A stretch of DNA of 64,000 bases from an uncultured Verrucomicrobiota bacterium (lineage in GTDB: Bacteria > Verrucomicrobiota > Verrucomicrobiia > Chthoniobacterales > JACTMZ01): NCBI GenBank assembly GCA_903953565.1, contig CAJBKE010000037.1, forward strand, positions 62,001 through 126,000, read 5' to 3'. The notes beneath the pieces were generated by a model that was not told where the DNA came from, did not search any database, and saw nothing but the letters and a program-made list of their open reading frames with translations. The position numbers were made by a program, and so were the translations under genes. Of the stretch, positions 1-64,000 are shown piece by piece. Numbering within the stretch: the first letter of the stretch is position 1; each line of letters opens with the position of its first letter.

Positions 1-1
1 C

Positions 2-466
2 AACGGATTGCCGCTCTCCGCGGTGGTGGGTAAATCAGAGGTGATCGATGCGGTGGGCATCGGGGGCGTGGGGGGCACTTACGCCGGAAACCCGGTGGCC
101 TGCGCCGCCGCGTTGGCCGTGATGGATAAATTCGACGATCCCAAGACTCTGGAGCAGGCGCAGAAGCTGGGGAGACTTTTGGAAGACCGTTTGGAGTCTT
201 GGTTCAAAAAATTCCCCAAAATCGGACAGGTCCGGGGCTTGGGTCCGATGCGGGCGATGGAGTTGGTCAAGGACCGTGCCACGAAAGAACCGGATAAACC
301 GGCAGCGGCCGCGCTGGTGAAGCACAACTACGAAAATGGGGTGATCACCCTATCCTGCGGCACGCATGGCAATGTGCTCCGGTTTTTGATCCCGCTGATC
401 GCCACCGAGGCGCAGTTGAACGAAGGATTGGATGTGATCGAGGCGGGGTTGGCCAAACTGGGATAA
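2..466 (+). CDS. gabT: 4-aminobutyrate aminotransferase, C-terminal part
   Basis: This is the C-terminal ~154 residues of a class III, fold type I PLP-dependent aminotransferase. It most resembles GabT, which moves the amino group of 4-aminobutyrate to 2-oxoglutarate. The visible part opens with NGLPLSAVVGK, the segment that follows the PLP-binding lysine in the family, so that lysine lies just outside the window. GGTYAGNPVACAAALAV and the small-domain motif RGLGPMRAMELV fit the GabT/ornithine aminotransferase group. The frame is open from base 2 and stops at 464-466. Substrate is inferred from similarity; another omega-aminotransferase of the class is possible. Confidence 0.85.
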   Translation, partial: NGLPLSAVVGKSEVIDAVGIGGVGGTYAGNPVACAAALAVMDKFDDPKTLEQAQKLGRLLEDRLESWFKKFPKIGQVRGLGPMRAMELVKDRATKEPDKPAAAALVKHNYENGVITLSCGTHGNVLRFLIPLIATEAQLNEGLDVIEAGLAKLG

Positions 467-469
467 TAC

Positions 470-483
470 TGAACATTTGAACA
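470..483. promoter_or_regulatory. Putative LexA (SOS) operator upstream of the translesion polymerase gene
   Basis: The sequence TGAAC-ATTT-GAACA lies 30 bp before the GTG of the polymerase gene, just after the gabT stop. The published verrucomicrobial LexA motif, recalled from the literature, is TGTTC-N4-GAACA. Here the right half and the N4 spacing are exact and the left half differs at two of five positions. Its place before a mutagenesis polymerase gene supports the reading. It is not a perfect site, and binding is inference. Confidence 0.45.
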
Positions 484-512
484 GTATCCGGCGGATATGG
501 TAAATCCGCGGG

Positions 513-3500
513 GTGAAGCGGACGGAACAGCGGGCGGCGGTGCATCTGGATGCGGATGCATTTTTTGTCGGTTGCGAGGTGGCGTCCGAGCCGTGCCTGC
601 GCGGGAAGGCGGTGGCGGTCGGGGGGATGAAGCGCGGGATCATTGCCTCGGCGAGCTACGAGGCGCGGCGGCTTGGCATTTACACGCCGATGTCAACGGC
701 GCGGGCGCTGAAGATTTGTCCGCACTTGGTCGTGCTGCCGGGGGATTACGAGAAGTATGAGCATTTTTCGCGGCTGATGTTTTCGCTGGTCCACGATTAC
801 ACGCCGGTGGTGGAGGTCGGGTCGATCGACGAGGGCTACGGGGATTTGTCGGGGGTAACGAAATGGAGTCCGCGCACGGCGGCCGAGAGGTTGCGCAAAA
901 ATATCCGCGACCATTTGCGGCTGTCCGTCTCGCAGGGTCTGGGCACGAACAAGTTGGTGGCGTCGGTGGCGTCGAAGCTGCGCAAGCCGGACAATTTTCT
1001 CGAAGTGCCGGCGGGGACGGAGCGGGAATTTCTCGCGCCGCTCGAGGTGAAGTGGCTGCCGGGAGTGGGGGCGAAGATGGAGCGTATTTTTTTGGCGGCG
1101 GGCTTGCACCGCATCGCGCAGGTGGCGGAGACGACGGTAGAGAGTCTGGAATTGATCGCGGGCTCGGGGGCGGGGCAGTTGCGGGAATTCGCGCTCGGCA
1201 TCGACGAACGTCTGATCGTGACCGAGCGCGAGGATGCGCAGTCTTACGGCAAGCAGGAGACGTTCGACGAGGACACGACAGACGAGGAGTTCGTGCGGCG
1301 CGTGCTGCGCGGGATGGCGGATCATTTGATGGCCAAGGTGCGGGCCGACGGGAAGATGATCCGCTGCGTCGAGGTGCGGCTGCGTTACAATGACATGGAG
1401 CAGAGCCGGCGAAGCGAGAGTCTCGACGAGCCGACGGATTTGGAGACGGATGTCTATGGCCTAATCGACCGGCTGGCGCGGCGCGCGTGGGATCGGCGGG
1501 TGAGTTTGCGTCTGGTCGGGTTGAAACTATCGCGCGTCTATGACGGCGGAGGGTGGCGTCAGGCAGGGTTGGATTTGCCAGGGACGGGGTATGACAAAGA
1601 GACGCGGCGGGTGTTGGCGCGTGTCATGGATGAGGCAAAAATTCGTTATGGGAGCGGGGCTGTGGTTCGGGCGCACCAGCTTCCGATGCGGCAGAGTTGT
1701 CAGTCGTCAGTTGTCAGTCGTCAGCGAAAACCGTCCGTAGGGCGGTGCCACTTCACTCACACTCAAACTCAAGTTTCAGCCGTTCTTAATGTGAAAAGCT
1801 GCTTCAGTTTCATGGATTCGTTGCTGCGGCCGGACGATATCGCACGGCTGGCGGCGGAGCGGGGGGCGAAGGCAGTGGCGATGACGGATCCGAATTTGCA
1901 CGGGGCGGTGGACTTTTGCACGGCGGCGAAAGAAGCGGGGATCAAGCCGGTCGTGGGGGCGGAGGTGAAGATTGGGGGAATTCGGTATTTGGCTTATGTG
2001 GAGAACGCGGAGGGGTATCGGAATTTGTGCCGCCTATTGAGTGGAACGAACAAAGATGAACTGAGCGGACTGATCCTGCGGCCGGCAACGGCATTTCCGG
2101 AAATCCGCTACGCGTCGGCACGCGATGCCAGATTTTACGAGGTATTGCAGAGCATCCGGACTTTGTCGCTGGCGGGCCAGCCGCATGCGGACAAAAGGCG
2201 CGCGGATTTTTCCTGGTCGCGTGAAATTGATGTTTCAGCGGACATGGTGCGCGATGCGGAGGAGATCGCGGAGCGGTGCGAATTTGTTTTGCCGGTGGGA
2301 GGGTTGAAATTTCCGCGGTTTGCGCCGCCGGACGGATCCGAGCCGCGAGAGTTTCTCGGGCACTTGGCGCGCGAGGGGATGCGGCGACGTTACGGTGCGA
2401 TGCCGACGGCCGGCGTGCGGCGGCAGGTGGAAGAAGAACTGCGCATCATCGCCGAGGTGGGCTACGAGGAATACTTCCTCGTTGTTTGGGAACTGCTGCA
2501 ACGTTGCCGCGAGCGCGGGATCGAGTGGATTACGCGGGGAAGCGCGGCAGATTCCTTGGTTTGCTATTGCCTCGGGATCAGTTCGGTGTGTCCGGTCCGC
2601 TTCGAGTTGTATTTCCGGCGCTTCCTCAATCCGGAGCGGATGAAGCTGCAGAAGTTGCCGGATATCGACATCGATTTCCCGCACGACCGGCGCGACGAGG
2701 TGGTTGATTTGATTTTCGATCGCTACGGTCCGCACCATGCGGCGGTGGTCGGCGGGTTCAACACGTATCAGGGGCGATCTGCTTTCGCCGATATAGCTAA
2801 AACGCTGGGTGTTTCCGAATTCCAGATCCGACGGATGACGGAGAAGCTTCCGCAGACCTCGGCGCGCCATGTGGCCGCGGCGGCGCGGGACAATGTGGAA
2901 GCGTGTGGTTTGACGTGGGAGGAAAATCCTTATCAGGCGGCGCTGAAACTGGCTGCGCGGTTGGATGGATTTCCGCGCCACGCCAAGATGCATCCATGCG
3001 GGGTGGTTATTTCACGCGAGCCGGTGGGGGAACTGACACCGCTTTTCACCAGTGCGAGCGGGCGGGCGACAACGCAGTTCGATATGGATGCGGTCGAGGC
3101 GATGGGTTTGGTGAAGCTCGATATTCTTGCGCAGGGCGGGTTGTCCGTGCTGCGCGACACGCGGGAGGCGTTACGGGTGCGGGGGATCGATCCGCCGGCG
3201 CCCGGGTGCTGGGACGATCCGCATGTGTGGCAAATGATCGCGGACGGCGAGGCGCGCGGGGCGCACCATATCGAGAGTCCGGCCATGACATCTTTGGCAC
3301 GGATGTCCGGGGTGCGGGCCATCGACCAGTTGATTGCCATCGTGTCGGTGATCCGTCCGGGCGCGGCCAACAGCCTGCGCAAGGAACAGTTCGCGCGGCG
3401 GGCGCGGGGCGCGGAGCCGGTGGCGTATGTGCATCCAAGTTTGGAGCCGGTGCTGCGTTCGACCTATGGCGTGGTGGCTTACGAGGAACATGTGTTGCAG

Positions 3501-4676
3501 ATCTGCGAGGTATTCGCCGGCTGGGATGCGGGGCGCGCAGATATTTTGCGTCGCATGTTGGTGAAAAATCGCATGGCGAAGGTGGAGGTATGGCGGGAGG
3601 AGTTCGCCGCGGCGGCGCGGACGAAAGGACGGAACGAGGTCGAGATTACCGCGGTGTGGGATTTGCTCATGCAATTCCGCGGCTATGCGTTCTGCCGCGC
3701 GCATTCCACGGCTTACGGGTTGGAGGCCTACGAGGCGGCGCAATTGAAGCGTTACCATCCGGCGGAATTTCTGGCGTCCGTGCTGACCCATGGGAAAGGG
3801 TTTTATTCGCGGCTGTTTTACACGATCGAGGCGCGGCGGTTGGGGATTCTGTTTGCGGGGCCGGGGGTGAACGGGGAGGCAGACAAGTTTTCGGTGTTCA
3901 GTTTTCAGTGTTCAGCGGGAAGGAGGGAGAACGTGGAAGGGAAGAGAATCCGGGTGCCCTTGTGCATGATCAAAGGATTGTCGGATGGATTGCTCGGACG
4001 GATCGAAGAGGGGCGGCCGTTTGTGTCGCTTTCGGATTTTTGGCGGCGTTGTTCGCCGGCATCGGACGAGGCGATGGCGTTGTTGCGGGCGGGGGCTTTC
4101 GATGCGTTTGGCGCTTCGCGCACGGAACAGTTCTGGGAATTGCGGGCGTTGGCGCCGTGGACGGCGGCGCAGGGGTTGCTACTTGAAGCGAAGAAGGCTG
4201 CACCACCGTTGATGCGCACGGAACCGGACCGTTTGCAGAAACTGCGCGATGAAATGGAATTGCTCGGATTTCCGGCCAGCGGGCACCCGGTAGAACTTTT
4301 TCCCGAGGCGGCGTGGGAGACGTATTGTGCGGTCGGGGAGGTGCGGAGCTTTGCGGGTCAGAGCGTCACGACGTGCGGTCTCGTCGTGGCGCAGCGGTTG
4401 CATCATCAGTCGGACGGACGCGCCATGAAATTCATCAGCATTTGCGATCGCACGGATGTCCTCGAGTGCGAGATTTTTGCGGATGCTTACCGGAAATGCG
4501 GCGGGGTGCTAGCGCGGTGGCCGGTGGTCGAGGTGACGGGGCGCGTCGAGGCGCTGGGCGGCAGTCGCGGGTGCGTGCTGCGGGTGGAGAGAGTGCGCGC
4601 GGCGCGGGTCAGGACTGCGGACGTTCGTCCTGCGGCATCTCGGACAACTGGAACTTCGGCACTGATTGGCGGATGA
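513..4676 (+). CDS. Fused Y-family DNA polymerase (DinB-like) and error-prone C-family polymerase (DnaE2-like)
   Basis: One 1387-codon frame from a GTG carries two polymerases. Residues 1 to ~395 are a Y-family enzyme with both catalytic motifs present (HLDADAFF and SIDEGYGD), so unlike ImuB it looks active. It ends in a typical Pol IV tail (IRYGSGAVVRA). A ~30-residue low-complexity linker follows, then a DnaE2-like alpha subunit. Its PHP domain is short and lacks expected metal ligands (NVKS for HxHS, TDPN for TDHN). Its polymerase core has the catalytic aspartates (PDIDIDF near 716, KLDIL at D870), and an OB-like domain lies near the end. In other bacteria imuB and dnaE2 are separate SOS genes for mutagenic lesion bypass. 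The last 68 nt overlap the convergent epsI-like gene. Two separate genes read through a chance-open spacer remain possible: an in-frame ATG is at 1812. Confidence 0.8.
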   Translation: MKRTEQRAAVHLDADAFFVGCEVASEPCLRGKAVAVGGMKRGIIASASYEARRLGIYTPMSTARALKICPHLVVLPGDYEKYEHFSRLMFSLVHDYTPVVEVGSIDEGYGDLSGVTKWSPRTAAERLRKNIRDHLRLSVSQGLGTNKLVASVASKLRKPDNFLEVPAGTEREFLAPLEVKWLPGVGAKMERIFLAAGLHRIAQVAETTVESLELIAGSGAGQLREFALGIDERLIVTEREDAQSYGKQETFDEDTTDEEFVRRVLRGMADHLMAKVRADGKMIRCVEVRLRYNDMEQSRRSESLDEPTDLETDVYGLIDRLARRAWDRRVSLRLVGLKLSRVYDGGGWRQAGLDLPGTGYDKETRRVLARVMDEAKIRYGSGAVVRAHQLPMRQSCQSSVVSRQRKPSVGRCHFTHTQTQVSAVLNVKSCFSFMDSLLRPDDIARLAAERGAKAVAMTDPNLHGAVDFCTAAKEAGIKPVVGAEVKIGGIRYLAYVENAEGYRNLCRLLSGTNKDELSGLILRPATAFPEIRYASARDARFYEVLQSIRTLSLAGQPHADKRRADFSWSREIDVSADMVRDAEEIAERCEFVLPVGGLKFPRFAPPDGSEPREFLGHLAREGMRRRYGAMPTAGVRRQVEEELRIIAEVGYEEYFLVVWELLQRCRERGIEWITRGSAADSLVCYCLGISSVCPVRFELYFRRFLNPERMKLQKLPDIDIDFPHDRRDEVVDLIFDRYGPHHAAVVGGFNTYQGRSAFADIAKTLGVSEFQIRRMTEKLPQTSARHVAAAARDNVEACGLTWEENPYQAALKLAARLDGFPRHAKMHPCGVVISREPVGELTPLFTSASGRATTQFDMDAVEAMGLVKLDILAQGGLSVLRDTREALRVRGIDPPAPGCWDDPHVWQMIADGEARGAHHIESPAMTSLARMSGVRAIDQLIAIVSVIRPGAANSLRKEQFARRARGAEPVAYVHPSLEPVLRSTYGVVAYEEHVLQICEVFAGWDAGRADILRRMLVKNRMAKVEVWREEFAAAARTKGRNEVEITAVWDLLMQFRGYAFCRAHSTAYGLEAYEAAQLKRYHPAEFLASVLTHGKGFYSRLFYTIEARRLGILFAGPGVNGEADKFSVFSFQCSAGRRENVEGKRIRVPLCMIKGLSDGLLGRIEEGRPFVSLSDFWRRCSPASDEAMALLRAGAFDAFGASRTEQFWELRALAPWTAAQGLLLEAKKAAPPLMRTEPDRLQKLRDEMELLGFPASGHPVELFPEAAWETYCAVGEVRSFAGQSVTTCGLVVAQRLHHQSDGRAMKFISICDRTDVLECEIFADAYRKCGGVLARWPVVEVTGRVEALGGSRGCVLRVERVRAARVRTADVRPAASRTTGTSALIGG
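1696..1724 (+). repeat. Perfect 14-bp tandem duplication in the polymerase linker
   Basis: The unit GTTGTCAGTCGTCA occurs twice back to back (1696-1709 and 1710-1723), followed by G. It falls exactly between the Y-family and C-family portions of the fused gene and encodes the linker QSSVVSRQ. Its heptad form (GTTNTCA, GTNNTCA) recurs at 3887-3915 in the same gene. Confidence 0.8.
3887..3915 (+). repeat. Second 14-bp tandem duplication inside the C-family polymerase region
   Basis: GTTTTCGGTGTTCA (3887-3900) and GTTTTCAGTGTTCA (3901-3914) are adjacent and differ at one base. They encode FSVFSFQCSA, an extra stretch in a region where DnaE relatives run from GVN to IRVPL with fewer residues. 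The unit resembles the one at 1696-1724 (about 10 of 14 positions), suggesting the same repeat type entered this gene twice. Confidence 0.7.
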
Positions 4677-5328
4677 AGTCCTTGAGCATGTCGAGGGTTT
4701 GCTGGTCGGTCTTGGCGCCGGGTTTGAATCCTTCGAGGACCGGTGCGCTGACAACCACGTAGGCCCAGCGGTGCTGGAGTTTTTTCGTCACCATGTCCCA
4801 GTTGGTTTTGGCCAAGCGCACCCAGTGGTAGGGTGTGCTGGTGTCCTTGCCGACGAACCAGTAGAGGAAGTAACTCCTCAAATTTTTCCGCTGTCCGGGT
4901 GCGGTTTCGATTTCGCGGTTGAGAGTGAGTTTCATCACGTCGAGCGTGCGTCCGTTGGCCAAAGTGACAGGCACAACCTCGCCGGCCTGAATCGACCATC
5001 CTTGTCCGGGCAGGCAAACTTCCGGCCGGTGGATACTGCGCTTTTCGCCACCGCTGAGGACAACCTGTGCGGTGAGCGAGTTGCCGGAAAGATCCTGATA
5101 GATTCTCTTCTCGAACTCGGTGTCTGCCGGCAGGAGTGCAAGTTCACTGGGCGAAACGGGTTCGCTGGTGCCCCAATATTCACCGACCAGAGTGGGTAGA
5201 TCCATGACCACTCCGGATTCGGGAGCGATATTCGGCGGTGCGCTTTCGCGGCAGAGCCAAATGGTCAGAGCCGACAAGGCGACAACGACGCCCGTGCGCC
5301 ACCAGGGAATATGGAAGGCACGGGTCAT
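4609..5328 (-). CDS. Exosortase-associated EpsI-like protein (DUF3485 type)
   Basis: A 239-residue protein with an N-terminal membrane segment (about residues 10-28, VVVALSALTIWLC) and an extracytoplasmic domain containing HRPEVCLPGQGW. That cysteine motif is typical of EpsI/DUF3485 proteins, which accompany exosortases in exopolysaccharide loci, either as a separate gene or fused to the exosortase. The ATG at 5328 overlaps the exosortase stop in an ATGA junction, so translation is probably coupled. Upstream codons in the same frame lie inside the exosortase gene and were not used. The 3' end overlaps the convergent polymerase gene by 68 nt. Molecular function is unsettled for the family. Confidence 0.85.
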   Translation of the reverse strand: MTRAFHIPWWRTGVVVALSALTIWLCRESAPPNIAPESGVVMDLPTLVGEYWGTSEPVSPSELALLPADTEFEKRIYQDLSGNSLTAQVVLSGGEKRSIHRPEVCLPGQGWSIQAGEVVPVTLANGRTLDVMKLTLNREIETAPGQRKNLRSYFLYWFVGKDTSTPYHWVRLAKTNWDMVTKKLQHRWAYVVVSAPVLEGFKPGAKTDQQTLDMLKDFIRQSVPKFQLSEMPQDERPQS

Positions 5329-6290
5329 GAATTTGACTTTGCTTGCGGCGTGAAGCGCTGCAGCAGCCAGCCGACTCCGAGCATGCCGCCGAGGGCGACG
5401 CCGAATACGAGGAAACCGGACAGCATATGGAAAGTGGTTGGTTCTTCGATCGAGCCGATGGCCACGTCCGGGCCGAGGGCGATCGTACCCAAGGTGAGCA
5501 TGATGATGCGGGCGAAGTTGCCGGCCACGGCGAGCGGGATGGACGAGAGGAAGACGACCCATTTCTGCCACGGTTTATCCATGGCGATGTATCCGTAGAG
5601 AGCGCTGACCATCATGAGGGCAAAAAGCGACCGGATGCCGCTGCAGGGGTCCGCCACATCGACCGCGAACCGCTCTCCGGCGGCAAGCCCGGCGGCGAAG
5701 TCTGGTACAGAAACAATGGCGGTGCCCTGTTGCAGGCAGGAGAGTCCGATAAGATTGAGGAAGCCGACGCTGACCGTGGACATGAAAATGCGCAGCGGGA
5801 AAGCGAGCAAGTTGTCCATGAATGGCAGCGGGAACATGAAAGCGAGGAAGGCGATGGGGAACGCGAGGGCAATCAGCCAGCGCCAGCCGAGAAACCAGAG
5901 GACGAGCGAGCCGACGAAACCGAGCAGCGAGGCATAGCCAACATAGACATTGTCCGCGAGGTAGCCGACCCAGTAGAGGAAGAGCGAGCCGAGCAACGCG
6001 GCCAGACCCAACCAGGAACCTTCCACCGGGAGGGCGGCGAGTGCTTTGCGGCGGTAATAGATAAGTCCGATGACTGCGAGCGGCACGAGCCAGCAATGCT
6101 CCCATTCGGGATTGTTCTTCCAGATCCAGCTCATGAACTCGAACATGCTGGCGCGCGTCGCTCCGTAGCCGGAGGCGTAGGGAAACCAGGCGAAGAGCGC
6201 GTAGGCCATGACGATCGAAGCCAGGGCCGCAACAATGTTGGGCACGGCCAAGGAGGCACGCCAATCGGGAGCCACAGTCGTGGAGTTCAT
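5325..6290 (-). CDS. xrt: Exosortase, integral membrane transpeptidase
   Basis: A 321-residue multi-pass membrane protein with the exosortase active-site arrangement: Cys216 in PCSGIRSL, Arg220, and Arg261 in GNFARI. Exosortases cut PEP-CTERM sorting signals at the inner membrane and are thought to pass the protein to a surface glycan, as sortases do. A PEP-CTERM protein is encoded at 46728. The start at 6290 was preferred because it lies 16 bp after the upstream stop; an in-frame start at 6329 would overlap that gene. Co-transcribed with glycosyltransferases and the EpsI-like gene. The exosortase subclass is not assigned. Confidence 0.93.
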   Translation of the reverse strand: MNSTTVAPDWRASLAVPNIVAALASIVMAYALFAWFPYASGYGATRASMFEFMSWIWKNNPEWEHCWLVPLAVIGLIYYRRKALAALPVEGSWLGLAALLGSLFLYWVGYLADNVYVGYASLLGFVGSLVLWFLGWRWLIALAFPIAFLAFMFPLPFMDNLLAFPLRIFMSTVSVGFLNLIGLSCLQQGTAIVSVPDFAAGLAAGERFAVDVADPCSGIRSLFALMMVSALYGYIAMDKPWQKWVVFLSSIPLAVAGNFARIIMLTLGTIALGPDVAIGSIEEPTTFHMLSGFLVFGVALGGMLGVGWLLQRFTPQAKSNS

Positions 6291-6306
6291 GGGAAGCAAG
6301 AAGCTT

Positions 6307-7185
6307 TCACACCGTTCGCGAGGCGGCAACCGATTTCCACTCGGTGAGAAATTCCCCGAGCGCTTCGCGCCATGGGCGCGGTCCGGGCGGGAAGAGACTG
6401 GCGATTTTTTCCGTGGAGAGACAGGAATAGCGAGGCCGCTTCGACCAGCCGGGTCCGAGTTGGGTGTAGGGAGTTTCCACGATGCTTTTGCAGGCCGGCG
6501 CGAGACCCAGAAAACTCATCTGTGCCAAAGCGGTGCGGGCGAATTCCTCCCACGATGTCTCACCCGGATTGACGAGGTTGAAGAGGCCGTTCCGTCCGGA
6601 TTCGACCAGTTGCCGGGTCCAGTAGGCGCCATCCGCGGCGTAGAGACAGCAGCCTTTTTTTCCGGCCGCGGTGCGGAGGCTGGTTTGGTTCGCGAGCAAG
6701 TCAGGCATGCGGCTCATGAACGTTTTGCCATCAAGACCGTAGAGCCAAGATACGCGCACGATGAGGTTGCGCGGGCAAATTTCAGGGATGAGTTTTTCCA
6801 AATCCGCCTTCTGGTGACCGTAGACCGAAAGCGGTCGGGGTTCATCGGCTTCGGTCAGCAGTCTGTCCTCATCGCCGTCGAAGACATAATCCGAGCTGTA
6901 TTGCACAAACAAGGAGCCTTGCGTCGCGCAGCGCCGTGCCAGATCGAGCGGAGCGTCGCGATTGACCTTGGCGGTTTCGTCCGGGTTCTCTTCGCACGCG
7001 TCGAAATCGCAAACAGCTGCCGCATTGATCACCACGTCCCAGCTCTGCGCAAACAACTCATCAAGTTGACCGGTATTTGTGATATCCGCTTGCTGGTGTT
7101 TCAGAGCCGTCAAGTCATGACCTGAAAACTCACGCGAAAGGTAGCGACCGAGCAAACCCCCGGCTCCGAGCAGGAGAATCTTCAT
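6307..7185 (-). CDS. rfbD: dTDP-4-dehydrorhamnose reductase-like SDR (RmlD/RfbD family)
   Basis: A 292-residue extended short-chain dehydrogenase. The nucleotide-binding motif is GAGGLLGRYL at the N-terminus. INAAAVCDFDACEENP and SSDYVFDG follow in the usual order, then the catalytic YxxxK as YGHQK. RmlD reduces dTDP-4-dehydro-L-rhamnose to dTDP-L-rhamnose with NAD(P)H. Its place among glycosyltransferases fits supply of a deoxysugar for a surface polysaccharide. rmlA, B and C are not in the window, so the exact sugar is inferred. The start codon overlaps the upstream gene's stop in ATGA. Confidence 0.85.
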   Translation of the reverse strand: MKILLLGAGGLLGRYLSREFSGHDLTALKHQQADITNTGQLDELFAQSWDVVINAAAVCDFDACEENPDETAKVNRDAPLDLARRCATQGSLFVQYSSDYVFDGDEDRLLTEADEPRPLSVYGHQKADLEKLIPEICPRNLIVRVSWLYGLDGKTFMSRMPDLLANQTSLRTAAGKKGCCLYAADGAYWTRQLVESGRNGLFNLVNPGETSWEEFARTALAQMSFLGLAPACKSIVETPYTQLGPGWSKRPRYSCLSTEKIASLFPPGPRPWREALGEFLTEWKSVAASRTV

Positions 7186-8243
7186 GACGCGATCTTCAAA
7201 CGTTGCAACTGCGCGAGAACATCATTTATGCCGACCGCATCGAGACAAAGATAACTGTCCATCCCGCATCGATCGATACAAGGGTGCAACGGGCAGGCGC
7301 GGCGCTGCACGACACGGTCCCGGTTGTTCCATGGGGCAAACCAATCGGGCTCGCCGGATCCGAAGATGGCAATGACCGGCTTGTCCAGCGCGGCGGCCAA
7401 GTGGGCAGGAAGGGAATCGTGACATAACACGGCAGCGGAACCGTGCAGGGCAGCGACGAGCGAGGCAAGATCGGGTGTGTGTAGTTTGCGGACTCTGTTG
7501 TCTGTCGCCGCCACAGCATGCGGGGGAAGAATCTCCACCACGTCGAAATGATCCGTGACGGTTGGTGAGGCGATCAGTTCACGCCAGCGCTCGATCGGCC
7601 ATTGCTTGCTCGGGACGCGCGCGTGTGCGTGGATGGCCAAGACGGGGCGGGTGCTCTGCAGTGATTCGTCAGGCGCTTTGATCCACGGCACGGAATAATC
7701 GCACGAAATCCCCATTGCCTCGCCGACTTGCTCCCAGCAACGCAGATGAGGCTGCCTTGGTAATGCGCGATGCAGCGATTGAGTGAGTAGGGGATGTCCC
7801 GGATGCGAAGCGGACCAGAGAGCCTCGAGGGCGCGCCCCAGCCATCGGCGCGTGCGGCGCCACGGAAGATCCGCCGCGTAGTAATTGCCGCGCGTCATGG
7901 GAAATCCGATGCGGCGAGGCGCGCGTGTTTCAGCCATGAGGATTTCCGCGCGCGCATCCGCCCAGACGCAGACAGCCGCAGCGAATTCCAGCGGACGCAG
8001 AGCGCGGCCCTCATTTCTTACCGCGTCGATTGTCCGCCAGAGCCCGCTTCGTTGATCCTCAGCCCAAGGCGGCTCCCATTCATGGATGCGCGGGGTTTCG
8101 TCCAGAAGTTCATAGACCGGCCGCGTCGTGGGGCGGCAAAGGATATGGACCTCGAATTGCGCCATCGCTCCCCGCACAAAAGGCAGGCTGATCACCGCGT
8201 CGCCGAGGTGATGGAGTTCAACAACGAGAAGGCGGGGTTTCAT
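7182..8243 (-). CDS. Glycosyltransferase family 9 (heptosyltransferase-like)
   Basis: A 353-residue GT-B glycosyltransferase of family 9. It begins MKPRLLVVELHHLGDAVIS, matching the ADP-heptose:LPS heptosyltransferase opening, and its C-terminal half has the donor-site pattern (HDSLPAHLAAALDKPVIAIF). Such enzymes add heptose or related sugars to lipopolysaccharide or other surface glycans in the cytoplasm. The ATG at 8243 was chosen over 8489 because the family motif starts there and it gives an ATGA overlap with the upstream gene. The sugar and acceptor are not evident. Confidence 0.85.
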   Translation of the reverse strand: MKPRLLVVELHHLGDAVISLPFVRGAMAQFEVHILCRPTTRPVYELLDETPRIHEWEPPWAEDQRSGLWRTIDAVRNEGRALRPLEFAAAVCVWADARAEILMAETRAPRRIGFPMTRGNYYAADLPWRRTRRWLGRALEALWSASHPGHPLLTQSLHRALPRQPHLRCWEQVGEAMGISCDYSVPWIKAPDESLQSTRPVLAIHAHARVPSKQWPIERWRELIASPTVTDHFDVVEILPPHAVAATDNRVRKLHTPDLASLVAALHGSAAVLCHDSLPAHLAAALDKPVIAIFGSGEPDWFAPWNNRDRVVQRRACPLHPCIDRCGMDSYLCLDAVGINDVLAQLQRLKIAS

Positions 8244-9001
8244 CGGGCGAACCAGCGGCGTTTCAGCAGGTAGTAATGCCGCCCCCAAGCGGCCATGGCG
8301 AAAGCATTCCACCAAGGCCTGAGCCGCCATCCGTCGCGCGTGAGCATGCGCGCGGTCTCGCGCCACATGGCCGCGAGTTGGCGACTTGTTTTGGCATCCG
8401 CATGCAAGCGTGAGACGGCGAGGGCTTCGGGAATGTAGTGCCACCGGACATTCGTGCCCAGCCGCAGCCAGTATTCGTGGTCCATGCAAAAATGAAGCGA
8501 CTCATCGAAACCACCGAACTTTTCATAGACGCGCCGTCGCCACCAGATGGCGGGTTGGCCGAGGGGGTTGTCGTTCGGCAAAGACTCAGGACGGAAAGAC
8601 GCGGCGGATTTACGTCGCTTGCGACCGGAATCGCCTTCGACGAAATAAAAGTCGCCATAAACGAGATCGGCCTGCAGGTCCTGCACAAAAGCCTGCATGG
8701 CTGCGCGCACGGCATCGGGTTCGTAAAGATCGTCGGCGCACAAATAGGTGAGGATGTCGCCTCCGGCCATTGCGAGTCCCTTGTTGATCGCGTTCGATTG
8801 ACCCGTGTCTTTTTCCGATATCCAGCGGACATCGCCTCGGGCCGCCAACAAATCGACTGTGCCGTCCGTCGACCCGCCATCGATGACGATGTGCTCCACC
8901 TCGTGCGGCATTGCCTGTGCTGCGGCACGGCGCACCGAGTCGAGGCACTCGCCGAGGTATCGGGCTTGATTGAGGGAAGGGGTGACGACCGAAAGTTTCA
9001 T
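8240..9001 (-). CDS. Glycosyltransferase family 2
   Basis: A 253-residue GT-A enzyme. MKLSVVTPSLNQARYLGECL at the N-terminus, VIDGGSTDGT and the metal-binding DDLYEPDA are the family 2 signatures. A later DHEYWLRL motif is common in this subgroup. There are no obvious membrane spans. ATGA overlaps link it to genes on both sides of the operon. It probably transfers a nucleotide-activated hexose during polysaccharide assembly; the substrate cannot be told from sequence. Confidence 0.9.
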   Translation of the reverse strand: MKLSVVTPSLNQARYLGECLDSVRRAAAQAMPHEVEHIVIDGGSTDGTVDLLAARGDVRWISEKDTGQSNAINKGLAMAGGDILTYLCADDLYEPDAVRAAMQAFVQDLQADLVYGDFYFVEGDSGRKRRKSAASFRPESLPNDNPLGQPAIWWRRRVYEKFGGFDESLHFCMDHEYWLRLGTNVRWHYIPEALAVSRLHADAKTSRQLAAMWRETARMLTRDGWRLRPWWNAFAMAAWGRHYYLLKRRWFAR

Positions 9002-10890
9002 GACGCAGTCGGACTCAAAATCTTCCGGAAAATACGATCGTAGCGATCGAGCACTTTCTCCCAGCGGAAGTGTTCCGCTCTTTGGCGCGCGCGCTGCCCC
9101 GCCTCGGCGCATTCCTCCGGATGCTCCTTGGCCCACGAAAGTCTGGCGGCGAGTGAGCGGACAGGATCCTTCGGGCCGAACGGGATTCCCGCATCCGCGA
9201 GCACTTCGCGCGTGGCCGGGCAGTCGTGGTAAATGATCGCCCTGCCCATGCCTAGCTGGTCAAGGAGCACGAGACGCGTGGCTTCGATGGTGGCCGGCAT
9301 GATGAAAGCGCGAGCATTCTGGCTCAGTTCGATATACGCATCGGCGAAACGCAGAGCGGTGAATATCACCCGGTCGGTCGCGAGCGCATCGAGCTTGCGC
9401 CGGTAGGCATGCTCGTAGGGATCACCGCCGACGAGGACAAGCGGCAGCGGGTCGGGGGTTTCGCGGTAAGCTTTAAGGAGAAGCTCCGCTTCGTTCTCCG
9501 GCGTGAGTCGCGAGACGTAGAGAAAATACCCGTCCGGCTTGAGGCCCCAGCGCGCAAGTTCACCGCAGTGCACAGGTTCGTCGCGCACGGTCAGACCGTA
9601 AGAGAGATGTTCCGGCCGCATTCCGTATTCCCGCTCATAGCGATCCACGATGGTGGCATTGTCGGCGATGATGACATCCGCGGATTTTGTCGCCCACTTT
9701 TCGCTGCGTTGCAGCCAAGACCGCGCGAAGCCGCGCCATTTTTTGCGACTGAAGTCCGCCCCGTCGACATTGATGACAACTTTCATCCCCGCAGCGCGGG
9801 CAACGCGTCCGAGAATGGCATTACCCACACCGCAGAGATAAATAATGTCATAGCGACGCCATACCGCGTCTATCATGGATAGTGTGGTGTGAACAATCGT
9901 ATCGAGGCTCTTGGTCGGGATGGTGGGAAGTCCGATGATGCGCATGCCTTCCCAGATCGGCTGCGGAGGGCCGAAGTGCGGGAGGCGGTTGTAGACAGTC
10001 ACCTCGTGACCGCGTGCGGCGAGGCGCTTACCGAGTTCCTCGACCACGACTTCGAACCCGGAATAACGGGCCGGCACGCCGCGCGACCCGAGGAAAGCGA
10101 TGCTCGGCAATTTGCCGGACACGCTCCGTCCGCGCGGAGCGCCCAGCAAAGCATCGCGCACGGTGTAGAAAAGAAATAACGAGTTGAATTGCGTGTAGCG
10201 GCGCCAGAGGCGGCGCGGTTCCTGCCAGAGACGGTAGGCCCATGTGATCCCGGTGCGCTGCATCCACGCAGGGGCGAACGAGCGCTGTCCGGCCAACAAC
10301 ACGAATGCATCCCCGACGGCGAAAAACACCCCGCGCGTGTGACGCCCGAGGTTGTCGACGATCCACCGCTCCTGCCGCTCACCGCCGAGAGCGACCCAAA
10401 CGAAGTCCGCCTTCGATTCCGCGATGGTGCGGGCAAATTCTGCTTCGTCCATTTCGTTCCAGGCACGGAATGGAGGCGACAATGTTCCGGCGATTTCGAT
10501 ATCCGGCTGGATTTCGCGCAGGTGCGTGACCAAATCCCGCAAGGTTTCCTCCGTGCCCCCGAAGAAAAAATGTCGCCATGGCCGCGGGGTGGCGCGGATC
10601 ATTTTTTCCATGAAGTAGGGACCGTAAACGCGGTCGGTCAACTTCGCCCCTTGCGCGTTGAGGCTCCACCGCAAGGGCATTCCGTCGGGCAGAACGAGAT
10701 CGAACCGGCGCATCACCTCCCCGAAATCGGGTCGGTGCCGCGCCAAAGAAACAATATGCGTATTACTCGCCGCCACGGCCGCAGGTCGGGCCGTGCCGGC
10801 CAGACGACAGCTTTCCTCGATGGCTGACTCATAATCGACCACCGCCACCGGGGTGCCGAGGATCGGAATCTTGCGTGGTGCGGCGCTCAT
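8998..10890 (-). CDS. Fusion of a WecG/TagA/CpsF (GT26) glycosyltransferase and a GT4 glycosyltransferase
   Basis: A 630-residue protein with two catalytic modules. Residues ~8-245 are a WecB/TagA/CpsF family enzyme (DLVLPDGMPLRW with the conserved Asp69, and FVWVALGGERQERWI). These add the second sugar onto a polyprenol-linked first sugar. From ~262 (LPSIAFLGSRGVPARYSGFE) runs a GT4 domain of the DUF1972/rhamnosyltransferase kind. ATG 10890 precedes the first domain; upstream codons read into spacer. It is the first gene of the minus-strand operon and starts 94 bp from the divergent yqeY-like gene. The two activities are usually on separate polypeptides, so the fusion may join consecutive steps of repeat-unit assembly. 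Confidence 0.88.
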   Translation of the reverse strand: MSAAPRKIPILGTPVAVVDYESAIEESCRLAGTARPAAVAASNTHIVSLARHRPDFGEVMRRFDLVLPDGMPLRWSLNAQGAKLTDRVYGPYFMEKMIRATPRPWRHFFFGGTEETLRDLVTHLREIQPDIEIAGTLSPPFRAWNEMDEAEFARTIAESKADFVWVALGGERQERWIVDNLGRHTRGVFFAVGDAFVLLAGQRSFAPAWMQRTGITWAYRLWQEPRRLWRRYTQFNSLFLFYTVRDALLGAPRGRSVSGKLPSIAFLGSRGVPARYSGFEVVVEELGKRLAARGHEVTVYNRLPHFGPPQPIWEGMRIIGLPTIPTKSLDTIVHTTLSMIDAVWRRYDIIYLCGVGNAILGRVARAAGMKVVINVDGADFSRKKWRGFARSWLQRSEKWATKSADVIIADNATIVDRYEREYGMRPEHLSYGLTVRDEPVHCGELARWGLKPDGYFLYVSRLTPENEAELLLKAYRETPDPLPLVLVGGDPYEHAYRRKLDALATDRVIFTALRFADAYIELSQNARAFIMPATIEATRLVLLDQLGMGRAIIYHDCPATREVLADAGIPFGPKDPVRSLAARLSWAKEHPEECAEAGQRARQRAEHFRWEKVLDRYDRIFRKILSPTAS

Positions 10891-10984
10891 GCGCACTGCC
10901 AACCTAGTAGAGCGGCCCCCTGCCGGCAATGGTGCGGCGGGAAACCGCTGGCGCCGTGCGGGGGGGGCGATTAATCTTCCGCCC

Positions 10985-11440
10985 ATGAGTCTGACCGCCC
11001 GCATCGACGAGGACATCAAGGCCGCCATGAAGGCGAAGGCCGCCGACAAGCTAGGCGCCCTGCGCATGCTCAAGTCCTCCCTCAAGTATGCCGTCATCGA
11101 AAAAGGCGCCGCCAACGAAGCCGCCTTGGCCGATGCCGACGTCATCACCGTGATCCGCAAGAGGATCAAGCAATGCCAGGACGCGATTGAGGGCTTTGTC
11201 CAGGGCGGACGCGCCGAGCAGGCCGAGAAAGAAAAAGCCGAGGTCGTTCTCTTGGAATCTTACTTACCGGCCGCGCTCTCGGCCGATGAACTATCCGGCT
11301 TTGTCCGCGAGGCCATCGCCGAGGTCGGCGCCACGGGCAAGGCCCAGATGGGAGCGGTCATGAAGATCGTCATGGTCAAAGCCGCTGGCCGCGCCGACGG
11401 CAAAGCGGTCAACGCGGAGGTCCTCAAGCAACTTGGCTAA
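10985..11440 (+). CDS. GatB/YqeY domain protein
   Basis: A 151-residue YqeY-family protein, close to the usual ~150. It starts MSLTARIDEDIKAAMKAK, has LGALRMLKSSLKYA, and ends with GKAQMGAVMKIVM, all typical of the family. The domain resembles the C-terminal tail of GatB (tRNA amidotransferase), but stand-alone YqeY function is unproven. An in-frame start at 10853 would overlap the divergent gene and lacks family similarity. The stop overlaps the ispD start by 8 nt. Confidence 0.88.
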   Translation: MSLTARIDEDIKAAMKAKAADKLGALRMLKSSLKYAVIEKGAANEAALADADVITVIRKRIKQCQDAIEGFVQGGRAEQAEKEKAEVVLLESYLPAALSADELSGFVREAIAEVGATGKAQMGAVMKIVMVKAAGRADGKAVNAEVLKQLG

Positions 11441-12149
11441 ACCACGCGTTACCAAGAAAAAAGGCAGCGTCTGGGCGGTCATCGTGGCCGGCGGATCCAG
11501 CCGGCGTATGGGCTTCAACAAGCTCACCACCGAATTGGAAGGTCGCCCTGTGCTCGCCTGGAGTGTGGGCGCTTTCAACGACTGCCCGGCGATCGACGCC
11601 ATCGTGCTGGTCTGCGCATCCAGCGCGCAAGCCGAGTTGGAACAAATCGCCCGTGCCGCCGCACCCTCCAAATTGAAGCATATCGTCGTGGGCGGGGCGC
11701 ACCGTCATTTGTCCGTGGCCGAGGGCTTGGGCACGGTGCCCGCCGATGCGTCCATGATCGCCGTGCATGATGCGGCCCGGCCTCTCGTCAACGAGGCAAT
11801 GATCACCCGATGCCTCGAATCCGCCCGCAACACGGGTGCTTCGGCCTGTGCGCGGCGGGTCAACGACACGCTCAAACGCATCAACGACGAGGGCTTCATC
11901 ATCGAGTCCGTCGACCGGACCAATCTCTGGGCGGTGGAAACGCCGCAAATCTTCCGCGCCGACCTTCTCCGGCACGCTTATGACGAGGTTATTGCTACCG
12001 GCGGGCATGTTTCCGACGAAACTTCCGCCGTGCAAGCGGCCGGCGCCCCTGTGGCATTGGTCAACACGCCGGAATGGAATGGCAAGATCACCTATCCGGG
12101 CGACCTCGAACTCGCCCGGTTGGTCCTTCGCGGCCGTTCGAAAGCGTAG
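11433..12149 (+). CDS. ispD: 2-C-methyl-D-erythritol 4-phosphate cytidylyltransferase
   Basis: A 238-residue nucleotidyltransferase of the MEP isoprenoid pathway. It makes CDP-methylerythritol from CTP and methylerythritol 4-phosphate. The CTP loop AGGSSRRMG, AVHDAARPLV and HVSDETSAV are characteristic. The start shown is a TTG at 11433 within the end of the yqeY-like gene. The conserved region begins near residue 12, so a slightly later start cannot be ruled out. Translation is probably coupled to the upstream gene. Confidence 0.9.
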   Translation: MAKPRVTKKKGSVWAVIVAGGSSRRMGFNKLTTELEGRPVLAWSVGAFNDCPAIDAIVLVCASSAQAELEQIARAAAPSKLKHIVVGGAHRHLSVAEGLGTVPADASMIAVHDAARPLVNEAMITRCLESARNTGASACARRVNDTLKRINDEGFIIESVDRTNLWAVETPQIFRADLLRHAYDEVIATGGHVSDETSAVQAAGAPVALVNTPEWNGKITYPGDLELARLVLRGRSKA

Positions 12150-12155
12150 CCGGTC

Positions 12156-12560
12156 ATGGGTGGGAAAATTCTCACCATAGGCTTGGTATCTTTTCTGATC
12201 CTGGCCGGTGCCATGATGTTGCTTGGTCCGATCTTGTTTCCGCCGCCGCCGCATGATCTGCCGCCCTCGCCCTATGTTCGCAAACGTGGGTTTACCGAAC
12301 TGCCGGCGGCGTTGGTCACGTCAGTGGGTGCCTACGAGGCCATCCGCGAAACGCTGATGCGCAACTCAATCGACGGGATTGGCGAGCAGACCGAAGTGAT
12401 CATCCGCGCGCTCGACGAGAGCCATCCGGGAATTGCTTCGGTGGCCAAGCGTTTGAGTTCCGAGCAGGATGTCGAATCAGCGCGGCGCGCTTTCATGCGT
12501 ATGCACCGTCTCATGCAAAGACACGCGGACAAACTGCCCGCACCTGCGCCGCCTCAGTAA
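12156..12560 (+). CDS. Small membrane-anchored protein of unknown function
   Basis: A 134-residue protein with one N-terminal hydrophobic segment (ILTIGLVSFLILAGAMMLLG), then proline-rich spacer, then a charged, probably helical domain to the end. I do not recognise the family. It starts 6 bp after ispD, so it is likely co-transcribed. Its last 7 nt overlap the convergent cydB gene. The helical domain would lie in the periplasm if the segment is an uncleaved anchor. Confidence 0.65.
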   Translation: MGGKILTIGLVSFLILAGAMMLLGPILFPPPPHDLPPSPYVRKRGFTELPAALVTSVGAYEAIRETLMRNSIDGIGEQTEVIIRALDESHPGIASVAKRLSSEQDVESARRAFMRMHRLMQRHADKLPAPAPPQ

Positions 12561-13570
12561 CTGTGCTCGGTGAGTCTCACCTTCCCGCGGAAGATGTAGT
12601 AGACGCTCACGGTGTAGGCGAGGACGACGGGAATGCCGATGATGGCCATGATGAGCATGATGAAATGCGTCTTCGCCGTGGACGCGGCATTGTAAATGGT
12701 CAGGCTATTTTCCGGGTTGGGCATGGACAGCACCATATGCGGATAGACTGTCAGTCCGAATAGGACCATGAGCAGGATCATGGCGCCGCAGGAGGAAAGG
12801 AAGGCGGCGAACTCATTCCCTTTGTGGTTTTGCCGCGGGATGTTCATCACGACGAGGACATTGAGGGCGAAGACAGCGAGCAACCACGGGCGTGCGCGCA
12901 GGATTTCCAGAATGTGCGGTGCATAGACGAGGGTGGCCACGTTGAGGATGATGTAAAAGAAGAGGAAGATACCGATGGTGCGGTTGACCCAGCGGCGCAA
13001 GCGGGCCTGGAGTTCGCCTTCGGTTTTCATCACGAGATAGATGGAACCGTGCATGGTGAAGAGGGCGATGGTGGTGAGCCCGAGGAGGACAGCGTAGGGG
13101 TTGAGCAGCGCCCAGAATCCGCCGATGTAGTTGCCGCGCGCGTCGAGTTCGATACCGACCAGAATGTTGCCCATGGCCACACCGATGAGAAAACTCGACC
13201 CGATGCTGCCGAGGGAAAAACCGATGTCCCACATCTGCCGCCACCAACCCCAGGATTCCTTGCTGCGGAATTCAATGGCCACGGCGCGGAAAATAAGCCC
13301 GCAAAGCAGGGCCATGAAAGCGAGGTAGAACCCGGAGAAAACCGTGGCATAAGCCATGGGAAAAGCGGCGAAAAGCGCACCACCTCCGGTGACCAGCCAC
13401 ACTTCATTGCCGTCCCAAACGGGTCCGATGGCATTGAGAAAAATGCGGCGGTCTTCGTCCTTCTTGACGAAGAGATGCAGCGCGCCGACCCCGAGGTCGA
13501 ATCCGTCGAGCATGGCGTAGCCGGTGAGGAGGACGCCGACCAGGATGAACCATACAGTGTTGAGGTCCAT
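12554..13570 (-). CDS. cydB: Cytochrome bd ubiquinol oxidase subunit II
   Basis: A 338-residue multi-pass membrane protein. The N-terminus (WFILVGVLLTGYAMLDGFDLGVG) and GPVWDGNEVWLVTGGGALFAAFP are diagnostic for CydB. With CydA it forms the bd-type quinol oxidase, which reduces oxygen to water at high affinity without pumping protons. It lies 7 bp downstream of cydA. No cydX-sized gene follows: after the stop the strand is occupied by the convergent small membrane protein gene. Confidence 0.96.
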   Translation of the reverse strand: MDLNTVWFILVGVLLTGYAMLDGFDLGVGALHLFVKKDEDRRIFLNAIGPVWDGNEVWLVTGGGALFAAFPMAYATVFSGFYLAFMALLCGLIFRAVAIEFRSKESWGWWRQMWDIGFSLGSIGSSFLIGVAMGNILVGIELDARGNYIGGFWALLNPYAVLLGLTTIALFTMHGSIYLVMKTEGELQARLRRWVNRTIGIFLFFYIILNVATLVYAPHILEILRARPWLLAVFALNVLVVMNIPRQNHKGNEFAAFLSSCGAMILLMVLFGLTVYPHMVLSMPNPENSLTIYNAASTAKTHFIMLIMAIIGIPVVLAYTVSVYYIFRGKVRLTEHSY

Positions 13571-13577
13571 GGTGCGA

Positions 13578-15029
13578 TCAACCGGCTGAGCGGGCCTGTC
13601 CTTTGCGGCGTTCCATGAGGGCGACCCAACTGGCCGGCATGGCCTCGCTTTCCTCCTCGTCGTCCGGCCCGCGCTGGATTTTGCGCGTCAGCAGGTAGAG
13701 GAACACGGCGAAGAGGAGGGCATAGATGAAAGTGAACATAATGAGCGAGGCCAGCACGTGGTTGGCCGCGACGACTTCGCTCAGTCCCTGCGAGGTGCGC
13801 ATGAGGCCGTAGACGATCCACGGTTGGCGCCCCATCTCCGCGGTGAACCATCCGGTCTGGTTGGCGATCTGCGGACCGAGCACGGAGAGCACGAGGATCC
13901 AGTAATAGGCGCGGACGATCGGGTTCGACGTGTTGAAAAGTTGTCCGCGCCACCAGAGGAAAATTCCGAACCAGGCGATGGCGATGAGTGCCATGCCGAT
14001 GGCGATCATGATGTGGTAAAATTGGAAAACGGCCTGCACGGGCGGCCAGTCTTCCTTGGGGAAAGTATCGAGCCCGGTCACCACGGTATTCGTCGATCCG
14101 CCGACGAGGATGCTGAGCATGCCGGGGATTTGCAGCCCGACGACTTCCTCTTTCTCCATGTCGACCCAACCGAAGATGGCCATCGGGGCATTGGCCTGCG
14201 TTTTGAAAACCCCTTCCATCGCGGCGAGTTTGGCCGGCTGGTTTCGCGTCACGCCGTCGGCCGACTTGGCACCGGTCGCGAGTTGCAGCAGGGAGGCCAC
14301 CGCGGCGAAAATCAACGCGACCTTCATCGAGGTTTTGGCAAATTCGATATGCCGTCCGCGCAGCAGGTAGAAAGCGCTGATGCTGATAACGAGAAACGCG
14401 CCGGCCTGCCAGCATCCGACGATGACGTGGGAGAGGCGTTCCATCGAGGAGGGGTTGAAGATCATGGCCCAGAAATCATCGATCACCGCGCGCGAGTGGA
14501 GGATCTGGTCTGCGTTGGGCACGAACCCGGGCGGCATGATTTCGCCTTTGTATTCGATGTGGTAACCGGCCGGCGTTTGCATCCAGGAATTGGCGATGAC
14601 GATCCATACCGCGCTGAAGTGCGCGCCGAGGCAGACCATGCAGGTGGCGAAAAAGTGCAGCTTCGGTCCGACCTTGTTCCAGCCGAAGAGCAGGATGGCG
14701 AGGAAGCCCGACTCGAGGAAGAAAGCAAAGATGCCCTCGGCGGCCAGCGCGCTGCCGAAAATGTCGCCGACAAAGCGCGAGTAGGCGGCCCAGTTGGTGC
14801 CGAACTCGAATTCCAGGACGATCCCGGTGGCCACGCCGATGGCGAAGGTCAGACCAAAGACACGCGTCCAGTAGCGCGCCATGTTGTGGTATTTCGGCGA
14901 CCCCGTCTTGAGCCACATCGCTTCCATGATGACCAGAACGACACCCAGGCCCATGGTTAGCGGCACGTAGAGGTAATGGAACATTACCGTGAACGCGAAT
15001 TGGATGCGGGAGAGAATCTCGACGTCCAT
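13578..15029 (-). CDS. cydA: Cytochrome bd ubiquinol oxidase subunit I
   Basis: A 483-residue heme-bearing subunit of bd oxidase. An early histidine ([15 protein letters not shown]) corresponds to the heme b595 ligand, and [13 protein letters not shown] is the conserved motif after the quinol (Q) loop. The loop looks short, since total length is below that of long-Q-loop enzymes. It is the first gene of a cydAB operon; the 116 bp upstream contain a copy of the double-hairpin repeat. No clear redox-regulator site was seen. Confidence 0.96.
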
Positions 15030-15074
15030 GGGCGGGAGAAGCCTAAGTCATGGGCGGCGGTGGGGGAAGTCCCA

Positions 15075-15142
15075 GGTGGATCGCGCCGTCCCCGGCGCGA
15101 TGATCGGATGAGCAAATCGCGATGGGGACATCGCGATCCACC
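15075..15142. repeat. Double-hairpin palindromic repeat, family 1, short form
   Basis: A 68-bp element bounded by GGTGGATCGCG and its inverted copy CGCGATCCACC. It contains a G/C-rich arm (ATCGCGCCG/CGGCGCGAT type) and a second arm (ATCGCGATG/CATCGCGAT). It lies between cydA and the sugar dehydrogenase gene. Related copies are at 32993, 37628, 52551, 57929 and 61784. Confidence 0.85.
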
Positions 15143-15145
15143 TTC

Positions 15146-16261
15146 TCAATCCGCCGGCACCAAGCGAACAACTTTCCCCGGTTCATCGTAAACGATGTAG
15201 AGGAAGCCGTCGTCGAAGCTGCGCACGTCGCGGATGCGTCCGGTGTCTTGCAGCACGATTTCCTGTTCGGTCACGGTTGCGCCGCTCAACTCCACACGCA
15301 CCAGTTTTTCCGAGGCCAGACCGCCGGCGAAAAGGTTCCCGCGCCAGCGCGGGAATTTGTCGCCGCGGTAAAGCGCCAAGCCGGAAGCGGCGATGACCGG
15401 CGTCCATTGCACCACCGGATCCTCCATGCCGGGGAGCGATTCATTCTTCGTGATCGTCGTCCCGCTGTAATTGATTCCGTAGCCCGCCAGCGGCCATCCG
15501 TAGTTGGCGCCTTTGCGGATGATGTTCAATTCGTCGCCGCCGCGCGGTCCGTGCTCGGTTTCCCACAGACGGCCCGAGCCCGTGTCATAGACCAGGCCTT
15601 GCGCGTTGCGCGAACCGTAGGCCCAGATGGAAGGCATGGCGTCTTTGCGGCTCACGAAAGGATTGTCCGCGGGAACACGCCCGTCGTCGTGCAGGCGGTG
15701 GATCTTGCCTGTCACGCTGCCGAGGCTCTGAGCAAGATTGTCGGCATTGGTTGGTCCGCCGCGATCTCCAATGGAAAAGAAGATGTGACCACGTCCGTCG
15801 AAAGCCATCCGGCACCCGAAGTGCGAACCGCTGCCGGTCGCCTGATCGGACGGCGGATCAAAAATCATCTCAAGCTCGGTGAGCCGGTCATCCTGCAGCT
15901 TTCCCCGCGCGATCGCGGTGAGGGAGCCTTCGCCGACCGGCTTCGAGTAGGCGAGGTAGAGCCAGCCGTTTTCCGCGTAACCGGGATGCAACGCGACATC
16001 GAGCAGTCCTCCCTGACCGCGCGCGACGACAAACGGAACACCGGCGACTTCGCGCGGCGCGGCGCCCGGTTTGTCGATAAGCAAAAGTCGTCCGCGACGT
16101 TCGGTGACAAGAAACCGTCCATCGGGCAACTGCGCGACGGCCCACGGATGATCGAGTCCGTCGGCAATGGTCTCGACCCGGAAGCGGTGGGAGGAGGAAT
16201 GGATCACCTCGGCCCGTGCGCACGCCACCGCGAGTAAAAGGATGATCGCAGCAGCTTTCAT
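15146..16261 (-). CDS. PQQ-dependent aldose/sorbosone dehydrogenase-like secreted protein
   Basis: A 371-residue protein with a signal peptide (KAAAIILLLAVACARA) and a six-bladed propeller of the soluble glucose dehydrogenase type. DGLDHPWAVAQLPDG, TERRGRLLLID, GQGGLLDVALHP, GDRGGPTNA and YGSRNAQGLVYD are family signatures (E. coli YliI is a relative). These enzymes use PQQ to oxidise aldoses in the periplasm. The ATG at 16261 is preceded by the pseudopilin gene with an ATGA overlap; an ORF extension to 16648 is inside that gene. Substrate is unknown. Confidence 0.87.
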   Translation of the reverse strand: MKAAAIILLLAVACARAEVIHSSSHRFRVETIADGLDHPWAVAQLPDGRFLVTERRGRLLLIDKPGAAPREVAGVPFVVARGQGGLLDVALHPGYAENGWLYLAYSKPVGEGSLTAIARGKLQDDRLTELEMIFDPPSDQATGSGSHFGCRMAFDGRGHIFFSIGDRGGPTNADNLAQSLGSVTGKIHRLHDDGRVPADNPFVSRKDAMPSIWAYGSRNAQGLVYDTGSGRLWETEHGPRGGDELNIIRKGANYGWPLAGYGINYSGTTITKNESLPGMEDPVVQWTPVIAASGLALYRGDKFPRWRGNLFAGGLASEKLVRVELSGATVTEQEIVLQDTGRIRDVRSFDDGFLYIVYDEPGKVVRLVPAD

Positions 16262-16899
16262 GGCTGGCTGATGTTGACCAATCCTGCCGATCCGTCGAAG
16301 CGGAAAACTGCGCGGACGTTGCCCAGCGGGGGCTTGGGCGGTGCGTTCGCTTTCCACGAGGCCGCCGCGACGTTCGGTTGCTCTTGGTCCGCGGTGCTGA
16401 TCATCCATTGCGAGGTGATGTGCGGCACCGCCGCCAAAGTCATGTTTCCCGTGGGCGGCTGACCTGGGGTGGTCACGCTTCCGAACGGATAGGTGATCCC
16501 GTCTTTGTTCGTCATCGTGCTGTTCACGACCCACACGCGCATCTGCGCGGGATTGGCCGGAATGGTCTGACGCGCATAAGCACGGGGCATGAGGGAGGTG
16601 ACGAGATATTTGCCTTCGGCTTGGTTGATCCCGAGGTAAGCCGCGCACTCGGTGACAATACGTCCTCCGCGTCCGGCTTCATATTCCAGCACCTGGCCGG
16701 GGAACAGCGGGGGAAGTTTGCCCGCGTGGTCGGGAACGTATTGCAGGACGGCCTGACCCATAGTTCGCGTCTTGGCCACCACATCGACCCGCGCCGCGCG
16801 CTCCATCAGTCCTGGCATCGCGGTCACGGCCAATCCGGCCAGCACGGACATGATGGCGATGACCACGAGGAGTTCGACGATGGTGAAGGCCCGGGGCAT
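16258..16899 (-). CDS. Pseudopilin-like protein with N-terminal methylation/cleavage motif
   Basis: A 213-residue protein starting MPRAFTIVELLVVIAIMSVL, the type IV prepilin/type II secretion pseudopilin signal (cleavage before F, Glu at mature position 5). The rest is a soluble domain ending in an FDGSAGLVN strand. Verrucomicrobiota and planctomycetes encode many such stand-alone pseudopilins. No secretion ATPase, prepilin peptidase or secretin is in the window. It overlaps the dehydrogenase gene by ATGA, so the two are probably one operon. Confidence 0.85.
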   Translation of the reverse strand: MPRAFTIVELLVVIAIMSVLAGLAVTAMPGLMERAARVDVVAKTRTMGQAVLQYVPDHAGKLPPLFPGQVLEYEAGRGGRIVTECAAYLGINQAEGKYLVTSLMPRAYARQTIPANPAQMRVWVVNSTMTNKDGITYPFGSVTTPGQPPTGNMTLAAVPHITSQWMISTADQEQPNVAAASWKANAPPKPPLGNVRAVFRFDGSAGLVNISQP

Positions 16900-17227
16900 G
16901 CCGATACTCTCCGTGCGGATCGACCCCCTGCCAAGCAGGCGGCGTCTGCGAAGCGAGTGCGATTTGATAAATTATGTAGTTGCTTGTCGTTCGGCGCCGG
17001 GGACGGCGCCGCTACATCTACCTGTAGCGTTGGCGTCTGGTTGAATCGCCGGGATTGTCCATGCCGCCGGAGCCGTTCCATTGGGCGGGCGGGAGTGTCA
17101 TAGGCCGTGCCTTGATCCTCAGGGATAAAGCCGAGGGCACCGGGAAAAATCCCGGTGCCCTCTTGGCTGCCGTCGCCGGGTTACCCCGGCGACTCGGATG
17201 GCGGTTGCCGCGTTGAACGCGGACGGA
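16900..17227. other. 328-bp intergenic region without a supported gene
   Basis: The stretch between the pseudopilin start and the fur stop holds an AT-rich patch near 16965-16980 (possible promoter for the minus-strand pseudopilin gene), a fragment of G/C-rich inverted sequence at 16989-17028 (GGCGCCG...CGGCGCC, then CTACATCTACCTGTAG) resembling pieces of the intergenic repeats, and the perfect hairpin at 17134-17161. No ORF with coding character was seen. Confidence 0.6.
17134..17161. terminator. Perfect 12-bp hairpin downstream of fur
   Basis: AGGGCACCGGGA (17134-17145), an AAAA loop, and TCCCGGTGCCCT (17150-17161) form an uninterrupted stem. It lies 67 bp beyond the fur stop on the minus strand. 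A clear T-tract is missing on both sides, so it may end transcription inefficiently or act by structure alone. Confidence 0.5.
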
Positions 17228-17632
17228 TCAGACGGCCGCGGCCGCTTGAGCCGGACGGTTCGCGCACTTGGCATCGTTGCAGGTGCCGTAAAGCGTCAAC
17301 GAGTGACGTTTGACGGTGAAGCCCGAAGGGGCCAACTGGTCGATGCCTGAAGCGCAGGCCTCCACCTCGAACACTTGCTGGCAATTTTCGCACAGAAAGT
17401 GGTGGTGGTGATGCGGGTGCTTGCGCTCGTAATGCGGAGGAGCCCCGGGGATTTCCACCACTTCGACCTCGCCCATATCGATGAGGATACGGAGGGCGCG
17501 GTAAACAGTGGCGATACCCAACCCTGGCGACAGGGCGCGGGCCACATTCCATATGTCGGCCGGCGTCATGGGACGACCGGCGTCTTCGAGCGTCTTTTGG
17601 ACGGCTGATCTTTGTCTGGTAGCGTAGTTCAC
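17228..17632 (-). CDS. fur: Fur-family metalloregulator
   Basis: A 134-residue ferric-uptake-regulator family protein with a winged-helix N-terminus (LSPGLGIATVYRALRIL, the recognition helix region). A histidine-rich metal site follows (HPHHHHHFLCENC), and a second cysteine pair near the end (GTCNDAKC) gives the structural zinc CxxC...CxxC set. Family members sense iron (Fur), zinc (Zur) or peroxide (PerR), and sequence alone does not decide. The zinc-type importer genes 2.5 kb away and the heme operon at 46.7 kb are both plausible targets. It is monocistronic on the minus strand. Confidence 0.88.
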   Translation of the reverse strand: MNYATRQRSAVQKTLEDAGRPMTPADIWNVARALSPGLGIATVYRALRILIDMGEVEVVEIPGAPPHYERKHPHHHHHFLCENCQQVFEVEACASGIDQLAPSGFTVKRHSLTLYGTCNDAKCANRPAQAAAAV

Positions 17633-17694
17633 TTCTTTGTTGGTTGTTGGTGCGACGTGAGGGTCACAAGAGAATCTGTCTTTCAGGGATGATC

Positions 17695-17706
17695 AATTTG
17701 CAAATT
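17695..17706. promoter_or_regulatory. 12-bp perfect palindrome upstream of fur
   Basis: AATTTGCAAATT lies 63 bp before the fur start in an AT-rich patch. Fur-family genes are often autoregulated, so it is a candidate operator. It is short, and I see no second copy before znuA or the heme operon. Confidence 0.25.
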
Positions 17707-17773
17707 ATTTTTCGTTGTCGGCGGTGTATTACAACTTCTATATCCCGCGTCTCGCGAGGAAGTTGCGCGACGA

Positions 17774-18664
17774 TCAAGAGTCGCCGGTCAGAACACGGAA
17801 CATGCCATTCTTGTCCCGGTAAAACCCCCTCATTTCCGGGTCTTTTCCGGTCATCATCTCCACCATGCGCTCGAGCCAGTTGATGTTTTCGTCCTTTTTG
17901 TCGGCACGCAGGCTGCCGTCGCGGTTGTTGACTTGCTCGAAGGGACGGGTGATCGCGGCATAAGCTTTGTCGGTAAGCCGCGCACTGGCGAGGGTATCGG
18001 GACGATAGACCACGAACCACGTCCCGCCATAGCCATCCGGATCGGCGGGGAGGATGAGCCGGAAGGCAAGTTTGCCGGCACGCGCATCGCGTTTTTTGGG
18101 GCCAAGGCTGTAAAGAGCCGCGATTTGTTCCCTCGAATGCAGGTGGCCGGCGATGAATTCATGGAATGTGCGGCGTGTTTCCTTGTCGGGGCCGGCCGCG
18201 CCATACAAGCCGAACTCGATGGCAACGGGTTTGTCCGGGTTCCCGTAAACGTTCATTTCCCATTTTTCGTTCGCGCGGAAGGAAAGGTAGGGAATGTTCC
18301 GGAGGAGACCGCTGTCGATCGCGGTGGGTGGGATCTGCTCGAAGACGCGGATCGAATCGTGAACGCGCAGGTCGTGGACGATCGAGCGCCATGACGGCAA
18401 TTCGTTCTTGCCGACGAGGTCGGCGAAAATCGCCTCGTCGTTGGGCGCATCGTCGATGCGCCGGATATAATCCTTGGGGATGCGTGCCTCGCCATTTTCG
18501 GTCTCGAGCACGACCATCTCGCTGGTGTTTTGCAGGATGAGTCCCCGCAATTCGGTGCCGTCGTTCATCCGCACCTGATCAGGTGCGCGCTCCGCCCTGA
18601 GACCCGCCCACGCCGCCGCGGGCCAGAGCAGCGCGGCGATGAGGATGGTGCGTGTTGCCAACAC
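17774..18664 (-). CDS. Secreted protein of unknown function with N-terminal beta domain
   Basis: About 296 residues from a GTG at 18664; a TTG directly after it is the alternative start. A signal peptide (ILIAALLWPAAAWA) is followed by a small beta-rich module (RMNDGTELRGLILQNTSEMV...YIRRID) of a kind seen in many verrucomicrobial and planctomycete exported proteins. The remainder (about 90-290) is unfamiliar. The longer upstream frame runs into the divergent GH1 gene and was rejected. The two divergent starts are only 17 bp apart, so their promoters must overlap the opposite gene. Confidence 0.65.
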   Translation of the reverse strand: MLATRTILIAALLWPAAAWAGLRAERAPDQVRMNDGTELRGLILQNTSEMVVLETENGEARIPKDYIRRIDDAPNDEAIFADLVGKNELPSWRSIVHDLRVHDSIRVFEQIPPTAIDSGLLRNIPYLSFRANEKWEMNVYGNPDKPVAIEFGLYGAAGPDKETRRTFHEFIAGHLHSREQIAALYSLGPKKRDARAGKLAFRLILPADPDGYGGTWFVVYRPDTLASARLTDKAYAAITRPFEQVNNRDGSLRADKKDENINWLERMVEMMTGKDPEMRGFYRDKNGMFRVLTGDS

Positions 18665-18681
18665 GGGTGCAGAATAATAGC

Positions 18682-20016
18682 GTGACGGATAACGTGCAAG
18701 CCACCCGCCTTCTTCTCGTTCTCTGTCTCGCCGCGCTGGCCGGCTGCGTGACACCCCCCGGCGAGTATCGCCGCCCCGAAAACGCCGCGACCCTGAGGCC
18801 GCTGCCCAAGGAAAGGTTCTGGTGGGGCACCTCGACAGCCAGTTTCCAGAATGAGGATCGCGGCATGGCACCGGATGATCCGATGAATTTCCGCACCGAT
18901 TGGGATGTTTTCGCCGAGGAAGGAAAGACGCCGGCCCGCGGCGACAGGGCGGTGTCATCGTGGACGCGCTTCGACCTCGATCTCAAGGCGCTGCGCCAGC
19001 TCGGCGTTTCCCACTTCCGTTTCGGCGTGGAATGGGCGCGGGTCGAACCCAGGCCCGGCGTGATCAACGAAGAGGCGCTCGCCCGCTACGTCGGCATGGC
19101 GCGGCAATTGCGCGCCGCGGGCATCGAACCGGTCGTCACACTGTGGCATTTCACCTTTCCCGATTGGCTCTATGACAAGGATAACAAGGGCCGGGCCAAT
19201 TTCCTGCACCCCGATGCCAGGGAGGCATGGCGCGCGCACGTGACCCGCGTGGTGCGGGCCATGAAACCCTACGTCCGCATCTACGTCCCGCAAAACGAAC
19301 CCAACGGGGCGCTCAATCTCGGCTACATTGCCGGGCACTGGCCGCCGGGGCTTCTGCTCAGCCCGTTCAAATACAAACGCGCCATGCGTGCTTCGGCCGA
19401 CATGTTCCGGGATGCGGCGGAGATCGTCCATCGTGAGCGCCCCGGTGCGCTCGTCATGGGTATTTATTCGCTTCCCGATTGGCGGCGCGGCGTGTTCACC
19501 GATCCGACCAGGCTGGTTTACAATGTCGTGCAGCGGCAGAATTTCGACCACCTCGACATGGTGGCCGACTCGATGGACATCATCGGGGTGAATTACTACT
19601 ACGGACAGGAAGCGAGCCTGATAAAGTTCCTCAACCGCGGCCACGGCGAAATGTCGTCTTCCTACACCCAGATGGGTTGGGAAATCGCGCCCGAGGGCTT
19701 GTACAACGTGCTCACCGAGGTGCACCGGCGCTACGGTAAACCCATCGTCGTCACCGAGAACGGCCTCGGCACGCAGAGCGAACAAAAACGAATCCGCTAC
19801 CTGCGCGAGCACATCGCGCAAATGCGCCGCGCCATGGCCGCCGGCGTCGAGGTGCGCGGATATTTCCCTTGGACGCTCGTGGACAACTACGAGTGGAAAG
19901 AAGGTTGGCACGGACAGTTCGGCCTCTTCTCCTTCGACAAAAAAACCAAAGTGCGCAACCTTGAGCCCGCCGGCAGGTGGTTCTCCGCCTTCATCAAGGC
20001 GCATCCGAATCCCTGA
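18682..20016 (+). CDS. Glycoside hydrolase family 1 lipoprotein (beta-glycosidase)
   Basis: About 444 residues from a GTG at 18682. A lipoprotein signal with lipobox LAGC is followed by a complete GH1 barrel: WGTSTASFQNE near the start, the acid/base glutamate in QNEPN, the nucleophile glutamate in VTENGLG, and the aglycone-site strand GYFPWTLVDNYEW. GH1 enzymes release terminal beta-linked sugars by a retaining mechanism. An outer-membrane-anchored GH1 enzyme is less common than the cytoplasmic form and suggests periplasmic or surface glycan use. A GTG at 18652 would lengthen the N-terminus but spoil the signal peptide. Confidence 0.9.
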   Translation: MTDNVQATRLLLVLCLAALAGCVTPPGEYRRPENAATLRPLPKERFWWGTSTASFQNEDRGMAPDDPMNFRTDWDVFAEEGKTPARGDRAVSSWTRFDLDLKALRQLGVSHFRFGVEWARVEPRPGVINEEALARYVGMARQLRAAGIEPVVTLWHFTFPDWLYDKDNKGRANFLHPDAREAWRAHVTRVVRAMKPYVRIYVPQNEPNGALNLGYIAGHWPPGLLLSPFKYKRAMRASADMFRDAAEIVHRERPGALVMGIYSLPDWRRGVFTDPTRLVYNVVQRQNFDHLDMVADSMDIIGVNYYYGQEASLIKFLNRGHGEMSSSYTQMGWEIAPEGLYNVLTEVHRRYGKPIVVTENGLGTQSEQKRIRYLREHIAQMRRAMAAGVEVRGYFPWTLVDNYEWKEGWHGQFGLFSFDKKTKVRNLEPAGRWFSAFIKAHPNP

Positions 20017-20108
20017 GCCGCGCGCTTCCGCGCTGGTGGGAAACCTTTTCTTGCCGAAGGACAGCGCCATACCAATCTTCGATAAGAAAGAACCTTTGTG
20101 TGAATCAA

Positions 20109-20975
20109 ATGAAGATCAGTTTGTCGGTGTTCAAGATCCTCTTGTTGGCGGGAATTCTTGCTCTCCCTGCCCGGGCCGATGAGCCGCTGCGCGTGGTCAC
20201 TTCCTTCTATCCGGTCTATGTCGCCATGCTGAACGTATCCGCCGGCGTGCCCGGCGTGGAGGTTCACAACCTGACCAGCCCGCACATCGGCTGCCTGCAT
20301 GATTACCAACTCACGGCGGGCGACGTGCGCCAACTGGCCGACGCCGACCTGCTCCTGGCCAATGGCGCGGGGATGGAAACATTCCTCGGCAAAGTGAAGG
20401 AGCAATCGCCTTCGCTGCGTGTGGTCGAGGTAAGCGAGGGGATTCCTTTGATGGACGGCAACCCGCATGTCTGGGTGAGTTTCGAGGGCGCAAGCCGGCA
20501 GGTCGACAATATCGCCGAAGCGCTGGCGCTCGCGTCGCCGGAGAAAGCCGACACCTTCCGCGCCAATGCAGAGACCTACAAGGCGGCACTCGCCGCGCTC
20601 GACGAAAAGATGAAATCCTCGCTCGCTCCTTATGCGGGCACACCGATTGTCACCTTCCACGAGGCATTTCCTTATTTCGCCCGTGATTTCAAACTCGATC
20701 TGGTCGGCGTGATCGCGCGGGAGCCGGGCACCGAGCCGAGCGCGCGCGAATTGGCCGACACCATCGGCCTGGTCCGTGAGCGCAAAGTGAAAGTGCTTTT
20801 CGCCGAGCCGCAGTTTCCTGACAAATCCGCGCAGGTCATTTCCCGTGAGACCGGTGCGAAGGTGTACGAACTCGATCCGGTCGTCACCGGGCCGACCGAA
20901 CCATCCGAGGCGCGCGGCGCTTTCCTGCGCGCCATGGAAAAAAATCTCGGGGTTTTGCAGGAAGCTTTGCGCTGA
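20109..20975 (+). CDS. znuA: Zinc/manganese ABC transporter substrate-binding protein
   Basis: A 288-residue cluster A-I metal-binding protein with a signal peptide (ILLLAGILALPARA). Candidate metal ligands are the histidine in SPHIGCLHDYQLTAGD, the histidine in NPHVWVS, the histidine in VTFHEAFPYFA, and an acidic residue near EPGTEPSARELAD. It would bind Zn2+ or Mn2+ in the periplasm and hand it to the adjacent permease. The ATG at 20109 follows a 92-bp gap after the GH1 gene, and the ATPase gene starts 12 bp later. Confidence 0.88.
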   Translation: MKISLSVFKILLLAGILALPARADEPLRVVTSFYPVYVAMLNVSAGVPGVEVHNLTSPHIGCLHDYQLTAGDVRQLADADLLLANGAGMETFLGKVKEQSPSLRVVEVSEGIPLMDGNPHVWVSFEGASRQVDNIAEALALASPEKADTFRANAETYKAALAALDEKMKSSLAPYAGTPIVTFHEAFPYFARDFKLDLVGVIAREPGTEPSARELADTIGLVRERKVKVLFAEPQFPDKSAQVISRETGAKVYELDPVVTGPTEPSEARGAFLRAMEKNLGVLQEALR

Positions 20976-20987
20976 TACACCTGAGGC

Positions 20988-21764
20988 ATGGACCTGCCCC
21001 TCGATCACGCGCCCGCCCACCATGGCGTGGCCCCGCACCGCTGCGGCGAATGCTGCACGACCATGCGCGGGATCGGTGTGCGCTACAACGGCAAGCCGGT
21101 TTTGGAAAATGTGGATCTCCATCTTCATTGCGGCGAACTCACCGCAGTCATCGGGGAGAATGGCGCGGGCAAAACCACATTGGTCAAATGCCTGCTCGGC
21201 GAAATCCCGCACAGCGGCGAAGTGCACTTCCTCGACGCCGCGCACCGGCGTCCGGACAGCCCGGTCATCGGCTATGTTCCGCAACACAGCAGTTTCGACA
21301 AAGACGCGCCGGTCAGCGTGCTCGACCTCTTTGCCGTCTCGCTCGTCTCGCGTCCCGCATGTCTCGGTGTCTCGCGTTCCGTGCGCGAGAAAGCGCTCAA
21401 CGGCCTGCGCCGCACCGGCGCGGAGGATCTCGTCGACCGGCGCGTGGGAACATTGTCCGGCGGGGAATTGCAGCGCGTGCTCCTTGGTCTGGCCCTCACA
21501 CCGGTGCCGAACATTCTTGTTCTCGACGAGCCCATGTCCGGTGTCGACCACAGCGGACGCGAACAATTCTACGAGCTGCTTTCCAAACTCCGCCGCGAAT
21601 TCGACCTTGCCGTGCTGCTTGTTTCGCACGATCTGGCCACGCTCGCGCGCTTTGCCGACCGCATGGTTTTTCTCGACCACCGCATCGTCTGCGAGGGTCC
21701 GCCCGCCGAAGTCCTGCGCGACACGCGCGTGCGCGAAGCGTTCAGCCTGCATTCGCTGTCATGA
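20988..21764 (+). CDS. znuC: Zinc/manganese ABC transporter ATPase with a His/Cys-rich N-terminus
   Basis: A 258-residue ABC ATPase with Walker A GENGAGKTT, signature LSGGELQR, Walker B NILVLDEP and the H-loop in VSHDL. It powers the ZnuA/ZnuB importer. The first ~25 residues are unusual: HAPAHHGVAPHRCGECC carries four histidines and three cysteines before the normal domain begins near RGIGVRYNGKPV. This could be a metal-sensing or metal-binding tail, which is inference. The stop overlaps the permease start in ATGA. Confidence 0.9.
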   Translation: MDLPLDHAPAHHGVAPHRCGECCTTMRGIGVRYNGKPVLENVDLHLHCGELTAVIGENGAGKTTLVKCLLGEIPHSGEVHFLDAAHRRPDSPVIGYVPQHSSFDKDAPVSVLDLFAVSLVSRPACLGVSRSVREKALNGLRRTGAEDLVDRRVGTLSGGELQRVLLGLALTPVPNILVLDEPMSGVDHSGREQFYELLSKLRREFDLAVLLVSHDLATLARFADRMVFLDHRIVCEGPPAEVLRDTRVREAFSLHSLS

Positions 21765-22609
21765 TCGAATCGCTCCTCGCACCCTGGCACGGATTCGTCT
21801 CGTCGCTGCCCTTCGAGTGGGCGCGTTACGAATTCATGCGCCATGCCATGCTCGCCGTTCTTTTCGTTTCGCCGCTGCTCGGGGCCCTCGGCACCGTGGT
21901 GGTGGCCAACCGCATGGCCTTTTTTTCCGAGGCGATCGGGCATGCCGCTTTCACCGGCATCGCCCTTGGGGTGATTCTCGGTCTGGCCGATCCGCTCTGG
22001 TCGATGATCGGGTTCGCCCTCCTGCTCACCCTGGCCATTGCGTGGGTTCGTCGCCGCGGCGGGTTGTCGTCCGACACGGCGATCGGCCTGGTCATGGCTT
22101 TCACCGTTTCGCTCGGCATCGTAATCCTTTCGCGCGGCGGTGATTTCGCGCGCTACACCAATTTTCTCATTGGCGACATGCTGGCCGTGACCGGAAACGA
22201 CGTGGTCTGGCTGGCGCTGCTCGCCCTTATTGTCTTCGCCCTCTTTTTCTTTTTCTTCAACCGGCTGATCCTCGGCACGCTGAGTCCGGCTCTGGCCCGG
22301 AGCCGCGCCGCGCATGCCGGCCGCGCCGAGTTGTCTTTCGCCTGCCTCCTCGCCGTCGTCGTGACCTGCGCATTGCCGTGGATCGGCATCCTTGTCATCA
22401 ACGCACTGCTCATTCTGCCTGCGGCGGCGGGGCGTAATCTCGCGAACAACACGGCGCAGTTTTTCGGATGGTCGGTGGCCATCTCGCTGGTCGCCGGGTT
22501 GGCCGGACTGATTGTGTCTTTCTATACATCGACAGCCACGGGTGCGACCATCGTGCTCGCCGCGATGGCTATCTATCTTCTCACCCTGCTCCGGCGCTCC
22601 GCTTCATGA
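21761..22609 (+). CDS. znuB: Zinc/manganese ABC transporter permease
   Basis: A 282-residue ABC-3 family permease with about eight membrane spans. Family features are GALGTVVVANRMAFFSEAIGHAAF near the N-terminus and INALLILPAAAGRNLA near the C-terminus. It forms the metal channel for the ZnuA/ZnuC pair. ATGA overlaps with the ATPase gene upstream and with the hydrolase gene downstream suggest that the operon continues. Confidence 0.9.
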   Translation: MIESLLAPWHGFVSSLPFEWARYEFMRHAMLAVLFVSPLLGALGTVVVANRMAFFSEAIGHAAFTGIALGVILGLADPLWSMIGFALLLTLAIAWVRRRGGLSSDTAIGLVMAFTVSLGIVILSRGGDFARYTNFLIGDMLAVTGNDVVWLALLALIVFALFFFFFNRLILGTLSPALARSRAAHAGRAELSFACLLAVVVTCALPWIGILVINALLILPAAAGRNLANNTAQFFGWSVAISLVAGLAGLIVSFYTSTATGATIVLAAMAIYLLTLLRRSAS

Positions 22610-23274
22610 CTGGCCAATTGATCGCGCTGCACGGCTTCCTCGGATGCGGTCGGGATTGGGATGCGGTGCGCTCGAAATCAAAGTGCGGTCTGGAATGGAT
22701 TTGCCCTAACCTCTTTGCTCCCGGCGCGGCGTCCTTCGATCCGCCGGACGTCGAAGACCCATGCTGGCTGGCCGGATATTCTTTCGGTGCTCGGCTTGCC
22801 CTGCGTTGGATGCAAGACGCTCCTGACCGCTATCTCGGCGCGCTGTTGCTCTCCGTAAATCCCGGCAACTTCCAAACCGATGAGGACTGCGCCGCGCGGC
22901 GAGCATCGGATGAAAACTGGGCTTCGCGATTTCGTGAAGACGCGTGGGACGATCTGACGAGCGCATGGGATGCGCAGGACATATTCGGCGGGCAGCCTGC
23001 ACCCGGGCGCAGTGAGTCGGATTTCGACCGCGGCAAGCTGGCGCTGGCGCTGACCAAATTCTCCGTGGCCGACCAATTCACCGATCCATTGCGTTTTCCC
23101 TCGCGGATCACTTGGCTCGCCGGCGCGCGCGACAAGAAGTTTTGCGTGCTGCTCGACGATATGCGCCACGCAGGATTCCCGGGTTCTTTCCTCCGCATCG
23201 AGGAAACGGGTCACCGGCTTTTGTCCGAGGCTCCCGAAGCGGTAGCTGCCGCGCTAGACGATCTCGTTGCTTGA
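22606..23274 (+). CDS. Alpha/beta hydrolase, MenH-like
   Basis: A 222-residue alpha/beta hydrolase. LHGFLGCGRDWDAV at the N-terminus closely matches the MenH group. The nucleophile serine is in AGYSFGARLAL, and the C-terminal EETGHRLLSEAP supplies the histidine. MenH removes pyruvate in menaquinone synthesis, but no other men gene is nearby, so a broader hydrolase role is equally possible. The start overlaps the znuB stop (ATGA). Confidence 0.72.
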   Translation: MTGQLIALHGFLGCGRDWDAVRSKSKCGLEWICPNLFAPGAASFDPPDVEDPCWLAGYSFGARLALRWMQDAPDRYLGALLLSVNPGNFQTDEDCAARRASDENWASRFREDAWDDLTSAWDAQDIFGGQPAPGRSESDFDRGKLALALTKFSVADQFTDPLRFPSRITWLAGARDKKFCVLLDDMRHAGFPGSFLRIEETGHRLLSEAPEAVAAALDDLVA

Positions 23275-23306
23275 TCCGCGCGGGGCGGAAGAGGACGCTC
23301 TCGTCC

Positions 23307-24404
23307 ATGGCCCGACTTATCTATGCCGCCAGCCCGCGTTCGGCCGACATGCTTTACGCCACCGGCTTCCATGCGCCCGATGCTTTTCTCTTTCTCGAGC
23401 ACCGCGGGAAAAAGACCATCGTGCTCAACGATCTCGAGATCGATCGTGGTCGGCGGGAGGCCGAGGTGGATGAGATTATTTCCGGCTCCGCACTCGGCCG
23501 CGATCTCGGCACCTTGTCTCCGCCGGTCATAGCGGCAGGGCTTTTGCTCGGCCGCAAAATCCGCCGCGTGGAGGTTCCGGCTGACTTTCCGCTCGGCTTT
23601 GCCCGTCATCTCGAAAAGGCAGGGATCAAAGTTGCGCCGGTGGAAGGTCACTTCTGGCCGGAGCGGGAAATCAAAGACAAACGCGAGTTGGCCGACCTCG
23701 TGCGCGCTCTCGGTATCGCCAAAGCGGGGATTCTCCGCGCGGCGGAGGTTCTGCGCGCTTCGAAGATCGGTCGCGGAGGTTTGCTCAAGTGGAACGGAAA
23801 AACTCTGAGCAGCGGAATCGTCCGCGCCGAGGCGGATGCCGCGGTATTGCGCGCGGGCGGTGTTCCGGACGGAACGATCGTGGCCGGCGGAGCCCAGGCT
23901 TGCGATCCGCATGAACGCGGACACGGTCCGCTCCGCGCGCACGAATTGATCATTCTGGATGTTTTTCCGCGCGACGCGCGCAGTGGATTTTTCGGCGACC
24001 TCACGCGGACCGTGGTGAGGGGGCGCGCGAGCGAGGAGCAGCGGAAAATGTGGCAGACGGTCTGTGCCGCCCAAAAGTTGGCCATCCGCGCGATCAAACC
24101 GCGGATCAAGGGCGCCAGCGTGCACAAAGCTGTGCAGGATTTTTTCGCATCGCGCGGCTACCGGACGGAACAAAAGCGCGGACGTTGGACCGGATTTTTC
24201 CACGGCACAGGCCACGGGTTGGGGCTGGATCTGCACGAGGAACCGCGCATTTCGGCCACGGTGTTCCGCCCGGGACAGGTTTTCACCGTGGAACCGGGCC
24301 TTTATTACCCCGGCATCGGCGGTGCACGGCATGAGGATGTGGTGGTGGTGACAGCGACCGGTTGCCGAGCGTTGAATCGCCTGTCCGTTCCGCTCGAATT
24401 GTAA
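23307..24404 (+). CDS. M24-family metallopeptidase (Xaa-Pro aminopeptidase-like)
   Basis: A 365-residue protein with a creatinase-like N-terminal domain and a pita-bread M24 catalytic domain. Expected metal ligands are visible in order: Asp in IILDVFPRDA, Asp in FFGDLTRT, His in HGTGHGLGLDLHE, Glu in TVEPGLYY and Glu in RHEDVVVV. Such enzymes remove an N-terminal residue preceding proline. The ATG at 23307 begins the conserved region; the longer frame overlaps the hydrolase gene. Confidence 0.85.
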   Translation: MARLIYAASPRSADMLYATGFHAPDAFLFLEHRGKKTIVLNDLEIDRGRREAEVDEIISGSALGRDLGTLSPPVIAAGLLLGRKIRRVEVPADFPLGFARHLEKAGIKVAPVEGHFWPEREIKDKRELADLVRALGIAKAGILRAAEVLRASKIGRGGLLKWNGKTLSSGIVRAEADAAVLRAGGVPDGTIVAGGAQACDPHERGHGPLRAHELIILDVFPRDARSGFFGDLTRTVVRGRASEEQRKMWQTVCAAQKLAIRAIKPRIKGASVHKAVQDFFASRGYRTEQKRGRWTGFFHGTGHGLGLDLHEEPRISATVFRPGQVFTVEPGLYYPGIGGARHEDVVVVTATGCRALNRLSVPLEL

Positions 24405-24460
24405 AAAACTTTCGAACGGAATTGCGCATTGTTTGTCTGTGGAGATGATCTGACACAACC

Positions 24461-25138
24461 ATGAGCATGACCACCTACCTACTCCTGATCGGAGTTCCGC
24501 TTGTCCTTGGACTTTACGCCCAGATGCGCGTTTCGTCCGCCTTCGGCAAATACAAGAAAGTGGCAGCGACCTCCGGCGTGACCGGAGCGCAGGCTGCGCG
24601 TGAGATTCTCAATGCCGCGCAGATCCACGATGTCGAGGTGCGGGAGATCAATGACATGCTCGGCGACCATTACGATCCGCTCAAAAAGCGTCTCTGTCTC
24701 TCCACCGACGTCTACCACAACCCGAGCGTGGCCGCGCTCGGTATCGCCGCGCACGAGGCGGGGCATGCCATCCAGCATGCGCGCGCCTACGCCCCCCTGA
24801 AATGGCGCATGGCCATTGTCCCGGTCACCCAGTTCGCCTCGCAGATTTTGCCGCTCGTCATCATTGGTGGGTTCATGTTCCAGATCACCGGTCTGATAAC
24901 CTTGGGCATCATTTGCTACGCGGTGCTTGCCGTGTTTCAACTCATCACGCTCCCTGTGGAGTTCGATGCGTCCAAGCGCGCCAAGGTCATCCTCCAGCAG
25001 ATGGGCATGGTCCAACCCGGCGGCGAAGCAGCCGGCGTGAGCAGCGTGCTCAATGCCGCGGCCCTGACCTATGTCGCCGCCTTTGTTGCCGCTCTCGGTC
25101 AACTGGCCCACTTGATGCTGTTACGTCGGAATGAGTAG
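24461..25138 (+). CDS. Membrane zinc metallopeptidase, YugP family
   Basis: A 225-residue protein with an N-terminal membrane segment, the zinc-protease motif [10 protein letters not shown], a downstream glutamate ([10 protein letters not shown]) that likely completes the metal site, and further hydrophobic segments. Members are annotated as neutral zinc metallopeptidases of unknown substrate. The 56-bp gap after the M24 gene shows no obvious promoter. The stop overlaps the thiD start by 8 nt. Confidence 0.87.
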
Positions 25139-25940
25139 CCGCGTGTCCGCGTCGCCAGCCGTCGCCCTGACCATCGCCGGTTCCGACAATTCGTGCGGAG
25201 CCGGCATCCAAGCCGATCTCAAAACCTTCACCGCCTGCGGCGTCTACGGCCTGACCGCCGTGACGTGCGTCGTGTCCGAGGTGCCCGGCTGCGTGGAAAA
25301 AGTGCAGGCCGTCTCACCGGCTGTCCTGCGCTCGCAGATACGCATCCTTTTCGATCACTATCCGATCGCTGCGGTGAAAACCGGGATGCTTTATTCCCGC
25401 GCTTTGCTTCGTGTGGTTTCGGAGGAACTGGCCGACCGCCTCGGTATGTTCCACCTGGTCGTCGATCCGGTCATGGTGGCGAGCAGCGGCGATCCGCTTT
25501 TGAAAAAAGATGCCGTGCGTGCTTACCAGGAAGAACTTTTGCCGCTGGCCGATGTCATCACACCGAATCTCGACGAGGCAGCCGTGTTGCTTGGACGCAA
25601 AATCAACACCCGGGCCGCGATGATTCCCGCGGCAGAGGAATTGCGCGGCCGATACGGCGCGGCGGTTCTGCTCAAAGGCGGTCATCTGCGCGGACGCGAG
25701 GCGGTCGATATTCTTTGTTCCCCGCGCGGGACAGAGGAAATGGTCATGAAGCGCCTGAGCGGATGCGAGACACACGGAACCGGTTGTACGCTTTCCGCCG
25801 CGGTGGCCGCCGGGTTGGCGCGCGGTCAATCGCTGAAGACGGCTGCGGCGAATTCGAAAAAATTCCTGCACGGTGCATTGTCGAAGCAGCTTTGCTGGCG
25901 CCGCGGCCAACAACGCACCCGAGCCCTGCGTCACTCATGA
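25131..25940 (+). CDS. thiD: Hydroxymethylpyrimidine/phosphomethylpyrimidine kinase
   Basis: A 269-residue ribokinase-fold enzyme of thiamine synthesis that phosphorylates HMP and [23 protein letters not shown] at the N-terminus and [19 protein letters not shown] with the catalytic aspartate position altered to HGTGC are close to Thi[14 protein letters not shown] is also typical. No other thiamine genes are in the window. It overlaps the YugP-like gene upstream and the S41-like gene downstream (ATGA). Confidence 0.9.
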
Positions 25941-27013
25941 GCCTTTCCAAGATGATCCCGCAAACAACGGTGCTCGCCGCTTTATGCCTGGCACTCGTCG
26001 CGGTTGCGTCGCATGCCGAGGAGTCACCCGCTCCTGCTCCGGTCGCCGCACCGATTCCGGCGCCGAAGTCCGCATCATCCGCTGATCCGATTGATTCCCT
26101 CGATGCGGCACAACTCCAGCAAACCATCGAAATTCTGCGGCGCGACCACGTCCGCGGCGCTCAAATCGACGAACTGGGCATGACCCGCGCCACTCTGGCG
26201 GGTTTGCTCGAACGTCTCGCACCCGGCGCATCATTCGGCGGCGAAGTGCCCCCGCCTTCCGCCCCTTCACCGTTTCGTTCCGAGATCCTCGACGATCGCG
26301 CCGGCTACGTGCGACTCGGTTCCTTGCAGTCGGAAAACATCGCGCAACTCGATGCCGCCTTGCGTGATTTTTCCACGAAAAATCTCCACGGAGTCGTTCT
26401 CGATCTGCGCGCCACGCCTGCGTCCTCGGACTTCGCCTTGGCCGCGCAAGTGGCCGGAAGATTTTGTCCGGCGGGCAGTTCGCTTTTCACGCTGACCGGT
26501 CCCTCGAAGCAGGGCGAAGGCGGATTCGTGGCGGAAGGTGAACCGCTTTACCGCGGCCCGCTTGTCGTTCTTATCGACGAAGACACGGCCGAGGCGGCCG
26601 AGGCATTGGCGGCCACGCTGCGTTGGAACGCCAAAGCCATGTTGGTCGGAACGCGCTCGAGCGGTCGCTGTGTGGAGTTTTCCGACGTGGCCATTGGCGA
26701 TCAGCGTTTGCGCTTGGCCGTTTCCGAAGCGCTCATTGCCGGCCAGTCCGTTTATCCGCGCGGCCTGCGCCCCGACATTGAAGTGGCCCAAGATCCCGAT
26801 GAGCGGCAAGAAATTCTGGCCGCCTCGCTCAAGGACGGAGCGGGTGTTTATGTCTTCGAAAAGGAACGCGCGCGATTGAACGAAGCTTCCCTGGTCGCCG
26901 GAACCAACCCGGAGTTGGAGAGCGAGCCCGCGCAATCGGGCTTGATCGATCGGCCTCTGCAACGCGCCGTCGATCTCGTGACGGCCATCCGCATTTTCCG
27001 CAAACCGGGCTGA
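25937..27013 (+). CDS. S41-protease-like secreted protein, probably inactive
   Basis: A 358-residue exported protein (signal peptide ending near ASHA) with a proline/alanine-rich spacer and a C-terminal S41 (CtpA/tail-specific protease) fold. RAGYVRLGSL, GVVLDLRATP, PLVVLIDEDTAEAAEAL and RGLRPDIEV follow the family order. The usual SASASE nucleophile segment reads TAEAAEA and the usual TFGKG lysine site reads SSGRC, so the Ser/Lys dyad is missing. No PDZ domain was seen. A binding or regulatory role is possible. ATGA overlap with thiD. Confidence 0.72.
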   Translation: MSLSKMIPQTTVLAALCLALVAVASHAEESPAPAPVAAPIPAPKSASSADPIDSLDAAQLQQTIEILRRDHVRGAQIDELGMTRATLAGLLERLAPGASFGGEVPPPSAPSPFRSEILDDRAGYVRLGSLQSENIAQLDAALRDFSTKNLHGVVLDLRATPASSDFALAAQVAGRFCPAGSSLFTLTGPSKQGEGGFVAEGEPLYRGPLVVLIDEDTAEAAEALAATLRWNAKAMLVGTRSSGRCVEFSDVAIGDQRLRLAVSEALIAGQSVYPRGLRPDIEVAQDPDERQEILAASLKDGAGVYVFEKERARLNEASLVAGTNPELESEPAQSGLIDRPLQRAVDLVTAIRIFRKPG

Positions 27014-27037
27014 ACCACGAACGCGAGTCGCCGCCGG

Positions 27038-28324
27038 TCAGTGCCGCAGCAACCCGCGCAGTAAGTTGCCGACCGCCTCGGTGGCCTCGGCGGGAACCTC
27101 CGCGGCGGCTTCCGCCGCACCTGCAGCCGGCATAACCGCCATCGCGGTGACGACGCGTCCGGTCAAATTCTCCTCTGGCTTCGACGGTGTCCCGCTGATT
27201 TTCAGCGGTGTCCAATAATACCCGTCACATTCGTGACTGAAGAGGACGGGCACGAACGCCCCGAGGTAGGGCCGGCCCTTGCGGCGGATTCCGACCTGCA
27301 AATCCGCACCCAAACTTTCGGGTGCATAATGCCCGTCCCCGCGCACCGCGATGCCCCTCGGTGAGAGGGCTTGGAAGTCGGAGAAAGCAACGCGCCCGTC
27401 CGCTTGGCGCTGGAAATCAAAACGAAAAATCTGCCAAGGCACTTCGCTCCAATCCTCGTGATCGAGCATGCTGGCCAATTTGACGAGGAGACCGACTTCT
27501 TTGCTGCTTGCGCCGGTCAATTTCATTTTGCCGGACAAGGTCCCGTCTTTGAGCACCGCATCTCCACTGGAAACACCGCCGATATTGTTCGCGACGTTTG
27601 GGGGAACAAAGGCTTTCAGACCGACATCCTGCCAGGTGAATTCGCCGGACCATATTCCGTCCGCATGCGCGGCCGAGCCGCCCAACACTCCGCCTTGCTC
27701 ATCCTTGAACGCGAAACTTCTGACGTGCCAGCGGCCTTCCTTGTGTTCCGCGGAAATGCGTTCGATTTCCATCCCCGGCCAACGGGGAAAGGAAAATGTG
27801 CCTCCATGGCCCGCGAACGACCACACATCTCCTTGTTGCAGGGCGCGGAGCGATGCGCCTTCGATTGACCATCCCTCGCCATCGGCGTGATGCAAATCGA
27901 CCCGGCCGATCAACAAGTCGAGGGGAGGGGCTGTGAAACCCGGGGCGCCGGATGCCGGTGCCCCCGATTGCTGCCCTTCGCCCGCGCCGCGCAAAACGAC
28001 ATCGGCCTCGGTGATTTCCAGGTGCAGCGGCTCGGCCGATGGCTCGAGGATGCGCTGCCAGTCGACCACCGCACGCAAACCGCGCGCCTCCATCCGGGCG
28101 AAGGGAAAATTTCCGCCGGCCAAACGGAGCTGCCGCGCCTGCAGCACGCCGTCTTTCCAGGCGACGCCCTGCAAATCGACATCGGCCCCCAGAGCCTTGG
28201 CCAGTTGCCCGGCCAATTGGTTGCGGATCCAGTAATTGGCCAATTCCTCGCGCAGCAAAAACACGGCCCCGGCCGCGATCACCACCAACAAGGCGAGGAC
28301 CGGGAGCACGATTTTCCATCTCAC
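27038..28324 (-). CDS. AsmA-like membrane-anchored protein of unknown function
   Basis: About 428 residues from a GTG at 28324; an in-frame ATG at 28387 is the alternative. One N-terminal membrane span (IVLPVLALLVVIAAGAVFLL) is followed by a long beta-rich domain with alternating strands (LHLEITEADVVLRG, VDLHHADGEGWSIEGASLRAL). This resembles AsmA/YhdP-type proteins thought to move lipids across the periplasm. The C-terminus is alanine-rich. It is convergent with the S41-like gene and divergent from the RND operon. Family placement is tentative. Confidence 0.6.
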   Translation of the reverse strand: MRWKIVLPVLALLVVIAAGAVFLLREELANYWIRNQLAGQLAKALGADVDLQGVAWKDGVLQARQLRLAGGNFPFARMEARGLRAVVDWQRILEPSAEPLHLEITEADVVLRGAGEGQQSGAPASGAPGFTAPPLDLLIGRVDLHHADGEGWSIEGASLRALQQGDVWSFAGHGGTFSFPRWPGMEIERISAEHKEGRWHVRSFAFKDEQGGVLGGSAAHADGIWSGEFTWQDVGLKAFVPPNVANNIGGVSSGDAVLKDGTLSGKMKLTGASSKEVGLLVKLASMLDHEDWSEVPWQIFRFDFQRQADGRVAFSDFQALSPRGIAVRGDGHYAPESLGADLQVGIRRKGRPYLGAFVPVLFSHECDGYYWTPLKISGTPSKPEENLTGRVVTAMAVMPAAGAAEAAAEVPAEATEAVGNLLRGLLRH

Positions 28325-28419
28325 GCGCAAAAATAGAGCACGTGCCCTGCACGGTGGCCAGCCGCGTTGCTGTTTTCTGCTGTGCAAGGAGATCCGGAGC
28401 CGATTTCATCGGGGCCGTG

Positions 28420-29733
28420 ATGCCGACCTCCCGTCTTTGCCGCGTCTTCATCGTCGCGCTGGTTCCGCTTCTTGCCGGCTGCCCGCAAAAGCCGAAGCCC
28501 GTCCCGCCGGAACTCATCGTCCCGGTCGCCGCACCCGTGCAGCAGAGGGTTCCGGTGGTCCGCGAATGGGTCGGCATGCTCGAGGGTCTGGTCAATGCCA
28601 AGATTGTCGCGCAAGTCAGCGGCTACCTCGTCTCGCAAAATTACGACAACGGCTCTCTGGTCAAAAAGGGTCAGCTCCTTTTCCAAATCGACCCGCGCCC
28701 GTTCCAAGCGGTCCTCGATCAAGCAACCGGCCAGCTCGAGGAAGCCAAAGCGCGCCTCATCCGCGACGAAGCCAACGCCAAACGCGCCGTCGACCTGCTG
28801 GCCAAGAATGTCATCAGCCGCGAGCAATACGACGACGAGATCCAGGCTTTCGAAGCAAGCAAAGCGGCGACCTCCGCGGCCGAAGCCTCCGTCGAGCAGG
28901 CGCGACTCAACCTCGAATTCACCAGCATCACCGCACCGATCGACGGCATCGCCGGGATCAACATCGCGCAGGTCGGCAACCTCATCGGACCTTCGACCGG
29001 CACGCTGACCACCGTCACCATGGTCAACCCCATCAAGGCCAACTTCTACATCAGCGACTATCAATATCTGAACTACATCAACCCCTACTACGGCGATCCT
29101 GACAAACTCGTCGAGGCCGAGAAGAAAGGCGGCTTCGGTCTGCAGATCGTGCTGGCCGACGGCACCATCTATCCGCACCCCGGACGCCTCATGGCCATCA
29201 ACAACGTCGTGGGCCAGGACACCGGCGCGCTCGAAGTCGAAGCGCAGTTTCCCAATCCCGGCAACCTCCTCCGCGCCGGCCAGTTCGCCCGCGTGCGCGG
29301 CGTGACGCAGTGGCTCGACAACGCGCTCCTCGTCCCGCAACGCGCCATCAACGACCTCCAAGGCAAATCGCAGATCGCGGTGATCGGCCAGGACAGCAAG
29401 GTCGACCTCCGTCTCGTGCAGACCGGACCGACCTACGCGTCAATGCAAGTGATTACCGAAGGGCTCAAGCCCGGCGAGCAGGTTGTCATAGAGGGCATGC
29501 AGAAATTGCGTCAGGGCATGACGGTGAAAACCACGTCATGGCAGATGCCCCCGGGTTTCAACGCCGATCCCAGCCTGCCCGCGCCGCAACCGCCGGCGGC
29601 GGACGGCGATTACATGATCGAGCCGCCGGAGGCCGCGCTCGAGGGTGCGTCCGCGCCCGCGGAACCGGTCGTTCCTCCGCCCGCGACACCCGCGCCCACC
29701 CCGCTGCCCGAAGCTTCCGCCACGCCGGCCTGA
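28420..29733 (+). CDS. RND efflux periplasmic adaptor lipoprotein
   Basis: A 437-residue membrane fusion protein with lipobox LLAGC. The lipoyl/hairpin pattern is AQVSGYLVSQNYDNGSLV and LLFQIDPRPFQAVLDQA, followed by alpha-hairpin, ITAPIDGIAG and a beta-barrel. It resembles AcrA/MexA. The C-terminal ~60 residues are a proline/alanine-rich tail that is unusually long. It links the RND pump to an outer membrane channel, but no TolC-like gene is in the window. The ATG at 28420 gives a proper lipoprotein signal. Confidence 0.9.
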   Translation: MPTSRLCRVFIVALVPLLAGCPQKPKPVPPELIVPVAAPVQQRVPVVREWVGMLEGLVNAKIVAQVSGYLVSQNYDNGSLVKKGQLLFQIDPRPFQAVLDQATGQLEEAKARLIRDEANAKRAVDLLAKNVISREQYDDEIQAFEASKAATSAAEASVEQARLNLEFTSITAPIDGIAGINIAQVGNLIGPSTGTLTTVTMVNPIKANFYISDYQYLNYINPYYGDPDKLVEAEKKGGFGLQIVLADGTIYPHPGRLMAINNVVGQDTGALEVEAQFPNPGNLLRAGQFARVRGVTQWLDNALLVPQRAINDLQGKSQIAVIGQDSKVDLRLVQTGPTYASMQVITEGLKPGEQVVIEGMQKLRQGMTVKTTSWQMPPGFNADPSLPAPQPPAADGDYMIEPPEAALEGASAPAEPVVPPPATPAPTPLPEASATPA

Positions 29734-29754
29734 TGCGCGGAGCCTGACCCGACC

Positions 29755-32700
29755 ATGTCGCAGTTTTTCGTCAACCGTCCGATCGTGGCGATGGTCATTG
29801 CCATCATCACGGTCATCATCGGCCTTGTCTCCATGGCGCGCCTGCCCGTCGCGCAATACCCGAACATCGTCCCGCCGCAGATCCAGGTGAACGCGACCTA
29901 TGTCGGCGCGGACGCGCTGACCGTCGAGCAATCGGTAGCTACGCCGATCGAGCAGCAGGTCAACGGCGTCGAGGGCATGGAATACATGTATTCGGTCAAT
30001 GCCAACAACGGCAGTATGACCCTCAACGTCTTCTTCGGCGTCGACACCGACCCGACCGACGACCAGATCCTCACGCAGATGCGGCAGGCGCAGGCCAATT
30101 CGCAACTGCCAGCACCCGTCGTCGAATTCGGCACCACCGTGCAGCAGAGCACGTCTGCACCGCTCCTTCTCTTCGCGCTCAATTCCCCCGACGACACTTT
30201 CAATTCCCTCTTCCTCGCCAATTACGCCTACATCAACCTAAACAACGAACTGGCGCGTCTCCCCGGCATCTCCAACGTCGCCATCTTCGGTGCCGGCCAA
30301 TATGCCATGCGCATTTGGGTCACACCCGACCAGCTGGCCAAGCTAGACGTCACCGCGCAGGAAATCATCAACGCGGTCAAGCAGCAGAACCGCGTCAATC
30401 CCATTGGCAAAGTCGGGGCCAAACCGGTCCCTTCCGGTCAGGAATTCGCCTACACCGTGATCGGCGAGGGTTATCTCACCACGGTCGAGGAATTCGGCGA
30501 GGTCGTGGTGCGGGCCAATGCAGACGGCTCCATCCTCCGCCTCAAAGACGTGGCGCGCATCGAACTCGGCGCGCAGAATTACAATGTCGAGGGCCGCTTC
30601 CAAGGCAAGCCGGCCGCCATCATCGCCCTCTACCAGACGCCGGGCAGCAACGCGCTCGACGCGGCCCGCGAGGCGCAGCAACTCATGGCCAAGTTGTCCG
30701 AGAGCTTTCCGCCCGGTATGCAATACACCGAGTCGCTCAACACCACGCTCGCCGTCACCGCCGGCATCGAGGAAATCGTCAAAACCCTCTTCGAGGCCCT
30801 TCTTCTCGTCATTGTCGTCGTCTTCATCTTCCTGCAGGGGTGGCGCGCCACGCTCATTCCGCTCCTCGCCGTTCCCGTCTCGCTCATCGGCACCTTCGCC
30901 ATTTTCCCGCTGCTCGGATTTTCCATCAACACGCTCTCGCTCTTCGGCCTGGTGCTGGCCATCGGTCTCGTCGTCGACGACGCCATCGTGGTGGTCGAAG
31001 CCGTCGAGCACCATATCGAGCAGGGAATGAGCCCGCGCGATGCCACGCTCAAGGCCATGCAGGAAGTCTCCGGTCCGGTCGTGGCCATCGCCCTTGTCCT
31101 TTCCTCGGTCTTCATCCCCACGGTCTTCATCCCCGGCATCACCGGCAGCCTCTACCAACAGTTCGCCGTGACCATCGCGGTCTCCGTCTGCTTGTCCGCT
31201 TTCAACGCCCTGACCCTCAGTCCGGCCATCGCCGCGCTCATCCTGCGCCCGAAAGGCGAAACCCGCGGACCGCTCGGCGGATTCTACAAGTGGTTCAACA
31301 ACATGTTCGGCAAGGCCACGAACGACTACGTGCGCATTTGCGGCGCGGCCATCCGCAAACTCGTCCTCAGCCTCGGCTTCCTCGGAATCCTGACGGCGGC
31401 CGCACTTTTCTTCGGCGGCCGTCTCGCCCCGTCCTTCCTGCCCGAAGAGGATCAGGGCTATTTCTACGCCGCCCTGCAGCTGCCCAACGCGTCCTCGATG
31501 GAGCGCACCGGCGTGGTGGCCGCGCAGGTCGAGAAGATCCTCATGGACGCACCCGGCGTGAAATACGTGACTACCGCGGTCGGCTTCAACCTGCTCAGCC
31601 AGGTCTACACGACCTACAACGCATTTTTCTTCGTCACGCTCGAGCCGTGGGACGAGCGCACCACACCGCAGACGCAATACAACAACATCATGCGCCGGGT
31701 GAACGCCCAGCTGGCCGCGCTTCCGTCCGCCATGGCCTTCGCTTTTTCGCCGCCCGCCATTCCCGGCGTCGGCACTTCGGGAGGCGTGAATTTTGTCCTG
31801 CAGGACCGCTCCGGCGGCACGGTCCAATTCCTCGCCGAGCAAACCCAGGCCTTCATGGCCGCGGCGTCCAAACGCCCCGAGCTGCAGAACATCAACACGA
31901 CCTTCCTCCCCTCCGTCCCGCAAATCAAACTCTCCGTCGATCGCGACAAAGCCCTCGTCGAAGGCGTCTCGATCAACGATGCCTACGATTCGCTCCGCGC
32001 TTTTATGGGTGGCACGATGGTCAACTACTTCAACCGCTTCGGCCTGCAGTGGCAGGTCTACGTGCAAGCCGAGGGCAAATACCGCACTGACATCGACGAG
32101 GTCGGGCAATTCTACGTGCGCAACCGCCAGGGCGAGAGCGTTCCGATTTCCGGCATCGTGCAAAGCAAGCCGCGCTACGGGCCGGAATTCACCATGCGCT
32201 TCAACATGTATCGCTCGGCGCAGATCAACGCCACCGCGGCCGACGGCTACAGCTCCTCGCAGGCCATGGCGGCGATGGAAGAAGTCTTCGCCCAGACCAT
32301 GCCGAAGGAAATGGGCTTCAACTACCTCGGTATGTCATTCCAGGAAAAGAAAGCCGCGCAGGGTGTTTCGCCCGTGGCCATTTTCGCCCTCGCCCTGGTC
32401 TTCGTTTTCCTCATCCTTGCCGCCCAATACGAAAGCTGGTCGCTTCCGTTCAGCGTCCTCCTCGGCACACCCATCGCCGTCTTCGGCGCGTTCTTCGCGC
32501 TTTGGGCGCGCGGCATGGAAAACAACGTCTACGCGCAGATCGGACTCATCATGCTCATCGGTCTCGCCGCGAAGAACGCCATCCTTATCGTTGAATTCTG
32601 CAAGAGCGAATACGAAGGAGGGAAAAGTCTTTTCGATGCCGCCCTGGCCGGTGCGCGCGTGCGGTTGCGTCCGATCCTGATGACCGCCTTTGCCTTCATC

Positions 32701-32907
32701 CTCGGCTGCGTTCCGCTCTGGACCGCCACCGGATCCGGTTCCATCTCGCGTCAGACCATGGGCACGGCCGTCATCGGCGGCATGACCGCAGCCACGCTTT
32801 TCGCCATCTTCATTATTCCGATGCTTTTCTACGTGGTGGAAAAACTCTCGGGCTCCAAGCCGGGTGAAAACGCCACTGAGCCGAAAGTCAAAAGCTCAGC
32901 GCCCTGA
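29755..32907 (+). CDS. RND multidrug efflux transporter (AcrB/HAE1 type)
   Basis: A 1050-residue inner-membrane proton antiporter with the usual 12-span layout. The proton-relay residues are present: Asp408-Asp409 in GLVVDDAIVV and Lys940 in GLAAKNAILIVEF. The N-terminus SQFFVNRPIVAMVIAIITVI is typical of the HAE1 family, which exports hydrophobic drugs and dyes. It lies 21 bp after the adaptor gene, forming a two-gene operon. No adjacent TetR- or MarR-type regulator was found. Confidence 0.96.
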   Translation: MSQFFVNRPIVAMVIAIITVIIGLVSMARLPVAQYPNIVPPQIQVNATYVGADALTVEQSVATPIEQQVNGVEGMEYMYSVNANNGSMTLNVFFGVDTDPTDDQILTQMRQAQANSQLPAPVVEFGTTVQQSTSAPLLLFALNSPDDTFNSLFLANYAYINLNNELARLPGISNVAIFGAGQYAMRIWVTPDQLAKLDVTAQEIINAVKQQNRVNPIGKVGAKPVPSGQEFAYTVIGEGYLTTVEEFGEVVVRANADGSILRLKDVARIELGAQNYNVEGRFQGKPAAIIALYQTPGSNALDAAREAQQLMAKLSESFPPGMQYTESLNTTLAVTAGIEEIVKTLFEALLLVIVVVFIFLQGWRATLIPLLAVPVSLIGTFAIFPLLGFSINTLSLFGLVLAIGLVVDDAIVVVEAVEHHIEQGMSPRDATLKAMQEVSGPVVAIALVLSSVFIPTVFIPGITGSLYQQFAVTIAVSVCLSAFNALTLSPAIAALILRPKGETRGPLGGFYKWFNNMFGKATNDYVRICGAAIRKLVLSLGFLGILTAAALFFGGRLAPSFLPEEDQGYFYAALQLPNASSMERTGVVAAQVEKILMDAPGVKYVTTAVGFNLLSQVYTTYNAFFFVTLEPWDERTTPQTQYNNIMRRVNAQLAALPSAMAFAFSPPAIPGVGTSGGVNFVLQDRSGGTVQFLAEQTQAFMAAASKRPELQNINTTFLPSVPQIKLSVDRDKALVEGVSINDAYDSLRAFMGGTMVNYFNRFGLQWQVYVQAEGKYRTDIDEVGQFYVRNRQGESVPISGIVQSKPRYGPEFTMRFNMYRSAQINATAADGYSSSQAMAAMEEVFAQTMPKEMGFNYLGMSFQEKKAAQGVSPVAIFALALVFVFLILAAQYESWSLPFSVLLGTPIAVFGAFFALWARGMENNVYAQIGLIMLIGLAAKNAILIVEFCKSEYEGGKSLFDAALAGARVRLRPILMTAFAFILGCVPLWTATGSGSISRQTMGTAVIGGMTAATLFAIFIIPMLFYVVEKLSGSKPGENATEPKVKSSAP

Positions 32908-32917
32908 TCTTCTTTTT

Positions 32918-32989
32918 TGTAGCGGCGGTCTATGACCGTCGGTGCATGTGGGGGAGATTGGGTTCCGACGGTCATAGACCGCCGCTACA
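32918..32989. repeat. Inverted repeat, family 2
   Basis: A 72-bp element with near-perfect terminal arms TGTAGCGGCGGTCTATGACC and the inverted copy ending CCGCCGCTACA, around a 22-bp centre. It follows the RND gene stop. A degenerate relative is at 58683-58793. The T-run just before it (TTTTTT) means it could also form a terminator-like structure on the opposite strand. Confidence 0.8.
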
Positions 32990-32992
32990 ATT

Positions 32993-33060
32993 GGTGGATC
33001 GCGATGTCCCTATCGCGATTTTCAAGAGGGAATATCGCGCCGGGACGGCGCGATTCACCT
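32993..33060. repeat. Double-hairpin palindromic repeat, family 1, short form (reverse orientation)
   Basis: A 68-bp copy lying 3 bp after the family 2 repeat. Compared with the 15075 copy the arm order is reversed: the ATCGCGAT arm comes first and the GCGCCGGGACGGCGCG arm second. The outer ends GGTGGATCGCG and CGCGATTCACC differ by one base from perfect inversion. Confidence 0.85.
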
Positions 33061-33077
33061 AGCGACCCGGCTTTATG

Positions 33078-34289
33078 TTATTCAGCAGCACGCGGATCTT
33101 TCTCTTCCTCCTCCAATTCCATCATGCGTCGCGCACTGCGCTCGCCGAGCCACGCGCCGAAGCGGACCCATCCGGAGCCCTGGGCTGCATCCGCGATTTT
33201 TTTGAGACGTTCGTTTTCGCTGCGCGCATCACCGAGTTTTTCCCTCGTACGCCGCAAAGCCGAGGCATAGCCGGCCAAGTCGAGCGGATCACGACCCTCG
33301 TACAGTGCCGCCCAGTGGGCAGGAACGATCGAAGCTTCGCGCGAGCGGACAACTTCCGCCGTGACTGCCCGGATGTCCTCCGGCGAGGCCAAGGATGCCA
33401 GCCGCAGCAAGGCTTGTTGGAAGAGATCTTCGCGCAGTCCCGAAAGATTGTTCCAAGCCGAGCGATGATAAGAAGCAAAGTTGCGCCTTGTCTCCGGCGA
33501 GACGCCCAACTTGCCGCTCAGGGCACCGAGCACTTCCATTTGGGTCTGCAGGACATCGGCCATGGCGCGCGCGGTCGGTTCGCTGTCCACCGAGGGCGGA
33601 TAATGCCGGAGGAGCGGCTGGCGGACGATGGCAAGCAGACCTTGCAGTCCGGCCAGCACAACCAGCCCCTGCGAGAGATTGGCCACATCAACGGGCAACG
33701 GATTGGCCGCGAGAAAATCACGACGCAGAAAAAGGTTCGAGGCCGGACCGGCGAAATAACCGATCCCGAGCCAATCGGCCAGTTCCGCGCCCGCGCGTCC
33801 CGGCGCCCACAAACGCTCCAAGTGTGCGGCGCGCGGCTCGTCCGGAGGAAGCGGTTGGCCGCGGCTGTCGACCGCGACCATGGCGGTAACCGCCATGGCC
33901 AGAGGCCGTCCTTCGCGCGATTGCTGAAGAGCGTCGAGGCATTTTTCGATGCGCTCGGGTGCGTAGGCGTCGCCGGCCTGCAAAAACGCGAGGAATTCGA
34001 AATTGGCCAGGTATTCCGATACCGCCCCCAGCGCGGAGGCCAGAGAGCCGGGTTCCACCTGGACGATTTCGACGTTCAGATCGGGAATGACACTTTGCAG
34101 CAACTCCGCTTCCGGACTCGTGCCGTCATCGAGCAGAACAACCAAATTGGGCGGACGCGTCTGTGTGCCGAGTGAAGCCAGCGACTCCCGGATCCCCGGC
34201 AGCTTGGGGAAAAGCGGCACGACCACCGCCACGCTCGACTCCGCGTAGGGGATCTCCGCTGATACGCTGTTAATTTCCGCCTCCGACAT
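33078..34289 (-). CDS. Glycosyltransferase family 2-like protein
   Basis: About 403 residues. The N-terminal half has a GT-A look (SVAVVVPLFPKLPGIRESL, VVLLDDGTSPEAE, FLQAGDAYAPERIEKCL), with AGDAY in the place of the metal DxD, so catalysis is uncertain. The C-terminal half is helical and ends in an acidic, coiled-coil-like tail (MELEEEEKDPRAAE). The ATG at 34289 has GGAAG a few bases upstream. Earlier in-frame codons run into the divergent aminopeptidase gene. The role is unknown. Confidence 0.65.
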   Translation of the reverse strand: MSEAEINSVSAEIPYAESSVAVVVPLFPKLPGIRESLASLGTQTRPPNLVVLLDDGTSPEAELLQSVIPDLNVEIVQVEPGSLASALGAVSEYLANFEFLAFLQAGDAYAPERIEKCLDALQQSREGRPLAMAVTAMVAVDSRGQPLPPDEPRAAHLERLWAPGRAGAELADWLGIGYFAGPASNLFLRRDFLAANPLPVDVANLSQGLVVLAGLQGLLAIVRQPLLRHYPPSVDSEPTARAMADVLQTQMEVLGALSGKLGVSPETRRNFASYHRSAWNNLSGLREDLFQQALLRLASLASPEDIRAVTAEVVRSREASIVPAHWAALYEGRDPLDLAGYASALRRTREKLGDARSENERLKKIADAAQGSGWVRFGAWLGERSARRMMELEEEEKDPRAAE

Positions 34290-34341
34290 GGGCTTCCATT
34301 CGTAACGGATAGCGCTGTAGAATTCCACCTGCATTAAAATC

Positions 34342-35484
34342 ATGAGCAACCGATCCTTCCCTCCCTTCAGTCTGAGCCGTCTCATCAAGAAGACATTCGA
34401 ACCCCAACCCGGACAGCGTGTCTGTGTTCTGATCGATCTGAAGGAACCGCGCGATATCAAGGATTTCAAATTCCTGCAGGACACCAGCCTCACGGTGCAA
34501 AAGAAGGCGCACGATGTCTTCTATCAGGGTCTGAAAAACGGCGTTCTCGAGGAACTCGGGCTCAAAGGCGGCGAGATCTACGCCTACGAACTGACGGGTG
34601 GCAGCAACCTCGATTTGCCCGACGAGGCCTTTGCCCCGGATGGGCGCCAGCTCAGCTTCGAGAAGGACATCTATCCGAACTACGATCTTATCCTCTGCGT
34701 CTCGACCTACTCGGCCACCGCACCGCTCACCGCCTCGGCCAAACAGCACGGCTTCCGCGGCGCGACGCTCCATGGGGTGAATGACATCATTCTTTCATCC
34801 GGCCTGTCGGTCGATTATGACGAAGTCAGCGTCGAGGCGGAGAAACTACGTCAGGGCATGACCCGCGCCGACTGGGTCGAGCTCGACTTCCATCTCGAAA
34901 ACGGCGCCAAGCACACGCTCAAGCTCGATCTCGGCCAACAAGAAGCGCAGAAGAGCCACGGGCTTTGCCGCGGCACCGAGCCCGATGTAGCCAATCTTCC
35001 CGCCGGCGAAATTTATTACGTTCCGGTCGGCGCCGAAGGCGAGTTCCCCATGAAATACGAGGATGGCACGCTCGGCCTCATGCATGTCACCGGCGGACGT
35101 ATCAAGAAAGCGACCCTGATCAAAGGCAGTGCCGCGACCATCGAAGCCCATAACCGCAAACTCGAGAGCGATCCGGTCACCGGCGAACTCGGCGAACTCG
35201 GTTTCGGCACGCAGGTTCTCCCGGTCTCGGGCAAAGATATTCAGGACGAGAAAATCCGAGGCACTTTTCACATCGCCACCGGCCGCAGCGACCATCTCGG
35301 TGGCAGCCTCACGCCCGACCGCTTTGCCAACAAGATGAACGCCACGCATGACGACATTCTTTTCTCCCGCGAGAAAACTCCCGAGGTGAAGTCGTCCGAA
35401 GTCCGTATCTTCCGCGACAACAAAGTGGAGATCCTCCTCAAAGATTTCCATCCGTCGTCCTACATGGAGAGCCTGCTCGCCTAG
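34342..35484 (+). CDS. M29-family aminopeptidase-like metallopeptidase
   Basis: A 380-residue protein resembling the AmpS/AmpT thermophilic metalloproteases. The metal ligands of that family can be matched: Glu in NLPAGEIYYVP, Glu in ELGFGTQ, His in FHIATGRSDHLGG, and His/Asp in NATHDDILF. M29 enzymes are cytoplasmic dimeric aminopeptidases of broad specificity. Overall identity looks low, so the assignment rests on these motifs. The methyltransferase gene starts 17 bp downstream. Confidence 0.75.
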   Translation: MSNRSFPPFSLSRLIKKTFEPQPGQRVCVLIDLKEPRDIKDFKFLQDTSLTVQKKAHDVFYQGLKNGVLEELGLKGGEIYAYELTGGSNLDLPDEAFAPDGRQLSFEKDIYPNYDLILCVSTYSATAPLTASAKQHGFRGATLHGVNDIILSSGLSVDYDEVSVEAEKLRQGMTRADWVELDFHLENGAKHTLKLDLGQQEAQKSHGLCRGTEPDVANLPAGEIYYVPVGAEGEFPMKYEDGTLGLMHVTGGRIKKATLIKGSAATIEAHNRKLESDPVTGELGELGFGTQVLPVSGKDIQDEKIRGTFHIATGRSDHLGGSLTPDRFANKMNATHDDILFSREKTPEVKSSEVRIFRDNKVEILLKDFHPSSYMESLLA

Positions 35485-35501
35485 CAGACATCCTCCCCCG
35501 C

Positions 35502-36251
35502 GTGGCCGGAAACATTTACGAGGAAGAGCGGCTGGTCCGCGAATACCTCCTCTTCCATTACGGCGACCCCGACGAGGTTCTGCCGTGGAAGCACGGACCG
35601 CGCGACGCGCTTGGTTTCGCCGCGCGCTGCGTTCGGGAGTTGCTCAATTCCTCCGCGGTCGGACGCGATGCCCGTGCCCTCGACGTCGGCTGCGCGGTCG
35701 GACGCTCGACCTTCGAACTGGCCGGTCAGTGCCGCGAAGTGATCGGGATTGATTCCTCGCGGGCTTTCATCGAGGCCGCGGAAAAAATCCGGAGAGCGGG
35801 ATTGCTCGACTACACCTATGCCGTGGAAGGCGATTGCACTGCGCGTTCGTCGGCCCGTGTGCCCGCGGGGACAGATTCCGGACGCGTCAAATTCGAAGTC
35901 GGCGACGCCATGGACCTCCGTGCGGATCTGGGAACTTTCGATGTGGTCCTCGCCGCCAATCTCCTCTGCCGCTTGCCCGATGCCCGTGTCTTTCTCGCCC
36001 GCGCCTCGCAACTGGTGAAGCCCGGTGGACAACTCCTGCTGACCACGCCCTTCACTTGGCTGGAGCAATTCACCCCGCGCGATCGCTGGATCGGCGGCAC
36101 CGGGGGCAGGGACAGTGCCGACGAATTGACCGCCTTGCTCGAGCCGCACTTTGAATTGAAGACCTCGAAAGATCTGCCCTTCCTCATCCGCGAGCACGCG
36201 CGCAAATACCAATGGAGCATGGCATGGGGGACGCGATGGCTCAGGCGGTGA
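35502..36251 (+). CDS. OvoA C-terminal-type SAM methyltransferase (putative 4-mercaptohistidine N1-methyltransferase)
   Basis: A 249-residue stand-alone class I methyltransferase starting at GTG 35502. ALDVGCAVGRSTFEL is the SAM-binding motif I and, with NIYEEERLVREYLLFHYG near the start, matches the C-terminal domain of OvoA. There this domain methylates 5-thiohistidine to ovothiol A. OvoA is normally a three-domain protein with a sulfoxide synthase; here only the methyltransferase is present, and no sulfoxide synthase or PLP lyase is nearby. It overlaps the next methyltransferase gene at a TGATG junction. Confidence 0.75.
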   Translation: MAGNIYEEERLVREYLLFHYGDPDEVLPWKHGPRDALGFAARCVRELLNSSAVGRDARALDVGCAVGRSTFELAGQCREVIGIDSSRAFIEAAEKIRRAGLLDYTYAVEGDCTARSSARVPAGTDSGRVKFEVGDAMDLRADLGTFDVVLAANLLCRLPDARVFLARASQLVKPGGQLLLTTPFTWLEQFTPRDRWIGGTGGRDSADELTALLEPHFELKTSKDLPFLIREHARKYQWSMAWGTRWLRR

Positions 36252-36823
36252 TGGACTGGAACCGGCGTTACGAGGAAAACGATACGCCTTGGGACAAAGG
36301 CGAAGCGCATCCTGTGCTGCGCGATATGCTGGCCCGCGATGCGTTGTCCGGCCGCGTGCTCGTGCCGGGCTGCGGTGCGGGTCACGATGTCCGCGAGCTG
36401 GCGAGGCGCGGACTTGATGTGGTCGGACTCGACGTCGCGCCGCTCGCCCTCGAACGGGCGCGGGCGCACAGGCCCGCGGGCAGTGAAACCTATTTCCTCG
36501 GAGATCTTTTTCATTTGCCGCCGGATTGGCGCGGTTCGTTCGACGGTTTCTTCGAGCACACGTGTTTCTGCGCCATCGATCCGGTGCGCCGCGAGGATTA
36601 CGTCACGGCCGCATCCTCCGCCCTGCGGCCCGGCGGAAGGCTTCTTGCCGTGTTTTTTTCAGATCCGGGCAACAAAGGCGATGGGCCGCCCTTTGGCTGC
36701 ACAAAAGACGAACTGGACCGCCTTTTTGCCGCGGATTTCCGGCTGCTCGAAGAGCATATGGAGTTCTCCACCTATGCCGAAAGATCCGGACGGGAGTTGC
36801 TCCGGCTTTATAGTCGCGTTTGA
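36251..36823 (+). CDS. Thiopurine S-methyltransferase (TPMT)-family methyltransferase
   Basis: A 190-residue SAM-dependent enzyme. MDWNRRYEENDTPWDKGEAHP, GRVLVPGCGAGHDVRELA and FDGFFEHTCFCAI are typical of the TPMT/tellurite-resistance-like family, which methylates thiols, selenium or tellurium species in some bacteria. The ATG at 36251 was chosen because the family motif starts there and it forms a TGATG coupling with the upstream stop; ATG 36236 or 36212 would add a few residues. The substrate is unknown. Confidence 0.8.
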   Translation: MDWNRRYEENDTPWDKGEAHPVLRDMLARDALSGRVLVPGCGAGHDVRELARRGLDVVGLDVAPLALERARAHRPAGSETYFLGDLFHLPPDWRGSFDGFFEHTCFCAIDPVRREDYVTAASSALRPGGRLLAVFFSDPGNKGDGPPFGCTKDELDRLFAADFRLLEEHMEFSTYAERSGRELLRLYSRV

Positions 36824-36831
36824 ATGGTGGC

Positions 36832-37620
36832 GTGAAATTTCGTGCGGTCATTTTCGATCTCGACGACACGTTGATTTGGGACGAGCGGATCTCGCGGCAA
36901 GCGCTGATGGAAACAGCGGAGCGCGGTGCGGGCTCGCATCACCTCGATGCCGGACGCCTGGCCGCCGCGGCCAAACGCGCCGGTGACGAGCTTTGGCGCG
37001 AACACGCGCCAGTCGAGCGCTGCGACGCACTCGGCATCGTGGCATTCGAGGGAATGTGGGGCCACTTTCATGGCGAGGAGGATTACGTGAATCATTTGCG
37101 CGAATGGACGCCGAAGTTTCGCCGCGAAATCTGGGAGCGCGCGTTGCGGGAGCAGGGGATCGAGGACGGCGGTTTGGCGGAGGATCTGGGCGTCTACTTC
37201 GCACAGCGTCGGCGCGAGCTGCAGGATCATCTTCCCGGCGCAGAGCAGATCCTGCGCGAGTTGCAAACCGCCGGCGTGCGCATCGGCCTGCTCACCAATG
37301 GCGCCGCCAGCTTGCAGCGCGAAAAAATCGAAACATCCGGCCTCGGAATGTATTTCGACGCGGCGGTCGTCTCGGGTGAAATCGGCACGGGCAAACCGGA
37401 ACCGGAAATTTTCCACCACCTGCTGGCGCGACTTGGTGTCGCGCCGGGGGAAGTATTGATGGTCGGCAATTCATTGGCTCGCGACATCCTGGGCGGCAAA
37501 CGCGCCGGGCTGAGCACTTGTTGGCTCGCACTCGAAGGCGAGGAAGAGCCGATCGGCCTCATCAAACCCGACTTTACTATCCACTCGCTCGGCGAGTTGC
37601 CGCGTTTGGTGCTCGGGTGA
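36832..37620 (+). CDS. HAD-superfamily hydrolase
   Basis: A 262-residue HAD phosphatase with motif I FDLDDTLIW (nucleophile Asp), motif II in GLLTNGAAS, the motif III lysine in GTGKPEPEIF and motif IV in MVGNSLARDILGGKRAG. The helical cap between motifs I and II suggests the YjjG/2-haloacid group. Substrate cannot be told. The GTG at 36832 (KFRAVIFDLDD) is preferred over the TTG at 36820, which also overlaps the previous gene. Confidence 0.88.
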   Translation: MKFRAVIFDLDDTLIWDERISRQALMETAERGAGSHHLDAGRLAAAAKRAGDELWREHAPVERCDALGIVAFEGMWGHFHGEEDYVNHLREWTPKFRREIWERALREQGIEDGGLAEDLGVYFAQRRRELQDHLPGAEQILRELQTAGVRIGLLTNGAASLQREKIETSGLGMYFDAAVVSGEIGTGKPEPEIFHHLLARLGVAPGEVLMVGNSLARDILGGKRAGLSTCWLALEGEEEPIGLIKPDFTIHSLGELPRLVLG

Positions 37621-37627
37621 TGCGGAT

Positions 37628-37692
37628 GGTGGATCGCGCCGTCCCGGCGCGATTTCTGTCGGAAAATCGCGATGGGGACATCGCGATCCACC
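37628..37692. repeat. Double-hairpin palindromic repeat, family 1, short form
   Basis: A 65-bp copy in the same orientation as the one at 15075. It has outer ends GGTGGATCGCG and CGCGATCCACC, a first arm CGCCGTCCCGGCG and a second arm ATCGCGATGGGGACATCGCG. It lies between the convergent HAD and secreted-protein genes, a position suited to a bidirectional transcript end. Confidence 0.87.
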
Positions 37693-37698
37693 TGGAAA

Positions 37699-38388
37699 CT
37701 ACGGCAGACGCACCGGCTGTTCGTCGGCGGGAAGGGACAGGGGATATTGTTTCGGCGGGAGGAATCGGGCCGAGGGGAGCGGGCGTGGAGGTTCGTGCAA
37801 TGGTTGGGTCGGTTCGACGCGCGATTGGAACAACCCGGCAAGCGATTGCTTTTCCAATTTTTCGGCAAAGTCTTTTAGCGTGGAGTCGGCGGCACGGACC
37901 TTGCTGAAAAATAGCGCGTAGTAAGCGCGCCGCGCTGCGCGGTGGTCCTCGGGAGTGGCTGCCGTCGCCGCCATTTGTTCCAGCTCGATCAGCCGCGGAT
38001 CGCGGTCGAGGCGGGCTTTGATTTTGCGCAGGCGGATGCGCATCTTGCGTTCCTTCTCAATCGGATCTTCCAGCACGGGCAGGGGAGGAGGAATGCGTGG
38101 CAAAGCGGAGGCACCCATGCCGGTGCCGACGGGAGTGGACGGGTCGAAAAGCGCGTCGCCGAAGATATCGTCTTCACCGGGAATTTTGCCGTTCATCAGC
38201 GGCAGCGGCTCCTCGCCCGGCTCAAGAGCGGGCTCTTTGATCACCGTCTCCTCGGCGTCGATGATCAGCTCGGCGCTCGGTTTTTCCGCGGTGGAGGCAG
38301 CCGGCGTTGCTGCCGTGGTCGCCTCCTGCGCGGAGACGGCGGCGAGCGAGATCAGCCATGAGAATATGATCACCCGGAGATGCGCCAT
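37699..38388 (-). CDS. Secreted proline-rich protein of unknown function
   Basis: About 229 residues from ATG 38388; ATG 38400 is an alternative, but GGGTGAAAG just before 38388 could be its ribosome site. A signal peptide (VIIFSWLISLAAVSA) precedes acidic, proline-rich sequence, then a charged helical segment (IEKERKMRIRLRKIKARLDR) and a proline-rich C-terminus. I do not recognise the family. It is divergent from pabB, with about 60 bp between starts. Confidence 0.6.
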   Translation of the reverse strand: MAHLRVIIFSWLISLAAVSAQEATTAATPAASTAEKPSAELIIDAEETVIKEPALEPGEEPLPLMNGKIPGEDDIFGDALFDPSTPVGTGMGASALPRIPPPLPVLEDPIEKERKMRIRLRKIKARLDRDPRLIELEQMAATAATPEDHRAARRAYYALFFSKVRAADSTLKDFAEKLEKQSLAGLFQSRVEPTQPLHEPPRPLPSARFLPPKQYPLSLPADEQPVRLP

Positions 38389-38449
38389 ACTTTCACCCAT
38401 AGCGCGGCAGCCCTTGAAATGGAACCGCTTTCCCGCTCACATCGCACCG

Positions 38450-39514
38450 ATGCCCGTGGTTTCTCCTCATTGCTCTGCCGCGTGCGTTCTCTTCGATGGC
38501 GAGGGCTTCGGGGGAATCTCGGCCGAGGAGCCCGATGCGATTCTCGAGGGCGGGTGGAACGACTGGGGTATTCTTGAGGACTCGCTGGCACGCGGCTCGG
38601 AGGGAGGACTCGCCGGATGGTTCGATTACGACGGCAATTTCCGGTTCGGTGATTTTCCCCGTTGGCAATCTCCGCCGCTTCAACCGGCAACCGCGCCCGC
38701 CCCGCGCGCCGAATTCCGCACGGGCCTGCGCAAAGACGAATGGATCCCGCTTGTGGTCCGCGCGCAGGAATACATCGCGGCCGGAGATATTTATCAGGTC
38801 AATCTCACCCACACGCTTTCGTCCCCGTGGTCCGCGGATCCCGCGCTCTTTTATCCGCGTTTGTGCGCTGCCAGTCCCGCGCCGTATGCCTGCTTTCTGC
38901 AACTCGGTGATACGTCCGTTCTGAGCGCTTCACCGGAATGCTTCCTGCAGATCGACGGACGACGGATTTTCACGCGTCCGATCAAAGGAACGCGTCCGCG
39001 CAGTGGGGACGATGCGGCCGCGGCCCGCGAGTTGCTTGCCTCGCCGAAAGAACGCGCCGAGTTGGTCATGATCACCGACCTCGAGCGCAACGATCTCGGT
39101 CAGGTGTGCGACTACGGCAGCGTGCACGTCACCGCGCTTTGCCAACTGCAGACCTTCGCGCAGGTCCATCATCTCGTCTCGACCATCGAGGGGCGTTTGC
39201 GTCCCGGGGTGAGCGCGGTGCAAGCGGTGAGGGCCTGTTATCCGGGAGGCTCGATCACTGGTGCGCCGAAGAAACGCGCCCGCGAGATCATCGCGGAGCT
39301 GGAACCAGAGCCGCGCGGCATCTACACCGGTGCGGTGGGATACTTCGGACGCGACGGCCGGTCTGTTTTCAACATTGCCATCCGGACAATGGTTGTGCGC
39401 GACGGCCTTGCCACTTACGGCATCGGGGCCGGCATCGTCGCCGATTCCGACCCCGCGGCCGAATACGACGAGACCTTGCACAAGGCGGCGGGTTTGTTCG
39501 CCGCGTTGTCATGA
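38450..39514 (+). CDS. pabB: Aminodeoxychorismate synthase component I
   Basis: A 354-residue chorismate-binding enzyme. PIKGTRPR is the PabB/TrpE catalytic motif, and YPGGSITGAPKKRAREII and GAVGYFGRDGRSVFNIAIRT are typical of PabB. With a PabA amidotransferase it converts chorismate to aminodeoxychorismate for folate. No glutaminase or lyase partner is adjacent. It is shorter than full PabB, lacking part of the N-terminal domain. A TTG at 38414 is an alternative start. The stop overlaps the next gene in ATGA. Confidence 0.87.
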   Translation: MPVVSPHCSAACVLFDGEGFGGISAEEPDAILEGGWNDWGILEDSLARGSEGGLAGWFDYDGNFRFGDFPRWQSPPLQPATAPAPRAEFRTGLRKDEWIPLVVRAQEYIAAGDIYQVNLTHTLSSPWSADPALFYPRLCAASPAPYACFLQLGDTSVLSASPECFLQIDGRRIFTRPIKGTRPRSGDDAAAARELLASPKERAELVMITDLERNDLGQVCDYGSVHVTALCQLQTFAQVHHLVSTIEGRLRPGVSAVQAVRACYPGGSITGAPKKRAREIIAELEPEPRGIYTGAVGYFGRDGRSVFNIAIRTMVVRDGLATYGIGAGIVADSDPAAEYDETLHKAAGLFAALS

Positions 39515-40278
39515 TCTTTTCCCGCTCCGCCCTTTGGCTCTCCGCGGTTTCGCTGGCCCTCGCTGTCTTGATGCTGGCCGCTCTGGCGGCCGGTCTGTTC
39601 GTCGTCTCGGGACGGCTCAAGCAAATGTCCGCCGCGATGCGCGAGCTGGCCAAGGCATCGATCGAGACCACGATCGCGGTGCGTCAGACGATGCCGCTTG
39701 ATGCCGAGATCCGCATCTCCAAACCGACGGAGATCGATCTCGATCTCGACGTGAACGATCGCTTGCCGATTCGTCTCGATGTTCAGGTGAAAGAAACCAT
39801 CGCCGTCCCGCTCGACCTGAATATCGAGGAAGAGATCGCCATCGAGTCGGCGGTGCGCATTCCGCAAAAATCCAAAATCCGGGTCAAAGCCGATATCGAC
39901 GTCGACCAACCTGTCCGCTGGCGCGTGGTCAACACGATCAGACCCCTGCTCAACATCAAGGGCAATGTGCCCGTGGATCAGGACGTCGAGATCACCTTCC
40001 CCGAAACACTGCAGATCAAAGGCAAGGTCCCCGTCAAATTCCGCCTCAAGGAACAGATTGATGTGCCGATCGAGTTCAGCGTGCCGGTCGAGCAGATGCT
40101 AGATCTCGAACTAGCCATCGAGCAACGCGCGCGGGTCGGTTTTCCCGAACCGCTGCACATTGTCGGCGAGATCCCCATCGTGTTGGAAATCCCGGTGCGG
40201 GTCCCGTTGCAACCGACCCCGGTCGGCGTTTACCTCGAAAAGATGGCCGGACAAATCGACAGTTTGTTCGGCTGGTGA
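39511..40278 (+). CDS. Membrane-anchored protein with repeated amphipathic beta strands
   Basis: A 255-residue protein with one N-terminal hydrophobic segment (ALWLSAVSLALAVLMLAALA) and then about 170 residues of tandem, roughly 20-residue beta units. Short alternating patterns such as IDLDLDVNDRLPIRLDVQV and VPLDLNIEEEIAIESAV recur. The aspartate-, valine- and isoleucine-rich alternation suggests a beta-helix or stacked-strand fold outside the membrane. I do not recognise a family. ATGA-coupled to pabB, with an intrinsic terminator 31 bp after the stop. Confidence 0.6.
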   Translation: MIFSRSALWLSAVSLALAVLMLAALAAGLFVVSGRLKQMSAAMRELAKASIETTIAVRQTMPLDAEIRISKPTEIDLDLDVNDRLPIRLDVQVKETIAVPLDLNIEEEIAIESAVRIPQKSKIRVKADIDVDQPVRWRVVNTIRPLLNIKGNVPVDQDVEITFPETLQIKGKVPVKFRLKEQIDVPIEFSVPVEQMLDLELAIEQRARVGFPEPLHIVGEIPIVLEIPVRVPLQPTPVGVYLEKMAGQIDSLFGW

Positions 40279-40308
40279 GGCCTTATTTACTCTGAAAAAT
40301 ACGACCAC

Positions 40309-40330
40309 CGGGTTGCCAAAACCCGTTTTT
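40309..40330 (+). terminator. Intrinsic terminator after the pabB operon
   Basis: CGGGTT, loop GCCAA, AACCCG (40309-40325) is followed directly by five T. The stem is only 6 bp, but the arrangement is canonical and it lies between the pabB operon and the deacetylase gene on the same strand. Confidence 0.65.
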
Positions 40331-40350
40331 CGGGTCTAGTTTATCCTCTG

Positions 40351-41187
40351 ATGTCTGCGCCGGGGAACATTTCGCGCCGCCGTTTCCTGCGGACCCTGAC
40401 ACTCGGGGCCTGCGCTTTGCCTCTTTCCCGCGCCTTCGGAGCCATGGGCAGCGAGTTCGGCCTGCATCCGGCCACACCGCTCACGGATTTGCCTCCGGGT
40501 CCGCTGACCAATCCATCGGTCATGCTGCCTCCCTTCCGTTCAGCCTTGCTCAGCACGCCGCACCTTGCCCTGACTTTCGACGATGGTCCTCATGGCTCGC
40601 TCACTCCGCGCCTGCTCGACACCCTCGCCCAGCGTCAGGTCAAAGCGACCTTTTATGTCATCGGCCGAAATGTCGAAGCGCATCCCGAGATTGCGCGCCG
40701 CATTGTCGAGGAGGGACACGAAATCGCCAATCACACATGGTCGCATCCCGCGCTCTCCGGATTGTCGGCTTCGCGCGTTGCCGAGGAACTCCGCCGCACC
40801 CACCAGATCGTGCTGGAGACGACCGGCTACCGCATGACCAATCTCCGTCCGCCTTACGGTGCCTACAACGAGCGTGTGCGCGAGGTCGCTTTCAACGGGC
40901 ACGGCTATGACACCATCATGTGGTCGGTCGATCCGCTCGACTGGAAGTTCCGCAATTCCGCCCGCGTGAGCCGCGAACTCATTTCCGGCGCCGCCCCCGG
41001 TGCGGTGCTCCTGTGCCATGACATCCATCCGACCACCGTCGCCGCGATTCCTCCGGTCCTCGACGACTTGCTCGCCCGCCAATTTCAGTTCGTCACCATC
41101 GATCGCTTGATGTCGATGGATCAATCGGGGCGACAGGATTCGAACCTGCGACCTCCTGGTCCCAAACCAGGCGCTCTACCAAGCTAA
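40351..41187 (+). CDS. Polysaccharide deacetylase (CE4) with Tat signal, running into an antisense tRNA gene
   Basis: A 278-residue protein with a twin-arginine signal (SRRRFLRTLTLGA) and a complete NodB domain: LTFDDGP (catalytic and metal Asp), HTWSHP (metal His pair), RPPYGAYN and LLCHDIHPTT. CE4 enzymes remove N-acetyl groups from peptidoglycan, chitin-like or surface polysaccharides, here outside the cytoplasm. The last ~20 codons (GRQDSNLRPPGPKPG...) are the antisense of the tRNA-Pro gene. The frame has no stop before it, so the protein tail is an accident of the tRNA sequence, or the true stop was lost. Confidence 0.88.
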   Translation: MSAPGNISRRRFLRTLTLGACALPLSRAFGAMGSEFGLHPATPLTDLPPGPLTNPSVMLPPFRSALLSTPHLALTFDDGPHGSLTPRLLDTLAQRQVKATFYVIGRNVEAHPEIARRIVEEGHEIANHTWSHPALSGLSASRVAEELRRTHQIVLETTGYRMTNLRPPYGAYNERVREVAFNGHGYDTIMWSVDPLDWKFRNSARVSRELISGAAPGAVLLCHDIHPTTVAAIPPVLDDLLARQFQFVTIDRLMSMDQSGRQDSNLRPPGPKPGALPS

Positions 41188-41198
41188 GCTACGCCCCG
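41125..41198 (-). tRNA. tRNA-Pro (anticodon TGG)
   Basis: A 74-nt tRNA on the minus strand. The acceptor stem pairs CGGGGCG (41192-41198) with CGCCCCG (41126-41132). The anticodon stem-loop is CCTGG-TTTGGGA-CCAGG with anticodon TGG, and the T-loop contains GTTCGAATC. The discriminator is A and CCA is not encoded. It overlaps the convergent deacetylase gene by 63 nt. Confidence 0.95.
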
Positions 41199-41211
41199 GA
41201 ACAACTCCGGT

Positions 41212-41239
41212 AATGTAGCCCACCCCGGGCCATTGTCAC
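41212..41239 (-). promoter_or_regulatory. Possible promoter for tRNA-Pro
   Basis: On the minus strand GTGACA (41234-41239), a 16-bp spacer and TACATT (41212-41217) give a weak sigma-70 pattern ending 13 bp before the mature tRNA 5' end. Co-transcription with the upstream symporter gene is an alternative. Confidence 0.3.
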
Positions 41240-42519
41240 GCGGCATCCCGCGGATAGATCTTCTCCCCTTCCGAAGCGGCAATAATCACCGCCGCCGTAG
41301 TGTCGCCGAAGATATTCACCGCGGTCCGCATCATGTCGAGAATGCGGTCGGTCGCCATGACGATGGCGATGGCCTCGAGCGGCAGACCGAGTGCCTGCAG
41401 GATGATGACAATGGCAACGAGGCTGGCCGCCGGAATGCCGGCCACCCCGATCGAGGTGAGCAGGGCGAGCACGACGACGAGGACTTGCTGGGTCCAATCG
41501 AGGCTGACCCCGTAAAGCTGCGCGATGAAAAGCACGACGGCGCATTCGTAAAGCGCAGTGCCGTCCATGTTCACCGTTGCGCCGAGCGGAATGGTGAAGC
41601 CGGCGATGCGGGGCGAGACGCCCGCCCGTTTTTCCACGCATTCCATCGTCACCGGCATGGTGGCCGATGATGAGGCGGTGGAGAACGCCGTGAGCAAAGC
41701 GGGCAACATGGCGCGGTAATGCGGCCAAGGTCGGAATCCTCCGAGCGTGCGCATGAGCACGGCCAGGGTGACAAACATGTGGAAGGCCAGACCCGCGGCC
41801 ACGCAAATGAAGAACAGTGCGAGCGGACCGAGCGCCGCCCCGCCACTCTGCTGCACCGTGCGGGCAATCAGCGCGAAAATCCCGATCGGCGCGACGCGCA
41901 TCACCGCGTGGGTGATGGCCAGCATGACTTCGTTCGCGCTCTCCCAGAATCCCTGGAAAGCCTCGCGCTTTCCGTCGGGCAAGCGCCCGCTGAAAAATCC
42001 GAAGAGGAGCGCGAAGAAAATCACGGCGAGCATTTCGCGGTTGTCCGAGGCCGCGGCAAGAATGTTGACCGGCACGGCGCGGCGGATGACGTCGGCCAGA
42101 TCGCCGGTCGATTTGTCTCCGATCCCTTCGCGCACCTCGTCCACACTGCCCGGCACACTGGCCCGCAACTGCGCGGAAACTTCCGGAGCCACATTGCCGG
42201 GCTGGACGATATTGAAGATGACGAGTCCAAGAACGGACGCGAGAATCGTCGTTGCCACATAGTAGGCGGCCGTCTTCGTCCCGAGCCGGGCGAAAGCATG
42301 GTCGCGTCCCAAGCGCGCCACACTGGTGATGATCGAAGTCGCCACGAGCGGAACGACCACCATTTGCAATAAGCGCAGGAAAAGATCACCGAGGAAGGCA
42401 AAGACCGCGCCGGTTGTGAGGGTTCCTATTCCCGCTGTGGCGGGAACGAGCGCACCGACCGCGACGCCGAGGACAAGGGCGGCGAGAATGCGGACGGGAT
42501 CGGACCAGGGGTTGTTCAT
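41236..42519 (-). CDS. Dicarboxylate/amino acid:cation symporter (DAACS, GltP/DctA type)
   Basis: A 427-residue multi-pass transporter. Family motifs are the serine-rich loop [13 protein letters not shown], the cation/substrate motif NMDGTALYE, and [16 protein letters not shown] in the last helices. Such carriers import glutamate, aspartate or C4-dicarboxylates with H+ or Na+. TMP and NMDG are conserved, so it should be active, but the substrate is undecided. It is monocistronic, with tRNA-Pro downstream on the same strand. Confidence 0.93.
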
Positions 42520-42558
42520 CGGTCAGGGTGGATCCCGCTACAAATTCAACAAACAAGA

Positions 42559-43056
42559 CTACAGCTCGTGCCGGTCCTCGAGTTGCCGAACCATGAGTTT
42601 GACGTGGCGGTGTTTGGCGCGCGGTTTGAGCATGGCATAGCTGCGGCGCGGATCACCCCATTCGAGGATTTCGATGGTCACGCGGCGCACGCCCCACTGG
42701 TTCATCCGCGATTTGCTCGGTTTGTAGAGATCGATGGTATTGGTTCCGGCCAACATCCACCCGTAGTCGTCCACTTCGTAAACCTCGCCGGTTTCGACGA
42801 GGTGGAATTTGGTTCCCAACGGCCAGCGCGACCAATCCGCCGCCGCACTGTTGATTCCCCCGCGGCGCAATTCGGTGCCTGCCGCCGACTTGCGTCCGTA
42901 TTTGCGATGATCTGACTCGGTGTGCGTGTAGGCGGTGGTCCGCACATTCTGCACGGGCGCGGCCGCGAGCGGTTTTTCGTAAGGTGGCAATTTGCGCGGG
43001 GCGGCACATCCGGTGAGCAAGGTGGCGGCCAGCGCGGCGGGGAGGAAGAAGCGCAT
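42559..43056 (-). CDS. 3D-domain lipoprotein
   Basis: A 165-residue protein with a lipobox (LLTGC). Its domain contains a 3D-like pattern of aspartates (EVDDYGWMLAGTNTIDLYKP, then WGVRRVTIEIL), related to the double-psi beta barrel at the C-terminus of lytic transglycosylase MltA and of YabE/resuscitation factors. It probably acts on or binds peptidoglycan at the outer membrane. The ATG at 43056 gives the lipoprotein signal; the 43119 start would add an unlikely arginine-rich lead. It is divergent from hemA. Confidence 0.72.
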   Translation of the reverse strand: MRFFLPAALAATLLTGCAAPRKLPPYEKPLAAAPVQNVRTTAYTHTESDHRKYGRKSAAGTELRRGGINSAAADWSRWPLGTKFHLVETGEVYEVDDYGWMLAGTNTIDLYKPSKSRMNQWGVRRVTIEILEWGDPRRSYAMLKPRAKHRHVKLMVRQLEDRHEL

Positions 43057-43147
43057 GCTTCTCCATGTCACACGGCGGGGCCCGGGGCCAGCCAAATGCG
43101 GCTGTCTTGCGCGCCGCACGCGCGGCCGCTAACCTTCCGCTCCGCGC

Positions 43148-44173
43148 ATGAATGTTTTTTGTCTCGGATTGAGCCACCACACGGCGGCGGTTTCTTTGCG
43201 TGAATGCTTTGCCGTGGGCGGAGATGAGTCGGCGACCGTGACGAATGACTTGCGGGCCGCCGCCGGACTCACGGAAGTCGTCCTGCTCTCCACCTGCAAC
43301 CGGGTCGAGATCTACGGCGCGGCGGTTGATCCGTCCGCAGCTATGGAGTTTGCCTCCTCCTTCCTGCAGTGTCGCGCGGGACGGACTGCCGATTTTGCCC
43401 GCTACGAGGGTGCTGCGGCGGTGCAACATTTGTTCCGCGTGGCGGCTGGCCTCGACTCGATGGTCCTTGGTGAGACGGAAATTCTCGGCCAAGTGAAAGA
43501 CGCCTACGCGGCGGCCTTCGGCGCGGGACATACGGGTCCGGCGCTCAACCGGCTTTTCCAGCAGGCCTTCCGTGCCGCAAAGCAGGTCCGCACGGAATCC
43601 GAGATCGGACGCGGCGCCGTTTCCGTCGGTTCCGCCGCTGCCCGTCTTGCTGCTTCGGCACTCGGTGATCTTGCCGCCTGCCGCGCGCTGCTCCTCGGTG
43701 CGGGCGAAGCCGGGGAAGACGTGGCCCGCAGCCTGCACTCGCGCGGTCTCATGGAACTGCTGGTCGCCAACCGCACATCCACGCGCGCCGAGGCCCTGGC
43801 CGCCGGACTCGGCGGACGTGCCGTGGAATTCGCGCATTGGCGCGATCATCTGTCCACCGCGGATATCGTCATTGCCTGCGCCGATGCGCCCTCGCGTTTA
43901 TTGCGCGCGGCGGAACTCGCGCCATTTCTCGCCGTGCGGGAGGGGCGTCCTTTGTTCCTCTTGGACTTGGCCGTGCCGCGCGATTTCGATCCCGCCATCC
44001 GCGCGTTGTCCGGAGCCACCTTGCACGATATCGACGCGTTGGAGGCGGTCGCCCGGGAAGGCGAGTCTTTGCGCGCCGCCGAGGTGGCCAAGGCCGAGGC
44101 CATCATCGCGGGACAGGTTGCCGAATTTGTCCGACGCGGCGCGGACCGTCCGACGCTCGCGGTCGCCGCTTGA
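43148..44173 (+). CDS. hemA: Glutamyl-tRNA reductase
   Basis: A 341-residue enzyme for the first committed step of C5 tetrapyrrole synthesis, making glutamate-1-semialdehyde from glutamyl-tRNA with NADPH. The catalytic cysteine is Cys50 in STCNRVEIY, preceded by GLSHHTAAVSLRE. LGETEILGQVKDAY and the NADPH-binding LLLGAGEAGEDVARSL follow. The C-terminal dimerisation region is shorter than in E. coli. hemC begins 5 bp later. Confidence 0.95.
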   Translation: MNVFCLGLSHHTAAVSLRECFAVGGDESATVTNDLRAAAGLTEVVLLSTCNRVEIYGAAVDPSAAMEFASSFLQCRAGRTADFARYEGAAAVQHLFRVAAGLDSMVLGETEILGQVKDAYAAAFGAGHTGPALNRLFQQAFRAAKQVRTESEIGRGAVSVGSAAARLAASALGDLAACRALLLGAGEAGEDVARSLHSRGLMELLVANRTSTRAEALAAGLGGRAVEFAHWRDHLSTADIVIACADAPSRLLRAAELAPFLAVREGRPLFLLDLAVPRDFDPAIRALSGATLHDIDALEAVAREGESLRAAEVAKAEAIIAGQVAEFVRRGADRPTLAVAA

Positions 44174-44178
44174 CCGAC

Positions 44179-45087
44179 ATGACGGAATTCATCCTGGCCA
44201 CGCGCGGCAGCGAGTTGGCGCGAGTGCAATCACGCATGGTCGGTGAAGGAATCCTCCGCGCTTGGCCGAATCTTTCGCTGCGCGAGGAAATCGTCCGCAC
44301 CACCGGTGACCGTCATCCTGAAGAAAACCTGACGACTTTGGGAGGCTCCGGGTTATTCACCAAGGAGTTGGAAAATGCCGTCCTCGAAGGACGCGCGCAC
44401 GCCGCGGTGCATAGCCTGAAGGATTTGCCGGTCGAGTTGCCGCATGGGCTCGTTCTCGGTGCCATTCTTCGGCGCGGTAATCCCGATGATGTATTAGTCA
44501 GCGCCAAGCCGGGAGGACTCGCTGCGTTGCCGCCCGATGCGCGTATCGGGACGGGTAGTCCGCGTCGCGCGGGAATGATGCAAGCATTGCGGACCGATGT
44601 GCGCATCGAACCGGTGAGGGGCAATGTGCCTACGCGCGTGCGCCGTGCGGCGGAAGGCGAGTTCGATGCCGTCATCCTCGCGGCCGCCGGTCTCGAACGT
44701 CTGGGTTGGCCCTCGGATGGATCTTTCGATCACGGAGGGCGGACGGTTTACGTCACCAAGCTTGCCTCTTTTCTGCCCGCACCCGGTCAGGGCGCCATTG
44801 CGGTGGAAATTCGCAGCTCCGACCAGGAGGCGAGGCGGACCGTTTCCGTTCTGAATGACGATGGAACTTCCGCATCGGTGCGCGCCGAACGTTCCGTGCT
44901 GCGCGCCCTCGGTGGCGGATGCCATCTGGCTCTCGGGGCACGCGGAACGATCGAGAATGGCGTGCTTCATCTCGAAGCGGTTCTGTTTGACCGTCCCGGC
45001 GCTTCGCCGAAAATGGCCCGGAGCAGCGGTGCGCCGGATCAGGCCGAGGAATTGGGGCGGACCGTGGCTGCTCTTTTGTGCGGATGA
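44179..45087 (+). CDS. hemC: Porphobilinogen deaminase (hydroxymethylbilane synthase)
   Basis: A 302-residue enzyme that polymerises four porphobilinogens. ATRGSELARVQS opens the protein. LKDLPVELPHGL and GTGSPRRAGMMQ carry substrate-binding residues. The dipyrromethane cofactor cysteine is Cys248 in LGGGCHLALGARG. The stop overlaps the start of the cobA-hemD fusion in ATGA, so hemA, hemC and the fusion form one operon. Confidence 0.95.
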   Translation: MTEFILATRGSELARVQSRMVGEGILRAWPNLSLREEIVRTTGDRHPEENLTTLGGSGLFTKELENAVLEGRAHAAVHSLKDLPVELPHGLVLGAILRRGNPDDVLVSAKPGGLAALPPDARIGTGSPRRAGMMQALRTDVRIEPVRGNVPTRVRRAAEGEFDAVILAAAGLERLGWPSDGSFDHGGRTVYVTKLASFLPAPGQGAIAVEIRSSDQEARRTVSVLNDDGTSASVRAERSVLRALGGGCHLALGARGTIENGVLHLEAVLFDRPGASPKMARSSGAPDQAEELGRTVAALLCG

Positions 45088-46586
45088 ATAAAGGAAAATG
45101 TTTTCTCGTTGGTGCCGGTCCCGGTGATCCCGGAATGCTCACCTTGCGCGGGCGCGAAGCACTGGAGCGGGCCGGTGTCGTCGTCTATGACAATCTTGCC
45201 AACCCCGAGCTGCTTGGTTTTGCACCGGCCGAAGCGGAGTTGATTTACGCCGGGAAAAAACCCGGCGACCACGCCATGACTCAGGGGGACATAAACCGCT
45301 TGCTCGTCGAGAAAACAAAGGCCGGGCATTTGGTTGTGCGTCTGAAAGGGGGCGATCCGTTTGTCTTCGGTCGCGGTGCGGAGGAAGCGGAAGCACTGGC
45401 CGTAGCGGGATTGGATTTCGAAGTCGTGCCCGGCGTGAGTTCCGCCTTGGCCGGGCCCGCCTCCGCGGGCATCGCGGTCACGCGGCGTGGGTTGAACGAG
45501 GAAGTGACCGTCTTTACCGGACATCAGGATCCGGAAAGCGCGGAGGGCCGCGAATTTTACCGGCGATTGGGTGCGCGCGGGGGAACACTTGTCATGCTCA
45601 TGGGTTTGGAGCGCCTCGGCGGCATCGCCCGCGAAATGCAGAAAGGCGGAACTTCCCCGGACTTGCCGGTCGCCGTGGTGCGGCGTGCCACGATGGGCGA
45701 TCAGGTGGTGGTGAGGGGAGTGATTTCCAAGATCGCGGCGATCGTCGTGAAGGAAGGCCTGCGTCCGCCCGCCATTGTCGTTTTCGGCGAGGTCGCCGCT
45801 GCGGACCACAAGTTGCCCGGAGCGCGACCACTTTCCGGTCGCCGCATCGTCGTCACACGCAGCCGCACCCAGGCCTCGAAGCTGGCCGCGGCCCTGCGTG
45901 ATTTGGGGGCGGATGTTTACGAAATGCCGCTGATCAAGCGCGAGCCGCCCAAAGATCTGCGGGAGTTTGCCGAACTGGTGCAAGATGCCCACAGCTACGA
46001 GTGGATTGTCTTCACCAGCGCGAACGGCGTGGAGGCTTTCTTCGAAATTTTCGACAAGCTCTACAACGATGCGCGCGAAATCGGTGGGGTGAGATTTGCC
46101 GCCGTCGGTTTGGCCACGGCCAAAAGCCTCAAGCAGCGGCACTACTACGTCGATCTCGTGGCCGAGGATTTTCACTCCGACTCGCTGGCCGAGACCCTCC
46201 GCAAAGAGACCGACGTGGAAAACGTGAAGATCCTCGTCGTGCGCCCCGAGGAAACCAGCGGATCACTCGCGGTCAATCTGACCAAGATGGGTGCCATCGT
46301 CGATGAGGCCATCGCCTACCGCACCGTGCCCGAAACGGAGGACCGCACCCGCGCGCGCCAACGTTTCAGCGAAGAAGGAGCCGATCTCATCGTCTTCACC
46401 AGCTCCTCGACCGTGCGGAATTTCTTCGCCCTCAAGCTGCCGCTCCCGCCGGACCTCAAGTTCGCCAGCATCGGCCCCGTCACCACCAAGACGCTGGCCG
46501 AGTTCAAGGCCAAGCCCTCGATCGAAGCTAAAACGCACGACATCAATGGCTTAGTTGAATCAATCTTGCTCTCAGAGCGGTCCTGA
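45084..46586 (+). CDS. cobA-hemD: Uroporphyrinogen-III C-methyltransferase/uroporphyrinogen-III synthase fusion
   Basis: A 500-residue bifunctional protein. Residues 1 to ~245 are a SUMT (VGAGPGDPGMLTLRG, LKGGDPFVFGRGAEE), which makes precorrin-2 for siroheme or cobalamin. From ~255 (GRRIVVTRSRTQASKLAAAL) is HemD, which closes hydroxymethylbilane to uroporphyrinogen III (TSANGVEAFF, VFTSSSTVRNFF). Such fusions are known in several phyla. The ATG at 45084 overlaps hemC. The heme operon ends here; 141 bp follow before the PEP-CTERM gene. Confidence 0.95.
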   Translation: MNKGKCFLVGAGPGDPGMLTLRGREALERAGVVVYDNLANPELLGFAPAEAELIYAGKKPGDHAMTQGDINRLLVEKTKAGHLVVRLKGGDPFVFGRGAEEAEALAVAGLDFEVVPGVSSALAGPASAGIAVTRRGLNEEVTVFTGHQDPESAEGREFYRRLGARGGTLVMLMGLERLGGIAREMQKGGTSPDLPVAVVRRATMGDQVVVRGVISKIAAIVVKEGLRPPAIVVFGEVAAADHKLPGARPLSGRRIVVTRSRTQASKLAAALRDLGADVYEMPLIKREPPKDLREFAELVQDAHSYEWIVFTSANGVEAFFEIFDKLYNDAREIGGVRFAAVGLATAKSLKQRHYYVDLVAEDFHSDSLAETLRKETDVENVKILVVRPEETSGSLAVNLTKMGAIVDEAIAYRTVPETEDRTRARQRFSEEGADLIVFTSSSTVRNFFALKLPLPPDLKFASIGPVTTKTLAEFKAKPSIEAKTHDINGLVESILLSERS

Positions 46587-46627
46587 AAAGCTTTCTTGCC
46601 ATCAATGTTGGGAATTTTCCTTGACCC

Positions 46628-46656
46628 TTATTGAGATTGAGACACAATCGCAATAA
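46628..46656. promoter_or_regulatory. 29-bp near-perfect dyad (operator candidate) before the heme-uptake operon
   Basis: TTATTGAGATTG and CAATCGCAATAA are inverted around a short centre. Of 14 opposed base pairs, 12 are complementary. It lies 72 bp before the PEP-CTERM start in an AT-rich patch, overlapping TTGAGA and AATAAT elements that could serve the promoter; TTGACC is at 46621. The TTGAG...CTCAA-like spacing recalls Fur-type boxes, and heme oxygenase plus heme-import genes downstream make a Fur-family repressor the likely ligand. The identity of the regulator is inference. Confidence 0.55.
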
Positions 46657-46727
46657 TTCGCATCTCCATAAAATTCATCACATGATTTGTTCTGCGGCGG
46701 AAAACGTGCGATCTATTAGTTTTTCTC

Positions 46728-47423
46728 ATGATAGTCAGGGCCCTGCTTCTTCTTTGTCTCGCGCTTTTCACGGCGACGCCTCGTGCGACCGCTCTCATCG
46801 TGCCTTTCACGGAGGACTTCACGAGCGGTGCCTCGAATTGGCTCAACGGTTCCAGTGCCGCGCCGACTTGGTCCGCCACCGGTGGCGTTGATGACGGAGG
46901 TTACATCTCGGCGCCTGGAGCCATCTCGGCCGGAGGCTTCGGCACCATCGTCTTCCGTGGCAACGCCGCGGTGGATGCAAGTGGCGATGCGTTCGTGGGG
47001 AACTGGCTGACGGGCGGGGTGAGCACTTTCTCCGCATTTGTCCGTCACGATGCGCCGGTAGCGCTTAACTTTTATGCCCGGCTTGATGCCGGCTCGGGCC
47101 GCGCCGCCAGCAGTGTGGACTTTAGCGTTCCCGTTGGCAGTTGGTACCAATTGAATATCCCGATCACGGAAGCTTCTTTCCAATCCTACGGCGCAGCAGG
47201 AACAGGGACCGCAGCGTTTAACTCGGTCTTCAGCAGCATACTCAACGTGCAGTTTGCTCTGTCCTCAACCCAGGATCCGAGCACGGCAGGACAGACTTAC
47301 AATGTGTCGTTGGATCGCGTCGCTATTGTGCCTGAGCCAAGCATCGCAGCTTTGGGTTCGTTAGCGCTGTTGGGCTTCTTGGCCTCCCGAGGTATTGTGT
47401 TGTTGAGGATTCGCAACCGATGA
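46728..47423 (+). CDS. PEP-CTERM sorting-domain protein, exosortase substrate
   Basis: A 231-residue exported protein with a signal peptide (ALLLLCLALFTATPRATA). A beta-rich domain (~30-195) resembles carbohydrate-binding jelly rolls (FTEDFTSGASNWLNGSS, SWYQLNIPITEASF). The C-terminal sorting signal is VPEPSIAALG, then a hydrophobic helix and a basic tail (RIRNR). The exosortase at 5325 could process it. It is the first gene of a seven-gene block ending with a heme importer. The ATGA overlap with the next gene implies coupling. No CXXCH or obvious heme-ligand motif was seen, so heme binding is only suggested by context. Confidence 0.85.
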   Translation: MIVRALLLLCLALFTATPRATALIVPFTEDFTSGASNWLNGSSAAPTWSATGGVDDGGYISAPGAISAGGFGTIVFRGNAAVDASGDAFVGNWLTGGVSTFSAFVRHDAPVALNFYARLDAGSGRAASSVDFSVPVGSWYQLNIPITEASFQSYGAAGTGTAAFNSVFSSILNVQFALSSTQDPSTAGQTYNVSLDRVAIVPEPSIAALGSLALLGFLASRGIVLLRIRNR

Positions 47424-48379
47424 GTGCAGTGCCATGCAAAACCGCCCGTTGGTATCCAGTGACCATGTGCGTCGTCTTCCTGGTTCCGCTTGTTTTTTGC
47501 CATCAACTGGCAGCACAGACTATTCCGACGATTTTCAACGGCAGCGGAACAAAGTCGTTCGATGGTTGGGTTAATATGATCAACTCCAACCTTAGTTTCT
47601 CCGGATGGCCAACAACACCGGCCGGGTCGAATGCCTCTGGATCGGGCGACGCTCAGCTTGTGTACGTTTCCGGCACTGCAATATTTGCCACTGAATCTCT
47701 ATATTTCCTAAGTTATCAACAGGTGCCTAATGCGCTTGGGGGCACTCTTCGCGTTTCAGATTCCACTCCGGTCCCGGGCGTGAAGACCATCACACTGCAG
47801 GTCGAAATCGGCGAAGCGGTCGGGTATGGCTTCCAGAGCCCGGGAGGCTATCCCATTCTGAAAGTCAATGGCCAGCCCGCGACCTACGCACCGGTCCATG
47901 CTAGGCTTTTGAACAGATACCAGAACGGAATATTTGAAAGTCCGGAAACCGGCGAGGAGCCCGTTTACGTTAAGACGGTTGGTTACCAGTGGAACGTGGA
48001 AAACATCGGGCCTGTCCATTCAATCCAGATAGAATTTAGTGCCGTCACGCATGCGCAAATCTACGAAATTAGGCTCGACCAGACGGATGTTCTCCAAAAC
48101 CGAGCGGTTTTTGTACCCGGATTTCTTGCGCTGGCCGGCATTGGGACACCGCAATACGATGGCCTGAGCACGTATGTCACGCACAGCTTCGCTGGGCCGT
48201 CTTCCAGCATCTTGGCCGTGGACTACACCGAGTCTGTGGAGCAATCGCCTTGGATCGCCTCCTCTCCGGTAGAAACAGATTCGGGAAGCTTCAATGTCAC
48301 TTTCACTGCGCCCGGAGATCGACGCGCGGCGTGGAGCCGCAACATGTTCTTCCGCGCGACACATCCCACATATCCATGA
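47420..48379 (+). CDS. Secreted protein of unknown function in the heme operon
   Basis: A 319-residue exported protein with a long signal region (MCVVFLVPLVFCHQLAAQ) and a beta-rich body. Phrases such as GSGDAQLVYVSGTAIFATE, DSTPVPGVKTITLQVEIGEA and ESPETGEEPVYV resemble conserved hypothetical proteins of marine verrucomicrobia as I recall them. The end, RNMFFRATHP, is like other verrucomicrobial exported proteins. By eye it is less GC-rich than its neighbours. It overlaps both flanking genes by ATGA. No enzyme motif is visible; a ligand-binding or structural surface role is inferred from the operon. Confidence 0.7.
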   Translation: MSAVPCKTARWYPVTMCVVFLVPLVFCHQLAAQTIPTIFNGSGTKSFDGWVNMINSNLSFSGWPTTPAGSNASGSGDAQLVYVSGTAIFATESLYFLSYQQVPNALGGTLRVSDSTPVPGVKTITLQVEIGEAVGYGFQSPGGYPILKVNGQPATYAPVHARLLNRYQNGIFESPETGEEPVYVKTVGYQWNVENIGPVHSIQIEFSAVTHAQIYEIRLDQTDVLQNRAVFVPGFLALAGIGTPQYDGLSTYVTHSFAGPSSSILAVDYTESVEQSPWIASSPVETDSGSFNVTFTAPGDRRAAWSRNMFFRATHPTYP

Positions 48380-49167
48380 AAAACACACGAAACACCGGCT
48401 TCACGCTCATTGAGTTGCTTGTCGTCATAGCTATCCTAGCCGTTCTGGCTGGAATCGGCAGCGCTGCACTTCTGTCCGCAGCGGACAAAGGAAGAACCGC
48501 TGCGGAAACCACTGCCGCCAAGACGCTCATCTCTGCCTATCAAGCGGCAGCGGCGGACAATGGCGGACAATTTCTGCCCGCACGCGACACTTCGGCGGCC
48601 GGCGTTCTCAACGGTGATGGCAAACCTGTTTCCAACCGGCAGGTCCGCGCCCGTTACCCGTTCCGGCTTGCGCCCTATTTCAATTACGCGATCGAAAGCA
48701 CGCTTCTGGCCGGCAACAACCGCCAGCAACTCCTCAAGGTTATGAACCTGTCGAGTCCGTCGGGAACCATGTACGAATACGGAGTCAGCGCGTTCCCGTC
48801 ATTCGGAATCAGCCGTTACTTCGTTGGCGGCACCAAAGGTCAAACGAACAACGAATGCATCCGCTCCTTGGCACAAGCCGATCATTCGGTCATCACCTTT
48901 GTTTCCGCCGGCAGCAGCGAAATCGACGGTTACGAATATGTGCGTGCGCCGGGGGAGCCCGGCGGCGGTTGGGGCGGGGGAGAGTGGACCAAGGACTCAG
49001 ACCCCTCGCAGTTCGGCTTTGTCCACCCCCGACATGGCGGCAAAGCGATCGCTGCTTTCCTCGACGGCTCCACTCGCTTAATGACCGTCGAAGAGCTGCG
49101 CGACATGCGACTCTGGAGTCGTCAAGCCGCACAAGCGGACGATCCGAATTACGCCGTCAGTCAATAA
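48376..49167 (+). CDS. Pseudopilin-like protein with H-X9-DG motif
   Basis: A 263-residue protein starting MKNTRNTGFTLIELLVVIA, the prepilin cleavage/methylation signal (G/F site, Glu5). The C-terminal region has HGGKAIAAFLDG, exactly the H-X9-DG spacing common in planctomycete and verrucomicrobial pseudopilins. It sits between secreted proteins and heme oxygenase in one transcription unit, which is an unusual setting. Assembly machinery is not in the window. It could carry surface-protein cargo or form a short periplasm-spanning fibre; both are inference. Confidence 0.85.
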   Translation: MKNTRNTGFTLIELLVVIAILAVLAGIGSAALLSAADKGRTAAETTAAKTLISAYQAAAADNGGQFLPARDTSAAGVLNGDGKPVSNRQVRARYPFRLAPYFNYAIESTLLAGNNRQQLLKVMNLSSPSGTMYEYGVSAFPSFGISRYFVGGTKGQTNNECIRSLAQADHSVITFVSAGSSEIDGYEYVRAPGEPGGGWGGGEWTKDSDPSQFGFVHPRHGGKAIAAFLDGSTRLMTVEELRDMRLWSRQAAQADDPNYAVSQ

Positions 49168-49186
49168 ACCCAGATCCCGAACCCTC

Positions 49187-49822
49187 ATGACATCCACCAC
49201 CGCAGCTCCCACCGGCATCATGGGTCGGCTCAAGGCCGGGACAGCCGAGCAGCACGCCATCGCGGAATCCAAACCGCTCGAGGCCGCTCTCATTGGCGGT
49301 TCCATCGCGCACGACCAATACAAGGAGTATCTTGCCCAGCGCTGGCTCATCCATCGCGAACTCGAGGCGGCGACCGATCGCGTGCTCGACGAGGACCACC
49401 GTCTTTCCGGTCTCGGTCTACCGGGCCTCTACCAGACGGCGAACCTCGAAGCGGACCTGGCCTACCTCGGGGTGGATACCGCCGCGATCAAGCCGCTCAA
49501 GGGTTCGGAAAATCTTGTCGGCACCATCCGCAACGCGCCGTCGCCGGCCGTGCTCATGGGCATCTACTATGTTTTCGAGGGCAGCAAAAACGGCGCGCGG
49601 TTCATCGCTCGCTCGCTCGGCAAAGCGTGGGGCAAGACCGACCTCGAAGGCATGAAATACCTTGACCCGCACGGCGAAGCACAGCGCGGACTGTGGTTGA
49701 AATTCCGCGAGGACATGAATGCCATCGACTGGTCTTGCGAAGAACAGGATGTCATGGTCAAAGCCGCGCAGGATACGTTCGACGCCATCTCCGCGCTCGA
49801 CGACGAAATCCACGTGGCCTGA
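49187..49822 (+). CDS. Heme oxygenase (biliverdin-producing)
   Basis: A 211-residue all-helical protein of the heme oxygenase family. The proximal histidine is in AGTAEQHAIAESKPLE, and the distal helix with its glycines is YYVFEGSKNGARFIARSLG. These enzymes open heme to biliverdin, CO and Fe2+ in the cytoplasm, releasing iron from imported heme. It starts 19 bp after the pseudopilin gene, and the heme importer genes follow 19 bp later, which supports a role in iron recovery rather than pigment synthesis. Confidence 0.9.
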   Translation: MTSTTAAPTGIMGRLKAGTAEQHAIAESKPLEAALIGGSIAHDQYKEYLAQRWLIHRELEAATDRVLDEDHRLSGLGLPGLYQTANLEADLAYLGVDTAAIKPLKGSENLVGTIRNAPSPAVLMGIYYVFEGSKNGARFIARSLGKAWGKTDLEGMKYLDPHGEAQRGLWLKFREDMNAIDWSCEEQDVMVKAAQDTFDAISALDDEIHVA

Positions 49823-49841
49823 TTGGCCGGCGCCCGGTCCT

Positions 49842-50672
49842 ATGCTCCGTCCCGCGACCATTCTGGCCGTGCTACTGTTCGCGCTCACCGCGCGGGCCGA
49901 GCCGGCACGGATCGTCACGGCGGGTTCGGCGGTGACGGAAATTGCCGCGGCCCTCGGCCTCGCGCCGCAGATTGTGGCGGTCGATACGTCGGGCAAAGAA
50001 CTCGATGGTATGGGCGATAAACCCGACGTCGGTTACGTCCGCATGCTCGGTGCCGAGGGTATTCTTTCGCAAAAGCCCGACCTCGTCCTTGTCTCTGGCG
50101 AAGCTGGCCCGCCGCCGGTGCTCGAGCAGATCCGTGCCGCGGGGGTCGATGTGGTGGTCATCCCCAACGGCCATTCCCTCGACAACATCGACGACAAAAT
50201 CCGTGCCGTGGCCACGGCGACAGGGCGCACCGAGGACGGTGACAAACTCATCACGCGCGTCGAAGCGGATTTGCAGGCTCTCCGCGCTGCGACCACCGGC
50301 AACGACAACGATCGACCGGGTGTCGTATTTCTTCTCGCCCGCCATACGGGCAGCCTCATGGCGGCCGGCAGCGACACGGCAGCGCATGCCATGATTGAAG
50401 CGACCGGCGGCCGCAACATTTGCGCCGATTTTACCGGCTACAAACCGCTTTCGGCGGAAATTGTCGCCGCCGCCACGCCCGACTTTGTCATCGTCTCCGA
50501 AAGTGTCGGCGGCAACGATACCGAATTGCTGGCCAGCGTTCCCGGTCTCGGTGCGGCGCAGACTGCGGGCGAGTTGCGTGTTATCCGTGTCAATGATGCG
50601 GCATTTCTTGGTTTCGGTCCGCGCGCGCCATCCGCTGCCGCGGAAGTCGCCCTGGCCCTGCGCCAACCGTGA
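49842..50672 (+). CDS. hmuT: Heme ABC transporter substrate-binding protein (HmuT-like)
   Basis: A 276-residue type III (BtuF/FhuD-like) binding protein with a signal peptide (ILAVLLFALTARA). RIVTAGSAVTEIAAALGL and KPDLVLVSGEAGPPPVLEQI match hemin-binding HmuT proteins. The permease and ATPase genes are ATGA/GTGA-coupled. It would receive heme in the periplasm. Cobalamin or siderophore binding is the alternative, but adjacency to heme oxygenase favours heme. Confidence 0.87.
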   Translation: MLRPATILAVLLFALTARAEPARIVTAGSAVTEIAAALGLAPQIVAVDTSGKELDGMGDKPDVGYVRMLGAEGILSQKPDLVLVSGEAGPPPVLEQIRAAGVDVVVIPNGHSLDNIDDKIRAVATATGRTEDGDKLITRVEADLQALRAATTGNDNDRPGVVFLLARHTGSLMAAGSDTAAHAMIEATGGRNICADFTGYKPLSAEIVAAATPDFVIVSESVGGNDTELLASVPGLGAAQTAGELRVIRVNDAAFLGFGPRAPSAAAEVALALRQP

Positions 50673-51706
50673 ACCGCGCGCCCGATAACGATGTTCGCCG
50701 GCGCGGCCGCCTGCGCCGACGACTGATTCTTCTCGGTGTTTTCTTTCCGGTTGTCCTTTTGACGGCGGCCGCATTGGGTGCGGTCAATATTGGCGTTGCC
50801 GATCTTTGGCGCCTGCTCGTTGGATCGACGGATGTTTCCGAAATCCTGCGCGCGATTTTCTGGGATATCCGCCTGCCCCGCGTGCTGCTGGCCGCACTTG
50901 TCGGATCCGCATTGGCTCTTGCCGGTGCGGGGGTCCAAGGATTGTTCCGCAATCCGTTGGCTGATCCGGCGCTGATCGGAGTCAGCGCGGGTGCGGCCCT
51001 CGGTGCGGTTCTTTGTTTCTTCCTCGGATGGCAGGGTGCGCTCGGCGGGTGGCTGTTGCCGCTGGCCGCGTTTGCGGGCGGCTGGCTCGCCGTTTTGGCT
51101 TTGGGTGTTTTCAACTCGGGTTTCGCCGGGGGAGGGACGGCCAAGCTCATCCTCGCCGGCGTGGCACTCAACGCCATGATCGGAAGCGTGCTCGGATTTT
51201 TTCTTTTTTCGGCAACCGACGATGCACTGCGATCCATGACCTTCTGGACGCTCGGTAGCTGCGCTTCGGCGCAGTGGCCGCAGGTGCTGGTCCTTTTTGT
51301 TTTTCTCGTTGTCGGTGGCTTCCTGCTTTGGCGGAACGCCCGCTTCCTCGACGCACTGCAACTCGGGGAAGATCAGGCGGCGCATCTCGGGGTTTCCGTT
51401 CCGCGTGTACGCAGGGAAATCATCATCGCCGCCGCCTTGCTGGCCGGGGCCGCGACCGCTTTCGCCGGCACAATCGGTTTTATCGGACTCGTCGCCCCGC
51501 ACATGGCGCGTTTGCTTCTCGGCAGTCTGCACCGCTTTGTCCTTCCCGCGTCGTTTCTCCTCGGCGGCATGCTCTTGGCCTTGGCCGACCTAGGATCCCG
51601 CACCCTGGTGGCGCCGGCCGAGTTGGCTGTCGGTATCCTCACCGCGGCGATCGGCGGGCCTTTCTTTCTCTGGCTTCTGCGGCGGCCGTCATCTTGGTCG
51701 GCATGA
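50669..51706 (+). CDS. hmuU: Heme ABC transporter permease (FecCD family)
   Basis: A 345-residue FecCD-type permease with about ten spans. Signatures are IRLPRVLLAALVGSALALAG, VQGLFRNPLADPALIGVSAG and GFIGLVAPHMARLLLG. The start is a GTG at 50669 overlapping the hmuT stop. It forms the inner-membrane channel of the importer. Confidence 0.92.
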   Translation: MNRAPDNDVRRRGRLRRRLILLGVFFPVVLLTAAALGAVNIGVADLWRLLVGSTDVSEILRAIFWDIRLPRVLLAALVGSALALAGAGVQGLFRNPLADPALIGVSAGAALGAVLCFFLGWQGALGGWLLPLAAFAGGWLAVLALGVFNSGFAGGGTAKLILAGVALNAMIGSVLGFFLFSATDDALRSMTFWTLGSCASAQWPQVLVLFVFLVVGGFLLWRNARFLDALQLGEDQAAHLGVSVPRVRREIIIAAALLAGAATAFAGTIGFIGLVAPHMARLLLGSLHRFVLPASFLLGGMLLALADLGSRTLVAPAELAVGILTAAIGGPFFLWLLRRPSSWSA

Positions 51707-52509
51707 TGAAGAAAAACTCTCCACTGCTTGTCGCCGAAAACGTGTCGCTGGTGCGCGATACGAGGAGCATCCTCGATGGCGTTTCTCTCGACGTGCGGGG
51801 CGGAAAATTGCTCGCGGTGATCGGGCCCAACGGTGCAGGCAAGTCGTCGTTGCTTTCGGTTATGTCCGGACTTTGGAAAGCGGATACGGGCCGTATCATG
51901 CTCGAGGGGCGCGACATCCGGGAATACACCGCCGCCGAGCGCGCGCGCCGCTGCGCGGTCATGCGCCAGGACAACTCGCGTCCATCGGGTATGACCGTGC
52001 TCGAAGCGGTCGAGATCGGACGACTCGCCCACGGATCGGGTGGCGACGAATCCGGCATCGTTGCCCGCGAAATGCTGCGTCGCATGGATCTCGAGGATAT
52101 CGCCCTGCGCGACTGCGCCCGGCTTTCCGGCGGGGAGTGGCAACGGGTGGCCTTTGCCCGGACCTTGGCCCAAGTCTGGAAGAGCGAAAATGGCGGTGTC
52201 TTGTTGCTCGATGAACCGGTTTCCAGTCTCGACCCTGCCCATCAGCACCACCTGCTGGGTTCGGCGCGTGAATTCGCGCGCGAAGGACATGCGGTTCTGA
52301 TCATTCTCCACGATCTCAATCTGACCGCACACTATGCCGATGAAGTTGTTCTGCTCGCGGGAGGATGCGTGCGCGCTTCCGGTGCCGCCGGTGACATCAT
52401 GCGACAGGAGTTGCTCAGCGAAGTCTACGGTTGCCGTGTTGTCGCGGTGGAAGACGCGGCGCGCGGAACACGCGCCTTGGTGAGTCTTCCGGGTCCGGTC
52501 CGACGCTGA
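51703..52509 (+). CDS. hmuV: Heme ABC transporter ATPase
   Basis: A 268-residue ABC ATPase with Walker A GPNGAGKSS, signature LSGGEWQRVAFA, Walker B GVLLLDEPVSSLDPAHQHHLL and the H-loop HDLNLTAHYAD. The C-terminal segment is of the HmuV/FepC kind. Two adjacent ATG codons at 51703 and 51706 overlap the permease stop. It is the last gene of the operon, and a long-form family 1 repeat follows 41 bp later. Confidence 0.92.
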   Translation: MMKKNSPLLVAENVSLVRDTRSILDGVSLDVRGGKLLAVIGPNGAGKSSLLSVMSGLWKADTGRIMLEGRDIREYTAAERARRCAVMRQDNSRPSGMTVLEAVEIGRLAHGSGGDESGIVAREMLRRMDLEDIALRDCARLSGGEWQRVAFARTLAQVWKSENGGVLLLDEPVSSLDPAHQHHLLGSAREFAREGHAVLIILHDLNLTAHYADEVVLLAGGCVRASGAAGDIMRQELLSEVYGCRVVAVEDAARGTRALVSLPGPVRR

Positions 52510-52550
52510 TCTCATATCAGAGTTCCGAAGGTTTCAGACTTTGATCGGCA

Positions 52551-52659
52551 GGTGGATCGCGATGTCCCCATCGCGATTTACTGATCGAAATATCGCGCCG
52601 AACCGGAGTCCCGCAGGCGCGGGACGGAGATGGCCCATAGGCAAACGGCGCGATCCACC
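52551..52659. repeat. Double-hairpin palindromic repeat, family 1, long form
   Basis: A 109-bp copy between the convergent hmuV and phosphofructokinase genes. The ATCGCGATG arm is normal. The G/C arm is enlarged by about 45 bp containing a nested hairpin (CCCGCAGGCGCGGG) and TGGCCCATAGGCAAA. The same insert in reverse complement is in the copy at 61784, with two mismatches. Confidence 0.87.
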
Positions 52660-52692
52660 TACCAAACACCAAAAAACTTTGGGTGTTTCGTA

Positions 52693-53772
52693 TTACTCTC
52701 CGAGGAAAATGCCCAGTGCTCGGGCGTGGCGGAGGATCTGGCTGTCTTCCGAAACAACGCGGCGGCGATTGACCGCATCGGCGAGAGCGACATCGGTCAC
52801 CGATCCGAAGCGGTAGCTCACCATGCGTCCGAACATTCCGTCGGCCGCCAATTCCACTGCGCGAACTCCGAATTGCTGGCCGATGACGCGATCGAAGGCC
52901 CCCGGGGATCCGCCGCGCTGGAGATGACCGAGCACGCACGAACGTGTTTCGCGGCCGGTGCGCGTGGCGATGAGCGACTCGACGTAGGCGCCGATGCCGC
53001 CGAGACGACTGTCTCCGGTCGACGTTTGCCGGCGGATCTGGCGTCCTGTTTTGGCGCGCGCACCCTCGGCGACCACCGCGACGAGCGAGCGTTGTCCGCG
53101 GCGTTCGCCATCTTTGATGAACTTGGCCAACCGGTCGCCGTCGAAGGGCAATTCGGGAATGAGCGCGATTTCCGCGCCACCGGCCACGGCGCCGTGCAAG
53201 GCCAGCCATCCGGTGTGCCGTCCCATCACTTCGAGCACGAGCACGCGGCGGTGACTCTCCGCGGTGGTGCGCAGGTTGGCCACTGCTTCGGCGATACGGC
53301 TCACCGCGGTATCGAATCCGAAAGTGACGTCGGTCGATTCAAGATCGTTGTCGATTGTCTTGGGCACGCCGATGACCTGCATTCCGGCGCGGGCCAGATG
53401 TAGAGCGGTGCGCAGCGACCCGTCGCCGCCCAGCACAACAAGCGCGCCGACGCGGTTTTGTTCGAGGGTCTGACGCGCGGCGCGCAGCAATGGCTCGGGC
53501 AGGATGAATTGTCCGCCCGGCGTGCGGCGCGTTTGGAAACGTCCTTTGTTCGTTGCCCCGAGGATACTCCCGCCGGTCGATTCGATGCCCCGTGTGTTGG
53601 CCGGCGTGAGCAAGCGCCCGGCGGAAGGTTGAAGAAGTCCTTCGTAACCCTCGTTGAATCCGACCACCTCGAGATGGCGCTCGGCGGCCGCGCAGACAAA
53701 TCCGCGGATCACCGCATTGAGTCCGGCGCAATCGCCGCCGGCGGTGAGGATGCCCAGACGCGAGGCGGGCAT
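52693..53772 (-). CDS. pfkA: 6-phosphofructokinase (ATP-type)
   Basis: A 359-residue PFK. TAGGDCAGLNAVIRG, LGGDGSLRTA and VPKTIDNDLEST are the nucleotide and fructose-6-phosphate motifs, and EVMGRHTGWLALH is typical. The glycine in GGDGS favours ATP over pyrophosphate as donor (PPi enzymes have GGDDS). It makes fructose 1,6-bisphosphate in glycolysis. The ATG at 53772 begins the conserved region, 5 bp after the carboxypeptidase stop, so both genes are probably co-transcribed. Confidence 0.92.
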   Translation of the reverse strand: MPASRLGILTAGGDCAGLNAVIRGFVCAAAERHLEVVGFNEGYEGLLQPSAGRLLTPANTRGIESTGGSILGATNKGRFQTRRTPGGQFILPEPLLRAARQTLEQNRVGALVVLGGDGSLRTALHLARAGMQVIGVPKTIDNDLESTDVTFGFDTAVSRIAEAVANLRTTAESHRRVLVLEVMGRHTGWLALHGAVAGGAEIALIPELPFDGDRLAKFIKDGERRGQRSLVAVVAEGARAKTGRQIRRQTSTGDSRLGGIGAYVESLIATRTGRETRSCVLGHLQRGGSPGAFDRVIGQQFGVRAVELAADGMFGRMVSYRFGSVTDVALADAVNRRRVVSEDSQILRHARALGIFLGE

Positions 53773-53777
53773 GACCG

Positions 53778-54704
53778 TCAGAGAGTCGAGCGTTTGCTGA
53801 TCGGGCGCCCTTCCGCGGACCAGCTTTCGTGCAAGCTCCAACCGCGTTGGATCAGGGCCATGCCTTCGCTGACGCGATCGTTCGAGCCGAGCAACACGAC
53901 GATGATGCGGCGCGGAATGGCAATCTTCTGCCCATTGCGTTCGACAGCTTCGGGCGGACGGTCCGCCGCCAGCACGATGCAATCTCCCGCCAATCGCGTG
54001 CGTCCGGTCTTCACCCCTTCGATACCATCGCGTCCGAGAAGCTCGTTCGTGTTGCGCAGGAGAAATCCGCGCGTCGTGCCGTCCACACCGGTGATGGAAA
54101 TTTCACGCTCGGGCTGGGACACGTAGAAATTGAAACCCGGATGCGCGTAAGCATAGCGGGTCAACCGCGCCAGATCCGCCGCCGTGGAGTGGGGCGGGGT
54201 TTCCATGTTGTCCAAACCGTGCGGGTTGAGAAAGAGCGTGCGCTTCATGCCGAGCTTGCGGGCCAGCGCGTTCATCTGCGCGGTGAAGTTGTCGACCGGC
54301 GAGAGGTTCCCCGAATTCGGCAATTTCGAACCGACATTCCAAGCCAGCGTATACGCGGCGTGGTTGTCCGAACTCATCATCGCGCTGTAGAGCAAATCGC
54401 GCAGCGAAACGCTCTCGCCCGGTTGCAATCCGCACGGATTGACCCCGCCGACGCCGGTGACCGCATCGGGCACGCTGACCGCATTGGCCAGCGAGGTGTT
54501 GGTCGCCTGCGCCCAATCGAGCACAACCATTGCCGCGGCGATTTTGGTCAGGCTGGCGATTTGGCGACGTTCATTGTCCTCGCTGCGTCCGAGAATATGA
54601 CCGGTATTATCATCAACGATGATCCAGCTCGAGGCGAGCGCGTGCGGCGCAGACCACAGAAGGAGCGGCAAGAGGATAAGGACGAAAAGTTTTCGCATGG
54701 GCAC
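53778..54704 (-). CDS. D-alanyl-D-alanine carboxypeptidase (S11 penicillin-binding protein)
   Basis: A 308-residue exported protein with a signal peptide (LFVLILLPLLLWSAPHALA) and the three S11 motifs: SxxK in ASLTKIAA, SxN in MMSSDNHAAY and KTG in EGVKTGRTR. It removes the terminal D-Ala from peptidoglycan pentapeptides in the periplasm. The C-terminal membrane-anchoring domain of classical DacA is absent. ATG 54698 is a possible alternative start two codons in. Divergent from ribBA. Confidence 0.92.
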   Translation of the reverse strand: MPMRKLFVLILLPLLLWSAPHALASSWIIVDDNTGHILGRSEDNERRQIASLTKIAAAMVVLDWAQATNTSLANAVSVPDAVTGVGGVNPCGLQPGESVSLRDLLYSAMMSSDNHAAYTLAWNVGSKLPNSGNLSPVDNFTAQMNALARKLGMKRTLFLNPHGLDNMETPPHSTAADLARLTRYAYAHPGFNFYVSQPEREISITGVDGTTRGFLLRNTNELLGRDGIEGVKTGRTRLAGDCIVLAADRPPEAVERNGQKIAIPRRIIVVLLGSNDRVSEGMALIQRGWSLHESWSAEGRPISKRSTL

Positions 54705-54801
54705 GTGACTGTCGAAGCTACCGGCCGGACGGCAAAAATCAATGCCTTCCGCCCGCAGCAGCCATTGCCCAAAGAGGGGACGGGTGCTTTACTGGAAGGC
54801 C

Positions 54802-56004
54802 GTGAGCAAAGCGTCCTTTGATTCCATCGAATCCGTCCTGCGCGATATTCGCGCCGGCAAAATGGTCATCGTAACCGACGATGCCGAGCGCGAGAACGAG
54901 GGTGATCTGGTCATGGCCGCGTCCAAGGTCACCCCCGAAGCGGTCAATTTCATGGCCAAGCACGGCCGCGGTCTCATTTGTGTCCCGCTCACCGAGGCGC
55001 GGGCCCGCCAACTCGGGTTGCAGCGCATGGTGGCGCACAACCGCGAATTGCATCGCACCGATTTCACCGTGTCGGTCGATGCCGCGCACGGCATCAGCAC
55101 GGGTATCAGCGCCCGCGATCGCGCCAAGACGATCAAGATCCTGGCCGGCGCCAAGAGCGTGCCCGGTGATCTTACCGAACCCGGACACGTCTTTCCCTTG
55201 CAAGCGCGCGAAGGCGGTGTGTTGCAACGTGCGGGCCATACCGAGGCCGCGGCCGATCTGGCCCGCTTGGCCGGCCTCGATGCCACGGGCGTGATCTGCG
55301 AAATCCTCAACGAGGACGGCTCGATGGCCCGCTTGCCCGATCTCCTCAAATTCCGTCGCAAGCACAAACTCAAAATGTGCTCGATCCGCGATCTCATCGC
55401 TTACCGCCGCCGCGGCGAGAAACTGGTCGAACGCGAACAATGCATCCGCATGCCGACCGATTTCGGCGAGTTCGACCTCTATCTTTACCGCTCGCTCACC
55501 GACGGTGCGCATCATCTCGCGTTGGTCCGCGGCAAGATCGACCCGAAGCAACCCGTGCTGGTGCGCGTGCACAGCGAATGCCTCACCGGCGATGTCTTCG
55601 CCTCGCGCCGCTGCGATTGCGGATCCCAATTGCACCAAGCCATGCGCCAGATCGCCGATCATGGATCCGGCGTGCTTGTTTACATGCGTCAGGAGGGACG
55701 CGGCATCGGATTGCCGGCCAAGATCCACGCTTACAAGCTCCAGGAGAAGGGCCTCGATACGGTGCAGGCCAACCAAAAGCTCGGTTTCCCCATGGACCTC
55801 CGCGAATACGGCCTCGGCGCGCAGATTTTGTCCGACCTCGGCGTGCGCAAGATCCGCCTGTTGACCAACAACCCGCGCAAAATGGTCGGACTGTCCGGCC
55901 ATGGTCTGGAAATCACCGGGCGCGTGCCGATCAAATCGACGCCCCACCGCCACAACGCCCGCTACCTGCGCACGAAAAAGCGCAAAATGGGCCACCTTCT
56001 CTGA
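54802..56004 (+). CDS. ribBA: Bifunctional DHBP synthase/GTP cyclohydrolase II
   Basis: A 400-residue fusion for riboflavin synthesis. Residues 1-205 are RibB (DDAERENEGDLVMAA, RDRAKTIKILAG), forming dihydroxybutanone phosphate from ribulose 5-phosphate. The rest is RibA with the zinc cysteines in RRCDCGSQLHQAM and MRQEGRGIGL. The start is a GTG at 54802 with GGAAGG two bases upstream, chosen over the 54742 ATG on that basis. ribH follows 35 bp downstream. Confidence 0.95.
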   Translation: MSKASFDSIESVLRDIRAGKMVIVTDDAERENEGDLVMAASKVTPEAVNFMAKHGRGLICVPLTEARARQLGLQRMVAHNRELHRTDFTVSVDAAHGISTGISARDRAKTIKILAGAKSVPGDLTEPGHVFPLQAREGGVLQRAGHTEAAADLARLAGLDATGVICEILNEDGSMARLPDLLKFRRKHKLKMCSIRDLIAYRRRGEKLVEREQCIRMPTDFGEFDLYLYRSLTDGAHHLALVRGKIDPKQPVLVRVHSECLTGDVFASRRCDCGSQLHQAMRQIADHGSGVLVYMRQEGRGIGLPAKIHAYKLQEKGLDTVQANQKLGFPMDLREYGLGAQILSDLGVRKIRLLTNNPRKMVGLSGHGLEITGRVPIKSTPHRHNARYLRTKKRKMGHLL

Positions 56005-56039
56005 TTGCCGCGCGCCCCGCGATTGCGTCATAAGAAATC

Positions 56040-56534
56040 ATGTCCACGAAGCTCCCGACCCGTCCGCCGAAGCTCCATTCGGTGAGCGCCCCGCGTTTCG
56101 CCATCGTGGCCAGCGAATACAATCCCGACTTCGTGCAGGCGCTGGTCAACAACACGTGCAAGGAACTTTACCAAATCGACGAGAATAGCCAGATAGACCT
56201 CTTCGGCGCCCCGGGGTCGTTCGAGATTCCGGTCATCGCCGAGATGGTCGCCTCGAGCCACCGCTGCGATGTCATCATCGCCCTCGGTCTCATCATGCAG
56301 GGAAAAACGAAGCACGCCGAATTCATCGCGCAGAGCGTGAGCCACGCCCTGCAACAAATCGCGCTGAAGCATTCCCTGCCGGTCATTCATGAAGTCCTGC
56401 TCGTGGCCGACGAAAAAGAAGCGCGCGAGCGCTGCATCGACAAGGAACTCAACCGCGGCCTCGAAGCGGCCCGCGCCGCCTTCGCCATGCTGCGCGTGAA
56501 GGAAAAACTCAAAAACAAATCCCAGCCGCGCTGA
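56040..56534 (+). CDS. ribH: 6,7-dimethyl-8-ribityllumazine synthase
   Basis: A 164-residue lumazine synthase, which condenses dihydroxybutanone phosphate with the pyrimidine to give the riboflavin precursor. FAIVASEYNPDFVQAL, GAPGSFEIPVIAEM and LGLIMQGKTKHAEFIAQ are the substrate loops. The usual catalytic histidine segment (GxTxHF) reads GKTKHAEF, which is conserved. It lies in a ribBA-ribH-nusB-ftsY run, a common bacterial order. Confidence 0.93.
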   Translation: MSTKLPTRPPKLHSVSAPRFAIVASEYNPDFVQALVNNTCKELYQIDENSQIDLFGAPGSFEIPVIAEMVASSHRCDVIIALGLIMQGKTKHAEFIAQSVSHALQQIALKHSLPVIHEVLLVADEKEARERCIDKELNRGLEAARAAFAMLRVKEKLKNKSQPR

Positions 56535-56547
56535 AGGCACACCGTTC

Positions 56548-56976
56548 GTGAGCAAAGAAAACCGCCGCCAAGCGCGCATCCAGGCCGTGCAACAACTTTA
56601 CGCCCGCGAAATGCGCGGCGTGCTCGCGCCTCCGCCCGATGATCCCGTCGTCGCCGATGCGATGGAATCCGAACTCGTGCCCTTCGCCCGCGAGCTGCTC
56701 GACCAGTCGCTCGGCCGATTGACCGAGATCGACGCCCTTCTTGTCGCCGCGTTGCAAAATTGGGATCTGCGCCGTCTCGGTGCGGTCGATCGCGCCATCC
56801 TCCGCCTCGCTGTGGCCGAGATGCTGACCTGTCCGAACATTCCTCCGGCCGTGACGATCAACGAGGCCATCGAGATCGCGCGCAGTCTGGCCTCGGCCGA
56901 ATCCGCCCGCTTCGCCAATGGCGTGCTCGATCGCGTACGCAAGGAAATCGGGCGCGATTCGCACAACGCTTCCTGA
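56548..56976 (+). CDS. nusB: Transcription antitermination factor NusB
   Basis: A 142-residue helical protein that joins NusE/S10 in rRNA antitermination. SKENRRQARIQAVQQLYARE at the N-terminus (arginine-rich RNA-binding region), DRAILRLAVAEML and INEAIEIARSLASAESARFANGVLD are the family marks. It begins at GTG 56548, and ftsY begins 2 bp after its stop. Confidence 0.93.
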   Translation: MSKENRRQARIQAVQQLYAREMRGVLAPPPDDPVVADAMESELVPFARELLDQSLGRLTEIDALLVAALQNWDLRRLGAVDRAILRLAVAEMLTCPNIPPAVTINEAIEIARSLASAESARFANGVLDRVRKEIGRDSHNAS

Positions 56977-56978
56977 CC

Positions 56979-57830
56979 ATGGCGGCCGGCTTTCTCCGTG
57001 CCATCGCGGAACGTTTCCGCGGACGTCCCGTTGATTGGGAGGAACTCGAGTCCCTCCTGCTGCGGGCCGACCTCGGGGTGAAAACCACCATGCAACTGGT
57101 CGCCTCGCTACAGGCCGTCACCGGATTCTCCGCGACCGCCGATGAGGTCGAGCGCGAGGCGCGGACCGAGCTGACCAAATTGCTCCCGCCTCCCTTTCCG
57201 CCGCTTCTTCCCTTGCCGGATCGTCCGCGCGTCATCCTCATCGTCGGCGTCAACGGCACGGGAAAAACCACCTCGCTGGCCAAATTGGCCGCCATGCTCC
57301 GGCGCGAGGGACGTTCCGTGGTCATGGCCGCGGGCGACACCTTCCGCGCGGCCGCCATCGAGCAGCTGGCCGCGTGGGGAGAAAAGATGAAAATTCCCGT
57401 GGTCCGCGGCGCCTACCAGGGTGATCCCGCCGCGGTTTGCCATGATGCTCATGACACCGCGGTGCGAGAAAAAGCGGATTACCTTCTCGTCGACACCGCG
57501 GGACGTTTGCACACCAAACACAATCTCATGCAGGAATTGTCCAAAGTGAAACGTGTGCTCGGACGTCGCGATCCGGAAAGCCCGCATGAAATTCTCATCG
57601 TGCTCGACGCCACCACGGGTTCCAACGCCCTCGAGCAGGCCGCGCAATTCCAGGCCGCGTGCGGTTTGACCGGCGCGATTCTGACCAAGCTCGACGGCAG
57701 CGGCCGCGGCGGCATGGCCGTCGCCCTGCAGCAGGAACTCGGCGTGCCTGTGCGCTTCGTCGGCACGGGGGAGAAAGAGGCAGACTTCGCGCGGTTCGAT
57801 CCGAAAGTCTTCGCCGCGGAAATGTTTTGA
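56979..57830 (+). CDS. ftsY: Signal recognition particle receptor FtsY
   Basis: A 283-residue NG-domain GTPase. The P-loop is GVNGTGKTTSLAKLA, G3 is DTAGRLHTKHNL and G4 TKLDGSGRGGMA. The acidic A domain of E. coli FtsY is missing, as in many bacteria. It docks the SRP-ribosome complex at the membrane. It is last in the ribBA-ribH-nusB-ftsY series, and repeat elements follow. Confidence 0.94.
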   Translation: MAAGFLRAIAERFRGRPVDWEELESLLLRADLGVKTTMQLVASLQAVTGFSATADEVEREARTELTKLLPPPFPPLLPLPDRPRVILIVGVNGTGKTTSLAKLAAMLRREGRSVVMAAGDTFRAAAIEQLAAWGEKMKIPVVRGAYQGDPAAVCHDAHDTAVREKADYLLVDTAGRLHTKHNLMQELSKVKRVLGRRDPESPHEILIVLDATTGSNALEQAAQFQAACGLTGAILTKLDGSGRGGMAVALQQELGVPVRFVGTGEKEADFARFDPKVFAAEMF

Positions 57831-57854
57831 GACCAAGCCCGGGATTTTTCCGTA

Positions 57855-57920
57855 GGTAGGGCGCGACGTCCCCGGCGCGCCGGTTCGGGCGCGCGGCGGG
57901 TCCGGAGGCCCCGCCCTACC
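57855..57920. repeat. G/C-rich inverted repeat (GGTAGGGCG...CGCCCTACC type)
   Basis: A 66-bp element with ends GGTAGGGCG and CGCCCTACC (one arm interrupted) and an inner GGCGCGCCGG...GCGCGC hairpin. It sits directly before a family 1 repeat after ftsY. I see only this copy in the window, though the fragment GTAGGGCGGTGCC at 1737 is similar. Confidence 0.6.
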
Positions 57921-57928
57921 TTGCTAAA

Positions 57929-57994
57929 GGTGGATCGCGCCGTCCCGGCGCGATATTTCAATCCGGAAATCGCGATGGGACATCGCGATCCACC
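57929..57994. repeat. Double-hairpin palindromic repeat, family 1, short form
   Basis: A 66-bp copy in the same orientation as 15075 and 37628. It has the CGCCGTCCCGGCG arm and the ATCGCGATGGGACATCGCGAT arm, bounded by GGTGGATCGCG and CGCGATCCACC. It lies between the convergent ftsY and secreted-protein genes. Confidence 0.87.
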
Positions 57995-58000
57995 CGGGCG

Positions 58001-58525
58001 TCACTGCCCGCAGTAATGCAGGCTCACGCGACGCATCTTGTCGTTTCCCTTCTGCGCCGTGTAGTGCACTAGCCGCAGGGAGACGAAATTCTGCGGCCAC
58101 ATCCATGCCTTGAGCGTGTGCCGCAATCCGTTCTCGTTCCCGTTCTCGTCGGCGAAGAGTCGTCCGGGTCCGTATTTTTTATCCGCTTCCCGTTTGATCG
58201 TGGCAACCCACGCCGCGACTTTGGTGTCATCCCATTCCTCGCGATCGTATTGCAGTTCCACCTCGTTCAGTCCGCCCTCGGAAAAATAGAAAAGCGTGCG
58301 CTTGAGTCCTTCCTGCACGATGCCCGTCACGACGAGCACCTCGCGCTGACCGGCGCTGCGTTCCTCCACCACTTTGGCTTTCGCCTTGGTCACGACTTGT
58401 TTGATCCGGGCGGTCGGTTCGCCCCACTGCATTCCGAAAGGCGCTTTGATTTCCTGCTGCGCGGACGCCGGCACGGCAGCCATGAACATGGCCGGCAAAA
58501 TCAACAGGATGGGGCGGAAAGGCAT
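58001..58525 (-). CDS. Small secreted protein of unknown function
   Basis: A 174-residue exported protein with a signal peptide (ILLILPAMFMAAVPASA) and a compact alpha/beta domain starting APFGMQWGEPTARIK. The phrase FGMQWG followed by a threshold-type ligand domain recurs in exported proteins of unknown function. There is one C-terminal cysteine (SLHYCGQ). No catalytic motif is visible. Single gene, convergent with ftsY. Confidence 0.65.
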   Translation of the reverse strand: MPFRPILLILPAMFMAAVPASAQQEIKAPFGMQWGEPTARIKQVVTKAKAKVVEERSAGQREVLVVTGIVQEGLKRTLFYFSEGGLNEVELQYDREEWDDTKVAAWVATIKREADKKYGPGRLFADENGNENGLRHTLKAWMWPQNFVSLRLVHYTAQKGNDKMRRVSLHYCGQ

Positions 58526-58566
58526 GGAGGCGGCGGTTCGGGTTTATTTCCTGACCCGCTAATTTT

Positions 58567-58656
58567 ATGCCGAAACAGGTCCCAAGCAAACTCAGTCGCA
58601 AGGGCCTCTTCCAGAGCAAGACCCTGCGCCGGGATGCGCCCAGCTTCCACGGTTGA
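58567..58656 (+). CDS. Possible 29-residue basic small protein
   Basis: A short frame encodes MPKQVPSKLSRKGLFQSKTL and nine more residues, rich in lysine, arginine and serine. It lies alone in a 263-bp gap between two minus-strand genes, and no strong ribosome site precedes it. The composition looks non-random, but without comparison it could be chance. Confidence 0.25.
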   Translation: MPKQVPSKLSRKGLFQSKTLRRDAPSFHG

Positions 58657-58682
58657 CCAACCGTGAGGGGAGAGCGACTGCT

Positions 58683-58793
58683 TGTAGCGGCGGTCTATGA
58701 CCGCCGGAACAATCTCAAGGCCGGGCAGCGACGGTCAGATCAGTTGGTCGCCGAAGCGACCTGTCTCGCTGCGCTCGGCTGCCCGCCGCTACA
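58683..58793. repeat. Inverted repeat, family 2, longer degenerate copy
   Basis: Ends TGTAGCGGCGGTCTATGACC and CCGCCGCTACA match the copy at 32918. The centre is longer and more divergent, with its own arm pair (GGGCAGCG and CGCTGCGCTCGGCTGCCC). The right end supplies the TAG stop of the minus-strand C39-like gene. Confidence 0.7.
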
Positions 58794-59451
58794 AATAGGC
58801 TTGGTTTTCGGCCGGCGGGCGATCGAGTTTGCGGTAGAAGCGCAGGGCTTCGATCGGGCTGCCGAAATCGGAGAGGAAATACAGACCGTCTTTGTAGCGT
58901 CCTCCCGGATCTCGGATGAGATATTCGTAGCCCTGTTTGCCCACGATGACGACGAAGTGGGTGATGCCGTTCGGGTAGCGCAGGCGCACGATCACCGGAT
59001 TGCCGCGCAGCAAATTCCAATCGATAAGAAAATGCGATCCGTCGGCCTCGTAGACATGTTCGGCCACACCGGGCGGGAACTCCGCCGCCTTTTCCCAATA
59101 AAGCCATCCGCCTTTGGTGAAACCGCCGTTCTTTTTGAGGTAGCTGTTGAGTTCACCCGGATCGACATCCGCGCCGTAGGAAGCCAGCACCATGGCGGCT
59201 GAGGCGACCGCGCAACCTTCCGCGCCGAGCGAGGTCGGTCCGCCGGCCAGAACGTCGCGACCCCAGCGCCGGTCGGCTTGGGCGAAATGCGGCACGTCGT
59301 TGAGCACGGTGCTCGGGAAATAAAGCCCGCCGCTCGGCTCCAGCGGCGTGGCGGTCGCGGTCCATTTTTCGATCCAATGCCAGCCGAGGTAGGAACCGCC
59401 GGCCAGCGCGGAAACGAAAAGGGCGGCAACGATGGCGAGGAAAACCCGCAT
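58789..59451 (-). CDS. C39-like (papain-fold) cysteine peptidase, exported
   Basis: A 220-residue protein with an N-terminal membrane/signal segment (VFLAIVAALFVSALAGGSYL) and a C39_2-type domain. The likely nucleophile is the cysteine of LGAEGCAVASAAMVLASYG, with His in GITHFVVIVGKQG and Asp in YLIRDPGG. Substrate and partners are unknown, as no bacteriocin-type transporter is nearby. The ATG at 59451 was chosen over a TTG at 59460. Its stop codon and last residues lie within a family 2 repeat. Confidence 0.75.
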   Translation of the reverse strand: MRVFLAIVAALFVSALAGGSYLGWHWIEKWTATATPLEPSGGLYFPSTVLNDVPHFAQADRRWGRDVLAGGPTSLGAEGCAVASAAMVLASYGADVDPGELNSYLKKNGGFTKGGWLYWEKAAEFPPGVAEHVYEADGSHFLIDWNLLRGNPVIVRLRYPNGITHFVVIVGKQGYEYLIRDPGGRYKDGLYFLSDFGSPIEALRFYRKLDRPPAENQAYL

Positions 59452-59623
59452 GCCGCTCAAGAAACGCGAAACTGCCCCGCTGCCAAATCATTTCTGCATG
59501 CCGGGCACAATTGGTCGGGCGTAAAGAACGCGGCCGGCGTCCCCAAGAACCGGGTAAAGGGCGGGATTTCGGTTCACCATTCGGGTCGGAATTGCCATCA
59601 TCCGCCTTCCGCCCTCCCGCCCC

Positions 59624-61732
59624 ATGCCCTTCTTCAATCGCCTCAGCATCCAGTCGAAGATGATCTTGCTGCTTCTCGCGGTGAGTCTTGCCTCGATTGC
59701 GGTGATGTCATGGATCGGATACCGCACGGCGCGCGAGGCGCTCATGCAATCCGCGCGCGACCGCTTGCAAGGTGTGCGCGTGGCCAAGACCACCACGCTC
59801 AAGGCCATGCTCGAGTCGCTGCGCGACCAAGTCGTTTCCATTTCCGACAGCAGGGCGGTGATCGAAGGCATGCGCACTTTCCGTGCCGCGCACCGTGAAC
59901 TCGGCGCCGCGGCGCTTTCGCCGGAAGAAAACGCGAAGCTCGATGCGTTCTACCGCGACTACTTCGTGCCCGAGTTGGACAAAAGCGTCGAGGGCACGCC
60001 GGTGATCGAACAATACCTGCCGACACGTCCCGCGGAGCGCTACCTGCAATACCACTACACGGTGGCCAACCCGCACCCCTACGGCGAGAAGCAGAATCTC
60101 AACGAGGCGCCCGGCGACACCACGGCCTACGGCAAGACGCATGCCGACCTGCACAAATTCTTCGCGCGCGCGGTCAAGATCTTCGGCTTCCAGGACATGA
60201 TGCTCATCGATGCCGACACGCTCGATATTGTCTACAGCTACGAGAAGACGACCGAACTCGGAACGAACCTCGAGAACGGTCCCTACGCGAACACGCTTCT
60301 GGGTTCCAAAATCCGATCCATGCGGCAACAGAAAGATCGCGACGATTTCAAGATCGTCGACTTCGAGCCTTACCGCCCGAATCTCGGATTGCCCATGGGT
60401 TTTGCCCTCAGCCCGGTGTTCGACGGGGCGCAAATGATCGGCGTTCTCGCGCTGCAGTTTCCCATCGACAATTTCAACACGGTGCTGACCGGCAATTTCC
60501 AATGGAAAGAGGAGGGGATGGGCGAGACGGGAGAGACCTACCTTGTCGGTCCCGACGGCACGATGCGCAGCCGCTCGCGCTTTATGTATGCGGATCCGGA
60601 TGGATTCATCGATGTGCTGCGCCGCAGCAGCGTGCCATCCAGCGTCGTCGACCAGATAAAGCTGCAGGGCAATGTGCTCTGTACACTGCCCGTGGATTCG
60701 CCCGCGGCCGAAGCCGCGCTCAATGGTCAATCCGGCATCATGGAAACGACCGACTACCGCGGCGAGAAAGTGCTCAGTGCTTATGGTCCGCTCGAGCTCG
60801 ACTCCCTGCGTTGGGGCGTGCTGGCCGAAATGGATCTGGCCGAAGCCGAAGGCCCGGTGCGCGCCTTCGCCCGCCGCGTGGTCATTGCCGCCGCGGCCTT
60901 GGCCGGCATCGTCACACTTGTTGCATTGGTTGTGGCGAACCTTCTCACCCAGCCGCTCCGCCGCCTCGCCGAAGGGGCGCACCGTCTCGGCGCGGGCGAG
61001 ACCGATGTGCGGGTCGACATCAAATCGCAGGACGAATTCGGCGAACTCGCCGCCGTCTTCAACAACATGTCGGCCAGCATCAAATCGCAGAAGGAAAAGC
61101 TCGAGCGGCAGATCCAGGAAAATCAGGAACTGTTGCACAGTATTCTGCCGGCTTCGGCCGTGGCGCAGCGCCGCGAAGGCGACGAGAAAGCCAACCGCGA
61201 ATTCGCCGACGTCAGCGTCCTCTTCGCCGAGATCATCGGCATGGAGGAATTCAGCGCCCGCGCCGGTGAAAGCAAAGCGCTCGCCCTGCTCGGGGATCTC
61301 ATCGCCGCCATCGACGAAGCCGCGGAAAAATCCGGCATCGAGAAAGTCAAAACCATCGGCGGCTCGTATCTCGCCGTCTGCGGATTGTCCGTGCACCGTC
61401 CCGACCACGCGCGCCGCATTGTCCAGTTCGCCCAGGAAATGGTGCGCATCGTCGGACTTTTCAACCGCGACGAGGATGCCGGTCTTTCCGTCGCGGTCGG
61501 CATCAATTCCGGTCCGGTTGTCGGTGGCGTGGTCGGTCGCCGCAAGTTCCTCTATGACTTGTGGGGCGACACCGTGACCATCGCGCGCCGCCTCGCCGGC
61601 GGCGAGGGCGCAGCCATCCGCGTGACTTCCGCCGTGCGCGACCGCGTGGGCGAGCAGTTCGTCCTCCGCGGACCGGTGAAACTCGGCCCCGAAGGAAAAT
61701 CCGGCGGGGAAGCATGGGAAGTGACGAGCTAA
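59624..61732 (+). CDS. Membrane sensor with HAMP and degenerate class III cyclase domain
   Basis: A 702-residue receptor. A transmembrane helix (~14-34) is followed by a large extracytoplasmic double-Cache-like region (~40-415), a second helix (~425-448), HAMP (~450-500, QPLRRLAEGAHRLGAGE), a short coiled coil and a cyclase homology domain (~525-690). Class III cyclases bind metal by two aspartates; here the first position is Glu536 (LFAEIIG) and the second Gly580 (KTIGGSYLAV). The transition-state asparagine is Thr652 (GDTVTIARR), while its arginine is kept. It may therefore be inactive or a signal-binding scaffold, or may act only as a heterodimer. The next genes encode channels. Confidence 0.85.
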   Translation: MPFFNRLSIQSKMILLLLAVSLASIAVMSWIGYRTAREALMQSARDRLQGVRVAKTTTLKAMLESLRDQVVSISDSRAVIEGMRTFRAAHRELGAAALSPEENAKLDAFYRDYFVPELDKSVEGTPVIEQYLPTRPAERYLQYHYTVANPHPYGEKQNLNEAPGDTTAYGKTHADLHKFFARAVKIFGFQDMMLIDADTLDIVYSYEKTTELGTNLENGPYANTLLGSKIRSMRQQKDRDDFKIVDFEPYRPNLGLPMGFALSPVFDGAQMIGVLALQFPIDNFNTVLTGNFQWKEEGMGETGETYLVGPDGTMRSRSRFMYADPDGFIDVLRRSSVPSSVVDQIKLQGNVLCTLPVDSPAAEAALNGQSGIMETTDYRGEKVLSAYGPLELDSLRWGVLAEMDLAEAEGPVRAFARRVVIAAAALAGIVTLVALVVANLLTQPLRRLAEGAHRLGAGETDVRVDIKSQDEFGELAAVFNNMSASIKSQKEKLERQIQENQELLHSILPASAVAQRREGDEKANREFADVSVLFAEIIGMEEFSARAGESKALALLGDLIAAIDEAAEKSGIEKVKTIGGSYLAVCGLSVHRPDHARRIVQFAQEMVRIVGLFNRDEDAGLSVAVGINSGPVVGGVVGRRKFLYDLWGDTVTIARRLAGGEGAAIRVTSAVRDRVGEQFVLRGPVKLGPEGKSGGEAWEVTS

Positions 61733-61783
61733 TCGCCTCGCCTGGCTCATGATCTTTCCGCCCACTTCTTCCGCCAGCAGCAA

Positions 61784-61892
61784 GGTGGATCGCGCCGTTT
61801 GCCTATGGGCCATCTCCGTCCCGCACCTGCGGGACTACGGTTCGGCGCGATTTCTTTGCCCGGAGATCGCGATGCGGAGATCGCGATCCATC
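61784..61892. repeat. Double-hairpin palindromic repeat, family 1, long form
   Basis: A 109-bp copy in the gap between the cyclase-like and MscS genes. It has the enlarged G/C arm (TTTGCCTATGGGCCATCTCC and CCCGCACCTGCGGG) and a second arm altered to ATCGCGATGCGGAGATCGCGAT. The orientation is opposite to the long copy at 52551. Its last bases are only 11 bp before the MscS start. Confidence 0.87.
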
Positions 61893-61903
61893 TCATCTCC
61901 GCT

Positions 61904-63355
61904 ATGAGCGATCTCCTGCCATCTTATCTCACCAATTTCTGGCCGGCCGTTTTTCTCGCGGTCGGTTTTCCGGTGGCGCTTCTCCTTCTCAACGAATCGA
62001 TCGCTCTCTGTCGCCGCCGCGGCCTGCCCGTCGAGCGCACCCTGCGCAGTCTCCGCAATCTCGTTATCCCCGCCGCCGCGCTGCTGGTTTTTATCCGTTT
62101 CGTCCTCGAGTTGCCGAAAGAAAGCACGACATCGCGTCTCGTCGAATCCGCATTCTGGATCCTCCTGCTCTACACACTGCTCGGCGTGGTCAATGATCTT
62201 GTCTTCGGCCGCGGCGAACCCGTCGAGGGACGTCCACGCTGGACCGACAAAGTTCCCAAACTTTTCCGCGATCTCGTCCGCGCCCTCCTCGTGGCGATCG
62301 GCGCAATGGTCGTCTATTCGCAGGTCTGGGGTCACGAGGTTTCCGCCGCGCTGACTGCGCTCGGCCTCGGTTCCATCGTCATCGGTCTCGCGTTGCAGGA
62401 ACCGCTCGGCAACATCGTCTCCGGACTCATGCTCCTCTCCGAGCGCCCACTCAATGTGGGCGATTGGATCCAAGTCGGCGGCGTGCGCGGCCGCGTCATC
62501 GAGATCAACTGGCGCGCGGTGCATATCGAGACGCCCACGCGCGAATTGCAGGTCATTCCCAATGTCGAACTCTACAAGGGAACCTTCGCCAACTTGTCGC
62601 GTCCCACGCCGCTGCGCACCGAGGTGATCGAGATGGGCTTCAGCTACGACGATGCTCCGAACCGCGTGAAAGAAGTGATGCTCGACCTGCTCCGCACCAC
62701 ACCCGGCGTGTTGGCCGACCCGGAACCCCTCGTCCGCACTGCCGCCTACGCCGATTTCTCCATCAATTACCGCCTCATTTTCAGCGTCGAGTCGCAGGCG
62801 CATCTTCCCGATGTGCGCGATGCCGTCATGTCGCGCCTCTGGTATGTGATCAAACGCGAGAACATCACCATTCCGTTCCCCACCGCGCTCGAATACGAAC
62901 CCGGCCAAGATCCGTCCAAGCTGCAGCCGACCGTCGACGATTACCTGCGCGAACATGTGCGCTTCAAGCCGGCGGCCGGGGAGGGCACGAACGCTCCGCA
63001 GCTTGTCTCGTTCGCTGCGGGCGAGACCGTGCAGGGACCGGACCGCGCCTTCGACGGATTCGCTCTTGTTGTTGCCGGTCGCGCCAATCTGCTCGCGAAC
63101 GATGCCGCTGGCCAGGCAGTGCTTATCGGCGAGCTCGGGCCCGGCGAATGTTTCGGAGACAGCGTCACGGCCGGGGGCGCCGCGGAAAAAATTTCCATCG
63201 TGGCGGACGGCGACCTCGAAGTCGTGGTCTTCGCCGACGAAGCGATCAACGATCTCCTCAACAAATCACCCGCCTTGGCCGCGGAAATCGGCGATGCCAT
63301 CGAAGTGCGCCGCCAGGCCGCGCAGGCCATCCGTCGCCGTTCCACCACTGCATGA
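61904..63355 (+). CDS. MscS-family mechanosensitive channel with C-terminal cNMP-binding-like domain
   Basis: A 483-residue membrane protein. About four N-terminal spans lead to the MscS pore and beta domain (GLGSIVIGLALQEPLGNIVSG, LNVGDWIQVGGVRGRVIEI, VIPNVELYKGTFANLSRP). The last ~100 residues resemble a cyclic-nucleotide-binding fold (FAAGETVQGPDRAFDGFALV, GELGPGECFGDSVT). The phosphate-binding cassette lacks the usual FGE...R(S/T)A: it reads FGDSVTAGGAAEKISIVA, so nucleotide binding is doubtful. The family includes cAMP-gated relatives of MscS. The ATG at 61904 follows the repeat; ATGA overlap with the next gene. Confidence 0.87.
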   Translation: MSDLLPSYLTNFWPAVFLAVGFPVALLLLNESIALCRRRGLPVERTLRSLRNLVIPAAALLVFIRFVLELPKESTTSRLVESAFWILLLYTLLGVVNDLVFGRGEPVEGRPRWTDKVPKLFRDLVRALLVAIGAMVVYSQVWGHEVSAALTALGLGSIVIGLALQEPLGNIVSGLMLLSERPLNVGDWIQVGGVRGRVIEINWRAVHIETPTRELQVIPNVELYKGTFANLSRPTPLRTEVIEMGFSYDDAPNRVKEVMLDLLRTTPGVLADPEPLVRTAAYADFSINYRLIFSVESQAHLPDVRDAVMSRLWYVIKRENITIPFPTALEYEPGQDPSKLQPTVDDYLREHVRFKPAAGEGTNAPQLVSFAAGETVQGPDRAFDGFALVVAGRANLLANDAAGQAVLIGELGPGECFGDSVTAGGAAEKISIVADGDLEVVVFADEAINDLLNKSPALAAEIGDAIEVRRQAAQAIRRRSTTA

Positions 63356-64000
63356 AAACCATCATCCCCAAATTCCTCGCGCTGGTCCTGTCCATCCTGT
63401 TCCTTGGCGCCTCCGCATCCCACGCCGCGGAAAAAATCCGGGTGGTGGTCAAACCCGCCGAACCCTTCGCCTTCGAGGAAAACGGCGTGCTCAAAGGCTA
63501 CTCGGTGGATCTCTGGAAAAAGATCGCTGCTGCGTCCGGCTTCGAATTCGAAACCCGCGTGGTTGACACCGTGCCAGAACTGCTCGAAGCCGTGAAAAGC
63601 GGCGCGGCCGATGTCGGTGTCGGTGCGATCAGCATCACGCCCGACCGCGAGAAGCTCATGGATTTTAGTCATCCGTTCTTCAAGTCGGGCCTGCAAGTCA
63701 TGGCCCGCTCGAAAGGTGAAGCCGGTGCCTTCACCGCCTTCCGCGCGTTATGGAATCGCAATGTGGCCGAGGTCGTCGGCGTGTTGCTCCTCGCTGTCTT
63801 CCTCGTGTCGCACGTGCTTTGGATGGTCGAACGCAAGATCAATGCGGAAAGCTTTCCCGAAGGCTATGTGCGCGGCGTGTGGGAATCCGTCTGGTGGTCC
63901 ATCGCCACGCTGATCAGCGGCGGTTGCGAAAACAAAGCGCCGGTCGGTGTGGCGGGACGACTCGTTGCCGTCGTCTGGATGCTTGGCGGGATCGGTCTCA
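63352..64000 (+). CDS. Prokaryotic ionotropic glutamate receptor-like channel, N-terminal part
   Basis: The first 216 residues of a protein that runs off the window. A signal peptide (ALVLSILFLGASASHA) leads to the first lobe of a periplasmic amino-acid-binding domain (IRVVVKPAEPFAFEENGVLKG, GAISITPDREKLMDFSHPFF). A pore module follows (VVGVLLLAVFLVSHVLW, ESVWWSIATLISGGCENKAP, GRLVAVVWMLGG). This is the GluR0 layout, in which the pore interrupts the binding protein. The K+ filter TVGYGD is replaced by SGGCEN (residues 189-194). Ligand and ion are unknown. It is ATGA-coupled to the MscS gene. Confidence 0.8.
   Translation, partial: MKTIIPKFLALVLSILFLGASASHAAEKIRVVVKPAEPFAFEENGVLKGYSVDLWKKIAAASGFEFETRVVDTVPELLEAVKSGAADVGVGAISITPDREKLMDFSHPFFKSGLQVMARSKGEAGAFTAFRALWNRNVAEVVGVLLLAVFLVSHVLWMVERKINAESFPEGYVRGVWESVWWSIATLISGGCENKAPVGVAGRLVAVVWMLGGIGL

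Follow-up and report, generated by a model that had tools for sequence, protein, structure and literature searches.

When a receptor gene with a cyclase domain lies directly in front of a gene for a channel with a CNBD, do the two form a cAMP circuit? The question is raised by the last part of the window, that is, of the whole stretch of 64,000 nucleotides analysed here. The initial annotation had proposed a signalling cluster of three genes at this place, namely a Cache-HAMP-cyclase receptor, an MscS channel with a nucleotide-binding tail, and a ligand-gated channel of the GluR0 kind, which together could couple an external amino acid or solute to ion flux and turgor. According to Pfam and to the reading of the contig, the three genes are real and have the proposed positions and orientation. 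The ATGA overlap between the channel gene and the iGluR gene is also real, and reading along the contig beyond position 64000 completes the third gene. The main features of the region are as follows.

59624-61732, plus strand: dCache-HAMP-class III cyclase receptor of 702 aa (Pfam, AlphaFold2, Foldseek), laid out as TM, dCache-like sensor, TM, HAMP, linker and predicted pseudo-cyclase
60932-61084, plus strand: HAMP domain of the receptor, aa 437-487 (Pfam, 3e-15)
61199-61672, plus strand: predicted pseudo-cyclase domain of the receptor, aa 526-683 (Pfam Guanylate_cyc, PF00211, 2.7e-35)
61783-61893, no strand assigned: MITE-like dispersed repeat of about 111 bp, within the 171-nt gap between receptor and channel genes (61733-61903)
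61904-63355, plus strand: MscS-superfamily channel with a C-terminal CNBD, 483 aa (Pfam, PDB matches, AlphaFold2)
63352-64000 in the window and on to 64434 outside it, plus strand: bacterial iGluR (S1-TM-P-TM-S2), 360 aa in all

The dCache_1 match of the receptor is weak (3.6e-5, below the Pfam cut-off), and the AlphaFold2 model of this protein has a mean pLDDT of 83. The channel comprises an MscS pore and beta domain with a C-terminal CNBD, as indicated by MS_channel_2nd (1.6e-21), MS_channel_3rd and cNMP_binding (7.4e-10) in Pfam, by PDB matches to MscS/YnaI, and by a model with a pLDDT of 81.5. SBP_bac_3, Lig_chan-Glu_bd and Lig_chan are the Pfam domains of the iGluR. A search with PADLOC gave no match that would point to an anti-phage role, and no Rfam match to an RNA element was found in the region.

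In the conserved-neighbourhood search, each of the three proteins was compared with 286 genomes of the class. The full three-gene order was found only in the window genome (G000) and in G257, a member of the same genus, whose proteins are 66% (channel), 68% (iGluR) and 78% (receptor) identical to those of the window. A scan of contigs with the channel added six further loci, one annotated as Akkermansiaceae and five planctomycete, where the channel is immediately preceded by the receptor and has no iGluR behind it. In one planctomycete order, the channel was detected at E <1e-60 in 28 of 297 genomes, where it occurs as two paralogous types. The receptor is directly upstream at all but two of the 32 places fetched from this order; the exceptions are a contig end (L158) and a disrupted channel gene that lacks the first 126 residues (L166). 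The resulting set, drawn mainly from planctomycetes and mostly from draft assemblies, contains 38 receptor-channel rows from 37 distinct loci (L145 and L100 being one locus), and gene order and strand are constant in every row, with the channel immediately downstream of the receptor. The conserved unit is thus the receptor with its MscS-CNBD channel, and the part of the original proposal that included all three genes did not hold.

The pairing is also seen from the side of the receptor. With the receptor as query, full-strength matches in that planctomycete order comprised 32 receptor genes in 27 genomes, and behind each of the 32 comes the channel or, at a contig end, its start or next piece. 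Four weaker matches mainly share the sensor and HAMP; the three that were read (L179, L180 and L181) end in MCP signalling domains and are about 31-33% identical to the window receptor over sensor plus HAMP. Conversely, the receptor is absent near all 48 other MscS-CNBD homologues, with flanks of mostly 1.5 kb examined on each side, and it was not found near the Xenococcus (L104) or myxobacterial (L105) channels. Gene trees of receptor and channel agree almost branch for branch (pairwise distances, r 0.97), so the two genes have been inherited together. In both trees the window clade stands amid planctomycete sequences, a placement which may point to lateral transfer. No plasmid-borne relatives were found in PLSDB at E 1e-30.

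Some observations on individual loci may be recorded here. Frame changes or truncation disrupt two of the channel genes (L103, 4524-4540; L166, 420-1312), which may be assembly errors or pseudogenes. Both paralogous pair types occur together in G470 (L158/L144, with the second pair type cut by the contig end), G502 (L157/L147), G510 (L156/L150) and G450 (L153/L151), and such genomes are useful material for the study of partner specificity.

With regard to the gap between the two genes, the earlier reading had noted repeats in 61733-61903 and had named a promoter there as evidence that the genes are separate. The gap does bear repeats, and these form part of a genome-wide dispersed element. Its ends are 12-nt inverted arms (61783-61794 and 61882-61893); four other long copies, 80-87% identical, and many partial ones occur in the genome, giving about 40 full or partial matches, of which one lies within the window on the minus strand (52550-52660). 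At the paired loci the distance between receptor and channel runs from -4 (an ATGA overlap) to 63 nt, save for 126 nt in L160 and 171 nt in the window. Since the gaps at other loci are short, the repeat that occupies the window gap is best read as a MITE-like insertion. No gene-separating promoter was matched in this gap by a scan of the sigma-70 type, nor anywhere in 59450-63400, which is weak evidence, as such a scan is of little informative value in this kind of bacterium.

The place of the third gene bears on the proposal of a circuit in which amino acids, cNMPs and turgor are linked and the iGluR is essential. Its S1-TM-P-TM-S2 topology and amino-acid-binding Arg (TPDRE motif) agree with a ligand-gated channel of the GluR0 kind, and its ligand domain matches that of a structurally known bacterial iGluR (2pyy, 1.2e-38). 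The pore does not fit that assignment: it carries SGGCEN (63916-63933) where GluR0 has the K+ filter TVGYG, and across the pore the protein matches eukaryotic AMPA receptors. Prokaryotic iGluRs that lack the K+ filter have already been described as Group 2 (Ger et al. 2010, PMC2950845), so the window protein belongs to an already described kind. The three-gene circuit would be in line with a gene order and orientation shared by two species whose proteins are 66-78% identical, and with the ATGA overlap in the window. However, the pair persists at the other 35 loci without an adjoining iGluR, and the iGluR of G293 lies on a different contig from the pair and is only 42% identical. A unit known from two genomes only was set aside, and an indispensable iGluR is considered highly improbable; the iGluR is a lineage-specific addition to the pair, with a non-K+ pore of known prokaryotic type.

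Among the iGluR homologues of the class (L036-L063), non-K+ pore motifs (GGCEN, GGADN, GGCEA, GGMCMN and TGKSNHK) occur beside the canonical TVGYGD, which offers a natural series for the evolution of the pore. In G004, a cyclase and an iGluR are also neighbours; the cyclase is a different, canonical one and the contig layout is unrelated, and this candidate was rejected. In addition, repeat-rich autotransporter-like proteins of >2,500 aa are encoded near the cluster in both three-gene genomes (L003, 12151-19901; L096, 2-8155); one genome has them downstream of the cluster, and in the other they immediately precede the receptor.

Can the conserved pair make and read cAMP, as its domains imply? 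The cyclase domain has the class III fold (Foldseek matches to catalytic domains of class III, TMt 0.7-0.8). Three of its catalytic positions are altered as follows.

61229-61231, plus strand: metal site 1, Glu536 for the canonical Asp (Glu in 30 and Asp in 7 of 37 rows)
61361-61363, plus strand: metal site 2, Gly580 for the canonical Asp (Gly, Ser, Thr or Ala in 38/38 rows, never Asp)
61577-61579, plus strand: transition-state position, Thr652 for Asn (Ala, Thr or Ile in 38/38 rows)

In the same bacterial class, 26 of 26 class III cyclases outside such pairs keep both metal Asps and the transition-state Asn. The transition-state Arg varies across the pair rows (Arg 22, Lys 9, Gly 7) and is kept as Arg656 in the window protein. 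The adenine-specifying residues Lys576 and Asp645 are also present there, and the family has mostly Lys or Arg and Asp at these places, the Asp being kept in 37 of 38 rows, so binding of a nucleotide may persist. Outside these positions the domain shows strong conservation (GxEKV...YLAVCG; FLYDLWG), close pairs give dN/dS values of 0.04-0.19, which denote purifying selection, and mean identity is higher in the cyclase domain (0.62) than in the sensor (0.52). The domain is thus not decaying, because its remaining sequence is conserved under selection; it is predicted to be inactive as a cyclase.

The phosphate-binding cassette of the channel shows a parallel loss. The features concerned are listed below.

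62999-63268, plus strand: CNBD, aa 366-455, with the phosphate cassette FGDSVTAGGAAEKIS
63158-63160, plus strand: cassette Glu replaced by Asp419 (CNBD alignment)
63185-63187, plus strand: cassette Arg replaced by Glu428 (CNBD alignment)

Thirty-six rows (35 distinct) of paired CNBDs could be read and were compared with 48 unpaired homologues. The phosphate-binding Arg occurs in none of the paired CNBDs (Asp 20, Ser 12, Glu 3, Gly 1) and in 45/48 unpaired ones, the cassette Glu in 9/36 versus 48/48, and the Ala two places past the Arg in 0/36 versus 44/48. The region has a dN/dS of 0.04-0.29, again indicative of purifying selection, and the model, which is of moderate confidence, can be superposed over aa 349-483 on CooA, Vfr and CAP, with Z about 13-14 for 121-126 aligned residues. 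The fold is therefore kept and the contact with the cyclic phosphate is not, since the model matches CNBD folds and folds of the CRP type and the phosphate-binding Arg is gone. By these residues, the paired CNBD probably does not read cAMP.

The cNMP link from cyclase to channel that the initial annotation implied is contradicted by these losses on both sides in all readable paired members, and an active cAMP loop was for this reason rejected as the leading reading. It could be rescued if the cyclase used an unusual metal arrangement, or if it were a C2-like half working with a C1-like partner, with the channel still gated by cAMP. In mammalian adenylyl cyclases, the metal Asps come from C1 and the substrate and transition-state residues from C2, which lacks the metal Asps and is inactive as a homodimer, working only with C1 (PMC4174876). 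Among PDB sequences the domain matches adenylate cyclase 9 best, through its C1 half as well as its C2 half, and additional class III cyclases occur in most of the genomes that carry the pair. Against this, a search for class III domains found no other PF00211 domain in the window genome and no second one in G498, and the single domain of the window genome weakens the notion of a half-cyclase that needs C1. The transition-state Asn, the contribution of C2 itself, is moreover lost in all rows, with a variable Arg, and the phosphate-binding Arg is absent from every readable paired CNBD. A canonical loop is accordingly regarded as very unlikely. Judged from these residues, the pair appears to be one that cannot use canonical cAMP chemistry.

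An alternative reading is a change of ligand, in which the cyclase-like domain binds a purine nucleotide without turnover, or the CNBD senses another small molecule, such as a nucleoside; the channel would then read a metabolite rather than a contact with the receptor. The retained adenine Asp (37/38) would be compatible with this. In trypanosomatid PKA, the binding of purine nucleosides accompanies a replaced cassette Arg combined with an additional Glu (PMC10959531), and in 23 of the 36 paired CNBD rows an Asp or Glu stands where the Arg would be. On the other hand, the paired CNBDs have Val, Leu or some other residue where the trypanosome cassette carries its ribose-binding Glu (+2), and a single shared ligand is not obvious because position +9, which is Asp/Glu or Ser, distinguishes the two paired types. 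The strict gene pairing is also not explained by a change of ligand alone, and this alternative is held to be rather unlikely.

Because the residues for making and for binding cAMP are lost, the receptor probably controls the channel in another way, perhaps by direct contact. A dedicated receptor-channel pair that does not use cAMP and acts mainly through contact is the preferred reading, with a probability of roughly 0.5. Briefly, an extracellular ligand or stress would act on the Cache sensor, a type also used in chemotaxis receptors, and the change would pass via the HAMP domain and a coiled linker to the catalytically dead class III cyclase domain. Without producing cAMP, this domain might then regulate the adjacent channel, most likely by touching its cytoplasmic cage or its altered CNBD, and ion efflux or the tension threshold would be set accordingly. 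In the genus of the window, the iGluR added downstream may give this operon a second ion path that is gated by amino acids, which is a guess. That an external solute signal is coupled to ion flux, as originally put forward, is plausible. The contact model has its own difficulties: a dimeric receptor and a heptameric channel differ in symmetry, and loss of residues predicts inactivity but does not prove it, the adenine Asp being kept in 37 of 38 rows. The wider proposal of a widespread complex, in which a pseudo-cyclase and a pseudo-CNBD serve as a protein-contact gate of an MscS-type channel and no second messenger takes part, is tentative, with the odds somewhat against it.

If the preferred reading is true, bacteria possess an MscS channel under ligand control, and a cyclase domain and a CNBD can be reused jointly as a non-catalytic coupling device. 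The pair would also be a compact system for the study of channel gating by pseudo-enzymes. For annotation, the case indicates that the obvious assignment of a cAMP circuit to a cyclase gene beside a cNMP-domain channel gene can fail for a whole family.

Each part of the locus is a member of a known family. The open literature, to which the search was confined, yielded no description of their combination or of a joint loss of cAMP chemistry, and neither such a receptor-channel pair nor bacterial pseudo-cyclases were met with there. The receptor resembles class III cyclase receptors in its fold, HAMP linkage and adenine Asp, and differs from the active enzymes in that its family appears to be conserved as a pseudo-enzyme. 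Like the C2 half of mammalian adenylyl cyclase, its cyclase domain lacks the metal Asps; unlike C2, it has also lost the transition-state Asn, and it has no C1-like partner in the locus or detected in G000. The MCPs L179-L181 have the same Cache-HAMP sensor, and their output is an MCP signalling domain instead of a cyclase-like one. The iGluR shares its S1-TM-P-TM-S2 topology and the ligand Arg in the TPDRE motif with GluR0 and Group 2 (PMC2950845). Its pore resembles that of Group 2 and eukaryotic iGluRs (GGCEN against QGCD in AMPA receptors; PMC2950845), and it differs from GluR0 in lacking the TVGYG K+ filter and in standing in an operon-like array with the receptor-channel pair. In the regulatory subunit of trypanosomatid PKA, the CNB domain likewise has a cassette that is no longer suited to cAMP; nucleoside binding has been shown there, and the extra ribose-binding Glu at +2 of that protein is absent here (PMC10959531). 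Finally, the bCNG channels (Caldwell et al. 2010, PMID 20529663, cited in PMC4560390) have the same domain order of TM helices, MscS pore and beta domain, and C-terminal CNBD, whereas the paired channels have an altered cassette in all readable members, with the Arg lost and the Glu often Asp, and are encoded behind a putative pseudo-cyclase receptor.
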